Shown: positions 1-64,000 of the stretch, piece after piece
How positions within the stretch are numbered: position 1 is the first letter of the stretch
Layout: each line of letters begins with the position of its first letter
NCBI GenBank assembly: GCA_001028815.1
Contig: LDJB01000001.1
Span: forward strand, 639,634-703,633
Direction of reading: 5' to 3'
Length of the DNA: 64,000 nucleotides
Source: Peptococcaceae bacterium 1109
Lineage (GTDB): Bacteria; Bacillota; Limnochordia; Darwinibacteriales; Darwinibacteriaceae
Position numbers and translations under genes: made by a program
The notes under the pieces: generated by a model
Told to the model about the DNA's origin: nothing
Seen by the model: only the letters and a program-made list of their open reading frames with translations
Databases searched by the model: none

Positions 1-910
1 CGAGGCTGGTCCCAGAATACTGCTCCGTAATTGTCTCTTGGCTGCGAACCAGGCCGCCATCGCGGGTGATGGGGGTGAATGTCTCGCTGTACACCTGATG
101 GGAGTCAAAATCTAGGGTAGCACTTACCCGCGCGACTACATTGCCATACCCATAGATTCGCTCAAGCATGGCTACGATGTTATCTTCTAGCTGTTTCTCG
201 TAAGCCCGCTCCAGCTCAAACCGGGCAGCAAACGCCTCACCGTTAAGCTGCTGAGGATCGGGGCTGCTCAACACATTGCCTCGACTGTCTACGATGGTCA
301 CATTATCGCTGGTGAGCCCCTCGACGCTGGCAGCAACTAGGTTGGCGATGGCCCTAACCTGGGAGCTGGTGAGGGTGTTCCCTGGCCGTAGGTGCAGAAG
401 TACTGAGGCACTCGCGGGCCGGGACTCCCTGATAAACAGCGAACGCTGGGGTAGGACGATATGTATGCGGGCATCCTGTACTGCGTTAATCTGGCGAATG
501 GTGCGGGTTAGTTCCCCTTGCAGTGCCCACTGGTAGCGCAGTTGGCGGTCAGCTTCTGTCTCACCGATGCGGGTGCTGTTAAAAATCTCAAAGCCAACCA
601 CCCCTCCTGCAGGAAGCCCCCCGGAAGCCAGGGCGATCCTAGTCTCCAGGACTTGATCAGCAGGAACCAGCACAGCGGTTCCGTTTTCGGCCAACTGATA
701 TGGGGTGCCCCGCTCCTGGAGGGCTGTCACCACAGCCGCGGCATCCTCCGGCTGAAGGTTCGCAAAGAGAACCTCATAATCCACATTGGAAAACAATGTA
801 ATAAAGACCAATAAGGCAAAAACACCGAGAACAAGAGTAATCGCCCCTATCTGCATGGGCCTTGACAGCTTGCCCCAGGTGTCTCTGAGAGATGAGAGAA
901 CTGTGCTCAT
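1..910 (-). CDS. fliF: Flagellar MS-ring protein FliF, N-terminal part (runs off window)
   Basis: Not in the ORF track because its stop lies beyond the left edge. Reading the minus strand from ATG at 910 (preceded by AGGTGG) gives MSTVLSSLRDTWGKL, then one hydrophobic membrane segment at about residues 22-42, then the periplasmic ring-building region with a run typical of the YscJ/FliF family (TIRQINAVQDARIHIVLP). About 303 residues are present of a protein usually 500-550 long, so the second membrane segment and FliG-binding tail are missing from the window. FliF polymerises into the membrane ring on which the basal body is built. It follows fliE by 13 bases, in the order flgB-flgC-fliE-fliF that is standard in Bacillota. 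Confidence 0.95.
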   Translation of the reverse strand, partial: MSTVLSSLRDTWGKLSRPMQIGAITLVLGVFALLVFITLFSNVDYEVLFANLQPEDAAAVVTALQERGTPYQLAENGTAVLVPADQVLETRIALASGGLPAGGVVGFEIFNSTRIGETEADRQLRYQWALQGELTRTIRQINAVQDARIHIVLPQRSLFIRESRPASASVLLHLRPGNTLTSSQVRAIANLVAASVEGLTSDNVTIVDSRGNVLSSPDPQQLNGEAFAARFELERAYEKQLEDNIVAMLERIYGYGNVVARVSATLDFDSHQVYSETFTPITRDGGLVRSQETITEQYSGTSL

Positions 911-923
911 AGTCACCACCTAG

Positions 924-1208
924 CTAAACCTGCATGCGCATGATTTCTTGGTATGCTTCAATGAGTTTACTGCGAATTGCTATGGTAAGCTGTAACGCCA
1001 GGTTTGCTTGTTCGGCGATGATCATGGCATCATGGAACTCCATTTCGCCTGAAATCAGTTGTTGATACGCGACGTCAGACTGAATCTGCATGTCATTAAC
1101 TCGCCTCAGAGCATTGCTGAGGACGTCACGGAACGCCGCCTCACTAGAAGCCGTGCTAGTTGGCTTGGCTTGCGGTCTGGCCAGGGGAGCAGCACCGTCA
1201 ATCCGCAT
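924..1208 (-). CDS. fliE: Flagellar hook-basal body complex protein FliE
   Basis: 94 residues, normal for FliE (about 100). The conserved C-terminal half is clear: SGEMEFHDAMIIAEQANLAL followed by IRSKLIEAYQEIMRM-V, ending at the methionine-rich tail expected of the family. FliE is the small protein at the junction of the MS ring and the proximal rod and is needed for export of rod proteins. Lies 25 bases after flgC and 13 before fliF, so it is part of the same operon. Confidence 0.96.
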   Translation of the reverse strand: MRIDGAAPLARPQAKPTSTASSEAAFRDVLSNALRRVNDMQIQSDVAYQQLISGEMEFHDAMIIAEQANLALQLTIAIRSKLIEAYQEIMRMQV

Positions 1209-1233
1209 TTGGAACCCTCCTTATCACCAATGG

Positions 1234-1665
1234 TTAGCGGCCGATCTCTAAGGCTCTTTGCGCCATCTGCTTGGCGGCGTTTAGAGCAGTGATGTTGGCC
1301 TCATAGGCCCGCGTCGCTGATACTAGGTCTACCATTTCCCGCACCACATTCACATTAGGCATGGCAACATAGCCATCCCCATTTGCATCAGGATGCTGTG
1401 GATCGTAGACCAGGCGTGGCTCAGAATCATCACTGATAATGCCCACAACCCGTACCCCCTGGCCGGCTTGTCCCGTCCGGGAAAAGCCTGGTCGCATTGC
1501 CCCCTCGAGCAGCGGTGCAAAAACTGGTACTTGCCTGCGGTAAGGGCCACCTTCCGGAGTACGCGTCGTTTCCGCATTTGCGAGATTGTTCGCGATGGTG
1601 TCCATTCGCAGGCGCTCAGCGGTTAATCCTGAAGCGCTGATACGAAAAGCCCGAAATGTCGACAT
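1234..1665 (-). CDS. flgC: Flagellar basal-body rod protein FlgC
   Basis: 143 residues. The N-terminal rod-protein signature is visible (FRISASGLTAERLRMDTIANNLANA) and the C-terminal one too (NVNVVREMVDLVSATRAYEAN, then TALNAAKQMAQRALEIGR). Both ends form the coiled-coil that packs rod subunits. FlgC builds the proximal rod with FlgB, FlgF and FliE. The gap to flgB is 2 bases, which implies translational coupling. Confidence 0.97.
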   Translation of the reverse strand: MSTFRAFRISASGLTAERLRMDTIANNLANAETTRTPEGGPYRRQVPVFAPLLEGAMRPGFSRTGQAGQGVRVVGIISDDSEPRLVYDPQHPDANGDGYVAMPNVNVVREMVDLVSATRAYEANITALNAAKQMAQRALEIGR

Positions 1666-1667
1666 TC

Positions 1668-2066
1668 CTAACCTCTCCCTTCGGTGATGGCACTCCGCAG
1701 CGAACGCAATTTGCGGCTAACAGCTTCAACGAGAGCCTGGTAGTACAGCTGATTTTCCGCAACCAAAGCCATTTCCCGATCGGGATCAACATTGTTCCCA
1801 TCGTTCCGCATGGTTGTGCTGTTATCCTGCACAACTCGCCACGCTACCCCCGTTGTGCGGCGGAACTCCAGGTGTTTTCGGTGGGTGCGCGCTGCCCCGG
1901 GCCGTCGCAGGCGGGCGTTGTACTCGTCCGAGAACGAGGTTGTGATGACAACATCCGAGCGCTTAAAGCCGGGCGTGTTGGCGTTGGCCAAGTTGTTGCT
2001 CAGCACAGCATGGCGCTGGGTAGCTGCACCTAAGGCCTGCTGCAGCTGGTCCACTGTCTTAAACAC
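1668..2066 (-). CDS. flgB: Flagellar basal-body rod protein FlgB
   Basis: 132 residues from a GTG start at 2066, with a G-rich ribosome binding site (GGGGGGTG) 4-5 bases upstream. The rod-protein motif HAVLSNNLANANTPGFKRSDV is near residue 20-40, and the C-terminal part (REMALVAENQLYYQALVEAVSRKLRSLRSAI) is typical of FlgB. First gene of the flagellar operon visible here. It is separated from codY by about 165 bases holding the codY terminator; I could not recognise a clear sigma-D type or sigma-A type promoter in that gap. Confidence 0.96.
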   Translation of the reverse strand: MFKTVDQLQQALGAATQRHAVLSNNLANANTPGFKRSDVVITTSFSDEYNARLRRPGAARTHRKHLEFRRTTGVAWRVVQDNSTTMRNDGNNVDPDREMALVAENQLYYQALVEAVSRKLRSLRSAITEGRG

Positions 2067-2192
2067 GAGGCACCCCCCATTCGACTGATTACTTATCCTG
2101 TCTTGTCTTGTTCATTTCGCTGTAACCCAAGGAATTCCTTTTTTTCCTACAGAATCCGAGGAGTTTTCCGTTGGTTGGCTGGTTCGTGACGG

Positions 2193-2228
2193 AAAAAAGC
2201 CGGCAAGGGTTGTCCACCACTTGCCGAC
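2193..2228 (-). terminator. Rho-independent terminator after codY
   Basis: On the minus strand CGGCAAG pairs with CTTGCCG around a 12-base loop and is followed by TTTTTT. It begins directly after the codY stop, so it ends the hslVU-codY transcript before the flagellar operon. Confidence 0.85.
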
Positions 2229-2233
2229 TTGCC

Positions 2234-2977
2234 TCACTTTATGCCAAGCGCTTCCTCTAGCTCTTTCGGCAGCAGTTCATTGAGCAATCGGACGTATGTG
2301 CCTTTCATGCCTAAGGAGTGGGTTTCAATGAGGCCAGCGCTTTCCAGCTTGCGCAGGCCGCTGATGACGACTGAGCGGGTGATACCCACTTCCTCCGCAG
2401 TCTTACTGATGATGATCATGCCGTCAAGCCCATCCAGCTGATTTATGATATGTCGCGCTGCCTGCTGCTCTGAGAAAGACATAGAACCGACAGCCACTTG
2501 GCAGGCGGTGCGCTGCCTGAACATGGCCTGGAGTTCATTCTCCTTCCAGCGGCCCATGAGCATTCCTAGGAGAGCCGCGGCATATTCCGCCATGAACTCC
2601 TCTACCTCGCTGAGTTCCCGGTGGTGGTTTATAATTAACGTTCCGAGGCGATCATCTCCCGCGACAATGGGGCAGAGGACAGCATGTTCTCTGGGGAGAT
2701 CAAGATTCTCCCCTGCTTCCCTGGCCAGGGGGCCTTCCACGTCACTAATCTGCTCCCGCACTATCTGGGGCAGGTCATCGATGTAAGCCCTCTCCCGTGC
2801 TGGAGCAGCGGCCAACAGTTCTCCGTCCCTGGTGAGGGCAGCCACAAGGGCCCCTCCCATTTCCTCAGTGAGGTCCAGCATGATTCCGGTAAAGTCCGGC
2901 TGGAAGCTGGCCAAGCCGCTGACCATGCGGTTCAGCCGGCGGACCCTGGTCAATACTTCCTGCCACTTTTCTGCCAT
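2234..2977 (-). CDS. codY: GTP- and branched-chain-amino-acid-responsive global repressor CodY
   Basis: 247 residues, close to the 259 of B. subtilis CodY. Residues 1-150 form the GAF-type ligand domain (MVSGLASFQPDF near the start); the C-terminal winged helix contains EEVGITRSVVISGLRKLES followed by the family hallmark SLGMKGTYVRLLNE. CodY binds isoleucine/valine and GTP and represses nitrogen, amino-acid and stationary-phase genes when nutrients are plentiful. Position after hslU and before flgB is the conserved Bacillus arrangement. I see no clear copy of the CodY box (AATTTTCWGAAAATT) in front of flgB. Confidence 0.97.
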   Translation of the reverse strand: MAEKWQEVLTRVRRLNRMVSGLASFQPDFTGIMLDLTEEMGGALVAALTRDGELLAAAPARERAYIDDLPQIVREQISDVEGPLAREAGENLDLPREHAVLCPIVAGDDRLGTLIINHHRELSEVEEFMAEYAAALLGMLMGRWKENELQAMFRQRTACQVAVGSMSFSEQQAARHIINQLDGLDGMIIISKTAEEVGITRSVVISGLRKLESAGLIETHSLGMKGTYVRLLNELLPKELEEALGIK

Positions 2978-2998
2978 TTGCTCCTCCCCTCCTTTGCG

Positions 2999-4384
2999 CT
3001 AAAGGATGTACCGCGAGAGATCGTCATCCTCGGCGATGGGCTGCAGTTTGCTGCGCACGTAGGGCTCATCGATCACAACTTGCCGGGGATTGCCATCTGC
3101 AGTAAAGCTCACATCTTCCAGGATTTTTTCCATAATCGTATGAAGGCGGCGCGCACCGATGTTCTCCGTCCTACTGTTCACTTCCGCGGCCCACTGGGCG
3201 ATTGCCGAGATGCCATCTTCCGTAAACTGCAGCTGGATGTTCTCCGTGGCCAGCAGGGCGGTGTACTGTTTAGTCAACGAGTTTTGAGGTTCCGTAAGTA
3301 TCCTCGCGAAGTCGCTTGGGCGGAGACTTTCAAGGTTGACTCGAATGGGGAACCGCCCCTGCAGTTCTGGGATGAGGTCGCTGGGCTTGGAAACATGGAA
3401 GGCCCCTGCCGCGATGAACAACATGTGATCAGTACGGACAGGCCCTACCTTTGTTATGACTGTGGACCCCTCAACTATGGGGAGAATGTCCCGCTGCACC
3501 CCTTCCCTGGATACATCGGGGCCCGATCCTCCTGGAGTGCCAACCACTTTATCAATCTCGTCAATGAAGATGATACCTGATTCTTCAGCGCGGCTTATCG
3601 CTTCCCTGGTGATGGCATCCATATCCAAGAGCTTGCCCGCTTCCTCCTGCAGGATAATGTTCCGCGCCTCTGCGACAGTAAGCTTGCGCTTCACCCGCTT
3701 CTTCGGGAGAAAACTTCCCAGCGCTTCATTGAGGCTGGCCCCCAGGTCTTCTAGGCCGCTCCCAGGGAGCAGCTCCATAAAGGGCGACCGTTGCTCCTCT
3801 ATTTCCAGTTCTACCACGTGGTTTTCCAGTTCTCCTAGGCGCAGGAGCTTGCGATAGCGCTCTCGCTCCTCTCGCCGCTTGTCTTCATCCAGCGGTGGTT
3901 GAGGCTCCGCTGCCTTTGGCTCTGCCATTCCCCAGAACAGTGAGAGGGGGTTAGAGGCGCCTGCTCGCTTCGGGGGTGGGACAAACAGATCAATGATCCG
4001 ATCTTCTGCCATCCTTTCCGCTTCGCCCGCCACATCTCGCATCTTCTCTTCCTTGACCATGCGGATGGCAGCATCCACCAGTTCCCGCACTGCCGACTCC
4101 ACATCCCGTCCAACATAGCCCACTTCAGTGAACTTCGTGGCCTCCACCTTGACGAAGGGAGCGCTGGCAAGCCTTGCCAGGCGGCGGGCGATTTCTGTCT
4201 TGCCCACGCCTGTAGGGCCGATCATGAGGATGTTTTTGGGCATGACCTCTTCTCTAAGCTCAGGGGGGAGCTTAGCCCGGCGGTAGCGGTTGCGCAGAGC
4301 AATTGCCACTGCCCGTTTCGCCTCTTCCTGCCCGATAATATATCGGTCTAGTTCTTGCACAATTTCTCGAGGTGTTAGTTCCAC
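2999..4384 (-). CDS. hslU: ATP-dependent protease ATPase subunit HslU (ClpY)
   Basis: 461 residues from a GTG start. Walker A is [15 protein letters not shown] near residue 57, Walker B is IIFIDEIDK, and the segment [11 protein letters not shown] with [20 protein letters not shown] marks the sensor-2/C-terminal domain. The very C-terminus (DDLSRYIL) is the tail that inserts into HslV. The I-domain between Walker A and B carries a charged low-complexity stretch, normal for this family. HslU is the hexameric unfoldase for HslV, whose gene ends 14 bases upstream. Confidence 0.97.
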
Positions 4385-4398
4385 GGCGATACCCCCAG

Positions 4399-4938
4399 CT
4401 AATTCTTGAGTTCCAGCACCGCGACGTTATTATTTGTGTACACACAAATGTCCGCGGCAATGAGGATGGACTCCCGCGCTATCTCTCCAGCTGTAAGGCT
4501 TGAATGAGCTGCTAATGCTTTGGCCGCAGCCATCGCGTACGGGCCCCCAGAGCCGATCGCGGTGATGCCATCATCTGGCTCAATGATGTCACCTGAGCCT
4601 GAGATCACCAAGATATGGCTGGCATCAGCGACTACCAGCATCGCTTCTAAGCGGCGCAGGTAGCGATCCTGGCGCCAGTCTTTCGCGAGCTCCACTGCTG
4701 CTCGTACCAGTTGGTTAGAGTGATCCTTGAGCTTATTCTCAAACAGTTCGAACAGGGTAAAGGCATCTGCCGCGGAACCGGCGAACCCCGCGATGATGGA
4801 TCCATCGGCAAGGGACCTGAGTTTCACAGCATTGTGCTTCATGATCGTGTTCTGGCCGAAGGTTACCTGGCCGTCACCGGCCATGGCGGTCTGGCCGCCT
4901 TTCCGCACGGCCACAATGGTAGTGGCTTGGAAGTTCAC
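4399..4938 (-). CDS. hslV: ATP-dependent protease peptidase subunit HslV (ClpQ/CodW)
   Basis: The track starts at 4953, but GAGGAG lies 7 bases before a GTG at 4938, giving [14 protein letters not shown], which aligns with the N-terminus of Bacillus ClpQ; I choose 4938 (179 residues). The Thr-Thr pair of the N-terminal nucleophile family, the GDGQVTFGQ and [10 protein letters not shown] motifs, and [12 protein letters not shown] are all present. Whether the short leader before the Thr pair is removed cannot be judged from sequence. HslV forms the double-hexamer peptidase chamber for HslU. Confidence 0.95.
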
Positions 4939-4952
4939 GGTTTCTCTCCTCA

Positions 4953-5852
4953 CTATGCTCGGGGGTGAGCTCTGTTGTACACCGACTTCAACCGGCTCTG
5001 GCTAACCCTCGTATACAGCTGAGTCGCAGATAGATTCGCGTGGCCCAGCATTTCTTGGACGGAGCGTAGATCTGCTCCCCCATCCAGGAGATGAGTGGCG
5101 AAGCTGTGCCGGAAGGTGTGTGGTGAAATGTCTTTGGGGATGCCAGCCTTTTCCACCAGCCGATCCAATATATACTGTACGCCTCGGGTGGTAAGCCTAG
5201 TACCCTGGGAATTGAGAAAAAGAGCAGTTTCTTCCCTGCTCTTTACAAGTTCCGGCCGGTGGCGGAGGTAGCGCTCCACATGAGCTAAGGCGGCCTCGTG
5301 GCAGGGCACAATTCTCTCTTTGCGGCCTTTTCCGAATACCCGGATAAATGAGTTGGTGAAATCAACGTCATGGATATCGAGGTTCACCAGCTCGGCCACC
5401 CTGATGCCCGTAGCGTACAGCACTTCAAACATGGCCCGGTTGCGCAGGGCGAGGACAGGGTTCTCGCTCACCTCAGCCTCAAGGAGGGTATCCACCTCAT
5501 CAACGGTCATGACCGCGGGCAGCCGCTTCCCCTGCCGTGGAGTCTTGATGCCCCGGGCAAAGTCTGTGGGAATCACCGCAGTGCGGGCAAGGTACTTACT
5601 AAAGCCCCGAATGGCTGCTAAGATACGGGCGATGGATGTACGGGAATAGCGGTTTACTGTGAGGTATGTGAGGTAGTCCCGGAGTAGGTGCTTGTCCAAG
5701 GATGTGACCTTCGCTGGTTTCTCCAAGATCTGACATTGCTCCGCCGCAAAAGCCCAAAATTGCTCCAAATCCCGGGTGTATGCCTCCAAGGTGGCAGGTG
5801 CCAAGTTGCGGTTCAACTCTAAGTGCTGAATGTACTCTTGGATGTACTCCAC
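4953..5852 (-). CDS. xerC: Tyrosine site-specific recombinase XerC (CodV-like)
   Basis: 299 residues. N-terminal SAM-like core-binding domain (residues 1-90), catalytic domain with Arg in [13 protein letters not shown], the Lys region [23 protein letters not shown] (His-x-x-Arg), [15 protein letters not shown] with the nucleophilic Tyr. It resolves chromosome dimers at dif together with an XerD partner encoded elsewhere. The start is 1 base from the trmFO stop, and its TAG overlaps the region just before hslV, so trmFO-xerC-hslV-hslU-codY are one operon. Confidence 0.96.
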
Positions 5853-7163
5853 TTAGTTCTCCTCCACCGCACTGAGGTAGGTCTCCAAAGACTTGGTGGC
5901 CCGATCCACGTAAGCAACCTTCCGGGCCTGCTTGTCCCTGATGCGCTCAGGGAATGGCGGCAGAATACCGAAATTGGCATTCATGGGTTGGAAGTGCTTG
6001 GGATCAGCCGAGGAAATGTAGCGTGCTAAAGCGCCTGTCATAGTGTCTTCGGGAAGAACCAGGGGTTTACGCCCGTCCGCAAGGCGCGCGGCATTCACCC
6101 CCGCCACCAGGCCGGAGGCGGTGCTTTCCATGTACCCCTCTACCCCAGTCAGCTGGCCGGCTAAGAGAACGTTGGTGAAGTGCCGCATCTGGAATGTGGG
6201 GAGCAGCACTTCTGGGGAGTTAACGAAGGTGTTGCGGTGCATCACGCCGTAGCGCACAAATTCAGCTTCCCTCAAGGCAGGTATCATGCGGAACACACGC
6301 CGTTGTTCCCCCCACTTCAGCCTCGTTTGACAGCCCACTAGGTTAAACAGGGTGGCCTTGGTATTCTCTTTCCGGAGCTGCAGCACCGCATAGGGGCGCC
6401 GGCCGGAAGGGCCGGCCAGGCCAACAGGTTTAAAGGGGCCGTAACGGATGGCATCTTTCCCCCGCTTGGCCAAGACTTCAATGGGCATGCAGCCTTCGAA
6501 GACCGCGAGATCCTCCTCCAACTCACCGTGGACTGGGGCCAGCTCTGCGGTAACTAGCGCTTCCCAGAAGGCTTCGTATTCTTCTTTGTCCATCGGGCAG
6601 TTGAAGTAATCCGCATCGCCGCGGCCGTAGCGCGCGGCCCAAAATCCTGCTTGATAGTGGATGGTAGCTCCATCCACTATGGGAGCAGCCGCATCGTAAA
6701 AGTGCAGGTTTTCACTATCCGTCATCTTCTGCAAGACATCTGTGAGAGGATCGCTCGTTAAGGGGCCAGTGGCGATAACCGTAATACCTTCTGGAATCTC
6801 CGTCCATTCTTCTCTGACCACTGTGATCCTTGGATGGGCGGAGATCCTCTCCGTCACACGGCGAGCAAAAAGATTGCGGTCCACAGCCAAGGCACCGCCC
6901 GCGGGCACCTGCACCTCCTTGGCCGTTTGGAGGATGAGGGAGCCCATGCGCTCTAGTTCCAACTTGAGCAATCCTGGCGCGGTGCTCTCCACTTGCGAGC
7001 CGAGGGAGTTGGAGCACACTAGTTCGGCGAAATCGCCTGTGGTGTGGGCTGGGGTAAGCTTCTCAGGCCGCATTTCCCACAAGCGAACCAGAAAGCCCCG
7101 TTCTGCGATTTGCCACGCCGCTTCACATCCTGCAAGGCCTGCCCCGATTACGTTGATGGTCAT
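5853..7163 (-). CDS. trmFO: Folate/FAD-dependent tRNA (uracil-54 C5) methyltransferase TrmFO
   Basis: 436 residues, the usual family length. The FAD-binding dinucleotide fold begins at residue 4 (VIGAGLAGCEAA); LVCSNSLGSQVESTAPGLLK and the C-terminal LLAGQLTGVEGYMESTASGL motif are diagnostic of TrmFO/Gid. It makes m5U54 in the T-loop of tRNA using methylenetetrahydrofolate. Lies 6 bases after topA, as in Bacillus. Confidence 0.97.
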   Translation of the reverse strand: MTINVIGAGLAGCEAAWQIAERGFLVRLWEMRPEKLTPAHTTGDFAELVCSNSLGSQVESTAPGLLKLELERMGSLILQTAKEVQVPAGGALAVDRNLFARRVTERISAHPRITVVREEWTEIPEGITVIATGPLTSDPLTDVLQKMTDSENLHFYDAAAPIVDGATIHYQAGFWAARYGRGDADYFNCPMDKEEYEAFWEALVTAELAPVHGELEEDLAVFEGCMPIEVLAKRGKDAIRYGPFKPVGLAGPSGRRPYAVLQLRKENTKATLFNLVGCQTRLKWGEQRRVFRMIPALREAEFVRYGVMHRNTFVNSPEVLLPTFQMRHFTNVLLAGQLTGVEGYMESTASGLVAGVNAARLADGRKPLVLPEDTMTGALARYISSADPKHFQPMNANFGILPPFPERIRDKQARKVAYVDRATKSLETYLSAVEEN

Positions 7164-7169
7164 GGAACC

Positions 7170-9248
7170 TCAAACCTTTCCTGGACATTCTTTATTCGCG
7201 CAGATCGGCGGGGTGTTTTCCTTTTTCACAACGAGGAGGCTGCCGCAGTGTGGGCACTGTTGGTTAACTGGCCTGTACCAGCTGGTATAATCACAATCGG
7301 GATAATTGCTGCATCCGTAAAACAGCCGTCCCCGGCGGGACCTTCTTTCCACAATCTGTCCCCCTGGGCGGCCTGCGGCTTTGCAGGCAACACACTCAAC
7401 CCCTACTTCATTAAGGATGGGTTTGGTGTTCTTGCACTCTGGATAGCCGGGACAGGCGAGGAATTTCCCGAAGCGGCCCATCTTATAGACCATCTTCCGG
7501 CCGCACTTCTCGCACACTTCATCGCTTTCTTGATCTTGAATCTCGATTTTCTCCAGGTCATGATGGGCCTTTTCCAAATCAGCGGCAAACCCACTGTAGA
7601 AGCCCTTGATCACCTGGTGCCACACCGCTTCCCCTTCTTCAATACGGTCTAGCTCTTCTTCCATGGCCGCGGTAAACCCTGTATCTAGGAGCTTGGCGAA
7701 GTACTCCTTCAAGACATCCACGACTACGTAGCCAAGCTCCGTGGGGACAAAGCGCTTGTCTTCCAGCCTAACATATCCCCGCCGGACAATGGTGTCAATG
7801 ATGGGGGCATAGGTGCTCGGCCGCCCGATACCAAGCTCCTCCAGGGTTTTGACGAGCATGGCCTCGGTAAAGCGGGGCGGTGGTTGGGTGAAGTGCTGGT
7901 CTAGGTTCAAATCCACCAATGAAGCCTGTTCCCCTTCTTGCATGGGGGGCAGCATTCCCTGTTCCCCGTTCTCCCCATCGTCTTTGCCTTCCTCATATAG
8001 CTTAAGGAATCCTGGGAACTTGATAGTGGAGCCGTTAGCCCTAAACTCGTACTCGCCCACGGCAAGGTCCACGGCGACTACATCAAGGACTGCTGAGGCC
8101 ATCTGGCTGGCTACGAACCGTTCCCAAATCAGCTTGTAGAGGCGGAACTGATCCCGGCTGAGGTACTTCTGGACGTACGCTGGAGTGCGCTCTACAGCTG
8201 TAGGCCGGATGGCTTCGTGAGCTTCTTGGGCACCTTTCTTGGCGGTAAAGGTGCGAGGTTTGGCTGGCACATAATCCTTGCCGTATTCCCCTTCAATCAG
8301 CTTACGCACTGCGCTGAGGGCCTCATTGGAGACCCGGGTAGCATCGGTACGCATGTAGGTAATCAAGCCCACGGTGCCTTCATCGCCAACATCTAAGCCC
8401 TCATAGAGCTGTTGGGCAACCTGCATCGTCTTCTTGGCAGTAAAGCCCAGCTTACGCGCGGCTTCTTGCTGCATGGTGCTGGTGGTGAAGGGCGGCGCTG
8501 GGTTGCGTTTGCGCTCTCGGCGCTGCACTGCCTTAACTACCCAGGGAAGGCCTGTGATGTCCGTCTTGACCTTAAGGGCTGATTCTTCATTGGGAAGATC
8601 GATTTTCTTCCCTTGGTACCTGCTAAGCTTTGCGGTAAAAGGCTCCTCGCGAGCGGTGAGGAGCTGGGCAGTTATGGTCCAATATTCCTCCGGGACGAAG
8701 GCGTCGATTTCCCGCTGTCGGTCCACGATGATCCGCACCGCGACCGACTGCACCCGGCCTGCGCTCAGTCCTGGCTTGATCTTGGCCCAGAGCAAGGGGC
8801 TCAGTTGGTAGCCAACGATCCGGTCAAGTACCCGGCGGGCTTGCTGGGCATCAACCAAGTCCTGGCTGATGGGCCGGGGATTCTTGATGGACTGCTTGAC
8901 CGCATCTTTGGTGATTTCCCGAAACTCAATGCGGCAGTTGTCCTCTTGCACATCGAGGGCATGGGCCAGGTGCCACGCGATGGCTTCCCCCTCCCGGTCC
9001 GGGTCTGTTGCTACCAGGACCCGATCTGCCTTTCTTGCAGCATCCCTGAGCTCTTTCAGGACGGGGCCTTTTCCCCGGATGGTGATGTATTTTGGCTCAA
9101 AGTTGTTTTCAATATCTATGCCAAACTGGCTTTTCGGAAGGTCACGCACGTGGCCCATGGAAGCTTTGACCACGTAATTCCGGCCCAGGAATCTCGCAAT
9201 CGTCCGGGCCTTAGCTGGTGACTCCACGATGACAAGTGATTTACCCAA
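7170..9248 (-). CDS. topA: DNA topoisomerase I (type IA)
   Basis: The track starts at 9332, inside the promoter; the proper start is TTG at 9248, 7 bases after GGAGG, giving LGKSLVIVESPAKA and a 692-residue protein, the B. subtilis length. The Toprim domain shows VATDPDREGEAIAWHLA, the active-site Tyr is in GLITYMRTD, and three C-terminal zinc ribbons follow (CEKCGRK...CPGYPEC; CVACKA...CSNYPDC; CPHCG...CANKEC). The enzyme removes negative supercoils. It has its own promoter and a leader hairpin, so it is not only read through from dprA. Confidence 0.96.
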   Translation of the reverse strand: MGKSLVIVESPAKARTIARFLGRNYVVKASMGHVRDLPKSQFGIDIENNFEPKYITIRGKGPVLKELRDAARKADRVLVATDPDREGEAIAWHLAHALDVQEDNCRIEFREITKDAVKQSIKNPRPISQDLVDAQQARRVLDRIVGYQLSPLLWAKIKPGLSAGRVQSVAVRIIVDRQREIDAFVPEEYWTITAQLLTAREEPFTAKLSRYQGKKIDLPNEESALKVKTDITGLPWVVKAVQRRERKRNPAPPFTTSTMQQEAARKLGFTAKKTMQVAQQLYEGLDVGDEGTVGLITYMRTDATRVSNEALSAVRKLIEGEYGKDYVPAKPRTFTAKKGAQEAHEAIRPTAVERTPAYVQKYLSRDQFRLYKLIWERFVASQMASAVLDVVAVDLAVGEYEFRANGSTIKFPGFLKLYEEGKDDGENGEQGMLPPMQEGEQASLVDLNLDQHFTQPPPRFTEAMLVKTLEELGIGRPSTYAPIIDTIVRRGYVRLEDKRFVPTELGYVVVDVLKEYFAKLLDTGFTAAMEEELDRIEEGEAVWHQVIKGFYSGFAADLEKAHHDLEKIEIQDQESDEVCEKCGRKMVYKMGRFGKFLACPGYPECKNTKPILNEVGVECVACKAAGRPGGQIVERRSRRGRLFYGCSNYPDCDYTSWYRPVNQQCPHCGSLLVVKKENTPPICANKECPGKV

Positions 9249-9272
9249 TGGGACACCTCCACGCGCACGGAA

Positions 9273-9291
9273 GGGAGGACCGTGTCCTCCC
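9273..9291 (-). promoter_or_regulatory. Leader hairpin in topA 5' untranslated region
   Basis: GGGAGGAC and GTCCTCCC form a perfect 8-bp stem with a 3-base loop, about 25 bases after the -10 box and 20 bases before the ribosome binding site of topA. It has no U-tract, so it is not a terminator; it may stabilise the message or occlude translation. The function is inferred. Confidence 0.55.
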
Positions 9292-9311
9292 CAACCCGCT
9301 TGAATACTGAC

Positions 9312-9340
9312 ATTATATTGCCTTTGGATCATTTATGCAA
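9312..9340 (-). promoter_or_regulatory. Sigma-A type promoter for topA
   Basis: TTGCAT, a 17-base spacer, then TATAAT, on the minus strand immediately after the dprA stop. The -10 lies at 9312-9317 and the -35 at 9335-9340. Confidence 0.85.
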
Positions 9341-9350
9341 GGGGGATGCC

Positions 9351-10373
9351 CTATCCTCGGCCCTTGCTTGCCAGTTCTAGATCGGTAAGGCGAGCTAAAA
9401 CATGGCTGATTGGGATCCTCAATAAGGCACTAATCTCATCTGGGGAAGCCCCTCTGTGGTAGAGCTTTGCCAGCTCATCTAAATGTTCCCCGGAAGCCTC
9501 GCTGACCTCATCAAGCCCTAGGAGGACGTCGCTGGGGTCAGCGGCCAGGCCTGCGCCTTGCTGGATTAGGCGGTTGGTGCCTTCCCGGAGCGGGTCAGCG
9601 ATGGCACCGGGGATGGCCCACACATCCTTGCCGCATTCCGCAGCCCAGTCCGCGGTGTTTAGGGCACCCGACTTCAGGCTAGCCTCCACCACCAGCAGGC
9701 GCTGGGAAAGGCCTGCGATGATCCGGTTCCGCCTAGGGAAGTTTCCGGGGACCGTGGGGTGAGTGCTGGCAAACTCGCTCACCAGCGCCCCTTGTTTAGC
9801 AATCTGCTCTGCCAATCCCCTATGCTCCGCTGGATAGATGCTGCCGATGTGAGAGCCGAGGACAGCCACAGTTTCGCCACCGGCGCGCAGCGCAGCTAAG
9901 TGGGCTTGTTTGTCGATGCCCCGGGCCAGCCCGCTGACTACCGCAAACCCTCTTCGAGCAAACTCCTGGGAGAATACCCAGGCCTGCCGTTGTCCAGCAG
10001 GGGAAGGCCGCCTCGTTCCCACAACCCCAATGCAGTGCTTTCGGGGCGCGTGCCCCACAATGTAGAGCACCGGGGGTGGAACTGCCAGGGAACGGAGCTC
10101 TTGGGGGTAGTTTTGATCCACTATGGTCACAATCCTACCGCCTTGCTTTCTTGCCCATTCCTCTTCTCTTACCGGGTCCACCTTCTCCCGCTGGGTAAGC
10201 AGCTGCTGGGCAATCTTCTCCCCGATCCCTGGAGTTTGCCTGAGGTCCTTCAGGTTAGCCTCCCATGCCTTATCTAGGCCTCCGAAGTGTTCCGCTAGCG
10301 CTCGCAGGCGAAGCCCGCCGATGCCTTGCACCATGTTAAAGGCAATAATGTACAGCCGATCCAGCTTGCCCAA
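9351..10373 (-). CDS. dprA: DNA processing protein DprA (Smf), RecA loader
   Basis: 340 residues from a TTG start (LGKLDRLYIIAFN), with G-rich ribosome binding site just upstream. N-terminal helix-hairpin-helix part (residues 10-65), then the Rossmann-like DprA core: GTRRPSPAGQ, SGLARGIDKQAHLAAL, FPRRNRIIAGLS and SGALNTADWA. A C-terminal winged helix of the DprA_WH type ends the protein (HRGASPDEISALLRIPISHVLARLTDLE). DprA protects incoming single strands in transformation and loads RecA. Confidence 0.96.
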   Translation of the reverse strand: MGKLDRLYIIAFNMVQGIGGLRLRALAEHFGGLDKAWEANLKDLRQTPGIGEKIAQQLLTQREKVDPVREEEWARKQGGRIVTIVDQNYPQELRSLAVPPPVLYIVGHAPRKHCIGVVGTRRPSPAGQRQAWVFSQEFARRGFAVVSGLARGIDKQAHLAALRAGGETVAVLGSHIGSIYPAEHRGLAEQIAKQGALVSEFASTHPTVPGNFPRRNRIIAGLSQRLLVVEASLKSGALNTADWAAECGKDVWAIPGAIADPLREGTNRLIQQGAGLAADPSDVLLGLDEVSEASGEHLDELAKLYHRGASPDEISALLRIPISHVLARLTDLELASKGRG

Positions 10374-10385
10374 AGCCCACCCCCC

Positions 10386-10640
10386 TCACTCGTCGTCAAT
10401 TCCCAGGGGATCATCTATGAGGCTGTCCAAGATCGCCTGCAGTTCTTCTTCCCACTTAAGCTGATAAATGCGGAGCTCCACATCGCTCACTACAGAACCA
10501 CAGCGGCAGTTGCTGCAAAGCACACCGTACATGTGGCCGCGCCGCGCCTTAACGTTGTGGGGAGTATCAACACCGCAGATTGGACAGGGGAAAATGCGTG
10601 TCATGCCTACATCAAAGTCCAACTCTCCACCCCCTCCCAC
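10386..10640 (-). CDS. Small zinc-ribbon protein of unknown function
   Basis: 84 residues from the most upstream GTG at 10640; an ATG at 10604 (MTRIFPCPICG) would give 72 residues and is equally possible. Cysteine pairs CPICG and CSNCRCG, 18-20 residues apart, form a likely zinc ribbon; the C-terminal half is acidic and helical (LKWEEELQAILDSLIDDP). It is 12 bases upstream of dprA on the same strand and divergent from comM, so it may be co-expressed with dprA. I do not recognise the family. Confidence 0.7.
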   Translation of the reverse strand: MGGGGELDFDVGMTRIFPCPICGVDTPHNVKARRGHMYGVLCSNCRCGSVVSDVELRIYQLKWEEELQAILDSLIDDPLGIDDE

Positions 10641-10706
10641 TTGTCCCTGTTTAGCATGCCGAGGGAGGAGAGGTTCTATGTCAGGAAGGAATATTGCGAT
10701 TTTATA

Positions 10707-10717
10707 TATAATATAAC
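10707..10717. promoter_or_regulatory. AT-rich -10 like region between dprA operon and comM
   Basis: The only strongly AT-rich stretch in the divergent gap, containing TATAAT (10707-10712) and overlapping TATAAC on the plus strand, 34-39 bases before the comM start. No good -35 box is spaced correctly, so the exact promoter for comM is uncertain. Confidence 0.4.
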
Positions 10718-10750
10718 ACTAATCAGAATTTAATGCAAGGAGGTTTCAGG

Positions 10751-12187
10751 TTGATCAGCGTGCACAGTGGTGGGTTGCTGGGTATTGCCGGTTTTGCTAT
10801 TAGTGTAGAAGTGGATATCAGGCCTGGCCTGCCTGGCTTTGAGATCGTTGGCCTGCCTAGTGCCAGCGTGAAAGAAAGCAGGGCTCGGGTAAGATCTGCT
10901 ATGCGCAACAGCGGGTTTAAGTTTCCCCCTCAAAAAGTGGTTGTGAACCTTGCTCCTGCCGACGCTCGCAAGGATGGCGCTCTGTTTGACTTGGCCATTG
11001 CTCTGGGAATCTTAGCCCATCAAGGGGTTGTTCCCCGGGAAAGGCTGGCAAAAACCCTGATTGTAGGTGAGCTGTCCCTTGGAGGCAGAGTGCGCTCGGT
11101 TCCTGGGGTGCTTGCCCTAGCGGTGCTAGCCCGGGACCGTGGATGCAGCTTGATGTTTCCACAAGAGAACTCTGTGCAGGCTGCGAGCATACCTGGGGTC
11201 GAGTATCTCCCTGTGAGTTCCCTGCAGGAGGCAGTCCACGTTCTCCAAGGTAAGGTAGCTCCTGCCAGACTCCATCCAGCGGCTTACTCAGGCCAGCGTC
11301 ACGGGCCTCCATCAGAGAGAATTATCGGACAGCAGCTGGCAAAGCGGGCCCTGACAGTGGCCGCCGCGGGGCGTCACCACATTCTGCTCATGGGCCCACC
11401 GGGAGTGGGCAAAACGCTCCTAGCTCGAGCAGCGGCCGCCCTACTTCCCCCGCTGACCAAGGAAGAAGCGGTAGATGTGACCTCAGTTTACAGCGCTGCC
11501 GGCCTAGAAACAGCAGGGCTGGTGCGCAAGCGCCCAGTGCGCCAGCCCCATCACAGCATTTCACGCACTGCCCTCATCGGCGGCGGAGCACTGCCCCGTC
11601 CAGGGGAGATCTCCCTTGCCCATCGGGGCCTCTTGATCCTCGACGAACTACCTGAGTTTAGCATAGACGCCCTCCAAGCCTTGCGGGAACCCCTGGATCA
11701 AAAAAGAGTTCACATTGCCAGAGCTGGCTACAATGTGAACTTCCCTGCCGATTGTTGGATCATAGCTACAGCCAATCCCTGCCCCTGCGGTTACCTGGGC
11801 AGCAGTACACGGGAATGTAGGTGTTCAGCTGGGGACCTTGCCCGCTACCACAGAAGGCTGAGGGGACCTCTTATAGATCGCTTTGATATGTTTTGCCGCA
11901 TGGGAGAGGTTTCCCCGGATGAGGCTTCCGGTGAGGATGAGCCGTGGTATGAACACGCTCATCTCCATGGCCAGCTGCCAACCCCTTCCGTTAACCTGCC
12001 CTTAGCTCGGGATGGGGAGGCCCTTCTGGCCCAAGCGCACACCCGCCTTGGCCTGTCCATGCGGAGCTATCACAAAACTATCCGGGTGGCCCGAACCATC
12101 GCTGCCCTGAGCGGCGCCCACAGCGTGGAAGCGCCGCACGTTGCAGAGGCACTGCAGTACCGTTACCAAGGGCGACTGGGTTTTTAG
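10751..12187 (+). CDS. comM: YifB/ComM-family Mg-chelatase-like AAA+ ATPase
   Basis: The track begins at 10733 but AAGGAGG lies 7 bases before TTG at 10751; the resulting LISVHSGGLLGIAGF aligns with the family N-terminus (478 residues). N-terminal ChlI-like domain (VDIRPGLPGFEIVGLP), AAA+ core with Walker A GPPGVGKTLLARA and Walker B LLILDELPEF, a CPCGYLGS cysteine motif, and a C-terminal Mg-chelatase domain. ComM-type proteins are helicases that extend branch migration of transforming DNA. It is divergent from dprA, making a competence/recombination pair. Its stop overlaps that of the convergent lrp gene by 4 bases and there is no terminator between them. Confidence 0.93.
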   Translation: MISVHSGGLLGIAGFAISVEVDIRPGLPGFEIVGLPSASVKESRARVRSAMRNSGFKFPPQKVVVNLAPADARKDGALFDLAIALGILAHQGVVPRERLAKTLIVGELSLGGRVRSVPGVLALAVLARDRGCSLMFPQENSVQAASIPGVEYLPVSSLQEAVHVLQGKVAPARLHPAAYSGQRHGPPSERIIGQQLAKRALTVAAAGRHHILLMGPPGVGKTLLARAAAALLPPLTKEEAVDVTSVYSAAGLETAGLVRKRPVRQPHHSISRTALIGGGALPRPGEISLAHRGLLILDELPEFSIDALQALREPLDQKRVHIARAGYNVNFPADCWIIATANPCPCGYLGSSTRECRCSAGDLARYHRRLRGPLIDRFDMFCRMGEVSPDEASGEDEPWYEHAHLHGQLPTPSVNLPLARDGEALLAQAHTRLGLSMRSYHKTIRVARTIAALSGAHSVEAPHVAEALQYRYQGRLGF

Positions 12188-12642
12188 TTGGCGCCCCAGG
12201 CAAAGTCTTCCTTGGCTACCTTCAGCACCAAGGATGTGCCAGTGTTCAGAATGCCCGGAATATCGCTGAGTTTCCTGATAAGGAATGTGAGGAGTTCGTC
12301 GTTGTTTTTTACGGCTACCTGGATAACAAGATCGAAATTGCCAGTAGAGAGGGCTACAGAGCGTACTTCTGGGAGATCGGCCAAGGCTTGGGCGATATGG
12401 TCGATTTTCCCCCGCTCTACCTTCAGCCCCACGACTGCTACCGTGTACAGCCCAATCTTAAAGGGATCAGTTATGCCTACGATCTTCAGGACCTTTTCTT
12501 CCAAGAGGCGGGCAACCCTGCGTCGCACTGTGCCCTCTGCTAGGCCCAGCTGGTTAGCGATGGTGAGGAACGGCATCCGCCCATCCTCCTGCAACAGCTC
12601 GATTATTTCCCGATCTGTCTCATCCAATACATACTTATCCAT
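12184..12642 (-). CDS. Lrp/AsnC-family transcriptional regulator (second of a tandem pair)
   Basis: Start moved from 12675 to ATG 12642 (MDKYVLDETDREIIELLQ), matching the family N-terminus and its paralogue next door; 152 residues. Residues 5-60 form the HTH (FLTIANQLGLAEGTVRRRVARL), followed by the RAM/AsnC ligand domain (GLKVERGKIDHIAQALADLPEVRSV, LSTGNFDLVIQVAV). Its ATG overlaps the 3' end of the upstream paralogue by 8 bases. The effector is probably an amino acid but is not visible. Confidence 0.9.
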   Translation of the reverse strand: MDKYVLDETDREIIELLQEDGRMPFLTIANQLGLAEGTVRRRVARLLEEKVLKIVGITDPFKIGLYTVAVVGLKVERGKIDHIAQALADLPEVRSVALSTGNFDLVIQVAVKNNDELLTFLIRKLSDIPGILNTGTSLVLKVAKEDFAWGAN

Positions 12643-13132
12643 GGGCAGGACGATCCTCCTTGTTGGCAGACTCAAGCACTTTGGGGAAAGGAGCCCAATC
12701 GTAGGTTTGCTTGTGGATCTTCAAGACGATGGAAGTCTGGGTGCTCACAATGCCTGGAATGGCTGACAACTCATCATTGAGCAGACGCACCAGGTCTTCA
12801 CGGCTCGGGACAACCACCATGGCCACAAGGTCATGGCTGCCGGTGGTGACAATCAGGTAGCGCACCTCTTCCAGGAGTTTAAGCCGCTCCATGGCTTCCT
12901 CCAAGTGGTTGCGCTCAATCTCAAACCACACGTAGGCAACCGTATCTAGGCCTACCTTGAGGGGGTCAGTAATGCCGATGATTTTCACGACGTCGTCATT
13001 TTCTAGGCGGCGCACCCGCTTGCGGATCGTTCCTTCTGAAACACCTAGAGCCGATGCTAATGTAACGTACGATGTGCGGCCGTCTTCTTGCAGATAAGCC
13101 AGAATTTGCTGATCTAGCTCATCTAGGTGCAT
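12635..13132 (-). CDS. Lrp/AsnC-family transcriptional regulator (first of a tandem pair)
   Basis: 165 residues starting MHLDELDQQILAYLQEDGR. HTH with VTLASALGVSEGTIRKRVRRLE, then KIIGITDPLKVGLDTVAYVWFEI and the RAM domain with VTTGSHDLVAMVVVPS. It is clearly similar to the adjacent regulator (shared KI-GITDP-K-GL-TVA), so the pair arose by duplication and could form hetero-oligomers. The C-terminal extension (FPKVLESANKEDRPAHG) overlaps the downstream gene. Confidence 0.92.
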   Translation of the reverse strand: MHLDELDQQILAYLQEDGRTSYVTLASALGVSEGTIRKRVRRLENDDVVKIIGITDPLKVGLDTVAYVWFEIERNHLEEAMERLKLLEEVRYLIVTTGSHDLVAMVVVPSREDLVRLLNDELSAIPGIVSTQTSIVLKIHKQTYDWAPFPKVLESANKEDRPAHG

Positions 13133-13237
13133 CGTATCACTCCTCTTTAAGCCGCCGGTCTAGCCGACAGAACCGGGGGTGTTTTGGCTTACAGCATATA
13201 ATTCTACGATTTACGCAAATTTCCTCTTGGTATTTTG

Positions 13238-13266
13238 AGAAAAGGGAGGCGCCCTCAAGGGCGCCT
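13238..13266 (-). terminator. Rho-independent terminator of the dacF operon
   Basis: Perfect 9-bp stem AGGCGCCCT/AGGGCGCCT followed by CCCTTTTCTC on the minus strand. The dacF stop codon TGA lies in the hairpin loop. Confidence 0.75.
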
Positions 13267-14412
13267 AATCAGATTCCGTATAAACAAAGCCAAAGAGTCC
13301 CACATTACCCGCCAAAAACCACCCACTGGGACTTCCTCTGCGGCTAAGAGGGGGGTTTGTTTGATCACTTGCCCCTCATACCAAACTGTCAGGGCGCCTA
13401 CGTTTTCACCCTTGGCCACAGGAGCAGTCATGTTCTTAAGCTGCACTGAGACCTCTAGGCCGGTTGCAGTCCCTTGAGGCACCGTGATCAGGGGCTCCGA
13501 CGCGACCACGTTAACTGCCCGTTTTTTCCCTTTGTAGACCTTCACAGCGGTCTCCGCTGTCAGTTTGCGGGTGTCAACCAGATCGAAGTTGCGGAAGCCG
13601 TAGTTGAGGAGTTCAGCGGCCACCGCTTCCCTGCCCTTTTCACTCTTGCCCCCGAGCACAACTGCGATCAAGCGGCGCTCGCCCTGCTTGGCCGTGGCCA
13701 CTAAGTTGTAGCCTGCAGCGCTGAGGTGCCCTGTCTTAAGCCCATCCGCCCCTTCGAAGGAAGAGAGGAGCCCGTTGCGGTTGTACTGGACTATGGGCTT
13801 GTTCTGGGACCGAGGCTGATAGGAAAAGGACTTCTCGTGGTGGTAAGCGAGGGCTTCTGGATGGGTACGGATATAGGCACGGGCCAGATAAGCCATGTCT
13901 TTGGCGGTAACGCTATTCTCTTCTGATAAACCGTGGACATCCACAAACCGCGTCGCCAGGCCTAGTTCTCCGGCTTTCTTGTTCATCCACTGTACAAAAA
14001 CCTCTGCGGAACCTGCCAGTGCTTCCGCAAGGGCTACACAGGCATCATTGCCCGATACAACCGCGATGCCGTACAAGAGCTGTTCGATGGTGACGGTCTC
14101 TCCCACCTCAAGAAACATCTGCGACCCTGTCATCCGCCAGGCGTTTTCGCTTACACGGGTGGTATCGGTCAGGTTGATACGCCCTGCCTTAACGTGATCC
14201 ATAGCAATGAACATGGTCATGACCTTCACGAGGCTAGCTGGGATCCGCTCATCGGAGCCGTTCTTGCTGTAGAGGATTTGGCCCGAGTCGTAGTCCAAGA
14301 GAACGGCCGCGGCGGCATCCACATCAAAAGGGGGGGCTTGGGCTAGAGTTGTTGGAACGGCAGTTAGCAGAAATATGAGAAGTATACTGAAGAATAATTG
14401 CGCAGATTTCAT
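13255..14412 (-). CDS. dacF: D-alanyl-D-alanine carboxypeptidase (DacF/PBP5 family)
   Basis: 385 residues. Signal peptide at residues 1-25 (LFFSILLIFLLTAVPTTLA). Catalytic SxxK is SLVK, the second motif is SGND, the third is KTGH; a C-terminal PBP5_C domain follows (VVASEPLITVPQGTATGLEVSVQLK) and the tail is a membrane-anchoring amphipathic helix (DSLALFIRNLIRR). It trims pentapeptide side chains of peptidoglycan; in B. subtilis DacF is made in the forespore, but expression timing cannot be read here. ATG overlaps the yraN stop region (4 bases). Confidence 0.93.
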   Translation of the reverse strand: MKSAQLFFSILLIFLLTAVPTTLAQAPPFDVDAAAAVLLDYDSGQILYSKNGSDERIPASLVKVMTMFIAMDHVKAGRINLTDTTRVSENAWRMTGSQMFLEVGETVTIEQLLYGIAVVSGNDACVALAEALAGSAEVFVQWMNKKAGELGLATRFVDVHGLSEENSVTAKDMAYLARAYIRTHPEALAYHHEKSFSYQPRSQNKPIVQYNRNGLLSSFEGADGLKTGHLSAAGYNLVATAKQGERRLIAVVLGGKSEKGREAVAAELLNYGFRNFDLVDTRKLTAETAVKVYKGKKRAVNVVASEPLITVPQGTATGLEVSVQLKNMTAPVAKGENVGALTVWYEGQVIKQTPLLAAEEVPVGGFWRVMWDSLALFIRNLIRRP

Positions 14413-14753
14413 TCAAATGCTCCCTTCACCCAAAGGAATTTCATGGTTTGTCCCATCTTAGTAATGCCGAGCACGTCAAAGCGTACCGCATCATAACAGC
14501 AGTTCGTCTGGGCTAGATAGAATAAGGCGGTACGTTTGAGTCGCCTTTGCTTGACAGGAGAGACCGCTTCCAGGGGATGGCCGTAAGTTAGGGTGGAGCG
14601 GAACTTCACTTCCACAAAGACTAAAGTGGCGCCATCACGCATCACAAGGTCGATTTCGCCGCCCTGGGTGCGGTAGTTCCGCTCCAGCAGAACCAGGCCC
14701 CGCGCTGTCAAATATTGGCAGGCAGCTTCCTCGTAATACGCGCCTTTGCTCAT
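14409..14753 (-). CDS. yraN: UPF0102 / YraN-like endonuclease-fold protein
   Basis: Start set at ATG 14753 (MSKGAYYEEAACQYL), which overlaps the TGA of the upstream HD-GYP gene in an ATGA; 114 residues. The Holliday-junction-resolvase-like fold is shown by RNYRTQGGEIDLVMRDGATLVFVEVKFR, with the Asp and Glu-x-Lys of the PD-(D/E)XK core conserved. In other bacteria it sits beside rnhB as it nearly does here. The exact biochemical role is unsettled. Confidence 0.92.
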   Translation of the reverse strand: MSKGAYYEEAACQYLTARGLVLLERNYRTQGGEIDLVMRDGATLVFVEVKFRSTLTYGHPLEAVSPVKQRRLKRTALFYLAQTNCCYDAVRFDVLGITKMGQTMKFLWVKGAFE

Positions 14754-15817
14754 TCCACAACCTCGACGATGGAAAGATGCCTCGTCTTGGCCAAATCCAG
14801 CTCCCAAAACTGCTGCAGCCGCTTGCCCCAGCGGTCATACAGCACCCGGATAATGGGCCGGGCCCGCTCTTGCTGATTGATATCCACCACAATCCCGATC
14901 TCTCGGGAGTTGAGGCGCACCATGCAGCCCACAGGGTATTGGGCCACGCACAGATCTAAGAGGTCAACGATATCAGGTTCAAACTGCACGCCTTTGAGGC
15001 GGTGGATAATCCTTAGAGCTTCATGGGGTAGCATCCCCCGTTGGTAGGCCCGTTCTGAGGTCATCGCATCATAGGCATCTGCCACAGACACTATTTTGGC
15101 GTAAGGGAGGATGCGGTCGCTGGTCAATCCCCGGGGGTATCCCAGGCCCTGGGGCCGCTCGTGGTGTTGATACGCCACGTGGGCACTGCTGAGAGGAACA
15201 TCAGGGTTTTGCCGCAGGATCTGCCAGCCAAAGGTGGTGTGCTGCTGCATAATGGCCATCTCCTCATCGGTGAGCCGCCCCGGCTTGGTCAAGATGTCTT
15301 CCGGAACTTGTGTCTTACCGATGTCATGGAGAATTGCACCTAAGCCCAACTCGTAGAGCTGCTTTTCATTATAGCCCTTCTTGACGCCCAACATGACGGA
15401 TATGACGCACACGTTCACGCTGTGGGAAAAGGTGTAACCGTCATAGGAGCGCACATCGCTTAGGCTTGCCAGCACATTGGGGTTTTGCACAATCTCGTCA
15501 ATGATAGCTTTGACTGACTGGCCCACCTCGTCTAAACGAAACGTCTTGCCCACCCGCACGCTGTCAAAGACCGCCTTAATATTCGCGGTTGCCTCAGTGC
15601 GTGTCCTCTGGCTAATTGTCTCAGGGACCTCTACACCGGGACGGTCTTCGTCGATGACGTACACGCCCGGGATCCCTAGGCCGCGCAGGCGTTCTATGTA
15701 GGTTGTTTCCATTTGTACACCGCTGTTGAGCAGGATTCGTCCATCAGGGGCGAAAATCGGCCGCGCCAATTGCTCGCCACTCCGGAGATTCTCAATATGC
15801 ACAAACCTCATGCGCAA
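14750..15817 (-). CDS. HD-GYP domain protein, probable cyclic-di-GMP phosphodiesterase
   Basis: 355 residues. N-terminal 100 residues resemble the domain that usually precedes HD-GYP (GRILLNSGVQMETTYIERLRGLGIPGVYV). The HD-GYP domain shows HSVNVC, GAILHDIGKTQVPEDIL, QQHTTFGWQIL and HHERPQGLGYPRGL, so the metal ligands and the GYP tripeptide are intact, arguing for an active enzyme. The C-terminal 90 residues include a beta-rich part (VGCMVRLNSREIGIVVDI). It is translationally coupled to yraN. Target process unknown; motility is plausible given the flagellar genes nearby. Confidence 0.9.
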   Translation of the reverse strand: MRMRFVHIENLRSGEQLARPIFAPDGRILLNSGVQMETTYIERLRGLGIPGVYVIDEDRPGVEVPETISQRTRTEATANIKAVFDSVRVGKTFRLDEVGQSVKAIIDEIVQNPNVLASLSDVRSYDGYTFSHSVNVCVISVMLGVKKGYNEKQLYELGLGAILHDIGKTQVPEDILTKPGRLTDEEMAIMQQHTTFGWQILRQNPDVPLSSAHVAYQHHERPQGLGYPRGLTSDRILPYAKIVSVADAYDAMTSERAYQRGMLPHEALRIIHRLKGVQFEPDIVDLLDLCVAQYPVGCMVRLNSREIGIVVDINQQERARPIIRVLYDRWGKRLQQFWELDLAKTRHLSIVEVVE

Positions 15818-15827
15818 TACCCTTTCC

Positions 15828-16418
15828 TTAGACCGCTTTGCCGAACGTTACCCGATGAATTGGGCAGAGGCCGTGCCGTAGGATAGCCTCCCGGTGTTCG
15901 GCAGTAGGATAACCCTTGTTTCGACTAAACCCGTACTCGGGAAACATCTGATGGTAATCTTCCATAAACCGATCCCGTACTACTTTGGCTACAATGCTGG
16001 CTGCGGCGATCAGAAAGCATTGGCTGTCCCCGCGGACAATTGCCTGTTGGGGCACACTCAGCCCTGGCACAGGGCGGTTACCGTCAATCAGGCAGATCTG
16101 AGGGGCAGGTGTAAGCCCCTGGATCGCGCGGCGCATTGCGAGATAAGTGGCATTGAGGATGTTTACACGGTCGATCTCCGCTGAGGTTGCCACTCCCACC
16201 GAAACTTCCCCCCAGCGCAGGATTTCCTGGAAGGCCAGGAGCCGCTGCCTAGGAGTAAGCTTCTTGGAATCTCCAATTCCTTCAAGGTCTATCTCCGGCG
16301 GGATATGCACAGCTGCGGCCACCACCGGGCCTGCCAGCGGGCCGCGCCCCACCTCGTCAACGCCAACAATGCGGCTGAAGCCGCACTGCATGAGTGACTG
16401 CTCAATTTGCCTCACCAA
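15828..16418 (-). CDS. rnhB: Ribonuclease HII
   Basis: 196 residues. The active-site signature [19 protein letters not shown] carries the Asp-Glu pair; further acidic residues are in [11 protein letters not shown] and CLIDGN and in KVVRDRFM. It removes RNA from RNA-DNA hybrids, including single ribonucleotides. The start overlaps the rbgA stop by 17 bases, the Bacillus ylqF-rnhB arrangement. Confidence 0.96.
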
Positions 16419-17223
16419 GCTCGCCTCCCTCGCGGTCGAGGGTGACTCTTCCCAGCCTGCCTGAGCGGAAGTCAGTGAGCACAGCGGCCGCTGCTTGCTC
16501 TACATCTACCAAGCCGCCGCTTCTGAGAAAACCCCGTTTCCGCCCGATTGTCTCGAGGAAATGCTCTTCTTCCCCTGGCTCTCCATAGCGTTCGATGACA
16601 TTTGGCCGATAGTATTCTTGCAGGAAATCTAGGAGCCACTGGGCCATTTCTACCTGATCAAACACCTCATCCCGGATGGCTGCGGTGATGGCAAGCTTCC
16701 GGGCCGCTTCCTGGTCCTCGAACTTGGGCCACAGAATCCCTGGACTGTCCAGGAGCTGCAGCCCAGCGCCCCTTACCCACTGTTTGCCTCGGGTTACCCC
16801 TGGGCGGGCGCCCACCTTTGCTCCCCGGCGGCCCACTATGCGGTTGATCAACGTGGATTTACCCACATTGGGGACTCCTACAACCATGACACGAGGATCT
16901 CGCTTAAGCTGGGGGAACATCTTCTTCACCGCCAGGGCAATTTCTTGCACAGCGGTGCCTTTTGCCAGGTCAACGCCGATTGCTTTTTCACCGCGGCTGC
17001 GGTAAAACTCAATCCACGCATCGGTTAGGGCAGGGTCTGCCAAGTCGCATTTCGTAAGAACCATGAGCCGGGGCTTGTTCACGAGCTCCGCCAAATCCGG
17101 GTTGCGGCTGCTTGCAGGAACCCGGGCATCGATGAGTTCTAGTGCCACATCAACCACCTTGAGCTCCTGCACAAGCATGCGCCTGGTCTTGGCCATGTGC
17201 CCGGGATACCATTGAATAGTCAA
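16402..17223 (-). CDS. rbgA: Ribosome biogenesis GTPase RbgA (YlqF)
   Basis: 273 residues with circularly permuted GTPase motifs: G4 (LTKCDLAD) precedes G1 ([14 protein letters not shown]) and G3 ([10 protein letters not shown]). The N-terminus [11 protein letters not shown] and [11 protein letters not shown] are typical of YlqF. It assists late assembly of the 50S subunit. Sits between lepB and rnhB, as in Bacillus. Confidence 0.96.
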
Positions 17224-17235
17224 CTACGTTCACTC

Positions 17236-17787
17236 CTACTGGGGATATCCACCGGGGAGGCGCAGGACTTGGATCTGCGTGATGGGCCAGTACACGAACC
17301 GGGCTACGCCTACGATGTCTGAGCGGTGGACAAATCCCACATCCGAATAGCGGCTGTCATCGCTGTTGCGGCGGTTGTCCCCGAGGACGAAGAAGCTGTC
17401 TTCTGGAACCACAACTGGCCCAAAACCTGGTGAACTGTAAGGGCCGTAGGTGGGCCCATTGACAAACGGCTCCTCCACACGCTGTCCATTGATGTAGAGA
17501 AACCCGTTGCGGATCGAGATCTCATCTCCAGGTAAACCAACAATCCTTTTGATGAACTTCCGCCTCCGGTTCGCAGGGTAGCGAAAGACTACCACATCGC
17601 CTCGCCTGGGCTCTACGAACCGGGGAGTCAGCTTGTCCACCAAGAGGCGCTGTCCATCGAGAAGGGACGGCTCCATGGAACTTCCCTGCACTAGAAAGGA
17701 CTGGGCAATGAAGGTAATAATGAATAATGCCAAGACAACGGCAATCACTAATGCCTCGACGTACTCACGAATCGTGGATTTTGCCAT
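17236..17787 (-). CDS. lepB: Type I signal peptidase
   Basis: Start placed at ATG 17787 (MAKSTIREYVEALV) because GAGGGG is 9 bases ahead; the track ATG at 17796 would abut it. 183 residues. One N-terminal membrane helix (ALVIAVVLALFIITFIA), the catalytic Ser in QGSSMEPSL, the catalytic Lys in KFIKRIVGLPGD, and box E GDNRRNSDDSRY. It cleaves signal peptides on the outer face of the membrane. Confidence 0.96.
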   Translation of the reverse strand: MAKSTIREYVEALVIAVVLALFIITFIAQSFLVQGSSMEPSLLDGQRLLVDKLTPRFVEPRRGDVVVFRYPANRRRKFIKRIVGLPGDEISIRNGFLYINGQRVEEPFVNGPTYGPYSSPGFGPVVVPEDSFFVLGDNRRNSDDSRYSDVGFVHRSDIVGVARFVYWPITQIQVLRLPGGYPQ

Positions 17788-17873
17788 GTCCTGCATCCCC
17801 TCTAGAAATGAGTGCTAATTGCCAAAAGGGGAGTGCTCACCTGCATGCACAAGGTGTCCACTCCACCTTTGAC

Positions 17874-18221
17874 TTAAGGGCGCCGGCGTTCCTTGATCCG
17901 GGCAGCCTTACCAGACCGCTCCCGCAGGTAATAAAGGCGAGCCCGCCGTACCCGGCCATGACGAACAACTTCGATTGCAGCAATCCGGGGCGAATGCACC
18001 GGGAAAGTCCTCTCCACGCCTACGCCTTGGGAGACCTTGCGTACTGTGAAGTACTCTCTTAGGCCTGAGCCCATCCGGCGGAGAACGGTTCCTTCAAACA
18101 CTTGAATGCGCTCGTTGGAACCCTCAACGACCTTCACGTGGACACGGACTGTATCGCCAGGACGAAAGTCAGGAAGATCGGAACGCATTTGCTCTTGCTC
18201 TATTGCACGAATGACATCCAT
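17874..18221 (-). CDS. rplS: 50S ribosomal protein L19
   Basis: Start at ATG 18221 with GGAGG 7 bases upstream (track start 18239 is too early); 115 residues. [27 protein letters not shown] and [23 protein letters not shown] are the L19 signature. Follows trmD by 4 bases. A loose hairpin with GGAGTG/CACTCC and CCTTTT lies downstream before lepB and may partly end transcription. Confidence 0.97.
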
Positions 18222-18225
18222 TGCA

Positions 18226-18994
18226 CTACCTCCTCTCACGAGATAATTCAGCTTTAATATCTGCCAGAATTTGCTGTTCTTCTGGGGTTAAGTTGTCTTT
18301 TCCTTGCCGATGGGCAAGCCAAGCTTCCAAAAGGTCTGGACGCCTTTCTCTGGTGCGCTTCAGGGACTCGCGCAGGCGCCAGCGACGGATCTCACCGTGG
18401 TGGCCGCTCACGAGGACCTCAGGCACCGTATGGCCCCGAAACACTGCGGGCCTGGTGTAGTGGGGATGCTCCAAGAGCCCATCTTGGAAGGAATCAGACT
18501 CTGCCGATTCGGCACAGCCCAATACTCCAGGGATCAAGCGGCTCACTGCATCAATTACCACCAGTGCTGGGAGCTCGCCCCCGGTGAGGACATAGTCCCC
18601 AATGGAAATCTCTTGATCCACCCAGTGTTCCCTGACCCTTTCATCAAGCCCTTCGTAATGCCCGCAGAGCAAAATGAGCTCTGGAAATCCCGCGAGTTCC
18701 TGGGCTTTCTCTTGTGTAAACGGGCTTTCCTTGAGGCGTCAGGTAGACCACAGGCGCAGTTCTATCTTGCTTCACATGTTCGATGGCCCGCACAACCACA
18801 TCTGGCTTGAGCACCATACCGGCGCCCCCACCGTAGGGGGTATCATCCACGGTGCGGTGCTTGTCTTCAGCGTAATCTCGGATGTTCCAGACATGCACAC
18901 TGATGAGCTGGTTGGCCTGGGCACGCCCAAGAATGCTGGTTTGGAGCGGGCCAGAGAACATCTCTGGGAAGAGCGTCAAAACATCGATGTGCAT
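18226..18994 (-). CDS. trmD: tRNA (guanine-37 N1) methyltransferase TrmD, interrupted by one extra base
   Basis: Two track ORFs (18644-19030 and 18226-18672) together encode one TrmD. The N-terminal frame gives [16 protein letters not shown] and [15 protein letters not shown] and reaches TPQGKP; the next frame resumes [12 protein letters not shown], then [26 protein letters not shown] and [11 protein letters not shown]. The join is at 18722-18724 where mRNA reads AAG CCC GTT; dropping one C, or a +1 shift on CCC-G, restores a 255-residue protein with no residues lost. ATG 18994 is preferred to the track start. TrmD makes m1G37, which prevents +1 slippage of proline tRNAs at CCC-N. It could be a sequencing error, a real mutation or recoding; see findings. 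Confidence 0.9.
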
Positions 18995-19013
18995 GTCGAG
19001 CTCACCATTCCAT

Positions 19014-19547
19014 TCATTCCAGCAAACCATCTATCAGTTCGATGAGGACCTGCCCCCGCTCTAGATCTACCTCCAGCACCACATGGGGAAGGACCGGGAT
19101 CAGGATTTCAGCCTGATCAGTCAAACCTGGTGGGGGCTTAACCACATAGACATCATTGGCACCAGTCTGGAGGACTTCAGTAATGCGCCCTAAGCTGAGG
19201 CCGGTTGTGGTAACGCATTCCAACCCAATAAGTTGGAAAATGTAGTAACTGCCTTCGGGCAGCGGCACCACTTCAGCTGTACTCACCTTGATGTGCATCC
19301 CTCTGAGAGCTTGCGCGTTGTCGATGGAATCGACGCCTTCCAGTTTGAGGATGACTGCCCCTTTGTGAAGGCGCGCTTGCTCCAGTCTGCGAACGAGGCG
19401 CGGTTCCTGGTCAGTCTTGCCAAACAGGCGGACTTCACTCATGTCCAGAAACCGTTCGGGGAAATCTGTATGCGGTATGACCTTGATCTCTCCCCGGTTG
19501 CCATGGGATGTGGCAACTTCACCTATTAAAACCCACTTAATCTTCAT
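19014..19547 (-). CDS. rimM: Ribosome maturation factor RimM
   Basis: Start taken at ATG 19547 (MKIKWVLIGEVATSHGNRGEIKV); the track ATG at 19559 is possible. About 177 residues. N-terminal RimM barrel with HGNRGEIKV and a C-terminal PRC-barrel (GANDVYVVKPPPG, EILIPVLPHVVLEVDL). RimM binds S19 and helps 30S head maturation. It overlaps the khpA 3' end by 11 bases and precedes trmD, the widespread rpsP-khpA-rimM-trmD-rplS order. Confidence 0.95.
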   Translation of the reverse strand: MKIKWVLIGEVATSHGNRGEIKVIPHTDFPERFLDMSEVRLFGKTDQEPRLVRRLEQARLHKGAVILKLEGVDSIDNAQALRGMHIKVSTAEVVPLPEGSYYIFQLIGLECVTTTGLSLGRITEVLQTGANDVYVVKPPPGLTDQAEILIPVLPHVVLEVDLERGQVLIELIDGLLE

Positions 19548-19785
19548 CGGTGAGGTCATCTGTGATATCCACGTACACCCTTTCCCCCGACTTGATGGCT
19601 GCCGCCTTTACCACTGTGCGGATGGCCTTGGCAATCTTGCCTTGCTTGCCAATGATGCGGCCCATGTCTTCAGGAGCCACGTGGAGCCGATAGACAGTCT
19701 CATGCTCTTTGTTTACTTGCTCCACGCGAATGTTCTCGGGATGCTCCACAAGGGATTTCGCAATAAATTCCACTAACTCCTGCAC
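19537..19785 (-). CDS. khpA: KH-domain RNA-binding protein KhpA (YlqC)
   Basis: 82 residues from a GTG start. A single KH domain with the GxxG loop in MGRIIGKQGKIAKAIRTVV; the protein is acidic at its end (DDLTDED). KhpA, usually as a dimer or with KhpB/Jag, is a global RNA chaperone. Lies 11 bases after rpsP. Confidence 0.95.
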   Translation of the reverse strand: MQELVEFIAKSLVEHPENIRVEQVNKEHETVYRLHVAPEDMGRIIGKQGKIAKAIRTVVKAAAIKSGERVYVDITDDLTDED

Positions 19786-19796
19786 GGATATACCTC

Positions 19797-20069
19797 CTAT
19801 CCTTGGTTGCGGGAGGCAGCGAACTTATCTAATACTCCGCTTTTGCGCAGAAGCGCTCTGGCGGTATCAGATGGTTGAGCACCCTTCTGCAACCAGTAAA
19901 GTGCCTTTTCCTCATCGACGTTGATTTCCGCGGGATCGGCGATGGGATTGTACCATCCAAGTGTCTCGATGAATCTGCCATCCCGTGCAGCCCGGGAATC
20001 AGCTACGACTAGACGGTAGAACGGACGCTTCTTGGCTCCCATCCTCTTCAGGCGAATTCTTACTGCCAT
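19797..20069 (-). CDS. rpsP: 30S ribosomal protein S16
   Basis: 90 residues; starts [19 protein letters not shown], the S16 signature, and continues [22 protein letters not shown]. Good Shine-Dalgarno (AGGAGGTG) ahead of the ATG. It is the fourth gene of the ylxM-ffh-rpsP-khpA transcription unit counted from the promoter at 21.9 kb. Confidence 0.98.
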
Positions 20070-20125
20070 GCTGTTTCACCTCCTAAACAGGGTCAAGCTA
20101 TTTATTCCACCTCAGTATGAGGGGA

Positions 20126-21466
20126 CTAACGGAATAAAGAGAACAAGCCTTTGCTCTTCCGGCGGCTCTTTTCTCCACCGGTCAGCTGTTTCATCAGTTG
20201 TCGAGTCTGTTCAAACTGCTTCAAGAGGCGGTTGACCTCTTGTACTCGGGTGCCCGAGCCCTGGGCAATGCGCCTGCGGCGGGAGCCGCCGATAATCTGC
20301 GGATTGCGCCGCTCTTCAGGGGTCATGGAGTTGATGATAGCTTCAATGCGCTTGAGATGAGACTCATCTACATCCAAGTTCTTGAGCTGTTTCATGCCTC
20401 CCATGCCTGGGAGCATACCCAAGATCTGATCTAAAGGCCCCATGCGCTTCAGCTGTTCCAGCTGCTCTAGGAAGTCTTCCAGAGTGAACTCTGCTTCCTT
20501 GAGCTTGTGGGCGAGCTGCTTCGCCTTTTCTTCGTCCACAGTGGACACGGCTTTTTCGATGAGGGTGAGGACATCTCCCATACCCAGGATCCTGGAAGCC
20601 ATCCGGTCAGGATGGAAGGGCTCTAACCCATCCATCTTCTCGCTCACGCCAGCGAACTTGATGGGCTTGCCTGTCACCGCTTTTACCGACAGGGCCGCAC
20701 CACCTCTGGCGTCTCCATCGAGCTTGGTTAGGACCACTCCGCCAATATCCAGCCGGGAGTTAAAGGTCTCTGCCACATTAACCGCATCTTGCCCCGTCAT
20801 GGAATCCACGACCAGCAGGATTTCGTGAGGTGAAACCGCTTCTCTGATCTGGACCAATTCTTCCATGAGTGCCTCGTCTACATGCAGGCGCCCCGCGGTG
20901 TCAATGATGATCACATCATTGCTGTGGGCCCCAGCATGGCTCACTGCCGCCTTGGCAATGTCAACGGGGTTTTGCTCTCCCATCGAAAAGACGGGGACTT
21001 GAATCTGCTCACCCAGGACCATCAACTGCTTAATGGCCGCGGGCCGGTAAATGTCTGCAGCAACCAGTAGGGGCCGGTGGCCTTGCCCTTTCAGCAGCCG
21101 GGCCAGCTTGGCCGCGGTAGTGGTCTTCCCCGCCCCCTGCAGGCCCACCATCATAATGATGGACGGTGGCCGAGATGCTAATTGGAGTTTGGCGACTGTG
21201 CCGCCCATGAGGGTAGTGAGTTCGTCGTTGACGATCTTAATAACTTGCTGGCCTGGGGTAAGGCTGGAGAGGACTTCTTCACCGACGGCCCGCTCCTTGA
21301 CTCGCTTGACAAAATCCCGGACAACCTTGTAGTTAACGTCCGCTTCTAGGAGAGCGAGGCGGACTTCCCTAAGGGCTTCGTCCACATCCTTTTCGCTGAG
21401 CCTACCCTTGCCTCGCAGTTTTTTCATGGTTTCCTGCAATCTTGCAGCCAGGTTATCAAACGCCAT
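20126..21466 (-). CDS. ffh: Signal recognition particle protein Ffh (SRP54)
   Basis: 446 residues. N-domain (MAFDNLAARLQETMKKLRGKG), GTPase with G1 GLQGAGKTTTAAKLA, G3 DTAGRLHVDEAL, G4 TKLDGDARGG, then the methionine-rich M domain (MLPGMGGMKQLKNLD, GSGTRVQEVNRLLKQFEQ) that binds SRP RNA and signal peptides. Works with FtsY, encoded just upstream in a separate unit. Confidence 0.98.
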   Translation of the reverse strand: MAFDNLAARLQETMKKLRGKGRLSEKDVDEALREVRLALLEADVNYKVVRDFVKRVKERAVGEEVLSSLTPGQQVIKIVNDELTTLMGGTVAKLQLASRPPSIIMMVGLQGAGKTTTAAKLARLLKGQGHRPLLVAADIYRPAAIKQLMVLGEQIQVPVFSMGEQNPVDIAKAAVSHAGAHSNDVIIIDTAGRLHVDEALMEELVQIREAVSPHEILLVVDSMTGQDAVNVAETFNSRLDIGGVVLTKLDGDARGGAALSVKAVTGKPIKFAGVSEKMDGLEPFHPDRMASRILGMGDVLTLIEKAVSTVDEEKAKQLAHKLKEAEFTLEDFLEQLEQLKRMGPLDQILGMLPGMGGMKQLKNLDVDESHLKRIEAIINSMTPEERRNPQIIGGSRRRRIAQGSGTRVQEVNRLLKQFEQTRQLMKQLTGGEKSRRKSKGLFSLFR

Positions 21467-21477
21467 GCATCTGCCTC

Positions 21478-21843
21478 CTAACTGTTTGTGAGATCCTGCA
21501 GCTGTCCGCGGGCTTCACGGAGCAGCTCCCGCTCTTCCTCGCAGCCTTCCCACTTGTTGAGGCGGGCATCGAGCTCATCGAGGGCAACCATCAACCGCTC
21601 TAGGCGGGCAGTGCGTTCCAAGTGCTTGGTAACCAGAGCAAGCTTGGCCTCATAGTCCTCTACGATGGCTGCGGAACGCCGCAAGATATCGTATACTGCC
21701 TGGCGGGACACACCTAACTGTTCACCGATTTCGCCCAAGGATAAATCTTCGTGGAAGTACATCTCGTATACCTCTCGTTGGCGCTCGGTCAGCAGGGGGC
21801 CGTAGAAATCAAACAGCAGGCTCATGCGCAGCGTTTTTTCCAT
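21478..21843 (-). CDS. ylxM: YlxM-family HTH protein, SRP-associated
   Basis: Start moved to ATG 21843 (MEKTLRMSLLFDFYG), with AGAGGT 6 bases upstream; the track start lies inside the promoter. 121 residues. Sigma-70 region-4-like HTH: LTERQREVYEMYFHEDLSLGEIGEQLGVSRQAVYD. YlxM proteins are encoded next to ffh and interact with SRP components; regulation of SRP genes has been suggested. First gene of its operon. Confidence 0.94.
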   Translation of the reverse strand: MEKTLRMSLLFDFYGPLLTERQREVYEMYFHEDLSLGEIGEQLGVSRQAVYDILRRSAAIVEDYEAKLALVTKHLERTARLERLMVALDELDARLNKWEGCEEERELLREARGQLQDLTNS

Positions 21844-21883
21844 CTCACTACCTCTGTTAACCAAAATTGCTTTACACTGAAAT

Positions 21884-21913
21884 AGTATATCCCCGGGCAC
21901 TGATGTCTGTCAA
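21884..21913 (-). promoter_or_regulatory. Sigma-A type promoter for ylxM-ffh-rpsP
   Basis: TTGACA (21908-21913), 18-base spacer, TATACT (21884-21889) on the minus strand, between ftsY and ylxM. Confidence 0.85.
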
Positions 21914-21922
21914 GCACTTTTC

Positions 21923-22972
21923 CTAGTCAAAGAGTGCTTGGGCAAACTCTGCAGGGTCAAAGTCCCTAAGGTCGGTGTATTTCTCTCCAACACCGATGAG
22001 TTTGACAGGTAGTTTGAGCTCGTTGCCGAGGGCGAGGATAATTCCTCCCTTGGCTGTACCATCGAGTTTGGTAAGGGCAATCCCAGTCAGGGGTACGGCC
22101 TCACCAAAGAGTTTCCCTTGGGAGAGGGCGTTTTGCCCGGTAGTGGCATCCACAACTAAGAGGATCTCATCGAGTTCCCGGCCCAGCTCCCGCTCTACCA
22201 CCCGGTAGACCTTGCCCAGTTCTGCCATGAGGTTGGCCTTAGTCTGCAAGCGCCCCGCCGTATCAAGGATTAACACATCTGCTCCTCTGGCCCGTGCCGC
22301 GTTGACTGCATCATAGGCTACCGCTGCGGGATCAGCCCCCTCCTGGTGGCTGATAAACGATGCGCCCACCCGATCAGCCCAGATTTTCAGCTGATCAATG
22401 GCTGCTGCCCGGAAGGTGTCTCCTGCAGCCAGGAGGACTTTTGCCCCTTCCTGTTTAAAGCGGTACGCCAGCTTGCCAATGGTGGTGGTCTTGCCCGCAC
22501 CGTTTACGCCTACCACCATAATCACATAGGGCGTGGCAGAGGACTCCTTTAAGGGTTGAGCATACTGCTCCAACATTTCCCTGATCTCCTGCTTCAGCAG
22601 TAGCTTTAGCTCATCCCCTTCGGTGATTTTTTCTGCCTTTGCCCGGTCCCGTAAGCCGTCCACTAGTTCCATGGCTGTTGGCACTCCACAGTCTGCCTGG
22701 ATGAGCAGTTCCTCCAGATCCTCAAATAGCTCTTCGTCCACCTTGCGCCCTGAGACCAGCTGTTCCACCCGGTCCACAAAGCCCTGCCTGGTCTTGGACA
22801 AGCCCGCCTTCAGGCGCTGGAAGAAGTTTTGCGGTGCTTCTTCACCATTTGCCTGCTCTGGCTTGGGCGGCTCTTCTGGCTCAGAGCTCTTCGGGTCAGG
22901 TTGAACCGCTGCCTTCTCCTCAGTTACTTCCTTGTTCTCATCTTTCCTCTTGAAAATCTTCTTCCAGAACAC
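21923..22972 (-). CDS. ftsY: Signal recognition particle receptor FtsY
   Basis: 349 residues. Acidic, glutamate/proline-rich A domain (residues 1-55), N domain, then the GTPase with GVNGAGKTTTIGKLAYRF, DTAGRLQTKANLM, TKLDGTAKGGIILAL and the closing GVGEKYTDLRDFDP. It docks ribosome-SRP complexes at the membrane. Starts 5 bases after the smc stop. Confidence 0.97.
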   Translation of the reverse strand: MFWKKIFKRKDENKEVTEEKAAVQPDPKSSEPEEPPKPEQANGEEAPQNFFQRLKAGLSKTRQGFVDRVEQLVSGRKVDEELFEDLEELLIQADCGVPTAMELVDGLRDRAKAEKITEGDELKLLLKQEIREMLEQYAQPLKESSATPYVIMVVGVNGAGKTTTIGKLAYRFKQEGAKVLLAAGDTFRAAAIDQLKIWADRVGASFISHQEGADPAAVAYDAVNAARARGADVLILDTAGRLQTKANLMAELGKVYRVVERELGRELDEILLVVDATTGQNALSQGKLFGEAVPLTGIALTKLDGTAKGGIILALGNELKLPVKLIGVGEKYTDLRDFDPAEFAQALFD

Positions 22973-22977
22973 GACTA

Positions 22978-25900
22978 TTACCCCTCCTGTTTCATACGCA
23001 CCGAGATAATCTGGGAAACTGCTTCATCCGTCATGGTGACTCCGTAGAGCGCATCAGCGGACTCCATAGTAGCTTGCCGGTGAGTAATGGTGAGCAGCTG
23101 TGTTGTTTCTGAAAACTCCCGCATCAGCCTTGCGAAGCGGTTGAGGTTTGCCTCGTCAAGGGCTGCATCTATCTCATCTAGTATGCAAAACGGCGTGGGC
23201 TTGACTCGCCGAATAGCGAAGAGCAGGGCAATGGCGGTTAGGGCCCGTTCGCCCCCTGAGAGCAAGAGCAAGTTTTGCAGTTTCTTGCCGGGGGGCTGCG
23301 CCACAACTTCAATACCGGTGGTGAGAGGAGAATCTGGCTCTGTCAGGCACAGGTCTGCTTTACCCCCCGTGAAAGAGTTCAGTAAACAACGTGCTGAACT
23401 CTGCCCGCACCTGAGCGAAGGTTTCCTGAAACTTCGCCCGGCAAATCTCGTCCATCTCGGCAATAGCCTTGTGGAGCTGAGCCTTGGCTCCGTTCAGGTC
23501 GTCCATTTGCATAGTGAGGAAGTGGTGCCGTTCCTTAACCTGTTCGTATTCTTCCGCGGCTCCGGGGTTTACCATACCCAGGCTGCGGATTTCCTCTCTC
23601 AACTCGTCGATGGCTTTCTTCAACTCACCTTTGGGGCGAGTGACCTCCCTGGCCCTCACCTCCGCAGGCCGAAGGTTTCGCTCTTCCAAAAGCTCAGAAA
23701 TGCGTTCCTCCTCCCCAGCCTTGAGCTTAAGCTCGCTTTCGTTGCGGTATAGCTTCCGCTCGATTTGGGTAAGTTCGCTGCTTACCTGTTTGAGGCGGTT
23801 GTTATGCGCTTTCAGCTGGTCTTGGATTTGGTCCCGTTCTTGCCTTAGGCACTCGATTTTGGCGCTTAGGTCAGCCCGGCTTTTTTTGCTTAGCTCCAAG
23901 TCTGTTTGGGCCGCCTCAATTTCCTTAGCAAGGGTAGCTTGGGCGAGGTGCAGTTCCTCTATCTCCCGCTTTGCCTCTGAAAGGGCCGCCTCTGCCTCGT
24001 CCACCTGCCGGTCGATGGCGGTGAGCTGCATGCGGAAGTTCTCAGCGATACCTTTCGCCGCCTCGAGCTTCACCTTGACTTGGGTCAGCTGGTCCTGGGC
24101 TGCTTCGATCTCCATTTCCAGCTCCTGCAGTTCCTCTTCTAGCTCCTGGATGGCCCTCCGATGCTCTCCTTCAGCGGCTTCTTCTCGCTCCACCTGTGCC
24201 GCGGCGGTTTCCGCTTGAGCAAGCAAGGCCTCCCGGGCTTGGTCCAGCTGGCTTGCTTCTTGGAGGAGCCCAGAGTGCTGCTGTTCTTCCCTGGCGATGT
24301 CCCTTGAGAGCTGCTCCAAGACTTGAGTAAGGCGCTGGATCTCCATTTGCCCAGCAACTTGCTGCTCCGAAAGCTCCTGGAGGCGTTTCCCAATACTGCT
24401 TAAAGCTGTTTCTAGTTCTTCAATGGCCTGCAGTTGTTCTTTCTCTGCCTTGGCTTGCGCCTCAAGTGCTTCTTCTAGCTTGCTGATCTCGGTCTTCCTG
24501 CTCAACAGCCCTGAGGTACGGGTAGTCTGGCTTCCCCCGGTCATTGCCCCACTGGGATACACCACAGAGCCGTCTCGGGTCACAATCCGGCTGAACTGCT
24601 GGAGACGGCGGCGGAGAGCCACTGCCGAATTCAAGTCCTCCGCAATGACCGTCCGCCCTAAGAGGGATTGAATTACCGGGCGGAAGCGCTCTTCACATTC
24701 TGCCAGGTCATCTCCTGTTCCCAACACTCCCGGCATTCTTAAAGCCCCCTGCTGGGCAGGGGTAAACCGGCTAGGCCGCATGGCATCTAGGGGCAGGAAC
24801 GTGGCCCGCCCAGCATTTTTGTCTTTCAACCATTGGATTAAGGTTTCGGCCGCTCCTTCACTGGGAGTGATGATGTTTTGGAGGGCGGACCCTAAAGCGA
24901 CTTCAAAGGCGAGCTCTAGCCCTTGAGGAACCTTAAGCACATCGGCAACAGTCCCGAGGATGAGTTCCCGGTGCCTGCCCTCTTGCATAAGCCGCTTCAC
25001 ACTAGCGGAATATCCCTCGTAATCCCCGTCCAATTCCCGCAAAGTGGTGAGGCGGGCATGGATCTGGGTACTCTTGGCTTGGATGTGCCGCAGCTTTTCC
25101 TTTTCCCCTTCCGTCCGCTGGCGAAGGTCGTAGGCTTTCTGGCGAAGGGCTACTTCCTCTGCCTTGGCCCCAGCCTTCTTTTCCTCCTCTGCTTTTTGGA
25201 GAGCCTTGATCTCCTCCACTTGTGCCTTAAGCTGTTTTACAGCCACGGCACATGCAGAGGCTTCTTCTTCTTTACCCTTAATCTGCCTGGTGAGCGCTTG
25301 TTCATCTTTGTCGAAGTTGCGCTGGAAGTTGCGGAGCTCCGTCAAAGAGCGCATAAACTCAAAGAATTCGTCTTTGGCTTCTTCCAGCTGATTGCGGAGG
25401 CGCTGGCGTGCATCTTGCCTTTCTTTGAGCCTGTGCGCGGCCTGATCAGCTGCCCCCGCTGCCTCTTCGCACTTTTCCAAGGCGCGCTCAAGCTGCGCCA
25501 GGACCGTTTGCCGCTGCCCTTGAAGGTCTTCCAGCTGGGCATCCTTGCTGGCGCTGAGGCTTGCTAGGCTCTGGAGGCGCTGGGCATTGTTGCGCTGGCG
25601 CTCAGCTTTGACGTTCACGGTGTTCTCTAGAGCATTCTGGCCCTCCGCGAGCTGAAACTGGCGCGCTTGTCCAGCCTCTAGGTCTGTGGTTACTTGGTGC
25701 AGCCTTTGGTCTAGGCGGGCTATAGCCTCTTCCAGCTGCCCTTGCTCTTGGGCAAGTGTTCCCGCTACCCCCTGAAGCTCTGCCTGCTCTTCTTCTAACT
25801 GGGCGCGGCTTCTTGCCAGGCGCTGCAGTTCCAAGCCATAGTAGTCTTGCTCTAAAAGGAGCAATCTTTCCCCAAGAGCCTGATAGCGCCTGGTTTTTTC

Positions 25901-26527
25901 CGCTTCCTTTTGGAGCGGGCCCAGGCGTTGATCTAGTTCACCGAGGATATCTGCTACCCGTACCAAATCTTGGTTGGTCTGCTCGATCTTCTGCAGAGCT
26001 GCTTCTTTACGCAGGCGGTACTTGATGATTCCCGCAGTCTCTTCCAGTACAACTCGGCGGTCTTGCGACCGGACGCTGAGGACTGCATCAATCTGCCCCT
26101 GGCCGATGATGGCATAGCCTTCCCTGCCAAGGCCTGTATCGGTAAAAAGATCTTGAATGTCTCTAAGCCGGCACTGCTTGCCGTTGATTAAGAACTCGCT
26201 TTCGCCGGAGCGGTATACCCTTCTCGTGACCGTTACTTCGGAAAAATCGATGGGCAGGAAGCCCTCGCTGTTATCTAGAGTGAGCTGGACTTCAGCCATG
26301 CCCAGAGGTTTCTTCCCATCGCTTCCTGAGAAGATCACATCTTCCATTTTTTGTCCCCTCAGGGTACGGGCGCTCTGTTCCCCCAGTACCCATCGGACAG
26401 CATCGGATATATTGCTCTTGCCACTGCCGTTTGGCCCTACGATGGCAGTGATGCCGCGGCCAAACTCCAAGCATACACGATTGGCGAAAGATTTAAACCC
26501 TACTAGTTCTAAACGCTTTAGCCGCAT
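22978..26527 (-). CDS. smc: Chromosome condensation ATPase SMC, interrupted by one extra base
   Basis: Two track ORFs (23360-26527 and 22978-23463) make one SMC of about 1182 residues, the normal length. N-terminal head with GFKSFANR and VGPNGSGKSNISDAVRW, two long coiled-coil arms around a hinge (residues about 510-660, GVLGTGDDL region), then the C-terminal head with LSGGERALTAIALLFA signature and ILDEIDAALDEAN Walker B. The frames meet at 23366-23371, where the mRNA has GGGGGG followed by TAA; with five Gs it reads LFHGGKADL, matching the family LFGGGRADL. SMC with ScpAB organises and segregates the chromosome. Essential, so an inactive allele is unlikely in a living cell. Confidence 0.92.
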
Positions 26528-26559
26528 TGTGCTCCTCCATAGCGGAATTATCCCCGCCT

Positions 26560-26565
26560 ATTGTA
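26560..26565 (-). promoter_or_regulatory. Probable -10 box of the smc-ftsY promoter
   Basis: TACAAT on the minus strand, about 32 bases before the smc ATG. The -35 region at the proper spacing (TTCTTT) is weak, so only the -10 is annotated. Confidence 0.5.
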
Positions 26566-26601
26566 CCATAACCTGGAGGAAAAAAGAACCGCGGCGTGCT
26601 T

Positions 26602-27285
26602 CTAGCTTTGGATCGGGAGGTCTAGGTAGAGGTCTTCCCGGCGGCGGACTTCTGTGGGCACATCGGGGCTTAAGAGAGAGCCGTATTCACCCAACAAACG
26701 CCTTAGTTTGGCCTTGACTCTGGTGCGGGCGTTGTCAATCACCTTTGGCCCTACCCCGATCTCTGCCTGAATCTCGCTGCACGTGTAGCCTTTGATAAGC
26801 CTCACAATCACTGCATATTCCAGCACAGAGAGATGGTTCTTGAGGACCTGATCCAGGAGGCTGTTGACGATTTTCTCCTCAATTAGGTGTTGGGGGTCAA
26901 TGTCCTCCGGTTCCGCGGGGATTAAGTCCAGCACGGTACGGTTTTCATCCAGGCCGATGGCAGACTGCAGGGAGATGGCTTCGTTGAGGAGGCGGTGTTT
27001 GTTGCCATTGGTTTGCTTGATCACGTTGTATACTCGCCGGATGATGCATATGTATGCGAAAGAGCTGAACTTCACATCGAACTTATCCGGTTTGTACTCT
27101 TCGATTGCGTTGAGAAGGCCGATGAGCCCTTCCTGCAGTAGGTCATCGAAGTCCAGGAAGCTCGCGTAATAGTTCCGGATAATGTACTTGACCATGGGGA
27201 CATACTTCGTCACTAGCTTGTCTTTTGCCCCCTGGTCGCCCGCGCGAATCCGTTGGATCAGCTCTAGATCGATGCTCTGATTCAC
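26602..27285 (-). CDS. SigH (Spo0H)-like RNA polymerase sigma factor
   Basis: Start placed at GTG 27285, 7 bases after GGAGG (VNQSIDLELIQRI); the track start 27336 falls in a palindrome. 227 residues. Region 2 shows YVPMVKYIIRNY, FLDFDDLLQEGLIGLLNAIEEY and KFSSFAYICIIRRVYNVIKQ; the KHRLLNEAISLQ linker and region 4 (GYTCSEIQAEIGVGPKVIDNARTRVKAKLRR) align with SigH of B. subtilis. SigH drives early sporulation and stationary-phase genes. In Bacillus sigH is elsewhere (near secE), so here it is either the relocated orthologue or a paralogue. No anti-sigma gene adjoins it. Confidence 0.85.
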   Translation of the reverse strand: MNQSIDLELIQRIRAGDQGAKDKLVTKYVPMVKYIIRNYYASFLDFDDLLQEGLIGLLNAIEEYKPDKFDVKFSSFAYICIIRRVYNVIKQTNGNKHRLLNEAISLQSAIGLDENRTVLDLIPAEPEDIDPQHLIEEKIVNSLLDQVLKNHLSVLEYAVIVRLIKGYTCSEIQAEIGVGPKVIDNARTRVKAKLRRLLGEYGSLLSPDVPTEVRRREDLYLDLPIQS

Positions 27286-27315
27286 ACCCATCCCTCCCGT
27301 CCTTCGTCCCTGGGG

Positions 27316-27339
27316 TACATGCTCTTTCACTAGCATGTA
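27316..27339. promoter_or_regulatory. Operator-like inverted repeat upstream of the sigma factor gene
   Basis: TACATGCT and AGCATGTA are perfect 8-base arms around an 8-base spacer, 31 bases before the sigma gene start, in the gap shared with the divergent S24-like regulator. Such symmetry fits a dimeric repressor site. Binding by the neighbouring regulator is inference. Confidence 0.5.
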
Positions 27340-27524
27340 TATGCGGGATGGGATAACCTATGACTGGTCACTAGCCAACTTGGCCGGTGATAACCATGTG
27401 TTATGGTAGAGATAGGGAGCAAAGAGCCTGCTTAACCCGTTTTCCGCCATGATTTATGTAAAGGTATTTGTGACTTATTTCCTAATTCATGTAACATCTA
27501 TTCGGACTAGGGTGGGAAACATCG

Positions 27525-28103
27525 GTGCAGTCTCAAGATTACCTCGCGCAAATGGCCAATTTAATACGGAGGAATCCGAGCATCACAGTGCGAGAGATTG
27601 CCCGTGAACTACAGTTTGCTGATAATAAGTCAGTCTATTACTGGCTGGACAAGCATAACTTCCACGGCATTAATGATTTCAAGCGTATGGTGCTCTCAGA
27701 CAGGAGCCCCTTTACCGACGGCTTGGCGGTTAAGCAAGGCAGTGCTCAGCGCTATCTTGCGAGGGCACCGCTGTTTTCTTGGAATCCCAAAGAAAAAGAC
27801 CCCGTTGGGGAGTGGTGTTTCTTAGACGACCACCCCAATCCTCGGGGGCTCTATGCAGTACAAGTTGGGGACCAGAGCTTCAGTCCCTGGCTGATGCAAG
27901 GCGATGTGCTGATAATCCAGGGAACCTCAGGTGAAACGAGCTGCTGGGTTCTCTTGGCTGGGGCCGGCAAGTACCACCTCGGCTTGCGTATCAGCGATGG
28001 GAGCATCATCGACCCTCGCACGGGCCAAAGAGTGCCCCGCGACTGTGAAGCTGTGGGCGTAATCCTAAGGCAGGAACGGATTTTTTCCCATAGTCCTAAA
28101 TGA
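27525..28103 (+). CDS. HTH plus S24/LexA-like regulator of unknown function
   Basis: 192 residues from GTG 27525. Residues 5-55 look like a helix-turn-helix (ITVREIARELQFADNKSVYYWL). Residues 95-190 resemble the S24 fold: SFSPWLMQGDVLII aligns with the SMxPxxxxGD motif (candidate nucleophile Ser118), and Lys149 in GAGKYHLGL sits where the general-base Lys occurs; the end VGVILRQERIF fits the last strand. There is no obvious Ala-Gly cleavage site. It may be a sensor-type repressor instead of a self-cleaving one. Divergent from the sigma factor gene, convergent with rnc (8-base overlap). I do not recognise a named family. Confidence 0.8.
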   Translation: MQSQDYLAQMANLIRRNPSITVREIARELQFADNKSVYYWLDKHNFHGINDFKRMVLSDRSPFTDGLAVKQGSAQRYLARAPLFSWNPKEKDPVGEWCFLDDHPNPRGLYAVQVGDQSFSPWLMQGDVLIIQGTSGETSCWVLLAGAGKYHLGLRISDGSIIDPRTGQRVPRDCEAVGVILRQERIFSHSPK

Positions 28104-28764
28104 GATCGAGATTGGCCAATGCTGCTCGTGCTGCTGCTTGAGCAGCTTCTTTTTTGCTCCTGCCGAAGCCCCGGCCTAGGAGCTCGTCCTCAAACCACAC
28201 CTCCACAGTGAACTGCTTGTTGTGGGGCGGCCCCTCTTCCCCAGCAAGGGTGTAGGTGGGGGTTTTTTGTGTGCGCTGTTGGAAGTGCTCCTGCAGGGTG
28301 GTTTTCGCATCGATAATAGGCAGCTGGTCTTGATCCCATTCGGGAAGGTGGCTCAAGATGACGGGCTGAGCCGCCTCCAATCCACCATCTAGGAAAATTG
28401 CGCCGTAAACAGCTTCCACAACGTCGCAGAGGACAGAATCCCGCTGGCGCACCCCAGTGAGTTCTTCACCTTTACCCACTTTGAGAAAAGTGTCCAGCTT
28501 CAGGCGCCTCCCGAGATCTGCAAGGGTGGGCTGGCTCACTAGGAGTGCCCTGATCTTCGCAAGTTGGCCTTCAGGCAGGTGGGGGAACTTCTTGTAGAGG
28601 TGGGTGCTCACTACAAGCTGCAGCACGGCATCTCCCAAGAACTCCAGGCGCTCGTTATTGGGGCTGCCCGTTGAGGGCGCATGGGAACGGTGGGTCAAGG
28701 CTTGCTCAAGGAGTTCCATCCGCTGGAACTTGTAACCCAGGGCGTTCTCTAGTGGCTCGTACAT
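28096..28764 (-). CDS. rnc: Ribonuclease III
   Basis: Start at ATG 28764 (MYEPLENALGYKF) with GGGAGGG 6 bases upstream; 222 residues. Catalytic motif NERLEFLGDAVLQLVV, second acidic cluster in DVVEAVYGAIFLDGG, and a C-terminal double-stranded RNA-binding domain (TLQEHFQQRTQKTPTYTL, FGRSKKEAAQAAARAAL). Processes rRNA precursors and structured mRNAs. Starts 2 bases after the fabF stop; the rnc-smc pairing of Bacillus is interrupted here by two inserted regulators. Confidence 0.97.
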   Translation of the reverse strand: MYEPLENALGYKFQRMELLEQALTHRSHAPSTGSPNNERLEFLGDAVLQLVVSTHLYKKFPHLPEGQLAKIRALLVSQPTLADLGRRLKLDTFLKVGKGEELTGVRQRDSVLCDVVEAVYGAIFLDGGLEAAQPVILSHLPEWDQDQLPIIDAKTTLQEHFQQRTQKTPTYTLAGEEGPPHNKQFTVEVWFEDELLGRGFGRSKKEAAQAAARAALANLDLI

Positions 28765-28766
28765 CT

Positions 28767-30005
28767 CTAACCCTCCCACCTTTTCATGATTAGTACCCCA
28801 TTGTGCCCCCCAAACCCGAAGGAGTTGGACATTGCGTATCTAAGCTCCATGGGCCGGGCCGCATTGGGGACGTAGTCTAGATCACACTCTGGATCGGGGA
28901 ACTCATAGTTATACGTGCCAGGCACAATCTGGTTTTCCAAAGCCATGAGGCAGATCCCTGCCTCCACCGCGCCCGCGGCTCCCAACAGATGGCCTGTGAG
29001 CGATTTCGTTGAGCTTACAGCAACCGTTTCCGCATGTTCCTGGAACACTGCGCGGATGGCTTGCGATTCATACTTATCGTTATACAGAGTGGAAGTGCCA
29101 TGGGCATTGATGTATTGGATGTCTCCCGGGTCGATCCCCGCATCCTTCATCGCCTCACGCATGGCCCGTTGAGCCCCCTCCCCTCCAGGGGCAGGCTGAG
29201 TGATGTGATATGCATCAGAGGTGGCTCCATAGCCTACGATTTCGCCGTAGATATGGGCTCCTCTGGCCAGGGCATGGTCCAGGCTTTCCAGGACCAATAC
29301 GCCGGCCCCCTCGCCCATAACGAACCCGTCCCGCTCCCGGTCAAAAGGCCGGGAAGCCTTGTGCGGTGCGTCGTTCCGCGTAGATAGTGCCCGGGCCGAT
29401 ATAAAGCCGCTGACGCCCAGTGGGCTCAGAGCTGCTTCTGCTCCCCCAGCAAGCATCACATCGGCACCGCCTCTGGCCACAATGCGGAAGGCATCCCCAA
29501 CAGCGTGGGTACCGGTTGCACAAGCGGTGACGGTGCAGGAGTTCGGGCCTCTCGCTCCAGTTATGATTGCAATCATGCCGCTGGCAATATCAGGGATGAG
29601 CATAGGGACGAAGAATGGGCTTACGCGGTCAACGCCCTTTTCCATAAGGACTTTGGCCTGCTGTTCGAGGGTGCCGATCCCGCCGATGCCAGAGCCCACC
29701 AGAACCCCTACCCGATCTCGGTTGGAATCGTCAATCTCCAGCCCTGCATCTGTCAAACTCTCCTGAGCCGCAGCCACCGCGAGCTGGCAGAAGCGGTCCA
29801 TGCGCCGGGCCTCTCTTCTGTCCATGTACTTAGTGGGGTCGAAGTCTTTCACTTCGCACCCAATCTGAACTGGGAACTCACTGGCATCAAAGTGGGTGAT
29901 GGGTCCAGCTCCGGAAACCCCGGCCAGCACATTTTCCCACAGCTCCTGTTTATTCCCCAACGGGGTAACGGCGCCAATGCCTGTAACCACAACGCGCCTT
30001 GTCAC
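28767..30005 (-). CDS. fabF: Beta-ketoacyl-ACP synthase II (FabF)
   Basis: Start moved to GTG 30005 ([17 protein letters not shown]), 8 bases after AAGGGGG; 412 residues. Catalytic Cys in [13 protein letters not shown], His in [11 protein letters not shown] and His in [11 protein letters not shown] form the Cys-His-His triad of elongating condensing enzymes. It extends acyl-ACP chains by two carbons. The ribosome binding site lies in a potential hairpin, see the adjacent regulatory feature. Confidence 0.97.
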
Positions 30006-30013
30006 TGTTTGTA

Positions 30014-30046
30014 CCCCCTTAATAAAGGGGGGCCGAAATCGGCCCC
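30014..30046 (-). promoter_or_regulatory. Two overlapping hairpins between acpP and fabF
   Basis: On the minus strand GGGGCCGA..TCGGCCCC forms one hairpin (30029-30046) and CCCCCTT-TATT-AAGGGGG forms a second (30014-30031). They share three bases, so they compete, and the second one contains the fabF ribosome binding site AAGGGGG. This could set the ratio of ACP to FabF or act as a switch. Function is inferred from pairing only. Confidence 0.5.
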
Positions 30047-30052
30047 ACCTCA

Positions 30053-30298
30053 TCAGCCTTGCTGATTGGCAATGTATTCTACTGCGTCGCGCACAGTAAC
30101 GATCTTCTCTGCATCCTCATCAGAAATCTTCAGGTCAAACTCCTCTTCGAGAGCCATCACCAGCTCCACCACGTCGAGGGAATCTGCGCCCAAATCTTCT
30201 ACAAATGAGGCGTCCTCAGTGATATCTTCGTGGCTGACGCCCAGTTGCTCAACAAGGATTTTCTGTACTTTTTCAAAGATTGCTTGATCCAGCTCCAT
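30053..30298 (-). CDS. acpP: Acyl carrier protein
   Basis: 81 residues, acidic. The phosphopantetheine attachment serine is in [29 protein letters not shown] precedes the ATG. Carries growing fatty acyl chains. Lies 28 bases after fabG. Confidence 0.97.
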
Positions 30299-30326
30299 TT
30301 GCAGGTCACCTCCTTTTCTGCTTATG

Positions 30327-31049
30327 CTATATCATTAGGCCGCCGTCACATCGAATGACCTGGCCTGTAATATACTGATTGTCCTCGGACACCAGGAAAC
30401 CCACCAACTTGGCTACATCCTCAGGCTTCCCTGTGCGCTGCAAGGGAATGTGCTGCAGCATCAGTTGGCGCTGTTCAGCGGTGAGGGCCCGGGTCATATC
30501 AGTATCGATATAGCCTGGTGCAACGGCATTTACTAAGATATTGCGGGATGCCACTTCTTTGGCGAGGCTCTTGGTGAGCCCGATGATCCCCGCTTTAGAG
30601 GCGGCGTAGTTGACTTGGCCTGCATTCCCGCTGATGCCCACCACAGATGCCACATTGACAATCTTACCACTGCGCTGTTTGAGCATTGGGCGGACCACCG
30701 CCCGGCAGACATTGAACACTCCAGTGAGGTTAGTGTTAAGTACGCTTTCCCAATCGTCATCAGTCATGCGCATGAGGAGTCCGTCCCGGGTTATGCCGGC
30801 GTTGTTCACCACCGCATCAATCCGTCCGTAATGCTCCAGCACCATTTTGACTGCCTGATCCACTTGGGAAGCATCCCCCACATCTGCTGGGAGAGCCAAA
30901 ACCCCTTGCGCTTTCCACTCCTCCAGAAGGTCGGCGTTCCTGCCTATTACGGCGAGCTGAAAGCCTTGGTTGAGGAGATGCTGGGCAGTGGCACGGCCGA
31001 TTCCCCTGGTGGCACCTGTGACCAGCCCAACTTTGCTTAGCATATTCAT
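30327..31049 (-). CDS. fabG: 3-oxoacyl-ACP reductase FabG
   Basis: Start at ATG 31049 ([18 protein letters not shown]), since the 25 extra residues in the track lack homology; 240 residues. Short-chain dehydrogenase with TGATRGIG cofactor motif, [14 protein letters not shown], catalytic Ser and YxxxK in [20 protein letters not shown], and [22 protein letters not shown]. Reduces the beta-keto group with NADPH. Confidence 0.96.
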
Positions 31050-31053
31050 GCTA

Positions 31054-31935
31054 CTACATCCCTCCAGGTGAGGCAAGTGTAACTTTGAGCGTGCTAACCG
31101 TGCGCCTGGCCAATGGCCCCACAACTGGGCTGGGGCTTACTTCTATCAGAGAATCCACGCCGAGTTTGGCGAGGGCTTGGCAGTTCTCTGTAAAGCGTAC
31201 GGGCCTTGTGAGCTGGTCAACGAGTTCCGCCCTAATCTGTTCCCCGCTAGATAGGAGCTCGCTGGTATGGTTGCTCACCACAGGGACAGTAACGTCCTGA
31301 ATGCGGAGCTGGGCGACGTACCGGCCAAAGGCCTCTGCCGCTGGAGCCATGAGCTGTGAATGGAACGGCCCAGAAACCTTGAGGGGCACCACTCGCCGGG
31401 CTCCTCGCTCCTTTGCGAGACCAGCTACTACAGCTAAGCCCTCCTCCTTGCCGCTGACCACAATTTGGCCTGGGGCGTTGATGTTTGCCACCTGCACCCA
31501 GTGCTCTTCCTGTACTTGACTGCACAGGGATTCAAGCTCCTCTACCTCGAGGCCTAAGATGGCAAGCATACCTCCCCGCGGCTCAGCCATGCATTCGCTC
31601 CGCTTTGCCACGAGCTCTACGCCCTGGGCAAAGGTAAAGGCACCGGCCGCGGCCAAAGCTGTCACTTCACCTAGGCTGTGGCCCACGTATGCCGCGGGCT
31701 CTTCTCCAGCACAGCACAGCTGCCACAGGGCGAAGCAAGTCACAAACACCGCAGGCTGAGCGTACTGAGTTTGCTGCAGCTTGTCCTCTGGGCCTTCTGC
31801 CATGAGTCTTGCCAGATCAAAGCCAAGAATGTCACTTGCTTCAGCTACCCGTTCCCAGGCGGACGTCCCCCGGATAAGCCTATCCATGCCCACGGCCTGC
31901 ACACCCTGGCCGGGGAAAGCAATGGCTTTAGCCAT
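31054..31935 (-). CDS. fabD: Malonyl-CoA:ACP transacylase FabD
   Basis: Start at ATG 31935 (MAKAIAFPGQGVQAVGM), overlapping the fabH end by 8 bases; 293 residues. Active-site Ser in YVGHSLGEVTALAAAG, the Arg in KRSECM, and the His region GPFHSQLM. Loads malonyl groups on ACP. Confidence 0.96.
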   Translation of the reverse strand: MAKAIAFPGQGVQAVGMDRLIRGTSAWERVAEASDILGFDLARLMAEGPEDKLQQTQYAQPAVFVTCFALWQLCCAGEEPAAYVGHSLGEVTALAAAGAFTFAQGVELVAKRSECMAEPRGGMLAILGLEVEELESLCSQVQEEHWVQVANINAPGQIVVSGKEEGLAVVAGLAKERGARRVVPLKVSGPFHSQLMAPAAEAFGRYVAQLRIQDVTVPVVSNHTSELLSSGEQIRAELVDQLTRPVRFTENCQALAKLGVDSLIEVSPSPVVGPLARRTVSTLKVTLASPGGM

Positions 31936-32935
31936 GTGTTTCACCCCGTTCCCACCAGCGGAGGGCAACAGCTGCCCAGGTTAGCCCGGCGCCAAACCCG
32001 ACCGTGACTACATTTTGACCGTGGTGGAGCTCGCCGCTCCTCGCTAGTTCATCGAGGGCTATGGCGATGCTGGCCGCAGAGGTGTTCCCGTAGCGGTCAA
32101 CATTAACGAAGAAGCGCTCCAAGGGAACCTCAAGGCGCGCCGCGGCGGCTTGGATGATCCGTACATTTGCCTGATGGGGCACAAACCATGCCACATCATC
32201 TGGAGCAAGCTGAGCCTTTTCTAGGACGGCTCCCGCTGCCCTGTCCATGATGCGTACTGCGAACTTAAACACTTCATTACCGGCCATTTTGATAAAGTGC
32301 TCCCCTTGGCCCACTGAATCCACGGAGGCAGGCTTCAAAGAGCCTCCCGCAGGGAGCTTAAGCAGATCTCCACCACCGCCATCCGCGCCTAGCTCTGCAG
32401 CTAAGATGCCGTAGCCTTCTGGGACAGGCCCCAAAACTGCGGCGCCCGCACCATCGCCAAACAGTACGCAGGTGGATCGATCGGTGTAATCTGTGATTTT
32501 GCTCAGGACATCTACCCCTACAACCAAAACGTAGCGGTAAGCCTCTTGGGCGAGCTGCGCCCCCACTGCAAGAGCGTACGTAAATCCGCTGCAGCCTGCG
32601 GACAGGTCAAAGGCAGGGGCGTTTTTGATCCCCAGCTTGGCCTGGATCAGGCAGGCGGTTGAGGGGAACATCATATCTGGGGTGACAGTGGCACAGATGA
32701 TGAGCTCAATCTGGCTGGGCGTAAGCCCTGCCCTGGAGATGGCTCTCTCAGCAGCCCTCACCGCGAGATCGGATGCCGCATCCCCCTGCGCGGCAATGCG
32801 CCGCTCCTTGATCCCCGTGCGGGACACGATCCATTCGTCGGAGGTTTCCACCATCTGTTCCAGGTCCTTATTTGTCAATATCCTTTCCGGTGCATAAGCA
32901 CCGGTCCCCAGGATTCCTATGGCTTTCTTGGGCAC
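31928..32935 (-). CDS. fabH: Beta-ketoacyl-ACP synthase III (FabH)
   Basis: 335 residues from a GTG start. Catalytic Cys in LSAGCSGFTYALAVG, His in WFVPHQANVRIIQAA and Asn in NVDRYGNTSAASI. Starts the chain from acyl-CoA and malonyl-ACP; the substrate preference (straight or branched) is not evident. The gene lies between plsX and fabD, which is the clostridial and not the Bacillus arrangement. Confidence 0.96.
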   Translation of the reverse strand: MPKKAIGILGTGAYAPERILTNKDLEQMVETSDEWIVSRTGIKERRIAAQGDAASDLAVRAAERAISRAGLTPSQIELIICATVTPDMMFPSTACLIQAKLGIKNAPAFDLSAGCSGFTYALAVGAQLAQEAYRYVLVVGVDVLSKITDYTDRSTCVLFGDGAGAAVLGPVPEGYGILAAELGADGGGGDLLKLPAGGSLKPASVDSVGQGEHFIKMAGNEVFKFAVRIMDRAAGAVLEKAQLAPDDVAWFVPHQANVRIIQAAAARLEVPLERFFVNVDRYGNTSAASIAIALDELARSGELHHGQNVVTVGFGAGLTWAAVALRWWERGETHG

Positions 32936-32943
32936 TGCTTCAC

Positions 32944-33939
32944 CTACTTCGATTCCGCGGCCAACATTGCTTCAATGGTAGCCACTATGTTGTTTTCCGC
33001 GGCGTCCCGGGCCACTCGAATGGCATTGCGAATGGCTTTAGCATTCGAACTGCCATGAGATACAATTACAGGCCCTTTCACCCCCAAGAGGGGCGCTCCG
33101 CCGTACTCTGTATAGTCCATGCGTTTCTTAATCCGCCGCAGGCCAGGCTTGAGCATTAGAGCTCCCAGAGAGGCGGCCAGGTTGGCGGTAAACTCTTCTT
33201 TTAGCATGTCAAACAGGGCGCCTCCTAAGCCTTCTGCGAACTTGAGGACAACGTTTCCCACGAAGCCATCGCAGATCACCACATCGGCATGGCCTCGGGG
33301 GATATCCCTGCCTTCAATGTTCCCTATAAAGTTCAAAGGCCCACCTGTGAGCTGTTCATATACTTCCTTAACAAGAGCGTTGCCCTTGCCTGGCTCTTCG
33401 CCGATGTTCAAGAGCCCCACTTTGGGTTGATGGATCCCAAGGACATGTTCCGCATAGATAGCTGCCATATGTGCGAACTGCACTAGATGGCTGGGGCGGC
33501 AGTCCACATTCGCTCCCACATCGGCGATGAGGGACACCCCTTGGAGGGTTGGCATGAGCGAGGTGATGGCGGGCCGCTCAACACCTTTGATGCGCCCGAT
33601 GACAAACAGGGCTGCCGCGAGGGTTGCCCCTGTACTGCCTGCGCTCACCAAGGCGGAGGCCTGCCCTTCCTTGACCAGCCGAGCTGCGGCAACTAGGGAC
33701 GAGTCTTTCTTGCGGCGCACCGCTTCCACAGGCGACTCATGCATGCCGATGGCTTCAGGCGCATGTACTATCTCCAGGAGGCTTCCTCCCGGCCTGTCTC
33801 CAATGAGCTCCTTCAGCCGCCGTTCGTCGCCGGTGAGAACTGAGGCGATCCCGTGCAGTTCCGCTGCTTGCAGGGCACCTTCCACAATCTGCTCTGGAGC
33901 ATAATCCCCACCTAAGGTGTCAACCGCGATCTTGACCAT
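32944..33939 (-). CDS. plsX: Phosphate acyltransferase PlsX
   Basis: Start at ATG 33939 (MVKIAVDTLGGDYAPEQIV) with GGAGGAG upstream; 331 residues. Motifs typical of PlsX include GDYAP, VSAGSTGATLAAALFVIGRIKG and DVGANVDCRP. Makes acyl-phosphate from acyl-ACP for phospholipid synthesis. Overlaps the fapR stop by 20 bases. Confidence 0.97.
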   Translation of the reverse strand: MVKIAVDTLGGDYAPEQIVEGALQAAELHGIASVLTGDERRLKELIGDRPGGSLLEIVHAPEAIGMHESPVEAVRRKKDSSLVAAARLVKEGQASALVSAGSTGATLAAALFVIGRIKGVERPAITSLMPTLQGVSLIADVGANVDCRPSHLVQFAHMAAIYAEHVLGIHQPKVGLLNIGEEPGKGNALVKEVYEQLTGGPLNFIGNIEGRDIPRGHADVVICDGFVGNVVLKFAEGLGGALFDMLKEEFTANLAASLGALMLKPGLRRIKKRMDYTEYGGAPLLGVKGPVIVSHGSSNAKAIRNAIRVARDAAENNIVATIEAMLAAESK

Positions 33940-34507
33940 GCCGCGCTCCTCCTTTGCTCTCCACATCGACTACCGTATACTCACCACTAAATACCAGTTC
34001 ATCATCGACCTTGCTTTCCACGTGGATGAGATACTGGACACCTTCCACTTCTGCCACCTGTGCCTTGGCCACAACTCTCTGGCCGAGGTAGACTGGCTTG
34101 TGGTACCGCACAGCCGCACTCTTTGTGAGGGCCAGCTCGGAGTTGACCACGGCCACCGCCAGGGAGTTCCCTTGGGCAAAGAGGTAGTGGCCCCGGGCGA
34201 TCCCCGTTCGCTCAAAGACCATGCGAGGCGTGATGGCCAAGATGGAAATCCCCTGCTTACCCAGCTCGATGTCAATGGGGTCGCCGATGAGCTCTTCGCT
34301 TGAAAGGGCTTTCACATGGGAATATGTTTCCGCGGCGATGTTCCTGGCCCGCTCTCTGAGTTCAGGGATGTTCAAGGCCATGCGGTCCAACCGGATGGTG
34401 GCAACGCTTACCTCGAATTCCTCTGCCAGCTGAGCATCGGTGAGGAACGGGTCCTCCGCGAGCCGTTGCTTAAGTTGGTTTCTCCGCTCTTTTCGGTTCA
34501 GTGCCAT
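33920..34507 (-). CDS. fapR: Fatty acid and phospholipid biosynthesis regulator FapR
   Basis: Start at ATG 34507 (MALNRKERRNQLKQRL); 195 residues against 188 in B. subtilis. N-terminal HTH (DPFLTDAQLAEEFEVSVATIRLDRMALNIPELRER) and a C-terminal hot-dog fold that senses malonyl-CoA (FAQGNSLAVAVVNSELALTKSAAVRYHKPV). FapR represses the fab/pls genes until malonyl-CoA releases it. Its operator lies in its own promoter, so the operon is self-regulated. Confidence 0.96.
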   Translation of the reverse strand: MALNRKERRNQLKQRLAEDPFLTDAQLAEEFEVSVATIRLDRMALNIPELRERARNIAAETYSHVKALSSEELIGDPIDIELGKQGISILAITPRMVFERTGIARGHYLFAQGNSLAVAVVNSELALTKSAAVRYHKPVYLGQRVVAKAQVAEVEGVQYLIHVESKVDDELVFSGEYTVVDVESKGGARHGQDRG

Positions 34508-34537
34508 CGCTTGGGTTCTCCTTCTTTCACCCACATC

Positions 34538-34556
34538 ATATTACCAGGTCCTAATT
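34538..34556. promoter_or_regulatory. FapR operator
   Basis: On the minus strand AATTAGGACCTGGTAATAT matches the known FapR site (ATTAGTACCTG-TACTAAT type) with few changes and imperfect two-fold symmetry. It lies just downstream of the -10 box and about 30 bases before fapR, where bound FapR would block transcription. Confidence 0.8.
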
Positions 34557-34565
34557 CATATGCAC

Positions 34566-34594
34566 AGTATACCCCATCTGGGGCTTCCTGTAAA
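34566..34594 (-). promoter_or_regulatory. Sigma-A type promoter for fapR-plsX-fab operon
   Basis: TTTACA (34589-34594), 17-base spacer, TATACT (34566-34571). It starts at the U-tract of the rpmF terminator. Confidence 0.85.
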
Positions 34595-34622
34595 GAAAAA
34601 AAGATGTCCGGCGGACATCTTT
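34593..34622 (-). terminator. Rho-independent terminator after rpmF
   Basis: AAAGATGTCCG/CGGACATCTTT stem on the minus strand, followed by a run of Ts. It separates the DUF177-rpmF unit from the FapR operon. Confidence 0.9.
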
Positions 34623-34637
34623 ATGCTTAGAGAAGGA

Positions 34638-34820
34638 TTAATTGGCTTCCACTTGAAGGACCTCGCGTCCTCTGTACGTACCGCAGTTAGGACATGCGCG
34701 GTGCGGCAGTTTGGGCTCACGGCAGTGCGAGCAAACGTGGGTTGATACAGCAGACATCTTCCATTGAGCACGGCGCTTCCTAGTTCTTGCCTTCGAGTGT
34801 CTCCGCTTTGGTACTGCCAT
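34638..34820 (-). CDS. rpmF: 50S ribosomal protein L32
   Basis: Start at ATG 34820 (MAVPKRRHSKARTRKRRAQW); 60 residues. Zinc-binding cysteines are kept (CSHCREPKLPHRACPNCG), the C+ form of L32. It overlaps the 3' end of the DUF177 gene by 41 bases in another frame. Confidence 0.97.
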   Translation of the reverse strand: MAVPKRRHSKARTRKRRAQWKMSAVSTHVCSHCREPKLPHRACPNCGTYRGREVLQVEAN

Positions 34821-35376
34821 CGTCTTTCCCCCTCTCCTGTTTCTTCTCCTGTGTCTTAAATAAGTCCAACAATGGTGCAAATCGCAGATCGGTATCCAGC
34901 GCTTCGCAGCCGCACGCCTCAGTTGCCAGGGGCTTGCCGCATTGGGGGCAGAGTCCGGGGCAGTCTTCCGAGCAGAGGATCTTCATAGGGATAGCCAACA
35001 GCAGGGCTTCCCGGATCGGGCCGGTGAGGTCAATTTCGTCGCCCATCAAGACTGGGGCTTCATCTGGGAAGAAGTCATCTTCTTCTTCGAAAACGTCTTC
35101 CTCTTGGCCTGTGCCGTAAAACTCCTCTAGATCTCCCGCAAGCTTGCTGGGGAACTCCTGTAAACAGCGAGTACACTGGAACCGTACATCGCAAGCAACG
35201 GTGCCTTTAACCAGCAGTCCCTTGCCTGTATTACTCACAATCACATCCACCGCGATGGGCGACACAATTTCCACATCGACGGGGAGATCTACCTCCACAA
35301 CATCTCCTGGCAGTGCCTTGGCCCACTGCAAGGAAGCTCCTGGCTGCCCCTTAAGGGAGCCGATTTTGATTCGCAT
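34780..35376 (-). CDS. DUF177 family protein (YceD/YlbN-like, 23S rRNA accumulation)
   Basis: Start at ATG 35376 (MRIKIGSLKGQPGASLQW), right after GAGGTG; the track start is upstream of the promoter. 198 residues. Contains the family Cys motif FQCTRCLQEF, an acidic central segment, and a second cysteine cluster CSEDCPGLCPQCGKPL. YceD/DUF177 proteins are linked to large-subunit rRNA maturation and are nearly always next to rpmF, as here. Confidence 0.94.
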   Translation of the reverse strand: MRIKIGSLKGQPGASLQWAKALPGDVVEVDLPVDVEIVSPIAVDVIVSNTGKGLLVKGTVACDVRFQCTRCLQEFPSKLAGDLEEFYGTGQEEDVFEEEDDFFPDEAPVLMGDEIDLTGPIREALLLAIPMKILCSEDCPGLCPQCGKPLATEACGCEALDTDLRFAPLLDLFKTQEKKQERGKDDGSTKAETLEGKN

Positions 35377-35392
35377 CCTGTTCACCTCATAA

Positions 35393-35421
35393 ATTATACA
35401 AAGATTACCTTGGGGTGTCAA
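35393..35421 (-). promoter_or_regulatory. Consensus sigma-A promoter for DUF177-rpmF
   Basis: TTGACA (35416-35421), 17-base spacer, TATAAT (35393-35398): a full consensus match. The leader would be only about 10-15 bases. Confidence 0.93.
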
Positions 35422-35436
35422 GCATAACTCCTTCAC

Positions 35437-36228
35437 TCAGTTTGCCTGCTGTTGCACACCCCTAAGGGCGGATATAACCTCGTCGAGCTGGGCTTCCGCA
35501 GCAGCCCGGCCCGCTTCGATAATCTCAGCGGCCCGGTTCAGTTGTGTGGAAGTGACATTGTAAAGCTCCGGCTTGATGACTACATCTGCCTGAATGGGCC
35601 GGTACTTGGCGTTCTCTCGATCGAGAATTTCAATGGTGCGCAAGATTACATGGGCTAGGTTTTTCACTTTCTTTCCCACAGGGGGCAAGCCAACATCCAC
35701 AGCAATGACGATATCCGCGCCCAACTCTCGGCACACATCTGCGGGAACGCGGTTTACCAAGGCACCATCAACTAGAAGGCGCCCACCTAGCTCTACGGGG
35801 ACGAAAATCCCTGGTATGCTGAAACTTGCCCTCACCCCATCAGCGATCCGGCCCGACTTAATGACCACTCCTTCACCGGTCTGGATATCTGTAGCCACTA
35901 CCGCGGTGGGGATGGAAAGATTCTCAAAGGCCTGATCCCTGGTGAACAGGCGCATGAGCTGGTACATCGGCTCTGATGAGACGAGCCCCAGGTGGGGCAC
36001 GGTAATGTTCACCAGCTTATTCCAATTCAGCTCTTGGGCGAAGTTTGCCAAGGTGTCCAGGTCAGTCCCAGCGGCGTAGAGGCTCCCTACAATTGCTCCC
36101 GCACTGGTCCCCGCGATCACATCTACGGGGATGCCGTGTTCTCGGAAAACCTGGAGCACTCCAATGTGTGCCAGGCCCCGGGCCGCGCCGGCGCTTAAAG
36201 CCAAACCAACTTTCCGCGGCAAACTCAC
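35437..36228 (-). CDS. ylbK: Patatin-like phospholipase/esterase (YlbK/RssA family)
   Basis: 263 residues. Patatin fold: SAGAARGLAHIGVL oxyanion motif, nucleophile GTSAGA (GxSxG), and DGALVNRVP holding the Asp of the Ser-Asp dyad. No signal peptide. YlbK lies beside YlbJ in B. subtilis as well, here divergently. Physiological substrate unknown. Confidence 0.92.
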   Translation of the reverse strand: MSLPRKVGLALSAGAARGLAHIGVLQVFREHGIPVDVIAGTSAGAIVGSLYAAGTDLDTLANFAQELNWNKLVNITVPHLGLVSSEPMYQLMRLFTRDQAFENLSIPTAVVATDIQTGEGVVIKSGRIADGVRASFSIPGIFVPVELGGRLLVDGALVNRVPADVCRELGADIVIAVDVGLPPVGKKVKNLAHVILRTIEILDRENAKYRPIQADVVIKPELYNVTSTQLNRAAEIIEAGRAAAEAQLDEVISALRGVQQQAN

Positions 36229-36248
36229 ACCTCCCGTCCCTACCTTCG

Positions 36249-36279
36249 TAATATTCCCCTGGTACTAGCAATATACATT
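36249..36279 (+). promoter_or_regulatory. Sigma-E-like sporulation promoter for ylbJ
   Basis: TAATATT (36249-36255) fits the sigma-E -35 consensus KMATATT, and TATACATT (36272-36279) matches CATACAHT at 7 of 8 positions. The spacer is 16, one longer than usual. YlbJ is a mother-cell sporulation protein in B. subtilis, so the position makes sense. Confidence 0.55.
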
Positions 36280-36313
36280 AGCGAATGAACCACGCTGAAA
36301 GGATGAGCAGCAA

Positions 36314-37540
36314 ATGGGCAAAGGCAGGCTCACTGCCCTCATCGCGGCTTTGATTACCATTTTAATGCTTGCATTCCCTGACGAGTCTTTCAAGGCATCC
36401 CTTGCGGGGCTAAAGCTCTGGTTTGACATCGTCCTCCCCGCACTGCTGCCGTTTTTTGCTATGGCAGACATCCTCATGGGGTTGGGAGTAGTCCACTTTA
36501 TGGGAGCACTCCTTGAGCCCTTTATGCGGCCTGCGTTCCGCATCCCCGGCGTTGGCGGTTTTGCAGTTGCCATGGGGCTTGCGGGCGGATACCCCATTGG
36601 GGCCCGCATTACAGGGGAGCTGTACCGTAAGGGCCTGTGCAACCGGGTGGAAGCAGAGCGCCTGTTGGCCTTTGCCAACACGGCCGATCCCCTTTTTATT
36701 GTGGGCGCCGTAGCGGTGGGCATGTTTGGGATGCCGGAAATCGGTGCAGCCCTTATTATCGGCCACTACCTAGGGGCGGTAATCGTAGGCATCTTGATGC
36801 GGTTCTACGGCACAGGCGAACCAGAATCCCCACCGCAGGCAAAAAGGGGCACCCCAGGCTTCCTGGGTTACCTTAGGCGGGCAGTCAACGAGCTGGACCG
36901 GGCCCGGCAAGCTGATGGCCGCACCTTCGGCCAACTTTTTGGCGATACGATCCGCGACACCTTCGCAGCAATGCTGTTTATCGGAGGGTGTATCATGATG
37001 TTCGCGGTGCTTTCTGCCATCCTAGACAGGGCGGGCATCATGGGCTACCTGACCGTTCCTCTGGGCCGAATCTTGGGCTTTTTCGGCGTGGATCCTGATC
37101 TGACCATTCCCATCATCCACGGTTTTTTTGAAACGACGTTGGGATCCCAATCAGCCAGCACTGCTGCGGCCCCGTTGGCTCAACGGGCTATGGCAGCGAG
37201 CCTGGTCATCGGTTGGAGTGGCCTGTCCGTACACAGCCAGGTTTCCGTGATGATCCTGGGAACTCCAATCCGCATGGGCCCCTACATGTTAGCCCGCATT
37301 GGGCACGGCGTTGCCGCCGCAGTTATCACCTTGGCCCTCTTAGGGCCGGGGGCGGCCTTCACTAGCTGGCTTGCAGGGGCCGTCCCTGTGTTTTCACCCA
37401 GTACTGGAGCAGCCCTAAGCTTCGCTGGGCGGCTCGCTTTGTCAGCGCAATGGGCAGGCGTGTTAGGCTTGAGCACTGCCTTACTGAGTTTACTGGCCCG
37501 GTTTATGGGAAGGGTCGTGTTTATTGGTCCGAAGCGGTAG
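36314..37540 (+). CDS. ylbJ: Sporulation integral membrane protein YlbJ
   Basis: 408 residues with about eight to ten membrane segments. Nucleoside-transporter-type gate motifs: LPALLPFFAMADIL, GLAGGYPIGARITGELYRKG and FANTADPLFIVGAVAVGMFG are characteristic of YlbJ. Needed for spore cortex formation in B. subtilis. Opposite in direction to all its neighbours, with its own sigma-E-like promoter; the 3' end overlaps the convergent coiled-coil gene by 20 bases. Confidence 0.93.
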   Translation: MGKGRLTALIAALITILMLAFPDESFKASLAGLKLWFDIVLPALLPFFAMADILMGLGVVHFMGALLEPFMRPAFRIPGVGGFAVAMGLAGGYPIGARITGELYRKGLCNRVEAERLLAFANTADPLFIVGAVAVGMFGMPEIGAALIIGHYLGAVIVGILMRFYGTGEPESPPQAKRGTPGFLGYLRRAVNELDRARQADGRTFGQLFGDTIRDTFAAMLFIGGCIMMFAVLSAILDRAGIMGYLTVPLGRILGFFGVDPDLTIPIIHGFFETTLGSQSASTAAAPLAQRAMAASLVIGWSGLSVHSQVSVMILGTPIRMGPYMLARIGHGVAAAVITLALLGPGAAFTSWLAGAVPVFSPSTGAALSFAGRLALSAQWAGVLGLSTALLSLLARFMGRVVFIGPKR

Positions 37541-37991
37541 TGCGGTTTGCCAGTTCTTCCCGGCCTTTAGATACAACGGAGATGGTCTTTTCCAGTGCGC
37601 TTTGCAGGTTGCTGAGGATCTGGTCCGCATAGTCCTCCGCGCCACGGGTAATCTCCTGGGCTCTTTGGGAGGCTTCATCCAGGATGCGCCGAGCTTCCTG
37701 TTCCGCTTGACGATGGATCTCACTTTCCCGAATCAGCCTGGCAGCGTACTCTTCGGCCTGGGCGATGATCCGCTCCGCCTTCTGCTGGCCTTCCGCGATC
37801 ACCCTGTCCTTTTCCACAGAGACAGCTTCCGCGCGCCGCACTTCTTCTGGAACAGAGCTCCGGATCTGGTCGATTAGCTCAAGGAGCTCATCTGCGTCCA
37901 GCAGCACTCTGCCGGTTAGGGGAATCTCTGGTGCTTTTTCCACAAGCTCTTCCAGCTGCTCCAGTAGAACCACAAGATTAATCCGATTCAT
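37521..37991 (-). CDS. Coiled-coil protein, DivIVA/F0-b-like
   Basis: Start at ATG 37991 (MNRINLVVLLEQLEELVE), since the 44 earlier residues in the track come from the coaD reading region; 156 residues. Mostly charged helix with a repeating pattern (AEGQQKAERIIAQAEEYAARLIRESE) like ATP synthase b or DivIVA proteins, but no membrane segment. Similar proteins occur next to coaD in clostridia and near DUF177 and rnc in actinobacteria (SepIVA), where a role in envelope growth is known. Function here is inferred from that resemblance only. Confidence 0.8.
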   Translation of the reverse strand: MNRINLVVLLEQLEELVEKAPEIPLTGRVLLDADELLELIDQIRSSVPEEVRRAEAVSVEKDRVIAEGQQKAERIIAQAEEYAARLIRESEIHRQAEQEARRILDEASQRAQEITRGAEDYADQILSNLQSALEKTISVVSKGREELANRTTASDQ

Positions 37992-38484
37992 GGTGGTCAC
38001 CGTCCATTTCCCTGAATTTATCGTAGAGCTGTGCCGCAACTGGCGGCGACACCCATTTTGACACGTCCCCACCAAGGCTGGCAACTTCCTTGATGGCTGA
38101 GGAGCTGATGAAGGAATACTCACTGCTGGTCATCATGAAGACTGTTTCCACATCGTCGGCCAAGTTGCGGTTCATAGCTGCCAGTTTGAATTCAAACTCG
38201 AAGTCCGTTACCGCGCGCAGCCCTCGTACGATGGCCAGTGCGCCCTTTTCATGGGCGTACTCCACGGCCAGGCCCGCAAATGATTCCACGGTAACGTTAG
38301 GCAAGTGCGCAAGCTGCGCCTGGAGCATGCTGATGCGCTCTGTTACGGTAAACAGGGGCTTCTTCTCCGGATTGCGCATTACTGCTACGTATACATGGTC
38401 AAATAATCTGCTGGCCCGTTGGATAATATCCACGTGCCCGTAAGTAACTGGGTCAAATGTTCCGGGACAGACGCTTATTCGCAC
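37978..38484 (-). CDS. coaD: Phosphopantetheine adenylyltransferase CoaD
   Basis: 168 residues from a GTG start overlapping the rsmD end. Nucleotidyltransferase motif CPGTFDPVTYGHVDII, RGLRAVTDFEFEFKLAAMN and SSSAIKEVASLGGDV. Fourth step of coenzyme A synthesis. Overlaps the downstream coiled-coil gene by 14 bases. Confidence 0.97.
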   Translation of the reverse strand: MRISVCPGTFDPVTYGHVDIIQRASRLFDHVYVAVMRNPEKKPLFTVTERISMLQAQLAHLPNVTVESFAGLAVEYAHEKGALAIVRGLRAVTDFEFEFKLAAMNRNLADDVETVFMMTSSEYSFISSSAIKEVASLGGDVSKWVSPPVAAQLYDKFREMDGDHHESD

Positions 38485-39044
38485 TCACGCTCATCCTCTC
38501 GTAAAGTAAAAAAGCCGAGCGCAGTGTCGCCATATTTTTCTTGGCGCACACGCTCAAATTTCGACGTTCCGAGATCGATCTCCTCTTTGGCCCCATACTC
38601 TGCCACCACGAGCCCCCCAGGCCGCAGCAGGTCATACCCCTCTAAGGCGGCCAAGGTCTTTCCCACCAGTTGGCGCCCGTACGGAGGATCAAGGAAGATA
38701 ATATCAAACTGAGACCCTGCCTTGGCAAGGCGTTCTAAGGCACGCTCCACAGGCATGGTTAAGACTTGGGCGCCATCTACTTTGGCTGCTTGGAGATTGG
38801 CACGAATCATCCTGGTACACTGGGGCTTAAGGTCCACAAATACCGCATGGCGCGCACCTCTACTGAGGGCTTCAATGCCAATCCCGCCATTACCTGCAAA
38901 AAGATCCAGAAAATCTGATCCTGGGACCCAGGTTTGGAGAATATTAAACAGGGCTTCTTTCACCCGGTCTAGTGTAGGCCGAGTGTCGGTGCCAGGCACA
39001 CTGCTGAGGCGCACGCCTCTCGCCTTCCCGGCAATCACTCGCAT
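38475..39044 (-). CDS. rsmD: 16S rRNA (guanine-966 N2) methyltransferase RsmD
   Basis: Start at ATG 39044 (MRVIAGKARGVRL) with GGGGTGA upstream; 189 residues. SAM motif LDLFAGNGGIGIEALSRGA and catalytic FLDPPYGR. Modifies 16S rRNA in the small subunit. The rsmD-coaD pair is conserved widely. Confidence 0.96.
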   Translation of the reverse strand: MRVIAGKARGVRLSSVPGTDTRPTLDRVKEALFNILQTWVPGSDFLDLFAGNGGIGIEALSRGARHAVFVDLKPQCTRMIRANLQAAKVDGAQVLTMPVERALERLAKAGSQFDIIFLDPPYGRQLVGKTLAALEGYDLLRPGGLVVAEYGAKEEIDLGTSKFERVRQEKYGDTALGFFTLREDERECE

Positions 39045-39220
39045 GGGAATCACCCCGTTGATTGGTGTTAATTACCAAGATCTTGGGCGCATAAGAGTTA
39101 GCAAGCCTGCCACATACTAGCAACTGAAGAGATTGACCTCCCCATAAGGCACAGGAACTGACTGGATTGGCATCTCCCAGTCTTCCTCCGGTTTCTCCTC
39201 TCCCATAGACAGCGGCCCGC

Positions 39221-41245
39221 CTAGACAGCAGGCCGCTGTCTATTTAGTTCCTCCTTGAGAGTGGGGTACTCATCTAGCTCTGGGTCTTGCCCCAGGAGTG
39301 CTTTGGCCGCTTCCGCTGCAATGATCAAGAGTTCTTGGTCAGCTACAATGTCGCCCAGCAAGAACATGGGTTGCCCCGATTGGCGCAGGCCCAGGAGATC
39401 GCCGGGGCCCCTAAGCTTTAGATCTTCTTCCGCAATCAAGAACCCGTCGTTGGAGTTGCGGATGGCGTTTAGCCTGGCTCTCACTGTATCCGTCTTCAGG
39501 TCCGCAATGAGGAAGCAGTAGCCCTGCTTGTCCCCCCTGCCTACCCGACCTCGGAGCTGGTGGAGCTGGGCAAGGCCGAAACGGTCAGCATTCTCGATCA
39601 CCATCACCGTAGCCCGGGGGATGTTCATCCCCACCTCAATCACTGTTGTGGCCACCAAGACGTCAAGTTCGTGTCTGTAGAAGGCCTGGAGGATTTCATC
39701 TTTCTCCTTACCCATCTGGCCGTGGACCAGGCCCACTCGTACGCCGCGCAGCGGGCCCGCTTTGAGCCTTTCCATTTCCTGAACTGCCGCTTTAAGGTCT
39801 AGTTTATCAGATTCTTCCACTAAGGGAAACACCACAAAGGCCTGTTCTCCCTGCTTTACACGGCTTGTTACGAACGTGTACACCCTCTCCCGCTGGCTCG
39901 GGTGAATTAGGCGCGTGTCCACGGGCTTCCGCCCCCGGGGAAGCTCCCGGATTGTGCTAACATCCAGATCGCCGTACATGGTAAGAGCAAGGGACCTAGG
40001 GATTGGGGTGGCGCTCATTACGAGCATGTCGGCGCCCGATGACGCGCCGAGGGCTTGCCGCTGTTCCACGCCAAAGCGGTGCTGTTCGTCCACTATGGCC
40101 AGGGTGAGCTTTTTAAACTCCACCCCTTCCGTGATCAGGGCATGTGTCCCCACAACCACCTGCAGTTCGCCGTTTTGCAGCCGCTTCAGCACCTCTTCCC
40201 GGTTCTTCTTCGTAAGGCTCCCCACAAGGAGATCCACCTCAATTCCAAGGTGCTGAAAGGCATCGCGAAAGCGGTCTGCCATCTGGCGTGCTAAGACTTC
40301 TGTGGGTACCATGATTGCCACTTGTCCGCCTGATTCCACCGCTTTTACCGCGGCATACTGGGCGACAACGGTCTTCCCTGAACCAACTTCCCCTTGAATC
40401 AACCGGCCCATCCGAGCAGTGCTTTCCATATCCGCGCGCACATCAGCAATGGACTGGGCTTGGCCAACTGTGAGCCTAAAGGGCAATCCCTCAAGAAACC
40501 GTTTTACCAGGGGCCCATCGACTTTGTGGGGCCAGCCATCTGCTTGGGCCACTCCACTTTGGAGGCCCAGGTGAAAGAGGAAGAACTCCTCGAACACCAG
40601 GCGTGTACGAGCCTTTTTTTGCGCGGCCCAGCTTCCGGGGAAGTGCATGTCCCGTATAGCAGTATGACGATCTCCGTACTTAGCCGTTAAGTGGCTGGGA
40701 AGGCACTCATAGAGTTCATCAAGGTGCTCTAGGGCAAACTGAGCCCAACTAATGCGCATCTTGTTTGTGATCCCTGCTACCAGTGGATAGACAGGAGTGA
40801 GGCCTAGCTTGGGCTGGCGCAGGAAAAACTCGGGGGAGTTCATCTCCCATTCCACCAGGGCTCGTTTGGCATGGCCGTAGGCCCACAGGCGCTTTGCCCC
40901 CTTAAGGCGATTGTAGATGTAAGTATACCCTCTCCCGCGGTGAACGAGGAACCACGTCAGCCTGAGGTAGCTCCCGTCCATGTGCAGGCTGGCTTGCACA
41001 AGGCGGCGGCCCCCCGAAATGGGCCGTTCTGTAAGCTCAACCAGCTCTCCTGTAACCAGGTATTCCCCTTCCTCACGGAGCTCGTCTGGCGACCATACTC
41101 TCGTGAAATCCTGATACGTCCTGGGAAAGCCGTAGAGCACATCCCTGAGGGTATATAAGCCGAGTTTTGCCAAGAGCTGGCGGCGGTTTGCACCAACGCC
41201 GGGCAGGACTGTAACCTCTTTGTCCAGCCATTTACTTGTTCCCAT
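39221..41245 (-). CDS. recG: ATP-dependent DNA helicase RecG
   Basis: Start at ATG 41245 (MGTSKWLDKEVTVLPGVG) after GAGGTG; 674 residues. N-terminal wedge/OB domain (residues 60-150), Walker A GEVGSGKTVVAQYAA, DEQH in AIVDEQHRFGVEQRQ, motif III SATPIPRSLA, and TRG region RGRVGRGDKQGYCFLI. Reverses stalled forks and branch-migrates Holliday junctions. A terminator hairpin stands directly before its ribosome binding site. A long imperfect hairpin follows the gene without a U-tract. Confidence 0.97.
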   Translation of the reverse strand: MGTSKWLDKEVTVLPGVGANRRQLLAKLGLYTLRDVLYGFPRTYQDFTRVWSPDELREEGEYLVTGELVELTERPISGGRRLVQASLHMDGSYLRLTWFLVHRGRGYTYIYNRLKGAKRLWAYGHAKRALVEWEMNSPEFFLRQPKLGLTPVYPLVAGITNKMRISWAQFALEHLDELYECLPSHLTAKYGDRHTAIRDMHFPGSWAAQKKARTRLVFEEFFLFHLGLQSGVAQADGWPHKVDGPLVKRFLEGLPFRLTVGQAQSIADVRADMESTARMGRLIQGEVGSGKTVVAQYAAVKAVESGGQVAIMVPTEVLARQMADRFRDAFQHLGIEVDLLVGSLTKKNREEVLKRLQNGELQVVVGTHALITEGVEFKKLTLAIVDEQHRFGVEQRQALGASSGADMLVMSATPIPRSLALTMYGDLDVSTIRELPRGRKPVDTRLIHPSQRERVYTFVTSRVKQGEQAFVVFPLVEESDKLDLKAAVQEMERLKAGPLRGVRVGLVHGQMGKEKDEILQAFYRHELDVLVATTVIEVGMNIPRATVMVIENADRFGLAQLHQLRGRVGRGDKQGYCFLIADLKTDTVRARLNAIRNSNDGFLIAEEDLKLRGPGDLLGLRQSGQPMFLLGDIVADQELLIIAAEAAKALLGQDPELDEYPTLKEELNRQRPAV

Positions 41246-41257
41246 GGCTTTCACCTC

Positions 41258-41285
41258 AAAAAAAGGGCCCCTAGCATCTAGGGGC
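41258..41285 (-). terminator. Terminator/attenuator between degV and recG
   Basis: GCCCCTAG/CTAGGGGC stem followed by CCTTTTTTT on the minus strand. The T-run runs straight into the recG ribosome binding site, leaving no room for a promoter, so recG must be expressed by read-through or from a promoter inside degV. Confidence 0.85.
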
Positions 41286-41294
41286 GCAGCTTGC

Positions 41295-42155
41295 TTAGTA
41301 TTTGGGGTGGAGCAGTACAGCCAGTGTCCCCTTCCCTACGTGAACGCCGATTGTGGGGCCGATGAGGCCGGTAATCACGCTATCCTTCAGCTCCAGGTCC
41401 CGTTCAAAGGCTTCTGCCAAGGACTGGGCTTCCGCGGGCGCCATGGCGTGGGTTAGCCCTACCGCCAGGTCTTTGTTGGGATACTTTGCTCTCACCTGCC
41501 CAACAAGTTCGTGGATCCGCTTCAAGGCTTTCCCTTTCCCCCGGGCTTTCTCCAAGGGGCTCACAACGCCATCCTGCAAAGTCAGGATGGGTTTGATGTT
41601 CAGAAGGGTTCCCAGAAGGGCCTGGGCGTTCCCAATGCGGCCGTTGCGCCGCAGGTACTCCAGGGTATCTACTACGAAGAAAACGTGCATTTCTGAAACA
41701 GCGTAGTTAACTCGTTCCAGGATTTCCTCAAGGGAGAGGCCTGCTCTGACTCCCTGCGCGGCAACCACTGCCACCAGCCCGATGCCAATAGAGGCAGACT
41801 TGGTATCCACCGTCACAACCTTAATGCCTTCCTCCGCTACCATGTTGGAAGCAATCACTGCCGATTGATAGGTTCCGCTCAGGCGGCTGCTCATATGCAC
41901 GGAGATCACTGTATCGCCAGGCTCAGCAACTTCCAGGTATTTCTGCTCAAAGTCTGCTGGGGACGGCTGGCAAGTGCTGGGCATAATGTCCCCTTCCAAA
42001 CGAGCGTAGAAGTCGCTGACGCTCAGATCCACACCGTCCCGGTAAATATCATCGCCGAATTGAATACTAAGGGGAACGACGTGGATCCCCAATTGATCCC
42101 TGACCTCTTGTGGCAGATCACTGCCGCTGTCCGTCACAACATGGATGCGTGCCAT
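41295..42155 (-). CDS. DegV-family fatty-acid-binding protein (FakB)
   Basis: Start at ATG 42155 (MARIHVVTDSGSDLPQEV) with AGGAGG 6 bases upstream; 286 residues. EDD fold: TDSGSDLP near the start, MPSTCQPSPADFEQKY (the TSQPS-type fatty-acid phosphate motif), SSRLSGTYQSA, and GPTIGVHVGKGTLAVLL at the end. FakB presents bound fatty acids to the kinase FakA, encoded immediately upstream. This gives a route from exogenous fatty acids to PlsX-type acyl-phosphate. Confidence 0.94.
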   Translation of the reverse strand: MARIHVVTDSGSDLPQEVRDQLGIHVVPLSIQFGDDIYRDGVDLSVSDFYARLEGDIMPSTCQPSPADFEQKYLEVAEPGDTVISVHMSSRLSGTYQSAVIASNMVAEEGIKVVTVDTKSASIGIGLVAVVAAQGVRAGLSLEEILERVNYAVSEMHVFFVVDTLEYLRRNGRIGNAQALLGTLLNIKPILTLQDGVVSPLEKARGKGKALKRIHELVGQVRAKYPNKDLAVGLTHAMAPAEAQSLAEAFERDLELKDSVITGLIGPTIGVHVGKGTLAVLLHPKY

Positions 42156-42181
42156 GGGATGCCTCCTATTAGTCAATTTCC

Positions 42182-43837
42182 TTACTCAACGGAGATAATG
42201 TAGTAGTACAAGGGTTGGCCGCCGCTGTGCACCTCAACTTCACAGTGGGGGTACTTCTCACTGAGCTCTTGATGGAGCTGAGCGGCTTCCTCAGCGGCTT
42301 GATCTTCCCCATAGTACAGGCTTATTACAGAAGAGTCTTCGTCCACCATGGCCTCTATGAGTCGGTGGGCCACATCAGCAACCGATTGTCCTACAACAGC
42401 GATCTTGCCGTCGGTAAGGCCGATGATGTCTTTTTCGTCGATCTGCAGGTCTCCTGCGACAGTGGCCCGGACCGCATAAGTGATCTCACCTGTTTTCACT
42501 TCCCGCTTATGCTCGTCCATTGCTTCCAGATTTTCCTCAAGAGACGCCTCTGGTTCAAAGTACATTAGAGCAGTGATGCCTTGAGGGACAGAGCGGGTGG
42601 CTACTACCCCCACTGGCTTTTCGCACAGCTCACGGACCTGATTGGCCGAGAAAATCACGTTTTTGTTGTTCGGCAAGATAATCACTGCATCCGCGTTGAC
42701 GCTTTCCACTGCCTTGAGAAGGTCCTCAGTACTGGGGTTCATGGTCTGCCCGCCCAGGACCACAGAGTCCGCTCCTAGGCTCATGAAGATCTCTGCCAGC
42801 CCTTTACCTGGCACGACCGCCACAACGCCAATGTCTTTCCGCTCTCCGTTGCTTTGTTTGGGGAATTCCACCACGTTGCCGAAAAAGTCATGGTTGTGCG
42901 CATCTGTATACGCTTCGTTTTGGAGCTGCATATTGTCGATTTTAATGTCAGACAGATCACCAAGGGATCCGCAAAACTCCAGCACTTTTCCAGGGTGATC
43001 GGTGTGGATATGCACTTTCACTACCCGCTCATCCCCGACCACCAGCATGGATTCGCCATGCTCCTCCAAGGTGTCGCGGATGTGGTCAGGATCGAGGCTT
43101 TGCCCTAGCACCAAGAACTCGGTACAGTACTTGTTGACCAGAACCCCGTTGATGCGGGTGATCCCTTCTTGCCGTGCTGGCTCTGGAGCGGCTTCGACGG
43201 GCTCGCTGATGTACTCTGCAGGCTCCCCGTCCATACCTCTCAAGAGCCCTTCAAAGATGCACAATAGGCCCTGCCCACCAGCATCCACTACCCCTGCCTC
43301 TTTAAGGACCGGCAGAAACTTGGGGCTGTCAAGAACGGCCTGTGAAGCTGCATCAAAGGCTGCCTTGAGCACCACCGCCGCGGACTCGTTTTCTTCCGCT
43401 GTGGCAAGCGCGGCGGTTGCCGCTTCCCGGCCCACTGTGAGCATGGTGCCCTCTACAGGCTTCATCACCGCGCGATATGTGGTTTGGGATGCCTTTTCAA
43501 AAGCCCGGGCAAGGTCCCGGCCTGTAGCAGCCTCTACCACCTCGCTGAGGCCATCGGCAAATCCTCTAAAAAACTGGGATAAAATAACGCCGCTGTTTCC
43601 CCTCGCACCCATGAGTGACCCACGGGCCAGCGCAGCGGTGATGCGGTTTACTTCCGTTGATTCCACTTTCTCTACTTCTTTTAACGCTGCATTGAGCGTT
43701 AATGACATGTTTGTCCCTGTATCACCGTCGGGTACAGGAAAGACATTGAGGCTGTTCACTCGATCCTTCTCTTGATTCAGAATTGCCCCTGCGTACAGCA
43801 GCATGTTTCGCAATATATTCCCGGTAATTACGTCCAA
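42182..43837 (-). CDS. fakA: Fatty acid kinase FakA (DAK2-domain, YloV)
   Basis: 551 residues. N-terminal DhaL/DAK2 kinase domain with NVFPVPDGDTGTNMSLTL and SLMGARGNSGVILSQ, a middle domain, and the C-terminal EDD-like FakA domain (GLAEIFMSLGADSVVLGGQTMNPSTEDLL). Phosphorylates fatty acids bound by DegV/FakB. Lies 16 bases after the Asp23 gene and 26 before degV. Confidence 0.95.
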   Translation of the reverse strand: MDVITGNILRNMLLYAGAILNQEKDRVNSLNVFPVPDGDTGTNMSLTLNAALKEVEKVESTEVNRITAALARGSLMGARGNSGVILSQFFRGFADGLSEVVEAATGRDLARAFEKASQTTYRAVMKPVEGTMLTVGREAATAALATAEENESAAVVLKAAFDAASQAVLDSPKFLPVLKEAGVVDAGGQGLLCIFEGLLRGMDGEPAEYISEPVEAAPEPARQEGITRINGVLVNKYCTEFLVLGQSLDPDHIRDTLEEHGESMLVVGDERVVKVHIHTDHPGKVLEFCGSLGDLSDIKIDNMQLQNEAYTDAHNHDFFGNVVEFPKQSNGERKDIGVVAVVPGKGLAEIFMSLGADSVVLGGQTMNPSTEDLLKAVESVNADAVIILPNNKNVIFSANQVRELCEKPVGVVATRSVPQGITALMYFEPEASLEENLEAMDEHKREVKTGEITYAVRATVAGDLQIDEKDIIGLTDGKIAVVGQSVADVAHRLIEAMVDEDSSVISLYYGEDQAAEEAAQLHQELSEKYPHCEVEVHSGGQPLYYYIISVE

Positions 43838-43853
43838 AGATACTTCCTCCCGA

Positions 43854-44222
43854 TTATCTTCTGCCCGGCTGCGTTACGCGCACGCCCTGCACCCGAACGT
43901 TGATGCGGTTCACTTTCAAACCAAGGGTGTTTTCGATTGCGTATTTGACTCGCTCTTGCACGATGCGTGCCACTTCCGAAATCTTCACGCCGTATTCCAC
44001 CACAATGTACAGCTGGACACTGATGCTGTCCTCGTGGAACTGGATGTCAACGCCACGCTCATAGTTCTCCCGCCGTAAAAGATCGGTGAGGCCTTCTCCC
44101 ACGTTTCGGGGAGCCATGCCCACCAAGCCATAGCATTCCATTGCGGCAACACCACAGATGGTGGCAATCACTTGCTCGGTAATATTGATAGTACCCAGGT
44201 CCGAATGGATTTCTTGGGCCAT
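43854..44222 (-). CDS. Asp23/Gls24 family envelope stress protein (YloU)
   Basis: 122 residues. Asp23 domain: GTINITEQVIATICGVAAMECYGLVGMAPR and LYIVVEYGVKISEVARIVQERVKYAIENTLG. Asp23 proteins coat the inner membrane face and are linked to envelope stress. In Bacillota it always precedes fakA near rpmB, as here. Confidence 0.95.
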   Translation of the reverse strand: MAQEIHSDLGTINITEQVIATICGVAAMECYGLVGMAPRNVGEGLTDLLRRENYERGVDIQFHEDSISVQLYIVVEYGVKISEVARIVQERVKYAIENTLGLKVNRINVRVQGVRVTQPGRR

Positions 44223-44295
44223 TACTTTCCCTCCCTTAAGGAGATAGCTGCAACACTGGCTTAGCTTGTGCAGTCCTTATGTTTTGTCAGATATC

Positions 44296-44324
44296 ATTTT
44301 ATCCATTCCACTGGCAAATGTAAA
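44296..44324 (-). promoter_or_regulatory. Probable sigma-A promoter for asp23-fakA-degV
   Basis: TTTACA (44319-44324), 17-base spacer, TAAAAT (44296-44301), each one base off consensus. It is back to back with the rpmB promoter. Confidence 0.65.
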
Positions 44325-44335
44325 GGATTTTCACC

Positions 44336-44364
44336 TTGCAATCTCAAGTTGCCTGTGCTACAAT
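44336..44364 (+). promoter_or_regulatory. Sigma-A type promoter for rpmB
   Basis: TTGCAA (44336-44341), 17-base spacer, TACAAT (44359-44364), 45 bases before the rpmB start. Confidence 0.8.
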
Positions 44365-44408
44365 GAATAACGGTTATTAGGAGACGTTGCATAAAGGGGG
44401 TTAGATCT

Positions 44409-44600
44409 ATGGCCAGAAGGTGCATTATCTGCGACAAGGGCACAGTGACCGGAAACAACCGCAGCCACGCTGAGAACAAAACTCGCCGCACATGGAAACC
44501 GAATCTGCAAAAAGTCCGGGTGATTGTCAAAGGCAGCCCACGTCGCGCATATGTGTGTACCACTTGCTTGAAAAGCGGAAGGGCACAGCGGGCGATCTAA
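44409..44600 (+). CDS. rpmB: 50S ribosomal protein L28
   Basis: 63 residues: MARRCIICDKGTVTGNNRSH, NKTRRTWKPNLQKVRV, and CTTCLKSGRAQRAI. Both cysteine pairs are kept, so this is the zinc-binding form. A single-gene unit with promoter and terminator, opposite to its neighbours, as in Bacillus. Confidence 0.97.
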   Translation: MARRCIICDKGTVTGNNRSHAENKTRRTWKPNLQKVRVIVKGSPRRAYVCTTCLKSGRAQRAI

Positions 44601-44638
44601 CCTACCTAGCAGTTTATTGTGACAACATATCAGAGAGC

Positions 44639-44668
44639 AACCCCAGGCGAACCTGGGGTTATTTTTTT
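44639..44668 (+). terminator. Rho-independent terminator of rpmB
   Basis: AACCCCAGG-CGAA-CCTGGGGTT stem-loop followed by a seven-T run. The stop codon of convergent thiN lies in its distal arm. Confidence 0.92.
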
Positions 44669-45297
44669 GGCACTACCACAAGGAGTATACCTGTGGAGCA
44701 CGCTATTTCTATGCTCTCTGAGACAGTTTTATTACTGATGCCCAAGGTTGAGCCCTTGTGCAGGGAAGCGTTGCACAAGGGGTAGTACAAGCCCTTGGTA
44801 GTGACGCCATCGCACCTTTCGGAAAGGGGAATAAGAGAGACTGTCTTCCCCACTCCTGACGTAAGGGCGAGCTTGCCCGTAAGGGTCATCAGGCGGGCAT
44901 TTCCAGTGAGGATTTCCCCTGTGATGCCCTCCTGGGCAAGGCGGTACAACAGATCCAAGTTTGCCAGGGAATGGTCGAGGCGGTTTCCCCACACTCCCAC
45001 CATGGTAATATGGGTAACGCCTCGCGCGAGGGCCGCGTCGATTGCCAGCTCGCCATCGGTTTTATCCTTCTCTACTGGGAAGCGCAAGAACTCCACGCTG
45101 TGTTCTCGGCACCAGGCCTCCACATCTCCCGTGGATGAATCGAGGTCCCCTACCACTAGATGGGGCATGATGCCCCACCTTTGCGCATGCTGCAGACCGC
45201 CATCTGCGCAGATCACTATGGATTGGGACACTTCCGGCGCCTTGTCCGGGATATCCTCCCCTGCGCCGATAATCAAGGCCTTATTGGCCAGGTTCAA
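44659..45297 (-). CDS. thiN: Thiamine pyrophosphokinase ThiN
   Basis: 212 residues from TTG 45297, 7 bases after AAGGAGG. Motifs ICADGGLQHAQRWGI, VVGDLDSSTGDV and HITMVGVWGNRLDHSLANL are typical. Converts thiamine to TPP with ATP. Overlaps the end of thiT by 17 bases, so uptake and activation are co-translated under one TPP riboswitch. Confidence 0.96.
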   Translation of the reverse strand: MNLANKALIIGAGEDIPDKAPEVSQSIVICADGGLQHAQRWGIMPHLVVGDLDSSTGDVEAWCREHSVEFLRFPVEKDKTDGELAIDAALARGVTHITMVGVWGNRLDHSLANLDLLYRLAQEGITGEILTGNARLMTLTGKLALTSGVGKTVSLIPLSERCDGVTTKGLYYPLCNASLHKGSTLGISNKTVSESIEIACSTGILLVVVPKK

Positions 45298-45799
45298 AAA
45301 TATCCCTCCTTACCCTCAAGAGGTACAGGATTGCCCCAACCAAGACCGCCTCCGGCAAGAGGTACGACCCGTTGTAGAGCAGTGAGTACAAAAGAACAGG
45401 GGTCCCCTCTGGGGCATAGTCAGCGAAGAACACTACTCCTGAAATCACATGTACCATGTACCGCGAGATCGTACCCACTGTTACTCCTGTTAGGATATCC
45501 TTTTTGAAAAACCCGGCTATCCCTAGTACCGCAAAGGGAATTGGATAGTCCAAGAGAACTTGGACGGGATGGACGAAAAAGGGGTCGGTGATCAGCTTCA
45601 ACAGCCCGTAGAGCAAACCTCCCACCAAGCCTACTTTTCCTCCCCGGCGAAAGGCTAGTAGGAAGATGGGCAGCATGTCCAAGCCAATGGAGCCCCCTTG
45701 GGGCAACCTAATTAGGCGGATCATGGACAGTGCCAAGGCTGCCCCCACCAACACTGCGGTCTCCACCATGATGACAATGTCTGTGCTTTGCTTTCTCAT
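45281..45799 (-). CDS. thiT: Thiamine transporter substrate-binding component ThiT (ECF family)
   Basis: Start at ATG 45799 (MRKQSTDIVIMVETA), with GGGAGG upstream and just after the riboswitch terminator; 172 residues. About six membrane helices. Family motif residues are seen in SIGLDMLPIFLLAFRRGGKVG and YTPDPFF-like ITDPFFVHPVQVLLDYP, where ThiT binds thiamine. Works with a shared ECF module (EcfA, A', T) encoded elsewhere. Confidence 0.93.
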   Translation of the reverse strand: MRKQSTDIVIMVETAVLVGAALALSMIRLIRLPQGGSIGLDMLPIFLLAFRRGGKVGLVGGLLYGLLKLITDPFFVHPVQVLLDYPIPFAVLGIAGFFKKDILTGVTVGTISRYMVHVISGVVFFADYAPEGTPVLLYSLLYNGSYLLPEAVLVGAILYLLRVRRDIFEPGQ

Positions 45800-45814
45800 A
45801 GGATCCCCTCCCAC

Positions 45815-45945
45815 AAAAAATGGCTGTGGAAACAAGTTCCACAGCCTGCAAAAGCCATCCGCTTCCCTACGCTGGCATTACCCAACAGGTTCAAAGGGTC
45901 AGGACTCAACCTATCTCAGCCTTACGGCACCCCTAGCGGAACTCG
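45815..45945 (-). promoter_or_regulatory. TPP riboswitch with terminator expression platform
   Basis: Minus strand shows the THI-box core: GGGGTGCC, GGCTGAGATA, CCCTTTGAACCTG and TAATGCCAGCGTAGGGAAG, closed by TCCGC/GCGGA (aptamer about 45859-45945). A 10-bp hairpin GGCTGTGGAA/TTCCACAGCC with TTTTTT (45815-45846) follows, directly before the thiT ribosome binding site. TPP binding is expected to favour termination and shut off thiT-thiN. Confidence 0.97.
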
Positions 45946-45971
45946 TCACCACTATTCAATTAGGCAAATTT

Positions 45972-46000
45972 ATTATACCCGTATCTTGGAAAGAAGGCAA
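45972..46000 (-). promoter_or_regulatory. Sigma-A promoter for the TPP riboswitch-thiT-thiN operon
   Basis: TTGCCT (45995-46000), 17-base spacer, TATAAT (45972-45977). The -35 box abuts the U-tract of the upstream ncRNA terminator. Confidence 0.88.
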
Positions 46001-46028
46001 GAAAAATCGGCACCCGAGAGGGGTGCCG
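46001..46028 (-). terminator. Rho-independent terminator of the orphan RNA
   Basis: CGGCACCC and GGGTGCCG arms around a short loop followed by ATTTTTC on the minus strand. Confidence 0.85.
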
Positions 46029-46250
46029 GGAGGTGCAGCGGCGGGAGGCCGTCGTTCAGATAGCTCATCACAAGGGGAAAAGGGTTTTAGGTAGTTACTT
46101 GTTACGCGCCCAAGGGAGTCGTTTTTATTTTTGATCGAGATTGTTTGCCTGAGATCACAAGGTACTTACATCCCGAGTGCAGTCAAGACCTAAACACGCA
46201 AGGAACTTCGCCTATCGCCCCCCTTCTATGTAGACTTGCCTCCCGCCTGT
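46001..46250 (-). ncRNA. Orphan structured RNA, 6S-like candidate
   Basis: A 250-base stretch without an ORF has its own promoter and terminator. The predicted 5' end begins near 46248 and carries GGCGGGAGGC (46238-46247), which pairs perfectly with GCCTCCCGCC (46040-46049) to close the molecule. Further nested pairs (AAGGGG with CCCCTT, GTTTAGGT with ACCTAAA, CTTG with CAAG) give a long rod with bulges. It ends at the hairpin CGGCACCC/GGGTGCCG plus ATTTTTC (46001-46028). About 200 nt between closing arms, rod shape and autonomy resemble 6S RNA, which binds RNA polymerase, but I cannot confirm the family by sequence alone. SRP RNA, RNase P RNA and tmRNA signatures are absent. Confidence 0.65.
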
Positions 46251-46254
46251 CTTA

Positions 46255-46283
46255 AGTATAGGCAAAATTGTCAGACTTGTCAA
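46255..46283 (-). promoter_or_regulatory. Strong sigma-A promoter of the orphan RNA
   Basis: TTGACA (46278-46283), 17-base spacer, TATACT (46255-46260), downstream of the rpe terminator; nothing but the structured RNA lies behind it. Confidence 0.9.
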
Positions 46284-46314
46284 CAGCCCAAGAGTACTTT
46301 TGCGATAATTTGTT

Positions 46315-46340
46315 TTAAAAAAGGGGAGGTTACTCCCCTT
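46315..46340 (-). terminator. Rho-independent terminator after rpe
   Basis: AAGGGGAG/CTCCCCTT stem then TTTTTT. The rpe stop codon TAA is in the loop. It ends the long rlmN-to-rpe operon. Confidence 0.9.
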
Positions 46341-46983
46341 GGGTGCGCATGGTGTTGATGTAAGCCTCTGGATCGGCGCTTTTGAAGATGGCTGAGCCTG
46401 CCACTAAAATGTCTACGCCCGCTTCCACCAGTTCTCGGGCGTTGGCACTGGTCACTCCCCCATCCACCTGAATCTTGATAGGATATCCTTGACAGAGCTC
46501 CCGGCAGGCACGAATCTTATCGAGCATGGCAGGGATGAAAGGCTGGCCGCCGTAGCCTGGGTTGACGGTCATGATAAGGACCAGGTCCAAATCTGCCAGT
46601 ATGTATTCTAAACCTGTGAGGGGCGTGTGGGGGTTTAGGGCTACCCCAGCCCCTACCCCTAGCTCCCGGATATAGCTCAAGGTTCGCTGGAGGTGGGTGA
46701 CGGCCTCATAGTGGACGGTGATGTACGCAGGTTTGAGTTCGGCAAAACTAGGAATAAACCGATCCGGTTCTTCCACCATGAGGTGGACATCGAGGGGGAT
46801 ACTCGAGGCGCGCTTCACTGCTTGGGCAACAGGCATCCCATAGCTTATATTCGGCACAAAGTGGCCGTCCATCACATCAAAGTGGATGAGGTCTGCCCCC
46901 TTCACCCGGGCGAGTTCCTCTCCCAAGCGGGCAAGATCCGCTGACAGAATTGAGGGTGCAATCAAAGGCCTGATCTTTTCCAC
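46330..46983 (-). CDS. rpe: Ribulose-phosphate 3-epimerase
   Basis: 217 residues, TIM barrel. Motifs LIHFDVMDGHFVPNISYG, VHLMVEEPDRFI, MTVNPGYGGQPFIP and IQVDGGVTSANARELVEAG hold the metal and acid/base residues. Pentose phosphate pathway. Follows rsgA by 11 bases. Confidence 0.97.
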   Translation of the reverse strand: MEKIRPLIAPSILSADLARLGEELARVKGADLIHFDVMDGHFVPNISYGMPVAQAVKRASSIPLDVHLMVEEPDRFIPSFAELKPAYITVHYEAVTHLQRTLSYIRELGVGAGVALNPHTPLTGLEYILADLDLVLIMTVNPGYGGQPFIPAMLDKIRACRELCQGYPIKIQVDGGVTSANARELVEAGVDILVAGSAIFKSADPEAYINTMRTQGE

Positions 46984-46994
46984 TTCCTTTCAAG

Positions 46995-47867
46995 TTAGTA
47001 CCGCTGATTTGCCTCGATTTCGTTGAGGAAAATCAGGTAATGGCTGTAGCGGGAAGGGGCAATCTTCCCTACCGCGGCAGCCTCTTTCACTCCGCAGCGG
47101 GGTTCATCCCTGTGGCGGCAGCTCCTAAACTGGCAGTCATCTACATAGGCTGCGAACTCCGGGAACAAGTGCTGCAGCTCTTCTGGTTCCCCCTCGGCCA
47201 TGTCCAAGCGGGAGAAACCAGGGGTATCAGCGATTAGGCCCCCGGAAGATAGGGGCAAAAGGCTCACGCTGCGGGTGGTGTGCCGCCCTCTTCCTAGCTT
47301 GTCGCTTATGTCACCTGTTTTCAGGGCATAGCCTGGCTCCAATGCGTTAATCAGTGACGACTTCCCTACGCCGCTTGGCCCTGCCAAGGTGCTCACCCGT
47401 CCTGCAAGCTTCTCTTGGATTTCCCCAAGGCCTGTCCCAGACTTAGCGCTGGCCAAGATCACTGGATAGCCCGTTTTGCGGTAGAGTTCTTGCAGTGCTT
47501 GTGCCCCTGCCGGGTCAGCATCGCACTTATTGATTACAACCACCGCTTCGAGGCCAGCAAGTTCAGCATGTACTAGGATGCGGTCTAGTAGGATGAGATC
47601 AGGGTCAGGGTTCGCAGCGGCCATCACCACTAAGACCTGCTCCACATTGGCAATGGGCGGGCGCGGGAGGAACGTAGTGCGGGGCAAGATTTCTTCCACA
47701 ACACCTTCCTGTGCATTCGTCCGGCTGACCTTTACCCGGTCGCCTACGAGCACTCTTTCCCCTTCCAGGCGCAGCCTGCCTCTGAGCCGGCAGGTGATGG
47801 TATCCTGCCCTTCAGTGAGTACCTCGTAAAAGCCGCCCATGCCCTGGATAATAATCCCTTTCTCCAT
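46995..47867 (-). CDS. rsgA: Ribosome small subunit-dependent GTPase RsgA
   Basis: 290 residues. OB domain (1-70), permuted GTPase with NKCD, GPSGVGKSSLINAL and DTPGFSRLDMAE, and a C-terminal zinc finger (CQFRSCRHRDEPRCGVKEA). Checks late 30S assembly. Starts 3 bases after prkC, the same pairing as in Bacillus. Confidence 0.97.
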   Translation of the reverse strand: MEKGIIIQGMGGFYEVLTEGQDTITCRLRGRLRLEGERVLVGDRVKVSRTNAQEGVVEEILPRTTFLPRPPIANVEQVLVVMAAANPDPDLILLDRILVHAELAGLEAVVVINKCDADPAGAQALQELYRKTGYPVILASAKSGTGLGEIQEKLAGRVSTLAGPSGVGKSSLINALEPGYALKTGDISDKLGRGRHTTRSVSLLPLSSGGLIADTPGFSRLDMAEGEPEELQHLFPEFAAYVDDCQFRSCRHRDEPRCGVKEAAAVGKIAPSRYSHYLIFLNEIEANQRY

Positions 47868-47870
47868 AAA

Positions 47871-49805
47871 CTACTCCTTAAACAGCCTGTTTTCAAACAT
47901 CCGGCCGCCAATGTAGACTTGGAGCACTGCACCATCGCCCCGGCCTTGGATGATGCGCTCGACTCGCTCCCCGCCGGGATGTGTTTCTCTGTATACCTCT
48001 CTGGCGCCAAAGTCATCGATAACCAAGATGGTTACTTCTTGAGGCGGACCCTCAGGCACGGTGATCTGAACCCGCAAGCTGGTCCACTGATCTTGCGGGG
48101 GCTGCTGCTGTGACTCAGCCTGGGGAGTGCTTGGCACCCGCACTGGCTGTCTGGGGGCTCCTTGGGAATAGACGAAGTCGATGGGCCAACCCACTTCTAC
48201 TCGCTCTCCAGGGGAGGGGTTCTGTTCAATGACTTGCCCTTCGCTGTACTCCGTACTGTACTCCTGCCACAAGTTACCTACGGTGAGCCCGTGGGCTGCA
48301 AGGCTTCCCTGCACATCCCTGAGCATCTGGCCGCGGAAATCAGGCACAACCACATAGGGGAGCACTTCTTGCCCGCGGTTGATAACCAGATCCACTGGAG
48401 TGCCCATCTCCACTGTGATGCCTGGCTCAGGGTGCTGTTCCACAACGGCGTTAACGGGAGACTCTGGGTCAAACACTTCCCGCTCCTCCCCTAAGACAAA
48501 CCCTGCCTGTGTCAGGGCTAGGCGCGCTTCCCGGGGAGTCATGCCTGAGACATCAGGCACCTCTAGAATCTGCCGTCCCATGCTGATCCGGACTTCGATG
48601 GGCCGGCCTTGCTTAACCATTCGGCCAGCTACCGGCTCTTGGGTCACGATGTGCCCTGCGGGGATGTTGTTGTCGTAGACTTCTTGTTCCACGCTGAGCA
48701 AAAGCCCAGCGGCCTGCAGAAGCCGCTCTGCCTCCGCAGTGCTTAAGCCTACAATAGCTGGCACCTGTACATCTTCTCCGAAGAGGATCATGGGCACAAT
48801 CTTCATCATGCCCCAGCCAAACCCGATCAGTAAAGCTAGTACCAGAATAATAGTCCCACCACGGCGGGGTTTGGCCTTCTTTCTCCTCCTGCCCTTGCCT
48901 TTTTTGCCTGCCACCTCATCAACCTCCTTGTCTGGTGCATCTATTGCTTCGAGCACCACCGTGTGCTCTTGAAGACTATCTGCATCTAGTTCCCGCTCGA
49001 TTCTCTGGAGGGCACGCGCCACTTCATCTGCATCCTGGGGACGCTGGCTGGGTTCCTTGGCCATCAGCTGCATCACCAGCTGTTCCAAGCTGCGGTTTAG
49101 TTCTGGCAGGTGCTGACGGAGGGGAACAGGGTTCTCCTGAATCTGCTTTAGCGCGATGGCAATGGGGGTATCCCCTCGGAAAGGCTGCCTGCCAGTGAGC
49201 ATCTCGTACATTACTACTCCCAGGGAATAAAGGTCGCTAGAACTGGTCACATTCACACCCCGGGCTTGCTCTGGGGAGAAGTAGTGTACCGATCCTAGCA
49301 CTACCCCAGTTTGGGTAAGGTTTGCAGCAGACATGGCTTGGGCGATACCGAAGTCTGTAACTTTTACTTGCCCTTCCTGGGTGATGAGGATGTTGTGGGG
49401 TTTGATGTCTCGGTGGACAATGCCGTGCTGATGGGCGTGGGAAAGGGCCCTGGCAATCTGCAGGGACACGCTCACTACAAAGTGTTCCGAAAGGGCACCT
49501 TTTTCGCGGATGACAGCACTGAGGTTTTCCCCTTGAACATATTCCATCACAATGAAGTGGGCTGTGTCGGTTTGACCCACATCGTAGATGTTCACCACAT
49601 TGGGATGGGATAGGCTAGCCGCGGATTGGGCCTCCCGGCGAAAGCGCTCCACAAACTCCATGTCCGTGGAAAATTGGTCTCTAAGCACCTTTACAGCAAC
49701 GATGCGGTTCAGCAGGGTGTCCTTGGCTCGATAGACCAAGGCCATCCCCCCGTCGCCCACTTTTTCTAAGATCTCATAGCGGTTAACTAACTTCTCACCA
49801 ATCAT
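47871..49805 (-). CDS. prkC: Ser/Thr protein kinase with PASTA repeats (PrkC/PknB)
   Basis: Start at ATG 49805 (MIGEKLVNRYEILEKVGDGG), after AAGGTGA; 644 residues. Kinase domain with GDGGMALVY, VAVKVL, HRDIKPHNILI, DFGIAQ; one membrane helix near residue 325 (IILVLALLIGFGWGM); three extracellular PASTA repeats (each ending near a IEVRIS, VDLVINRG and IDFVYSQG strand), then a C-terminal beta-rich tail. Senses peptidoglycan fragments or lipid II and phosphorylates division and stationary-phase proteins. B. subtilis PrkC also has three PASTA repeats and triggers spore germination. Confidence 0.96.
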   Translation of the reverse strand: MIGEKLVNRYEILEKVGDGGMALVYRAKDTLLNRIVAVKVLRDQFSTDMEFVERFRREAQSAASLSHPNVVNIYDVGQTDTAHFIVMEYVQGENLSAVIREKGALSEHFVVSVSLQIARALSHAHQHGIVHRDIKPHNILITQEGQVKVTDFGIAQAMSAANLTQTGVVLGSVHYFSPEQARGVNVTSSSDLYSLGVVMYEMLTGRQPFRGDTPIAIALKQIQENPVPLRQHLPELNRSLEQLVMQLMAKEPSQRPQDADEVARALQRIERELDADSLQEHTVVLEAIDAPDKEVDEVAGKKGKGRRRKKAKPRRGGTIILVLALLIGFGWGMMKIVPMILFGEDVQVPAIVGLSTAEAERLLQAAGLLLSVEQEVYDNNIPAGHIVTQEPVAGRMVKQGRPIEVRISMGRQILEVPDVSGMTPREARLALTQAGFVLGEEREVFDPESPVNAVVEQHPEPGITVEMGTPVDLVINRGQEVLPYVVVPDFRGQMLRDVQGSLAAHGLTVGNLWQEYSTEYSEGQVIEQNPSPGERVEVGWPIDFVYSQGAPRQPVRVPSTPQAESQQQPPQDQWTSLRVQITVPEGPPQEVTILVIDDFGAREVYRETHPGGERVERIIQGRGDGAVLQVYIGGRMFENRLFKE

Positions 49806-49822
49806 GGCAGTCACCTTTCAAT

Positions 49823-51154
49823 TCACATGCCTTGGGGCGTGCAGGCTGCCAAGGCTGCCTGCAGTACTGCGCCGCCTAAGGGCGCTGCAGTTTGGGAAGC
49901 TATGCCCCCGTGTTCCAGGACCACTACAACCGCAACCTCCGGATCGTAAGCAGGGGCAAAGCCCACAAACCAGCTGTGGTCCTGTCCTGCCCCAGTCTGA
50001 GCCGTGCCAGTTTTCCCCGCTGTAGGAATCCCTGGCAAGGCTGCCTCCCGGGCTGTGCCCCGTTCCACTGCTAAGACCATTCCATCTCTGACAGCGGCCG
50101 CGGCCCATTCAGGGATTACCTGGGTGTATGCCGCGGGCAGCTGCACTCGAGGCAACCGCCAGCCCCCCCGAACCTCCTGGACGAGGAGCGGCCGCATCAG
50201 CTTCCCCCCATTGGCGATGGCGGACACGGCTGAGGCCATTTGCAGGGGGGTGACCAAGAGATCCCCATGGCCGATGCCGATCTGCCCCCATCCGTAGTCT
50301 GATTGCTCGGGAGAGGGCAGGCGCCCCCGACTCATAGGTAGGGGCAAGGGCGGAATCTCCCCAAGGCCGAACTGGCTGAGGGCAGTGAGAAGCTTAGGGC
50401 CTAGTTCCGCGGCTAACAGCGCGAAAACCACGTTAGATGAATGGGCCAAGGCTTCCAAGGTTGTGATCCTGCCCAAGGCTTGGCCTTGGAAGTTCTTTAT
50501 CGCGCGGCCCTCAAGTTCCACTGCGCCCCGATCCACCCAGGGCTGCTCAGGGTAAGCAGCCCGCTCAGCGAAGGCAGCGCCTAATACCAAGGGCTTAATG
50601 GCAGAACCAGGGGGATATTGGCCCTGAACTGCCCGGTTTACAAAAGGACTTCGCTCATCTTGCAGATAATCTGACCAGCTCTCATCGAGGCGGTTGCCGT
50701 CCACGTACGGATAAGACACGAGGGCTAGGACCGCGCCTGTCTTGGGGTCCATAGCCACAGCGGCACCGACCTTTCCTGCCATGAGCTCTTCCATATGCTT
50801 TTGCAGGGGCAAGGCGATAGTGGTACGCACAGTCTGGCCTTGGCTTAGGCTGGAATTATACGCCTTTTCCAGCCCTGTCATGCCATAGCGCTGGTGGAAG
50901 TACCCGGTGATATGGCTTACAGACGGGCTGGCGTACACCCTGCGATACCCCACATCAGTGCTCACACTTTCCGCGAGGGGCTTCCCGTCCCTGTCCACGA
51001 TGGCTCCCCTCGGCTGGCGGAACACAGCGTAGCCCGTGGGATTTAGGGGATGGCCCTCTAGGTCCGCGATGGCCTGCCAGTACACCAAACCCCCGATGAG
51101 CAGAGCATAAGTGCACAAGATGAATAGGAAGCTTTTCCTGAAAAGTGCCTTCAC
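49823..51154 (-). CDS. Class B penicillin-binding protein (transpeptidase)
   Basis: Start at GTG 51154, overlapping the FtsW/RodA TGA as GTGA; 443 residues. One N-terminal membrane helix (FLFILCTYALLIGGLVYW), a short dimerisation part (PRGAIVDRDGKPLAES), and the transpeptidase with PPGSAIKPL (SxxK), SSN, and GKTGTAQ. No PASTA domain. It pairs with the adjacent glycosyltransferase as in PbpA-RodA pairs of actinobacteria and clostridia; a sporulation role is possible but not shown. Confidence 0.94.
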   Translation of the reverse strand: MKALFRKSFLFILCTYALLIGGLVYWQAIADLEGHPLNPTGYAVFRQPRGAIVDRDGKPLAESVSTDVGYRRVYASPSVSHITGYFHQRYGMTGLEKAYNSSLSQGQTVRTTIALPLQKHMEELMAGKVGAAVAMDPKTGAVLALVSYPYVDGNRLDESWSDYLQDERSPFVNRAVQGQYPPGSAIKPLVLGAAFAERAAYPEQPWVDRGAVELEGRAIKNFQGQALGRITTLEALAHSSNVVFALLAAELGPKLLTALSQFGLGEIPPLPLPMSRGRLPSPEQSDYGWGQIGIGHGDLLVTPLQMASAVSAIANGGKLMRPLLVQEVRGGWRLPRVQLPAAYTQVIPEWAAAAVRDGMVLAVERGTAREAALPGIPTAGKTGTAQTGAGQDHSWFVGFAPAYDPEVAVVVVLEHGGIASQTAAPLGGAVLQAALAACTPQGM

Positions 51155-52353
51155 TTCCCCCTCACCCTTCCTGTACTTGCCAGGATGCCCAGCATCCACA
51201 TATGGGCCGCCAGGGAACTGGAGCCGTAGCTGAGCAAGGGTAAAGTCATCCCGGTAAGGGGGAGCAAGCGCAGGATTCCCCCTACCACCAGGAACACTTG
51301 TGCCGAGAAAAGCAGGACTATTCCTAAAGCGGTGGATTGCTCCACCGGATCAGTGCTTCGGCTCGCGAGCCTCAGCCCGATAAAAGCGATGATAAGGTAC
51401 AGGCTTATCACCGACACTGTTCCAACTAATCCCAATTCTTCACCGATAAGGGCAAAAATAAAGTCGGTGTGCACCTCAGGGATTAATTCGCCTGCGCCGG
51501 CACCAATCCCTTTTCCCAGCACTTTCCCGTTGTTGAGGGCGAAAAGGCCTTGCAGGATCTGGTAACCTGCCCCCTCTGCGTGTTCCCAAGGGCTGATCCA
51601 AGCAGCGGCCCTGGTGCGCAGATGGGGAAACAGAAGCAGCGCCCCGGTAAATCCAGAAATTGTGAGCACGCCGTAGGCAGCCAGAAGCTTCCACGAACCA
51701 ACTATGAGGCTGGATAAAGCGCAGTATACCAGAAACACCAGCAGTGCAGGCCCCAGGTCCCGTTGCACCGCGAGGAGCATAAACACGCTGCCCAGAAACA
51801 GGAGCAACGGCCCCCAATAGGCTGCCCCTGCCCAACCCTGCTTGAGGGTCAGAAGGGGCCGGTTTTCCACGAGGTAGCGGGCAATAAACAGCACCAGCAG
51901 CACCTTTGCAAACTCCACCGGTTGAAAGCGGATGGGGCCCACAGCCAGCCAGGCCTTGGCCCCGCCAGACCACTGGCCAAAGATCAATGTAAGGGCGAGG
52001 AGTGCGGCAGCACTTACCCCAAAGACGTACTTAGCCCTGCTCGTGGCCCAGTTTCCCGCGAACCCGATGCAATATGCCCCCAGGCCAACCATGGCCCCGG
52101 TGAACATGTGCGCTGCCCACTCAGCCCGCAAGCGGTAGAGGAAAACCCACCCTAAACCTACTAACAACGCCGCAGGCAACAGCAGGGTATGTGTGCCGCC
52201 CCACTGCCGGGAAAGGAGGGCTAGCCCTGCAAACCCGCCCCAAATGGCCAGAAGCTGCCACCACAGGGCAAGGTTTTGACGTTGGCTTAGGGCTGCTAGG
52301 GCAAGCCCAAGCCATCCTGCAAGTTCTATCCACGGGAGAATCCAGCGGCGCAA
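51151..52353 (-). CDS. SEDS-family peptidoglycan glycosyltransferase (FtsW/RodA-like)
   Basis: 400 residues with about ten membrane helices. Conserved SEDS pieces: GGAKAWLAVGPIRFQPVEFAK (the catalytic Asp region is somewhat altered), QRDLGPALLVFLVY, and ALIGEELGLVGTVSVISLY, SYGSSSLAAHMWMLGIL at the end. Polymerises lipid II together with the class B PBP that follows by overlap. Whether it is FtsW or RodA cannot be told from this alone. Confidence 0.92.
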   Translation of the reverse strand: MRRWILPWIELAGWLGLALAALSQRQNLALWWQLLAIWGGFAGLALLSRQWGGTHTLLLPAALLVGLGWVFLYRLRAEWAAHMFTGAMVGLGAYCIGFAGNWATSRAKYVFGVSAAALLALTLIFGQWSGGAKAWLAVGPIRFQPVEFAKVLLVLFIARYLVENRPLLTLKQGWAGAAYWGPLLLFLGSVFMLLAVQRDLGPALLVFLVYCALSSLIVGSWKLLAAYGVLTISGFTGALLLFPHLRTRAAAWISPWEHAEGAGYQILQGLFALNNGKVLGKGIGAGAGELIPEVHTDFIFALIGEELGLVGTVSVISLYLIIAFIGLRLASRSTDPVEQSTALGIVLLFSAQVFLVVGGILRLLPLTGMTLPLLSYGSSSLAAHMWMLGILASTGRVRGK

Positions 52354-52364
52354 TTCTCTGCCTC

Positions 52365-53069
52365 CTAAGGCACCTGGGCGACTATTACTGTAATATTATC
52401 TCGGCCTCCCAGGGCGTTGGCTAGGGCAACTAGCTCTTGGGCCGTTTCTTGCGGAGGCGACTTGGCGATGTGTTCCTTGATCTGTTCATCACTGAGCACA
52501 TCGGTTAAGCCATCGGTACAGATGAGGAGGCGGGCTCCAGAGGGTAGGAGCAGGCGGTGGAGTTCTACTTCCACTCGGCCAATGCCCAGTGCTTGAGAGA
52601 GGACGTGGCGCTGCGGGTGCAGCACTGCCTCTTCCGGTGAGAGGGTGCCTTGCCGGGTGAGCTCACCGACGACTGAATGGTCATTGGTAATGCGGTAAAG
52701 GTCCCCGTCAGCATAGTAATAGGCGCGGCTATCCCCCACATGCCCCACAGTCACGTCCGCCCCTTCCTCCACCAAGCGGCACAGGGCCATGGTGATGGTA
52801 GTGCCCATGCCCTGCATGGCAGGGTCACTTGAGGATGCTTGCGCAATCTCAGCATGTGCCCTCAAAATGGCCTCCTTGACCTCTTCCAGGGGATGCTCAA
52901 ACTGGAAGGGAAAACGGCGAATGGCCTCCACAGCCATGGCTGATGCCACCTCTCCCGCTTGATGCCCTCCCATACCATCGCAGACAACTAAGAGGCCCTT
53001 GTCTGTCCAAAAGGCATCCTCGTTAGTCTGGCGTACCCTGCCGATACTTGTTTCCGCCCCCACGTTCAT
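52365..53069 (-). CDS. stp: PP2C-type Ser/Thr protein phosphatase (Stp/PrpC)
   Basis: Start at ATG 53069 (MNVGAETSIGRVRQTNEDAF) after GGGGTG; 234 residues. Metal-binding Asp residues in RQTNEDAF, VVCDGMGGHQAGEVAS, HVGDSRAYYY, LLICTDGLTD and GGRDNITVIV. Reverses PrkC phosphorylation; the pair is always adjacent in Bacillota though here two cell-wall genes sit between. Confidence 0.96.
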   Translation of the reverse strand: MNVGAETSIGRVRQTNEDAFWTDKGLLVVCDGMGGHQAGEVASAMAVEAIRRFPFQFEHPLEEVKEAILRAHAEIAQASSSDPAMQGMGTTITMALCRLVEEGADVTVGHVGDSRAYYYADGDLYRITNDHSVVGELTRQGTLSPEEAVLHPQRHVLSQALGIGRVEVELHRLLLPSGARLLICTDGLTDVLSDEQIKEHIAKSPPQETAQELVALANALGGRDNITVIVAQVP

Positions 53070-53080
53070 CCTCAACACCC

Positions 53081-53182
53081 CTACTTAAACTCGTTCAGCA
53101 TCAGGCGAGCCATCTCCCACACCAAGCGCAGCAGCCACAGGACCAATGCCAGTCGTACTGCAAGGTAGAGGATAGCCATCAT
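53081..53182 (-). CDS. 33-residue membrane microprotein, FhaB-like N-terminus without FHA domain
   Basis: Too short for the ORF track. ATG 53182 overlaps the fhaA stop as ATGA, and AAGGAG lies 5-6 bases ahead inside fhaA. The product MMAILYLAVRLALVLWLL continues RLVWEMARLMLNEFK and is one membrane helix with a positively charged flank. In actinobacterial and clostridial loci the next gene after fhaA is fhaB, which begins with just such a helix before its FHA domain. So this is either an fhaB remnant or a stand-alone membrane peptide; coupling to fhaA favours real translation. Confidence 0.65.
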   Translation of the reverse strand: MMAILYLAVRLALVLWLLRLVWEMARLMLNEFK

Positions 53183-53907
53183 ATAGACTCCTTGTATGTA
53201 AGTACAGCTGTCCCCACCTGGATTTGATCCCCGGGCTTCAAGGGCACTGCCGTCACCCGGGTTCCGTTTACGAACAGGCCATTGGTGCTGTTGCTGTCCT
53301 CAATAACCCATTCGCCGTCCCGCTTGGAAATCCGGGCATGGATGCGGCTCACATTAGGCTCATCTAGGACCAGGTCGCACTGGGAACTCCGCCCGATGGC
53401 CATGCCGTCCTTGAGTGGTATCGGGGAACTTGCCCCTCGCCCAACCTCAACGATCAGGCACCCTCCGAGAATCTGCTGCCTGCGAAAGACCTGGGTGTCC
53501 ACGTTGGGCTCTTCTTGAGAAGGCAGCTCTTCACACTGCCCTTCGCAAAACTCCGCCCTAACTTGGAGCTGGCCTGATGTGAGCTCCGGATCGGCTGCAA
53601 AGGCCACAGAAAGCGGCCCGATAAATCGCAATTGATCCTTTTCTGCTTTTTCTTGCAAAACTCCTTTCAGCTCGCCCTCCAAAGTTCGAGCCAGGGAGCT
53701 CATGTCCTCAAGATCCCCCTGGCTGAGGATAATGGTGAACTTGTTAGGGGCATAAACGCAAGCCATGCTCACCCGCTTGTGCCTGTCCACCGCGGATAGT
53801 AGAGCTCTTCCTACTTCCAGAGGTTCAACCCGCCTGGGAATCCGGCGGCGGAAGGCACCCTCGATCCAGCTGCTAAGGCGGTGTTCGATTCGCTCTAGGA
53901 GGCTCAC
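53179..53907 (-). CDS. fhaA: FhaA-type protein: DUF3662 plus forkhead-associated domain
   Basis: 242 residues from GTG 53907, overlapping the rlmN stop as GTGA. N-terminal DUF3662/FhaA_N domain (ERIEHRLSSWIEGAFRR, RVSMACVYAPNKFTIILS) and a C-terminal FHA domain with GRSSQCDLVLDEPNVSRIHA, then NSTNGLFVNGTRV, holding the phosphothreonine-binding Arg, Ser, and Asn. It reads kinase phosphorylation, in mycobacteria linking PknB to cell-wall synthesis. Context supports the same role. Confidence 0.93.
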   Translation of the reverse strand: MSLLERIEHRLSSWIEGAFRRRIPRRVEPLEVGRALLSAVDRHKRVSMACVYAPNKFTIILSQGDLEDMSSLARTLEGELKGVLQEKAEKDQLRFIGPLSVAFAADPELTSGQLQVRAEFCEGQCEELPSQEEPNVDTQVFRRQQILGGCLIVEVGRGASSPIPLKDGMAIGRSSQCDLVLDEPNVSRIHARISKRDGEWVIEDSNSTNGLFVNGTRVTAVPLKPGDQIQVGTAVLTYKESI

Positions 53908-54965
53908 TCCCCCCTCCTCCTTTCACCTTTGTGTACTTGGCGGAGTTGGCCGCAAGCTGCTTCAATATCTGTCCCTCGCTCCTTGCGGATCGAAGCTGGT
54001 ATGCCCTGCCGTTCCAGGATCTCCTTAAACAGCTTCACTTCATCACTCCTGGGGCGCTGAAAGCCCTCCACGGGGTTCACTGGGATTAGGTTGACGTGGC
54101 ACAGCATGTCTTTAAGTAGGCCAGCCAGCATATGGGCATCGTGTGGTGCATCATTAAACCCTGCCATCAGGGCATACTCAAAAGAGATACGCCGATTGGT
54201 TTTGGCGGTATACACGCGGCAGGCCTCAAGCAGTTCCTCAATGGGATATCGCCGGTTGATAGGCATTACTTGGGAGCGCCGGGCGTTATCTGGTGCGTGG
54301 AGGGAGACCGCTAGGTTGATCTGGGTGTTCAAATCGGCGAACTGCAGGATTTCAGGGACCAGCCCGCACGTTGAGATGGTGATTCTGCGCTGGCCCAGGT
54401 TCATCCCGGCTTTGTCTTGCATGACAGCCGCGGCGGCCATAACCTCAGTGAAGTTGGCAAAGGGTTCTCCCATCCCCATGAACACGATGTTCGTCACTCC
54501 TGGCGCACCTGGGGGCAGCGCCCCCCGGACAGCGTTCACCTGGCTGACGATCTCCGCCCGAGAGAGGTTGCGCACAAACCCGCTTCGGCCTGTGGCGCAA
54601 AACGAACAGTTCATGGCACACCCCACCTGCGCGGAGATGCATAGTGTCCCCCGCCCTGGTTCGGGAATGTACACCGCTTCAATAGTACTGTGATCAAATA
54701 GTTCGAACAGATACTTGATGGTGCCATCCTGAGATTCCCGGGTTAGGATAATCCGGCAGGCAGAGGGAGTCCGGTACTTCTCCTCCAGGTGCTCCACCAC
54801 TTCTTGCGGGAGGTTGTGCATCTCCTCAAAGCTCGAGGAAGCTTTCTGGTGCACCCAGCGAAACACTTGGTCTGCCCGGAACCTAGGCCAGCCTTGCTCC
54901 GCCATAAGCTGGGCCAGTTCTTCTTTATGTAGCCCCGCCACATGTAGTTTATCCATATTTTCCAT
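53904..54965 (-). CDS. rlmN: 23S rRNA / tRNA adenine-C2 methyltransferase RlmN
   Basis: 353 residues; GGAGG is 10 bases before ATG 54965. Radical-SAM cysteines in CAMNCSFCATG, GMGEPFANFTEV, and the SAM/Cys region LAVSLHAPDNARRSQVMP; the mechanistic C-terminal Cys is in EAACGQLR. Makes m2A2503 in 23S rRNA and m2A37 in some tRNAs. First gene of the fhaA-kinase-rpe operon on this strand. Confidence 0.97.
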   Translation of the reverse strand: MENMDKLHVAGLHKEELAQLMAEQGWPRFRADQVFRWVHQKASSSFEEMHNLPQEVVEHLEEKYRTPSACRIILTRESQDGTIKYLFELFDHSTIEAVYIPEPGRGTLCISAQVGCAMNCSFCATGRSGFVRNLSRAEIVSQVNAVRGALPPGAPGVTNIVFMGMGEPFANFTEVMAAAAVMQDKAGMNLGQRRITISTCGLVPEILQFADLNTQINLAVSLHAPDNARRSQVMPINRRYPIEELLEACRVYTAKTNRRISFEYALMAGFNDAPHDAHMLAGLLKDMLCHVNLIPVNPVEGFQRPRSDEVKLFKEILERQGIPASIRKERGTDIEAACGQLRQVHKGERRRGE

Positions 54966-55008
54966 ATATTACTTACCTCCAAGAACCGCTAAACAGAGGG
55001 TGATCACG

Positions 55009-55302
55009 GTGAAAACTCATAATAAAATATACTTTCTGACCAGTTATGTGGAATACCTCTTAGAAAGGGGCATCCGGTCTGAAGAATATTATCTCGGGGA
55101 TGCCTCTCGGTTTATCCGTTTTCTCTTAGCCAACTCCACAGAAGAAGATGTGCGCCGCTTTATCGAGGAGTCTGCGGTATCCGGCACGTACCGTCAGCGC
55201 CTGGAGAAGACTTTGCGCCGGTTTTTCACCTTTTGCAGCGAACACCTGGCAATAGAATGTCCCCAAAAAACAAAAAAACCAGACACACGCCAATTAGGGT
55301 AA
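55009..55302 (+). CDS. Stand-alone SAM-like (integrase core-binding) domain protein
   Basis: 97 residues from GTG 55009, preceded by GAGGGTG. The helices FLTSYVEYLLERG, YYLGDASRFIRFLL, EDVRRFIEES and TYRQRLEKTLRRFFTFC follow the N-terminal core-binding pattern of tyrosine recombinases (compare xerC in this window). The catalytic domain is absent: the gene stops 32 bases before tRNA-Pro. It might be a cut-down integrase left from an element that used the tRNA, or a small DNA-binding protein. Divergent from rlmN. Confidence 0.65.
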   Translation: MKTHNKIYFLTSYVEYLLERGIRSEEYYLGDASRFIRFLLANSTEEDVRRFIEESAVSGTYRQRLEKTLRRFFTFCSEHLAIECPQKTKKPDTRQLG

Positions 55303-55334
55303 AAGCAAGCGCTTGTGTCTAGTTCTATACAAAG

Positions 55335-55411
<77 letters not shown>

Positions 55412-55419
55412 CATTAGTA

Positions 55420-55449
55420 AGTATACACTTTCAGGCAGGACTTTGTCAA
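55420..55449 (-). promoter_or_regulatory. Promoter of tRNA-Pro
   Basis: TTGACA (55444-55449), 18-base spacer, TATACT (55420-55425), 9 bases before the mature 5' end. Confidence 0.88.
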
Positions 55450-55498
55450 TGTAGATAGAATACCCTCTTGGAGTAAATTCAGAGAAGGAGCTTGACTA

Positions 55499-56554
55499 AT
55501 GGACCAGTTAAAAGTAGCTGTGATCGGTTGCGGTAATGTCTCCAGCGTGCACTTGGCAGCGGTAGTGAACAATCCCCGTGCCCAACTTGTAGCCGTCTGC
55601 GATATTAAGCCAGAACGGGCTCAGGCAGCGGGGGAAGCGTACTCTGTCCCCTACTTCACTGATTACCACGATGTCCTTGCCCTAAAACCGGATGTGGTAC
55701 ACATCTGCACTCCCCACCACACCCATGCGGAGCTCACCATCGCCGCTTGTGAAAAGGGTATTCACGTCCTTACAGAAAAGCCAATGGCAGTGAGCCTCCA
55801 CGATGCTGACCGCATGATCACTGCTGCGGCAGAACATAACGTCACCCTAGGCGTGATCTTTCAAAACCGCTACAACCCTGCCTCCCTTGCTGTAAAGCAG
55901 GCGGTGGAATCAGGGCGTTTGGGGAAAATCAAAGGAGCACGGATGTTCGTCACATGGTATCGGCCTGATGAGTATTACTCCAAGAGCGACTGGAAGGGCA
56001 CCTGGGACAAAGAAGGGGGCGGGGTCCTCATCGACCAGGCGATCCATACCATGGACCTCATGCAGTGGATTGTAGGGGAGATTGATTACCTTAAGTCTGC
56101 CATGGCCAACCGTACCCATGACATTATTGATGTGGAAGATGTGGCGGAAGCCACCATTCACTTTAAGAACGGCGCTATTGGCAGCCTCTATGCCTGCAAC
56201 TTCTATACATATGATGCAGAGGTTTTCCTTGAGGTCCACGGCGAGCTGGGCACCGCGGTTATTGAGAAGGACAAGGCCCGCATCCGCATTCAAGGGCAGC
56301 CTGAAGAACGGGTCTACGCGGAGGGCGATCACGAAGTGGTGGGCAAATCCTACTGGGGTGTCAGCCACAAAGTGCAGATTGATGAGTTCTACCAGGATAT
56401 CCTAAATGGGCGGCGCCCACAGATCGATGGCGATGAAGGGCGCAAAGCTCTAGAGTTTGTCCGAGCATGCTACTACAGTGCTACCACCGGCGAGGCGGTA
56501 CACTTCCCCTTTAACGAGCCCCTGGGCTTTACTCCACCTTCCCTCACAAAATAG
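55499..56554 (+). CDS. Gfo/Idh/MocA-family NAD(P)-dependent oxidoreductase
   Basis: 351 residues. Rossmann fold at the start (VAVIGCGNVSSVHLAAV), EKP motif in HVLTEKPMAVSLHDA, and the catalytic region GGGVLIDQAIHTMDLMQW with the His. The C-terminal domain is the usual open beta sheet. Acts on a sugar, inositol or amino-sugar substrate that cannot be named. Single gene on the plus strand with its own terminator, likely accessory to this locus. Confidence 0.9.
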   Translation: MDQLKVAVIGCGNVSSVHLAAVVNNPRAQLVAVCDIKPERAQAAGEAYSVPYFTDYHDVLALKPDVVHICTPHHTHAELTIAACEKGIHVLTEKPMAVSLHDADRMITAAAEHNVTLGVIFQNRYNPASLAVKQAVESGRLGKIKGARMFVTWYRPDEYYSKSDWKGTWDKEGGGVLIDQAIHTMDLMQWIVGEIDYLKSAMANRTHDIIDVEDVAEATIHFKNGAIGSLYACNFYTYDAEVFLEVHGELGTAVIEKDKARIRIQGQPEERVYAEGDHEVVGKSYWGVSHKVQIDEFYQDILNGRRPQIDGDEGRKALEFVRACYYSATTGEAVHFPFNEPLGFTPPSLTK

Positions 56555-56567
56555 CGGCGAAATAGAC

Positions 56568-56612
56568 ACGGAGCCTCTTTGGTGCTAAACAGCACCGAAG
56601 GGGCTCCGTTTT
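56568..56612 (+). terminator. Long hairpin terminator after the oxidoreductase
   Basis: 18-bp stem ACGGAGCC..TGGTGC / GCACCG..GGCTCCGT with two G-U pairs and a 6-base loop, followed by TTTT. Only the plus strand has the T-run, so it serves the oxidoreductase, though it also separates it from convergent spo0A. Confidence 0.85.
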
Positions 56613-56617
56613 GTACC

Positions 56618-57373
56618 CTATTTGTGCAGCGCGTGGGCTTCTTCGGCCAATTTGGCGATAAACAGAGAGTTTGTTGGGACCCGTTCTCCCCCGAGCTGGC
56701 TGCAGAGCTCCTTGATACCGTCCCGGTTGCCATTTTCCCAAGCGGCAACAATGGCGTTGCGAATTGCAGCCTCCACTCCTCCAGGAGTGGTATTATACTT
56801 ATGGGCCAGGGCGGGATAGAGCTCCTTGGTAAGGGTCCCACTGAGATAACCGGTTGCAGCACACATCATCACAGCTTCTCTGATGTATGCGAAACCTTTG
56901 TAATGAGGGGGGACCCCTAGCTTATGTAAGATCCTGGTGATCGCGGCTTCCAGGTTCCCCGGCGCCCCGCCGTGGACAGCTGCGGCTTCTTGCCCTATGG
57001 CCACACGGGGTTGGGTGAACTGCCGGATCCGATCTGTCAAGACCTGCAAACTGAAGGGTTTGAGCATGAAATAATCCACGCCTAACTCTGTGAATCGGGC
57101 AATGAGATCGTCCCGGCCGAACGCGGTTAAGACAATAATCCGGGGCCTGCGCGCTAGGCTTAGTGAGTCTAAGCGCTCCAACACCCCTATGCCGTCCAGG
57201 TGGGGCATGGTGATGTCCAGGATAACCACGTCGGGCGCCAGTTCCCCGATGAGGGCCAGAGCTTGTTCCCCATCGTGGGCTTCTCCCACCATGGTTAAGT
57301 CTTCTTGGGTGGCAAAGTATTCGCGCAAAAGTCGGCACAATTCGACATTATTGTCCACAACCAGAATTCTCAT
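56618..57373 (-). CDS. spo0A: Spo0A-type sporulation response regulator, divergent
   Basis: 251 residues. Receiver domain: phospho-acceptor Asp53 in VVILDITMPHLDG, Thr in VLTAFG, Lys in MLKPFS. The first acidic pair is VVDNN, where family members usually have an Asp-Asp. The C-terminal Spo0A domain is plain (GVPPHYKGFAYIREAV, LYPALAHKYNTTP, VPTNSLFIAKLAEEA), yet the recognition helix reads GGVEAAIRNAI instead of SRVERAIRHAI. Not in its usual place beside spoIVB; it follows rsmB, 58 bases apart. Master sporulation regulator or a paralogue of one. Confidence 0.88.
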   Translation of the reverse strand: MRILVVDNNVELCRLLREYFATQEDLTMVGEAHDGEQALALIGELAPDVVILDITMPHLDGIGVLERLDSLSLARRPRIIVLTAFGRDDLIARFTELGVDYFMLKPFSLQVLTDRIRQFTQPRVAIGQEAAAVHGGAPGNLEAAITRILHKLGVPPHYKGFAYIREAVMMCAATGYLSGTLTKELYPALAHKYNTTPGGVEAAIRNAIVAAWENGNRDGIKELCSQLGGERVPTNSLFIAKLAEEAHALHK

Positions 57374-57396
57374 ATTCTCCCTCCTTCTCCACGTTC

Positions 57397-57403
57397 TTTG
57401 ACA
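57397..57403 (-). promoter_or_regulatory. Possible 0A-like box ahead of spo0A
   Basis: TGTCAAA, one base from the Spo0A box TGTCGAA, 24 bases before the spo0A start. A single 7-base near match has little weight; included because Spo0A autoregulates in Bacillus. Confidence 0.25.
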
Positions 57404-57431
57404 AAAGACAAACAGTTCCTTCTAGTGTCTT

Positions 57432-58769
57432 TTATTTCTTCCTGGAAAAGGCGGCGACAAAGAACCCATCGATGCGGTGGATGTGGGGCAAAAACAGGCG
57501 CATATGCGGCTCACTGCCTAGGGGTTCGGGGAACCACTCTGGCAAGGCCGCGGCTGAGAATTCCGGGTGTGTCTTGAGAAACCAATGGGCTATGCCTTCA
57601 CCCTCTTCCATGGTGATGGTACAGACGGAATAGACGAGCTTCCCGCCAGGTTTGACGAGCCTCGCAGCGCTTTCCATAATCTTCCGCTGAAGCTGGGCCA
57701 GGTCCTGAACCTCTTCTGGCCTGCGCCTCCAGCGGATGTCAGGGCGGTGGCCCAAGGTGCCAAGCCCAGAACACGGTGCATCCACCAAGATGCGGTCTCC
57801 AGGCGGGGCATCCAAGGGCTGAGAAGCGTCCCCCGGCACGGCCTTGATGATGCTAAACCCTTGCCGGCGGGCATTTTCTTCCACTTTCGCCAGGCGCTCT
57901 CCGCTGATATCCCACGCCCAGATTTCCCCTTGATCGTCCATCAGTTGGGCCATATGGGTGGCCTTGCCCCCTGGGGCACTGCACAGGTCGTGAATCACCT
58001 CTCCCGGCTGAGGGTTAACTGCATGGGCTACCAGGGCACTACCTTCGTCTTGGATGTAATAGGCGCCCTGATGGAACAGGGCGTCATCGACCCCGAGATG
58101 CCCGGGGAAAACGGTGATCACATCAGGGGCATAGCGGCCAGCTTGGACAGCTGCTCCCCGGGATTGGAAATGCTCCCTTACCTCTTCAACAGAACGGTTA
58201 CAGGTGTTTACCCGGAGTGTGGTTTGGGGCGGCGCGTTAAAGGCCTGGCACAGCTCTTCAGCACCGGTAAAGCCGAAGCGGGCGGCCCAGTCTGCTACCA
58301 TCCACTCTGGGAAAGAATAGCGCAGGGACAGGTAAGCTGTGGGGCGCGACGCTGGGTCAGGATACTGCACCCTGGCCTTACCCCTGAGAACCCCTCGGAG
58401 AATCCCGTTAACGAAGCCCTCTGCCCCCTTGCGGCCGAGCCTTCGGGCGCAGTTCACCGCTTCATGGACTGCAGCCCGGGCTGGGATGCGGTCGAGATAA
58501 AACAGCTGGTAAACCCCAACTCGCAGCACCTGGAGGATTTTCGGCTCAATATCCCTGAGCTTTCTGGAGCTGAACTGTTGGATGATGTGATCCAGGTTGA
58601 GTTTCATGCGCACAGTGCCGTACACCAGCTCGGTGAAGAGGCCCCGGTCTAAGGGAGAGAGGCTGGCTTGTTGGATAAAAGAATCGAGGATTTCGCCAAG
58701 GAAATCCCCTGATTCTTCAAACGTTTGCACCGCTAGCGCGGCTAAGAGGCGCGGATTCTGCTTTTCCAT
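57432..58769 (-). CDS. rsmB: 16S rRNA (cytosine-967 C5) methyltransferase RsmB
   Basis: 445 residues. N-terminal NusB-like RNA-binding domain (residues 1-140, SPLDRGLFTELVYGTVRM), C-terminal SAM domain with CSAPGGKATHMAQL, VDAPCSGLGTLGHRPDIRW and SVCTI containing the two catalytic cysteines. Located between fmt/metalloprotease and rlmN as in most Bacillota. Confidence 0.96.
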   Translation of the reverse strand: MEKQNPRLLAALAVQTFEESGDFLGEILDSFIQQASLSPLDRGLFTELVYGTVRMKLNLDHIIQQFSSRKLRDIEPKILQVLRVGVYQLFYLDRIPARAAVHEAVNCARRLGRKGAEGFVNGILRGVLRGKARVQYPDPASRPTAYLSLRYSFPEWMVADWAARFGFTGAEELCQAFNAPPQTTLRVNTCNRSVEEVREHFQSRGAAVQAGRYAPDVITVFPGHLGVDDALFHQGAYYIQDEGSALVAHAVNPQPGEVIHDLCSAPGGKATHMAQLMDDQGEIWAWDISGERLAKVEENARRQGFSIIKAVPGDASQPLDAPPGDRILVDAPCSGLGTLGHRPDIRWRRRPEEVQDLAQLQRKIMESAARLVKPGGKLVYSVCTITMEEGEGIAHWFLKTHPEFSAAALPEWFPEPLGSEPHMRLFLPHIHRIDGFFVAAFSRKK

Positions 58770-58771
58770 GA

Positions 58772-59464
58772 CTAGCGCCTTCTTGAATTCCTCAGGATCA
58801 GCAAGCGGAAGAGCTGGCTGGCGGCCATGGCCGCTGCTGCAACGTAAGTTAAGGCTGCGGCACTCAGCACTGCCTTGGCGTGAGGCGCTTCATTGGGGGC
58901 AATGTAACCGCCGTTGGTCAACAGCGCGATTGCTCGCCGGGACGCATCAAACTCCACTGGCAAAGTGACAACCTGAAACGCCAGGGCAGCGATGAAGAAC
59001 CAGATCCCTACGAGCATCAAGACATCCCACTGGAACACAAAGCCCATGATAAACAAAGGAAAGGCCATCTGCGACCCAATGCTTGCGATGGGGAACAAGT
59101 TGTTCCTGATACCCAAGGGCACGTAGTTGCGCGCGTGCTGGATGGCATGGCCCGTCTCGTGGGCCGCCACTCCTAGCGCAGCCACGCTGGTACTGCCGTA
59201 CACGGGGGCAGAAAGGCGCAGTACTTTGCGGCGGGGATCGTAGTGGTCTGTGAGGTGCCCTCCCACTTGCTCAACGGCAACATCGTAGAGGCCGTTGCTG
59301 TCCAGAATCCTTCTGGCCACCTGGGCCCCTGTGAGGCCGCTGGATGAGGCCACCCTCAGGTAACGCTGAAAGGTGCTGCTCACCTTGCTTTGGGCATAGA
59401 GGGCGAAGATCAAGGCTGGAATGAGCAGTAAGTAGGTTGGATCATACCAAAAGAACATAACCAT
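58772..59464 (-). CDS. Membrane zinc metallopeptidase (YugP family)
   Basis: 230 residues. N-terminal membrane segment (YLLLIPALIFALYAQ), HEXXH zinc motif in GVAAHETGHAIQHA, hydrophobic segments around 120-165, and the C-terminal sequence ASRRAIALLTNGGYIAPNE. Neutral zinc metallopeptidases of this kind are commonly encoded between fmt and rsmB in Clostridia. Substrate unknown. Confidence 0.93.
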   Translation of the reverse strand: MVMFFWYDPTYLLLIPALIFALYAQSKVSSTFQRYLRVASSSGLTGAQVARRILDSNGLYDVAVEQVGGHLTDHYDPRRKVLRLSAPVYGSTSVAALGVAAHETGHAIQHARNYVPLGIRNNLFPIASIGSQMAFPLFIMGFVFQWDVLMLVGIWFFIAALAFQVVTLPVEFDASRRAIALLTNGGYIAPNEAPHAKAVLSAAALTYVAAAAMAASQLFRLLILRNSRRR

Positions 59465-59474
59465 ACCTCCCTAG

Positions 59475-60398
59475 CTAATCCATAATGTTCTGGCCGGCTT
59501 TTAGGCGAAGGCCATTTGCGAGGTCTCGCCCGGAAATGACTTTCCGGCCCGGCCGCTGAACCTTTTCCAGTGCCAGTAAACCGCTGCCGCACCCCACCAC
59601 CAGGGCTGTTTCAGTGAGGCTCTCGATTTGCCCGGGGGGTGCCTGCCCCGGCAGGGGAACGGCTTCCCAGACTTTGATGCTTTCCCCCTGGATGTTTGTG
59701 TGGGCAGTGGGCCACGGATTCATGGCCCGCACTAAGCGGCTCAGTTTTTCCGCATCTTCTCTAAAGTCTAGATAGGCATCGTCTTTCGTCAGTTTGAAAG
59801 CGTACGTGGCCTGGCTGTGGTCCTGGGGGGTCCGGGGCGCGGTACCAGCGGCAATCTGCCGCACTGTCTCGGCTAAAAGATCGGCCCCTTTTACCATCAA
59901 GCGGTCGTGGAGCGTGCCCGCGGTATCTTCGGGCAAAATGGGCTCTTCCGCCTGGAGGATGATGTCCCCTGCATCCCACTCTGAGCTGAGGTACATGGTG
60001 GTTACACCTGTAACCCCATCCCCTTCAGCAATGGCTTTGTTGATGGGCGCAGCTCCCCTGTACTTGGGTAAGAGGGACGAGTGCAGGTTGATACACCCAA
60101 AGGGGGGCAGTTCGAGGAGAGTGTCGGGGATTTTCTGGCCGAAAGCCACCACTACGCACAAGTCTGGCCGGAGGTCTTGCATGAGCTTGATGAACTGCGG
60201 ATCTGCAACCCGCCGAGGCTGCAAAACGGGGATCCCCAGCCCTAAAGCAAGCTTCTTAACTGGGGACATGCCGATTTTCTGGCCTCTTCCTTGGGCTTTA
60301 TCTGGCTGGGTGACAACAGCCACCACGTGCTGCTGCTCCGCAAGGATCTCCAGGCTAGGTACGGCAAAGCTGGGCGTTCCCATAAAGACAATCCGCAT
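59475..60398 (-). CDS. fmt: Methionyl-tRNA formyltransferase
   Basis: 307 residues. Starts MRIVFMGTPSFAVPSLEIL; folate-binding/catalytic motif GCINLHSSLLPKYRGAAPI with Asn and His, and SEWDAGDIILQ; a C-terminal OB fold follows. Formylates initiator tRNA. Starts 3 bases after def. Confidence 0.97.
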   Translation of the reverse strand: MRIVFMGTPSFAVPSLEILAEQQHVVAVVTQPDKAQGRGQKIGMSPVKKLALGLGIPVLQPRRVADPQFIKLMQDLRPDLCVVVAFGQKIPDTLLELPPFGCINLHSSLLPKYRGAAPINKAIAEGDGVTGVTTMYLSSEWDAGDIILQAEEPILPEDTAGTLHDRLMVKGADLLAETVRQIAAGTAPRTPQDHSQATYAFKLTKDDAYLDFREDAEKLSRLVRAMNPWPTAHTNIQGESIKVWEAVPLPGQAPPGQIESLTETALVVGCGSGLLALEKVQRPGRKVISGRDLANGLRLKAGQNIMD

Positions 60399-60401
60399 GT
60401 A

Positions 60402-60890
60402 TTACTCACCCGCCTCTTGCTGCACTTCCTCCTGGGGAACCACATCGATCATGCGGTCTGTCATCAGCACTCCGTTCAGGTGATCGATTTCGTGCTGGAG
60501 CGCACGGGCCAAGAGGCCGTCGCCAGTGACCCTGATGGGCCTGCCCTTCTCGTCTAGGGCCTTCACAATCACGGAAGTGCTCCGCTTAACGTATGCCCGA
60601 AGGCCAGGGATGCTCAAGCACCCTTCCACATCGATCTCTTCCCCTTCGCTGTGGACAATTTCGGGGTTGATCAGGCAGATGGGCCCTTCCCCCACATCAA
60701 TGACGGCAATCTGCTTGCTCACACCGATCTGTGGTGCTGCAAGCCCGGCCCCATCGGCCACATACATGGTCTCCACCATATCCTTAATCAGTTTACGCAC
60801 TTTATTCGTGATCTGGGTAACGGGCTCTGCTTTTTGCCGCAGGACTTCCGCTCCCGGTTCATCTATTACCACGATTTTGTGTACAGCCAT
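60402..60890 (-). CDS. def: Peptide deformylase
   Basis: 162 residues. All three motifs are present: GAGLAAPQIG, EGCLSIPG (metal Cys), and QHEIDHLNGVL (two metal His and catalytic Glu). Removes the formyl group from new proteins. Has its own promoter, separate from priA. Confidence 0.97.
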   Translation of the reverse strand: MAVHKIVVIDEPGAEVLRQKAEPVTQITNKVRKLIKDMVETMYVADGAGLAAPQIGVSKQIAVIDVGEGPICLINPEIVHSEGEEIDVEGCLSIPGLRAYVKRSTSVIVKALDEKGRPIRVTGDGLLARALQHEIDHLNGVLMTDRMIDVVPQEEVQQEAGE

Positions 60891-60930
60891 TGATAGCCTC
60901 CATTCTATGACAAAGAAACGCCTTTACTTC

Positions 60931-60939
60931 ATTATACCA
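60931..60939 (-). promoter_or_regulatory. Extended -10 promoter for def-fmt operon
   Basis: TGGTATAAT (TGn plus TATAAT) on the minus strand, 40 bases before def and right against the priA stop. The -35 region is poor, as expected for extended -10 promoters. Confidence 0.65.
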
Positions 60940-60942
60940 CAT

Positions 60943-63130
60943 TTATAGTAGAAACAGGGGGTCCACGTCAATGGCTACGTGTACATTATTACCAGGAACC
61001 GGCAAATTTGGCAGAAGATGGTGGACGTCCCCTTTCAACACGATCTGCCAGCGGTGCCGGCCCTTAATCTTCCCAATCGGTGCTGGCGCGGGGCCGTAGA
61101 GCTGGTCTTGGGTTACACCGTTGTCCTTGAGGAACTTCCCAATCTGTCGAATGTGCTTTTCCGCCGCGCCTTCAGGGCCTGTGCAAAGGATCCGCACCAG
61201 TTCGGCGAAGGGCGGATAGCCCATCTGGCGGCGGAAGGAGATCTCCTGGCGGAAGAAGCGCCTGTAGTCGTGTTCCTTGGCCGCTTGGATGGCAAAATGG
61301 GCAGGATCGTAGCACTGGATGATCACCCGCCCTGGCCTGTCTCCCCGCCCGGCCCTTCCTGCCACTTGGGTGAGGAGCTGGAAAGTGCGTTCCGAGGCCC
61401 GGATATCCGGGAGGTTAAGGCTTAAGTCCGCACTAAGTACTCCCACTAAGGTGACATTGGGGAAGTCCAGCCCTTTGGCCACCATCTGGGTGCCGATGAG
61501 GATATGGGTGCGGCCAGCGGCGAAACTCTTCAAAATGGCTCGGTGTGCCCCTTTACGGCGGGTCGTATCCGCGTCCATCCGCTTAATCTCCGCTTGGGGA
61601 AACATCTTTTTGAGGACTTCTTGTACTTGCTCTGTCCCTACTCCAAACTGCCTCAGGTAGCGCGATGCGCAGTTTGGGCACTTTTCAGGCAGTTCTTGCC
61701 TGGCAGTACAGTAGTGGCAGTGCATCTTGCCATCTGCCTTGTGGTAGGTCATGCTCACGCTGCAGTTCTCGCACTGCAGGACGTGGCCGCACTCCCTGCA
61801 CAGGACAAAAGCGGAAAAACCCCTGCGGTTCAGGAGGATAATGGCCTGCTCTTGCCTTTGCAGGACGTGCTGCAAGGCTTGGTGGAGGCTTCTGCTCAGC
61901 ATGCTGCGGTTCCCCGCCTCAAACTCTACCCGCATGTCCACCAGTTCTACCTTGGGAAGGGGGCGCTGTTCGACCCGTTCTGGCAGGGACACCAAACGGT
62001 ATGTTCCAGCGATCGCCCGGTGATAGCTCTCAACAGACGGTGTCGCGCTCCCCAGAACCACCAGGGCACCTGCGAGTTCTGCTCGCTTTTCCGCGACCGC
62101 GCGGGTATGGTAGCGAATGGAACCCTCGCTTTGCTTATATGTCCCTTCATGCTCCTCATCTATAACGATCAGCCCCAAGCGCTTGAGGGGAGCGAATACC
62201 GCGGAGCGGGCGCCGATGACTACCTCTGCTTCTCCCCGGAAGATGCGCCACCACTCATCGTGGCGTTCACCATCAGAGAGGCCGCTGTGAAGCACTGCGA
62301 TGCTCTCTCCGAAACGGCTGCCAAAGCGGCTCACCGTCTGAGGGGTTAAGGCGATCTCAGGCACCAGGACGAGGGCCTGCTTGCCCTGGTCCAATACGCG
62401 CTTGATGATCTGGAGGTAAACCTCGGTCTTGCCGCTGCCCGTGACTCCGTGCAGAAGCACAGGCCGGCCCTCTCCCGCCAGTTCAGCGAGGATATCTGCG
62501 CAAGCTTGGGTTTGGGCGGGGGTGAGGGCCGGGGCAGGAAAAGCGATCTCATCCCACTCTGCCCGGCGCTCCACCTGTTCGTGGGAGATGGCCACCACGC
62601 CGTTTTTTTTCCAGCGCCTGCAAGGCCTGGTAGCTTCCTCCAGCGCCTTTAACTAGCTCCGCAGCCTCCATGGGGCCTGAGGTTCGCAGCATCTCCACCA
62701 TGCGCCGCTGGGCTGTGGCCCTGGGGGAGAGCTCAGGGTTGGGAGAAAGGAGCCGGACAACTTGCTTAACCTTTACTCCCACCCTCTCCCTGCCGAAGCG
62801 GACGCCTGGGGGAAGCATGTACTGCAGGGCTTCGGAGAGAAGGCCGTGATAGGCGCCGCGCATCCATAGAGCAAGCTCCATGAGGCTGGGCAAGATGACT
62901 GGCTCAGAGTCCAGGACGCGCGCAATATCCCGGATTTTGTCCGGGGAAATGCTTGGGTTTTCAGTTAGGTTAATCACATATCCTTCTAGGCGCCGGGGGC
63001 CGAAGGGGACAAGCACCCTGTGCCCCACTTCTACGTTCAGGTGCGGGGGTATGCGGTATGTAAAGATGCGGTCAACTGCTTCCGCCTTCACATCCACAAT
63101 TACCCCAGCATACAGCTGCTTACTGCTCAA
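60943..63130 (-). CDS. priA: Primosomal replication helicase PriA, interrupted by one extra base
   Basis: Two track ORFs (62549-63130 from a TTG, and 60943-62598) make one PriA of 728 residues. N-terminal 3'-OH-binding domain (YAGVIVDVKAEAVDRIFTY), helicase with HGVTGSGKTEVY, IVIDEEHEGTYKQ, ATPSVESY, and the zinc module CRECGHVLQCENC ... CHYCTARQELPEKCPNC. The frames meet at 62603-62610, where the mRNA has eight As (GCG CTG GAA AAA AAA CGG); with seven it reads ALEKNGVVAISHE, the expected sequence. PriA restarts stalled replication. See findings. Confidence 0.92.
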
Positions 63131-63157
63131 CTGCTCAGCTTCTCCTCCCAGTAAGAC

Positions 63158-63186
63158 AAAAATACCTGTGGCGTTATGCCCACAGG
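63158..63186 (-). terminator. Terminator/attenuator between rpoZ and priA
   Basis: CCTGTGG/CCACAGG 7-bp stem, 8-base loop, followed by TATTTTTG on the minus strand. It would reduce transcription entering priA. Confidence 0.75.
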
Positions 63187-63192
63187 CTTGTG

Positions 63193-63399
63193 TTACTTAA
63201 TACCTTCCTTGGTGTAAACCCACTTCACCTTGCCGCTGTTGATTTCCTCGAGGGCAATGGTTACAGGCTTTACAGATGCGTGGTCCACTAATGGTTGAGC
63301 TCCTTCCAGCAGTTGACGGGCACGTTTTGCAGCTGCTACAATCACTGTATAGCGGCTTGCACCCTGCATTTCCATATCTCCAGCGCTGATTACTCGCAT
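63193..63399 (-). CDS. rpoZ: RNA polymerase omega subunit
   Basis: Start at ATG 63399 (MRVISAGDMEMQGASRYTVI) with AAGGGG 6 bases upstream; 68 residues. RYTVIVAAAKRARQLLEG and VTIALEEINSGKVKW are the omega signature. Follows gmk by 2 bases. The coaBC gene that usually separates rpoZ from priA is absent. Confidence 0.95.
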   Translation of the reverse strand: MRVISAGDMEMQGASRYTVIVAAAKRARQLLEGAQPLVDHASVKPVTIALEEINSGKVKWVYTKEGIK

Positions 63400-63401
63400 A
63401 C

Positions 63402-64000
63402 CTATCCCCTTCCTTCCCAAAGTGATTGCAGTTCGGCCAGGTCAATTCGGCTCACTTTCGAACTCTCGCTTAAGATGATATTCCTGAGCTGTTCTGCTGC
63501 CCTGCTTAGCTCATCGTTGATAATAAAATAGTCGTAGTGCACTACGTGCTGCAGCTCTTCCCAGGACTTCTGCAAGCGCTTTGCGATTTCCCCTTGGGCG
63601 TCAGAACCCCTGAGTGTGAGGCGCTTCTCCAGTTCGGCCCTGGTTGGGGGCAAGAGAAACACAAAGACTGCTTCGGGCATCTTCTGCCGAATTTGACTGG
63701 CCCCTTGAATATCTATGTCCATAATGACAGTGTTGCCATTAGCGATTTGCTCCATTACGAAATCTTTAGGAGTCCCGTAGCGGTATCCCACAAACGTGGC
63801 ATATTCCAAGAGCTTATCTTGTTGGATGAGTTCATCAAATTCTTCTTCCGTGCGGAAGAAGTAATCTACGCCATCCACCTCTCCCTTGCGGGGCGGCCGG
63901 GTGGTAACACTCACAGAATATTTGAGATTAGGGATAGTGGGAAATACTGCGTTCATGACTGAGTTCTTGCCAGCACCGCTTGGCCCTGACAGTACTATCA
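63402..64000 (-). CDS. gmk: Guanylate kinase, partial (5' end beyond window)
   Basis: About 199 residues in the window, lacking only a few N-terminal ones. Upstream of the track ATG the frame stays open and gives IVLSGPSGAGKNSVMN, the P-loop, so the track ATG at 63956 is internal. Further motifs: SVTTRPPRKGEVDGVDYFF, and IMDIDIQGASQI. Phosphorylates GMP to GDP. Confidence 0.96.
   Translation of the reverse strand, partial: IVLSGPSGAGKNSVMNAVFPTIPNLKYSVSVTTRPPRKGEVDGVDYFFRTEEEFDELIQQDKLLEYATFVGYRYGTPKDFVMEQIANGNTVIMDIDIQGASQIRQKMPEAVFVFLLPPTRAELEKRLTLRGSDAQGEIAKRLQKSWEELQHVVHYDYFIINDELSRAAEQLRNIILSESSKVSRIDLAELQSLWEGRG

Follow-up and report, generated by a model that had tools for sequence, protein, structure and literature searches.

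A small RNA gene in the rpe–thiT gap of an uncultured two-membrane Firmicute carries a seed that co-varies with mRNA leaders

Several small RNAs of Gram-positive bacteria that carry a UCCC motif, namely LhrC of Listeria, RsaE and RNAIII of Staphylococcus and FsrA of Bacillus, direct an unpaired C-rich seed against ribosome-binding-site regions of their target mRNAs, envelope genes among them (PMC4132741). In synthetic STAR systems, a trans-acting RNA pairs with a target before a gene and touches the intrinsic-terminator hairpin there in its 5′ half, prevention of the terminator being the proposed effect (PMC5648800). The pT181 attenuator of Staphylococcus involves an antisense RNA that acts on a terminator hairpin which also hides the ribosome-binding site (PMC5435934). 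A review from 2019 covered the control of target termination by sRNAs for Rho-dependent cases only (PMC6582626).

We analyzed a stretch of 64,000 nucleotides from Peptococcaceae bacterium 1109 (the window, to which the positions in Table 1 refer). The rpe–thiT gap of this uncultured two-membrane Firmicute contains a small non-coding RNA gene, which very probably specifies a trans-acting antisense sRNA regulating several genes by base pairing, as judged from sequence comparison. The original prediction had placed a closed, non-coding transcription unit here without stating the strand, and such a unit is indeed present on the minus strand. Its promoter TTGACA-N17-TATACT (46283-46255) matches the consensus in 11 of 12 positions, and no ORF of at least 60 amino acids was found on the minus strand within the unit. 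An own promoter and terminator and the lack of an ORF are features expected of a trans-encoded sRNA gene. Promoter-like sites were found at 3 per 600 bp compared to 0.2 expected.

Table 1. Features of the sRNA gene and its surroundings in the window.
Feature	Position	Strand	Remark
Whole unit, promoter to terminator	46283-46002	minus	
sRNA	46002..46249	minus	about 240 nt; ends deduced from the -10 box (5′) and the U-run (3′)
-35 hexamer and conserved spacer TTGACAAGTCTGACAATTT	46265..46283	minus	near-invariant in 18 family members (up to 3 mismatches over the promoter pattern) and 26 aligned members
-10 hexamer TATACT	46255..46260	minus	
Closing stem, 5′ arm GGCGGGAGGC	46238..46247	minus	covaries in relatives
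Conserved G-rich element GAAGGGGGGCGATAG	46212..46226	minus	from the alignment
A-rich stretch preceding the seed (relatives: GATYACC..AAAAAAAT)	46119..46139	minus	mostly unpaired in the prediction
Seed CTCCCTTGGGCGC	46106..46118	minus	most conserved part of the RNA; complementary to mRNA leaders
Closing stem, 3′ arm GCCTCCCGCC	46040..46049	minus	
Intrinsic terminator CGGCACCCCTCTCGGGTGCCGATTTTTCTTG	46002..46028 (stem 46028-46008)	minus	
Second promoter	46000-45972		between sRNA terminator and TPP aptamer
rpe	46330..46983	minus	conserved upstream neighbor
TPP riboswitch of thiT	45847..45944	minus	conserved downstream neighbor, separate transcription unit
thiT	45281..45808	minus	conserved downstream neighbor

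With up to 3 mismatches allowed over the first 19 bases, the source genome (G000) contains a single match to promoter plus spacer (TTGACAAGTCTGACAATTTNNNNTAT), and most family members also have this sequence at up to 3 mismatches. The near-invariance of the spacer suggests that it is probably the site of a dedicated transcription factor, which would control the sRNA promoter. Operators of the Spo0A, CodY or OmpR type were compared with the spacer by eye and did not fit. Across the order the spacer reads TTGACAWRTCWGAHAATT with hardly any change, and in the own family it contains a TGACAA repeat 9 bp apart. As a separate observation, thiT of several relatives (L045 and others) is preceded by an apparent sigma-H-like promoter AGGAnTT-N12-GAAT between the sRNA terminator and the TPP riboswitch, where the thiT promoter in the window is of the sigma-A type.

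The minus strand of the unit folds with -82.4 kcal/mol (z = -1.9 versus shuffles), a value to be read with caution since folding of a single sequence is weak evidence. The plus strand was unremarkable (z = -0.45), and a reading on that strand was dropped. The pairing between the 5′ and 3′ ends that had been foreseen was found to be perfect (closing stem in Table 1), and RNAalifold recovered this stem unaided from an alignment built without structure information. Among the orthologues of relatives, both sides had changed in 9 of the 13 closing-stem pairs, and none of 500 shuffles reached the covariation score. Over the whole structure, 90.8% of the cells were paired, compared to 31-41% with the partners slid. 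As comparison is stronger than a single-sequence fold, covariation and orthologues settle that this is an independent structured RNA gene. Its interior varies in length and sequence, apart from an A-rich stretch that follows GATYACC and the CUCCCU(U)GGGC block, in which conservation is highest. The seed in this block has a predicted unpaired probability of only 44%, a point against an antisense role, and may pair with the conserved G-rich element; a core GGUA–UACC helix is weakly supported by covariation.

Of the 37 genomes of the order, 32 carry an orthologue: 22 of 23 from the own family, 9 of 9 from a second family and 1 of 1 from a third. These orthologues were found with model R1, which spans promoter and core and was needed since a plain DNA search found only 6 of 61 relatives. 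The GTDB-wide scan and this model gave no orthologue in the order's two further families and no credible one in the rest of the class. Hits of R1 in G065 and G042 covered the promoter only and were regarded as chance, and many GTDB matches to the promoter pattern were ordinary promoters lacking the core. The gene order prkC-rsgA-rpe-RNA gene-TPP-thiT-thiN-rpmB is constant wherever the contig is long enough. The carriers belong to the Bacillota and are uncultured; most of them come from anaerobic digesters. One is labelled Limnochordia, a class for which an outer membrane has been described (PMC11456536).

Each genome contains one copy of the gene, except for G003 with three in tandem (L106; G003:C65:4600-6900). 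The two upstream copies of G003 have kept the promoter, the closing stem and (U/C)UCCCUGAGC and are missing the GATYACC/A-rich part. Within genus g11, the block CCGUCUCCCUUGG occurs twice, about 150 nt apart, in or near one RNA gene (L189, L192; G033:C7:21034, 21188).

Possible targets were searched for with the seed complement GCGCCCAAGGGAG in four genomes having the UU form of the seed. Outside the sRNA gene, five exact sites were present in the four genomes, compared to about 0.3 expected according to our own estimate from base frequency alone, and all five are located directly upstream of a start codon. When one mismatch was allowed, 16 non-self sites were found, 10 of them just upstream of a start codon. 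The genes concerned encode a secreted protein of 415 amino acids, a patatin-like phospholipase (PF01734), a lipoprotein, a ComEA-like helix-hairpin-helix protein and RadC, and in all targets the site precedes the ribosome-binding site by 5-10 nt. The patatin site was restricted to G000, G001 and G005 and absent in genera g4 and g9, and is thus a lineage-specific target. In genus g11 the RNA reads CCGUCUCCCUUGGG, and a homologous gene pair in G029 and G031 has the exact complement CCCAAGGGAGACGG in front of the start. An excess of TGCCCAGGGAG in g4 genomes (67 versus 8 for the reversed pattern) was set aside as evidence and put down to codon bias, since most of the matches lie in coding frames.

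We regard the gene for the 415-residue protein (G000:C1:395653-396897, with uncertain assignment of the start codon) as the main target; orthologues are present in 26 genomes of the order. The protein showed no match in Pfam and no relative in the PDB. All 21 orthologues compared have a hydrophobic start and a C-terminal F or W. Outer-membrane beta-barrels end in F or W. From these features we infer that the main target is probably a secreted outer-membrane protein and a candidate for a new family.

A C-rich UCCC seed and targets of the envelope relate this RNA to LhrC, RsaE, RNAIII and FsrA, and the three tandem copies in G003 recall the multicopy LhrC (PMC4132741). In contrast to those sRNAs, with which it shares neither sequence nor Rfam relation, its seed is longer and includes GGGC, the leader of its main target is a terminator-like hairpin, and it has been kept vertically at one locus.

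According to prediction, the main target's leader folds into a hairpin with two stems, an outer one of 9 bp and an inner one containing the ribosome-binding site, which are separated by a one-sided bulge; a U-run comes after the hairpin. This hairpin covaries: 7 of 20 pairs had changed on both sides, and none of 500 shuffles scored as high. The sRNA site coincides with the bulge, beside the 5′ arm, and from there reaches into that arm, as with CGCG in G000, or into the inner stem, as in G034, G035 and G025; in G016, G020 and others it overlaps the outer stem by 1-2 nt only. With the site blocked, the hairpin lost 6 to 24 kcal/mol of its predicted stability, mostly about 6 in genera g4 and g9.

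In the model towards which we lean, the sRNA activates the main target by opening this hairpin. The leader would fold into a terminator-like hairpin with its U-run around the ribosome-binding site, the seed would pair with the bulge and part of the 5′ arm or inner stem, and the hairpin thus weakened would let transcription and translation proceed. Activation is favored because the site overlaps a terminator-like hairpin burying the ribosome-binding site and because the leaders of patatin and radC are similar, an inverted repeat recognized by eye enclosing both the site and the ribosome-binding site. Against this model, the site overlaps the stem only slightly in g4 and g9. The predicted accessibility of the ribosome-binding site did not rise on binding (on average 0.22 before and 0.19 after), which argues either for anti-termination or against activation.

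Alternatively, the trans-acting sRNA might repress its targets, binding of the seed a short way upstream of the ribosome-binding site blocking entry of the 30S subunit or triggering cleavage by an RNase. The C-rich UCCC seeds of LhrC, RNAIII, RsaE and FsrA work in this way (PMC4132741), the distance of the sites from the ribosome-binding sites in all targets would suit a repressor, and in most folds with a blocked site the ribosome-binding site stays unfreed. We nevertheless find repression somewhat doubtful. A ribosome-binding site already buried in a covarying U-run hairpin leaves little for a repressor to do, and the outer 5′ arm or inner stem that the site overlaps would be opened by pairing; the arrangement of the patatin and radC leaders, alike by eye, points in the same direction.

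The main target resembles that of a STAR: a trans-encoded RNA has a target site before the gene body and contacts the 5′ half of a terminator hairpin with a U-run. STARs, however, are of synthetic origin and recognize a linear stretch ahead of the hairpin as well as its 5′ half (PMC5648800), whereas the sRNA would contact mainly an internal bulge, the hairpin also holds the ribosome-binding site, and activation is a proposal. With pT181 the system has in common an antisense RNA on a terminator hairpin that conceals the ribosome-binding site, but the pT181 RNA is cis-encoded and plasmid-borne and promotes termination. Hfq is a common partner of sRNAs in enterobacteria and not a defining one in Firmicutes. 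No Hfq was detected with the Pfam model PF17209 in the source genome assembly, which is 96.75% complete.

Evidence for base pairing came from the parallel changes of seed and leader. In the 22 genomes in which both the leader of the main target and the RNA were readable, UCCCUUGGGC RNAs face GCCCAAGGGA leaders and UCCCUGGGC RNAs face GCCCAGGGA leaders without exception. Expressed as indel classes, the seed reads CCCUUGGG or CCCUGGG and the leader CCCAAGGG or CCCAGGG, the two classes agreeing in these 22 of 22 genomes. On the Rpe tree, two changes of the seed and two of the leader fell in the same places and both independent indels were mirrored, although a tree-based sign test has no power with only two such events. 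Watson-Crick runs between cognate partners had a mean length of 12.0 nt (9-18), compared to 7.1 nt for pairs of different class; for the rest of the sRNA the averages were 5.9 and 5.8 nt. Lineage-specific changes extend the match in G034, where the RNA now reads CUAUUUCCC and the leader GGGAAAUAG (UUUCCC / GGGAAA), giving a perfect match of 18 nt, and in G035, where lineage-specific flanks match over 16 nt. In genera g4 and g9 complementarity is limited to 9-12 nt. The same compensated indel is found in the lipoprotein leaders of G005 (AA) and G019 (A), whose proteins are 39% identical, and in the radC leaders of G005 and G001 (AA) compared to G011 (A). A conserved seed, complementarity to leaders and compensatory change, the marks of a trans-encoded sRNA, thus occur together. 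Comparison between genomes establishes the gene, its structure, the seed of 9-13 nt, the complementarity and the co-variation, and from these we infer that the sRNA is transcribed and pairs with its targets in the cell.

The shared 10-13 bp could also represent a DNA operator, that is, the site of a transcription factor in the RNA gene and in the target promoters in place of an RNA-RNA contact. A changing factor could likewise keep all its sites alike, and the promoter of the RNA gene bears another conserved element. Several observations make this explanation very improbable. The motif has opposite orientations and lies about 140 nt into the RNA gene compared to near the 5′ end of the targets, and sites bound by proteins seldom carry an indel at their center. 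Furthermore, in G034 and G035 the sRNA and the leader share their lineage-specific flanks, and the sRNA gene encodes a covarying RNA with a terminator. The radC site is located between two genes of an operon and is therefore more plausibly active on RNA than on DNA.

The independent structured RNA that had been predicted was borne out, whereas its tentative assignment as 6S RNA was not. Many Firmicutes possess two 6S RNAs, and size, rod-like outline and long closing stem would suit 6S RNA or a second 6S paralogue. Yet we give this identity next to no weight: the locus showed no match to RF00013 even at E ≤ 10, a canonical 6S gene is present elsewhere in the genome (G000:C1:241512-241695; RF00013, 82.2 bits with a gathering score of 46.4), and a C-rich conserved seed with complementary targets is foreign to 6S. 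No Rfam 15 family exceeded its gathering threshold at the sRNA, and at E ≤ 10 the only hits were two chance matches on the other strand. When 17 loci with orthologues were compared with Rfam 15, only the neighboring TPP riboswitch was matched, and T-box-like and other Rfam identities were ruled out in the same way as 6S. Since conservation is concentrated in one short block complementary to mRNA leaders, the RNA is regarded as an antisense sRNA and not as a promoter mimic. The sRNA, whose target architecture is unusual, is a new family of a known kind, the trans-encoded base-pairing sRNAs, and in this sense the new class that had been considered possible does exist. A cis-regulatory thiT leader, a riboswitch or attenuator in tandem with the TPP riboswitch, can be dismissed almost with certainty: the sRNA is constantly located upstream of TPP-thiT, but it has its own terminator, a separate promoter precedes the TPP aptamer, as expected from the earlier statement that it is not a leader, and the complementarity conserved is to unlinked genes.

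As a trans-encoded base-pairing sRNA, the RNA might be a natural counterpart of STARs, a chromosomal, order-wide sRNA that switches on the gene of a probable outer-membrane protein by invading an intrinsic terminator that hides the ribosome-binding site, without Hfq; we put this forward tentatively. If the activation model is true, it would provide a natural case of a trans-acting RNA working on an intrinsic terminator hairpin. A text search of the literature returned no paper naming both sRNA and Limnochordia. The results add a multi-target sRNA family, its pairing proven by comparison, from an uncultured, deep-branching lineage of two-membrane Firmicutes. As in enterobacteria, the control of envelope proteins in these ancestral-like diderms would be tied to sRNAs, here apparently without Hfq.
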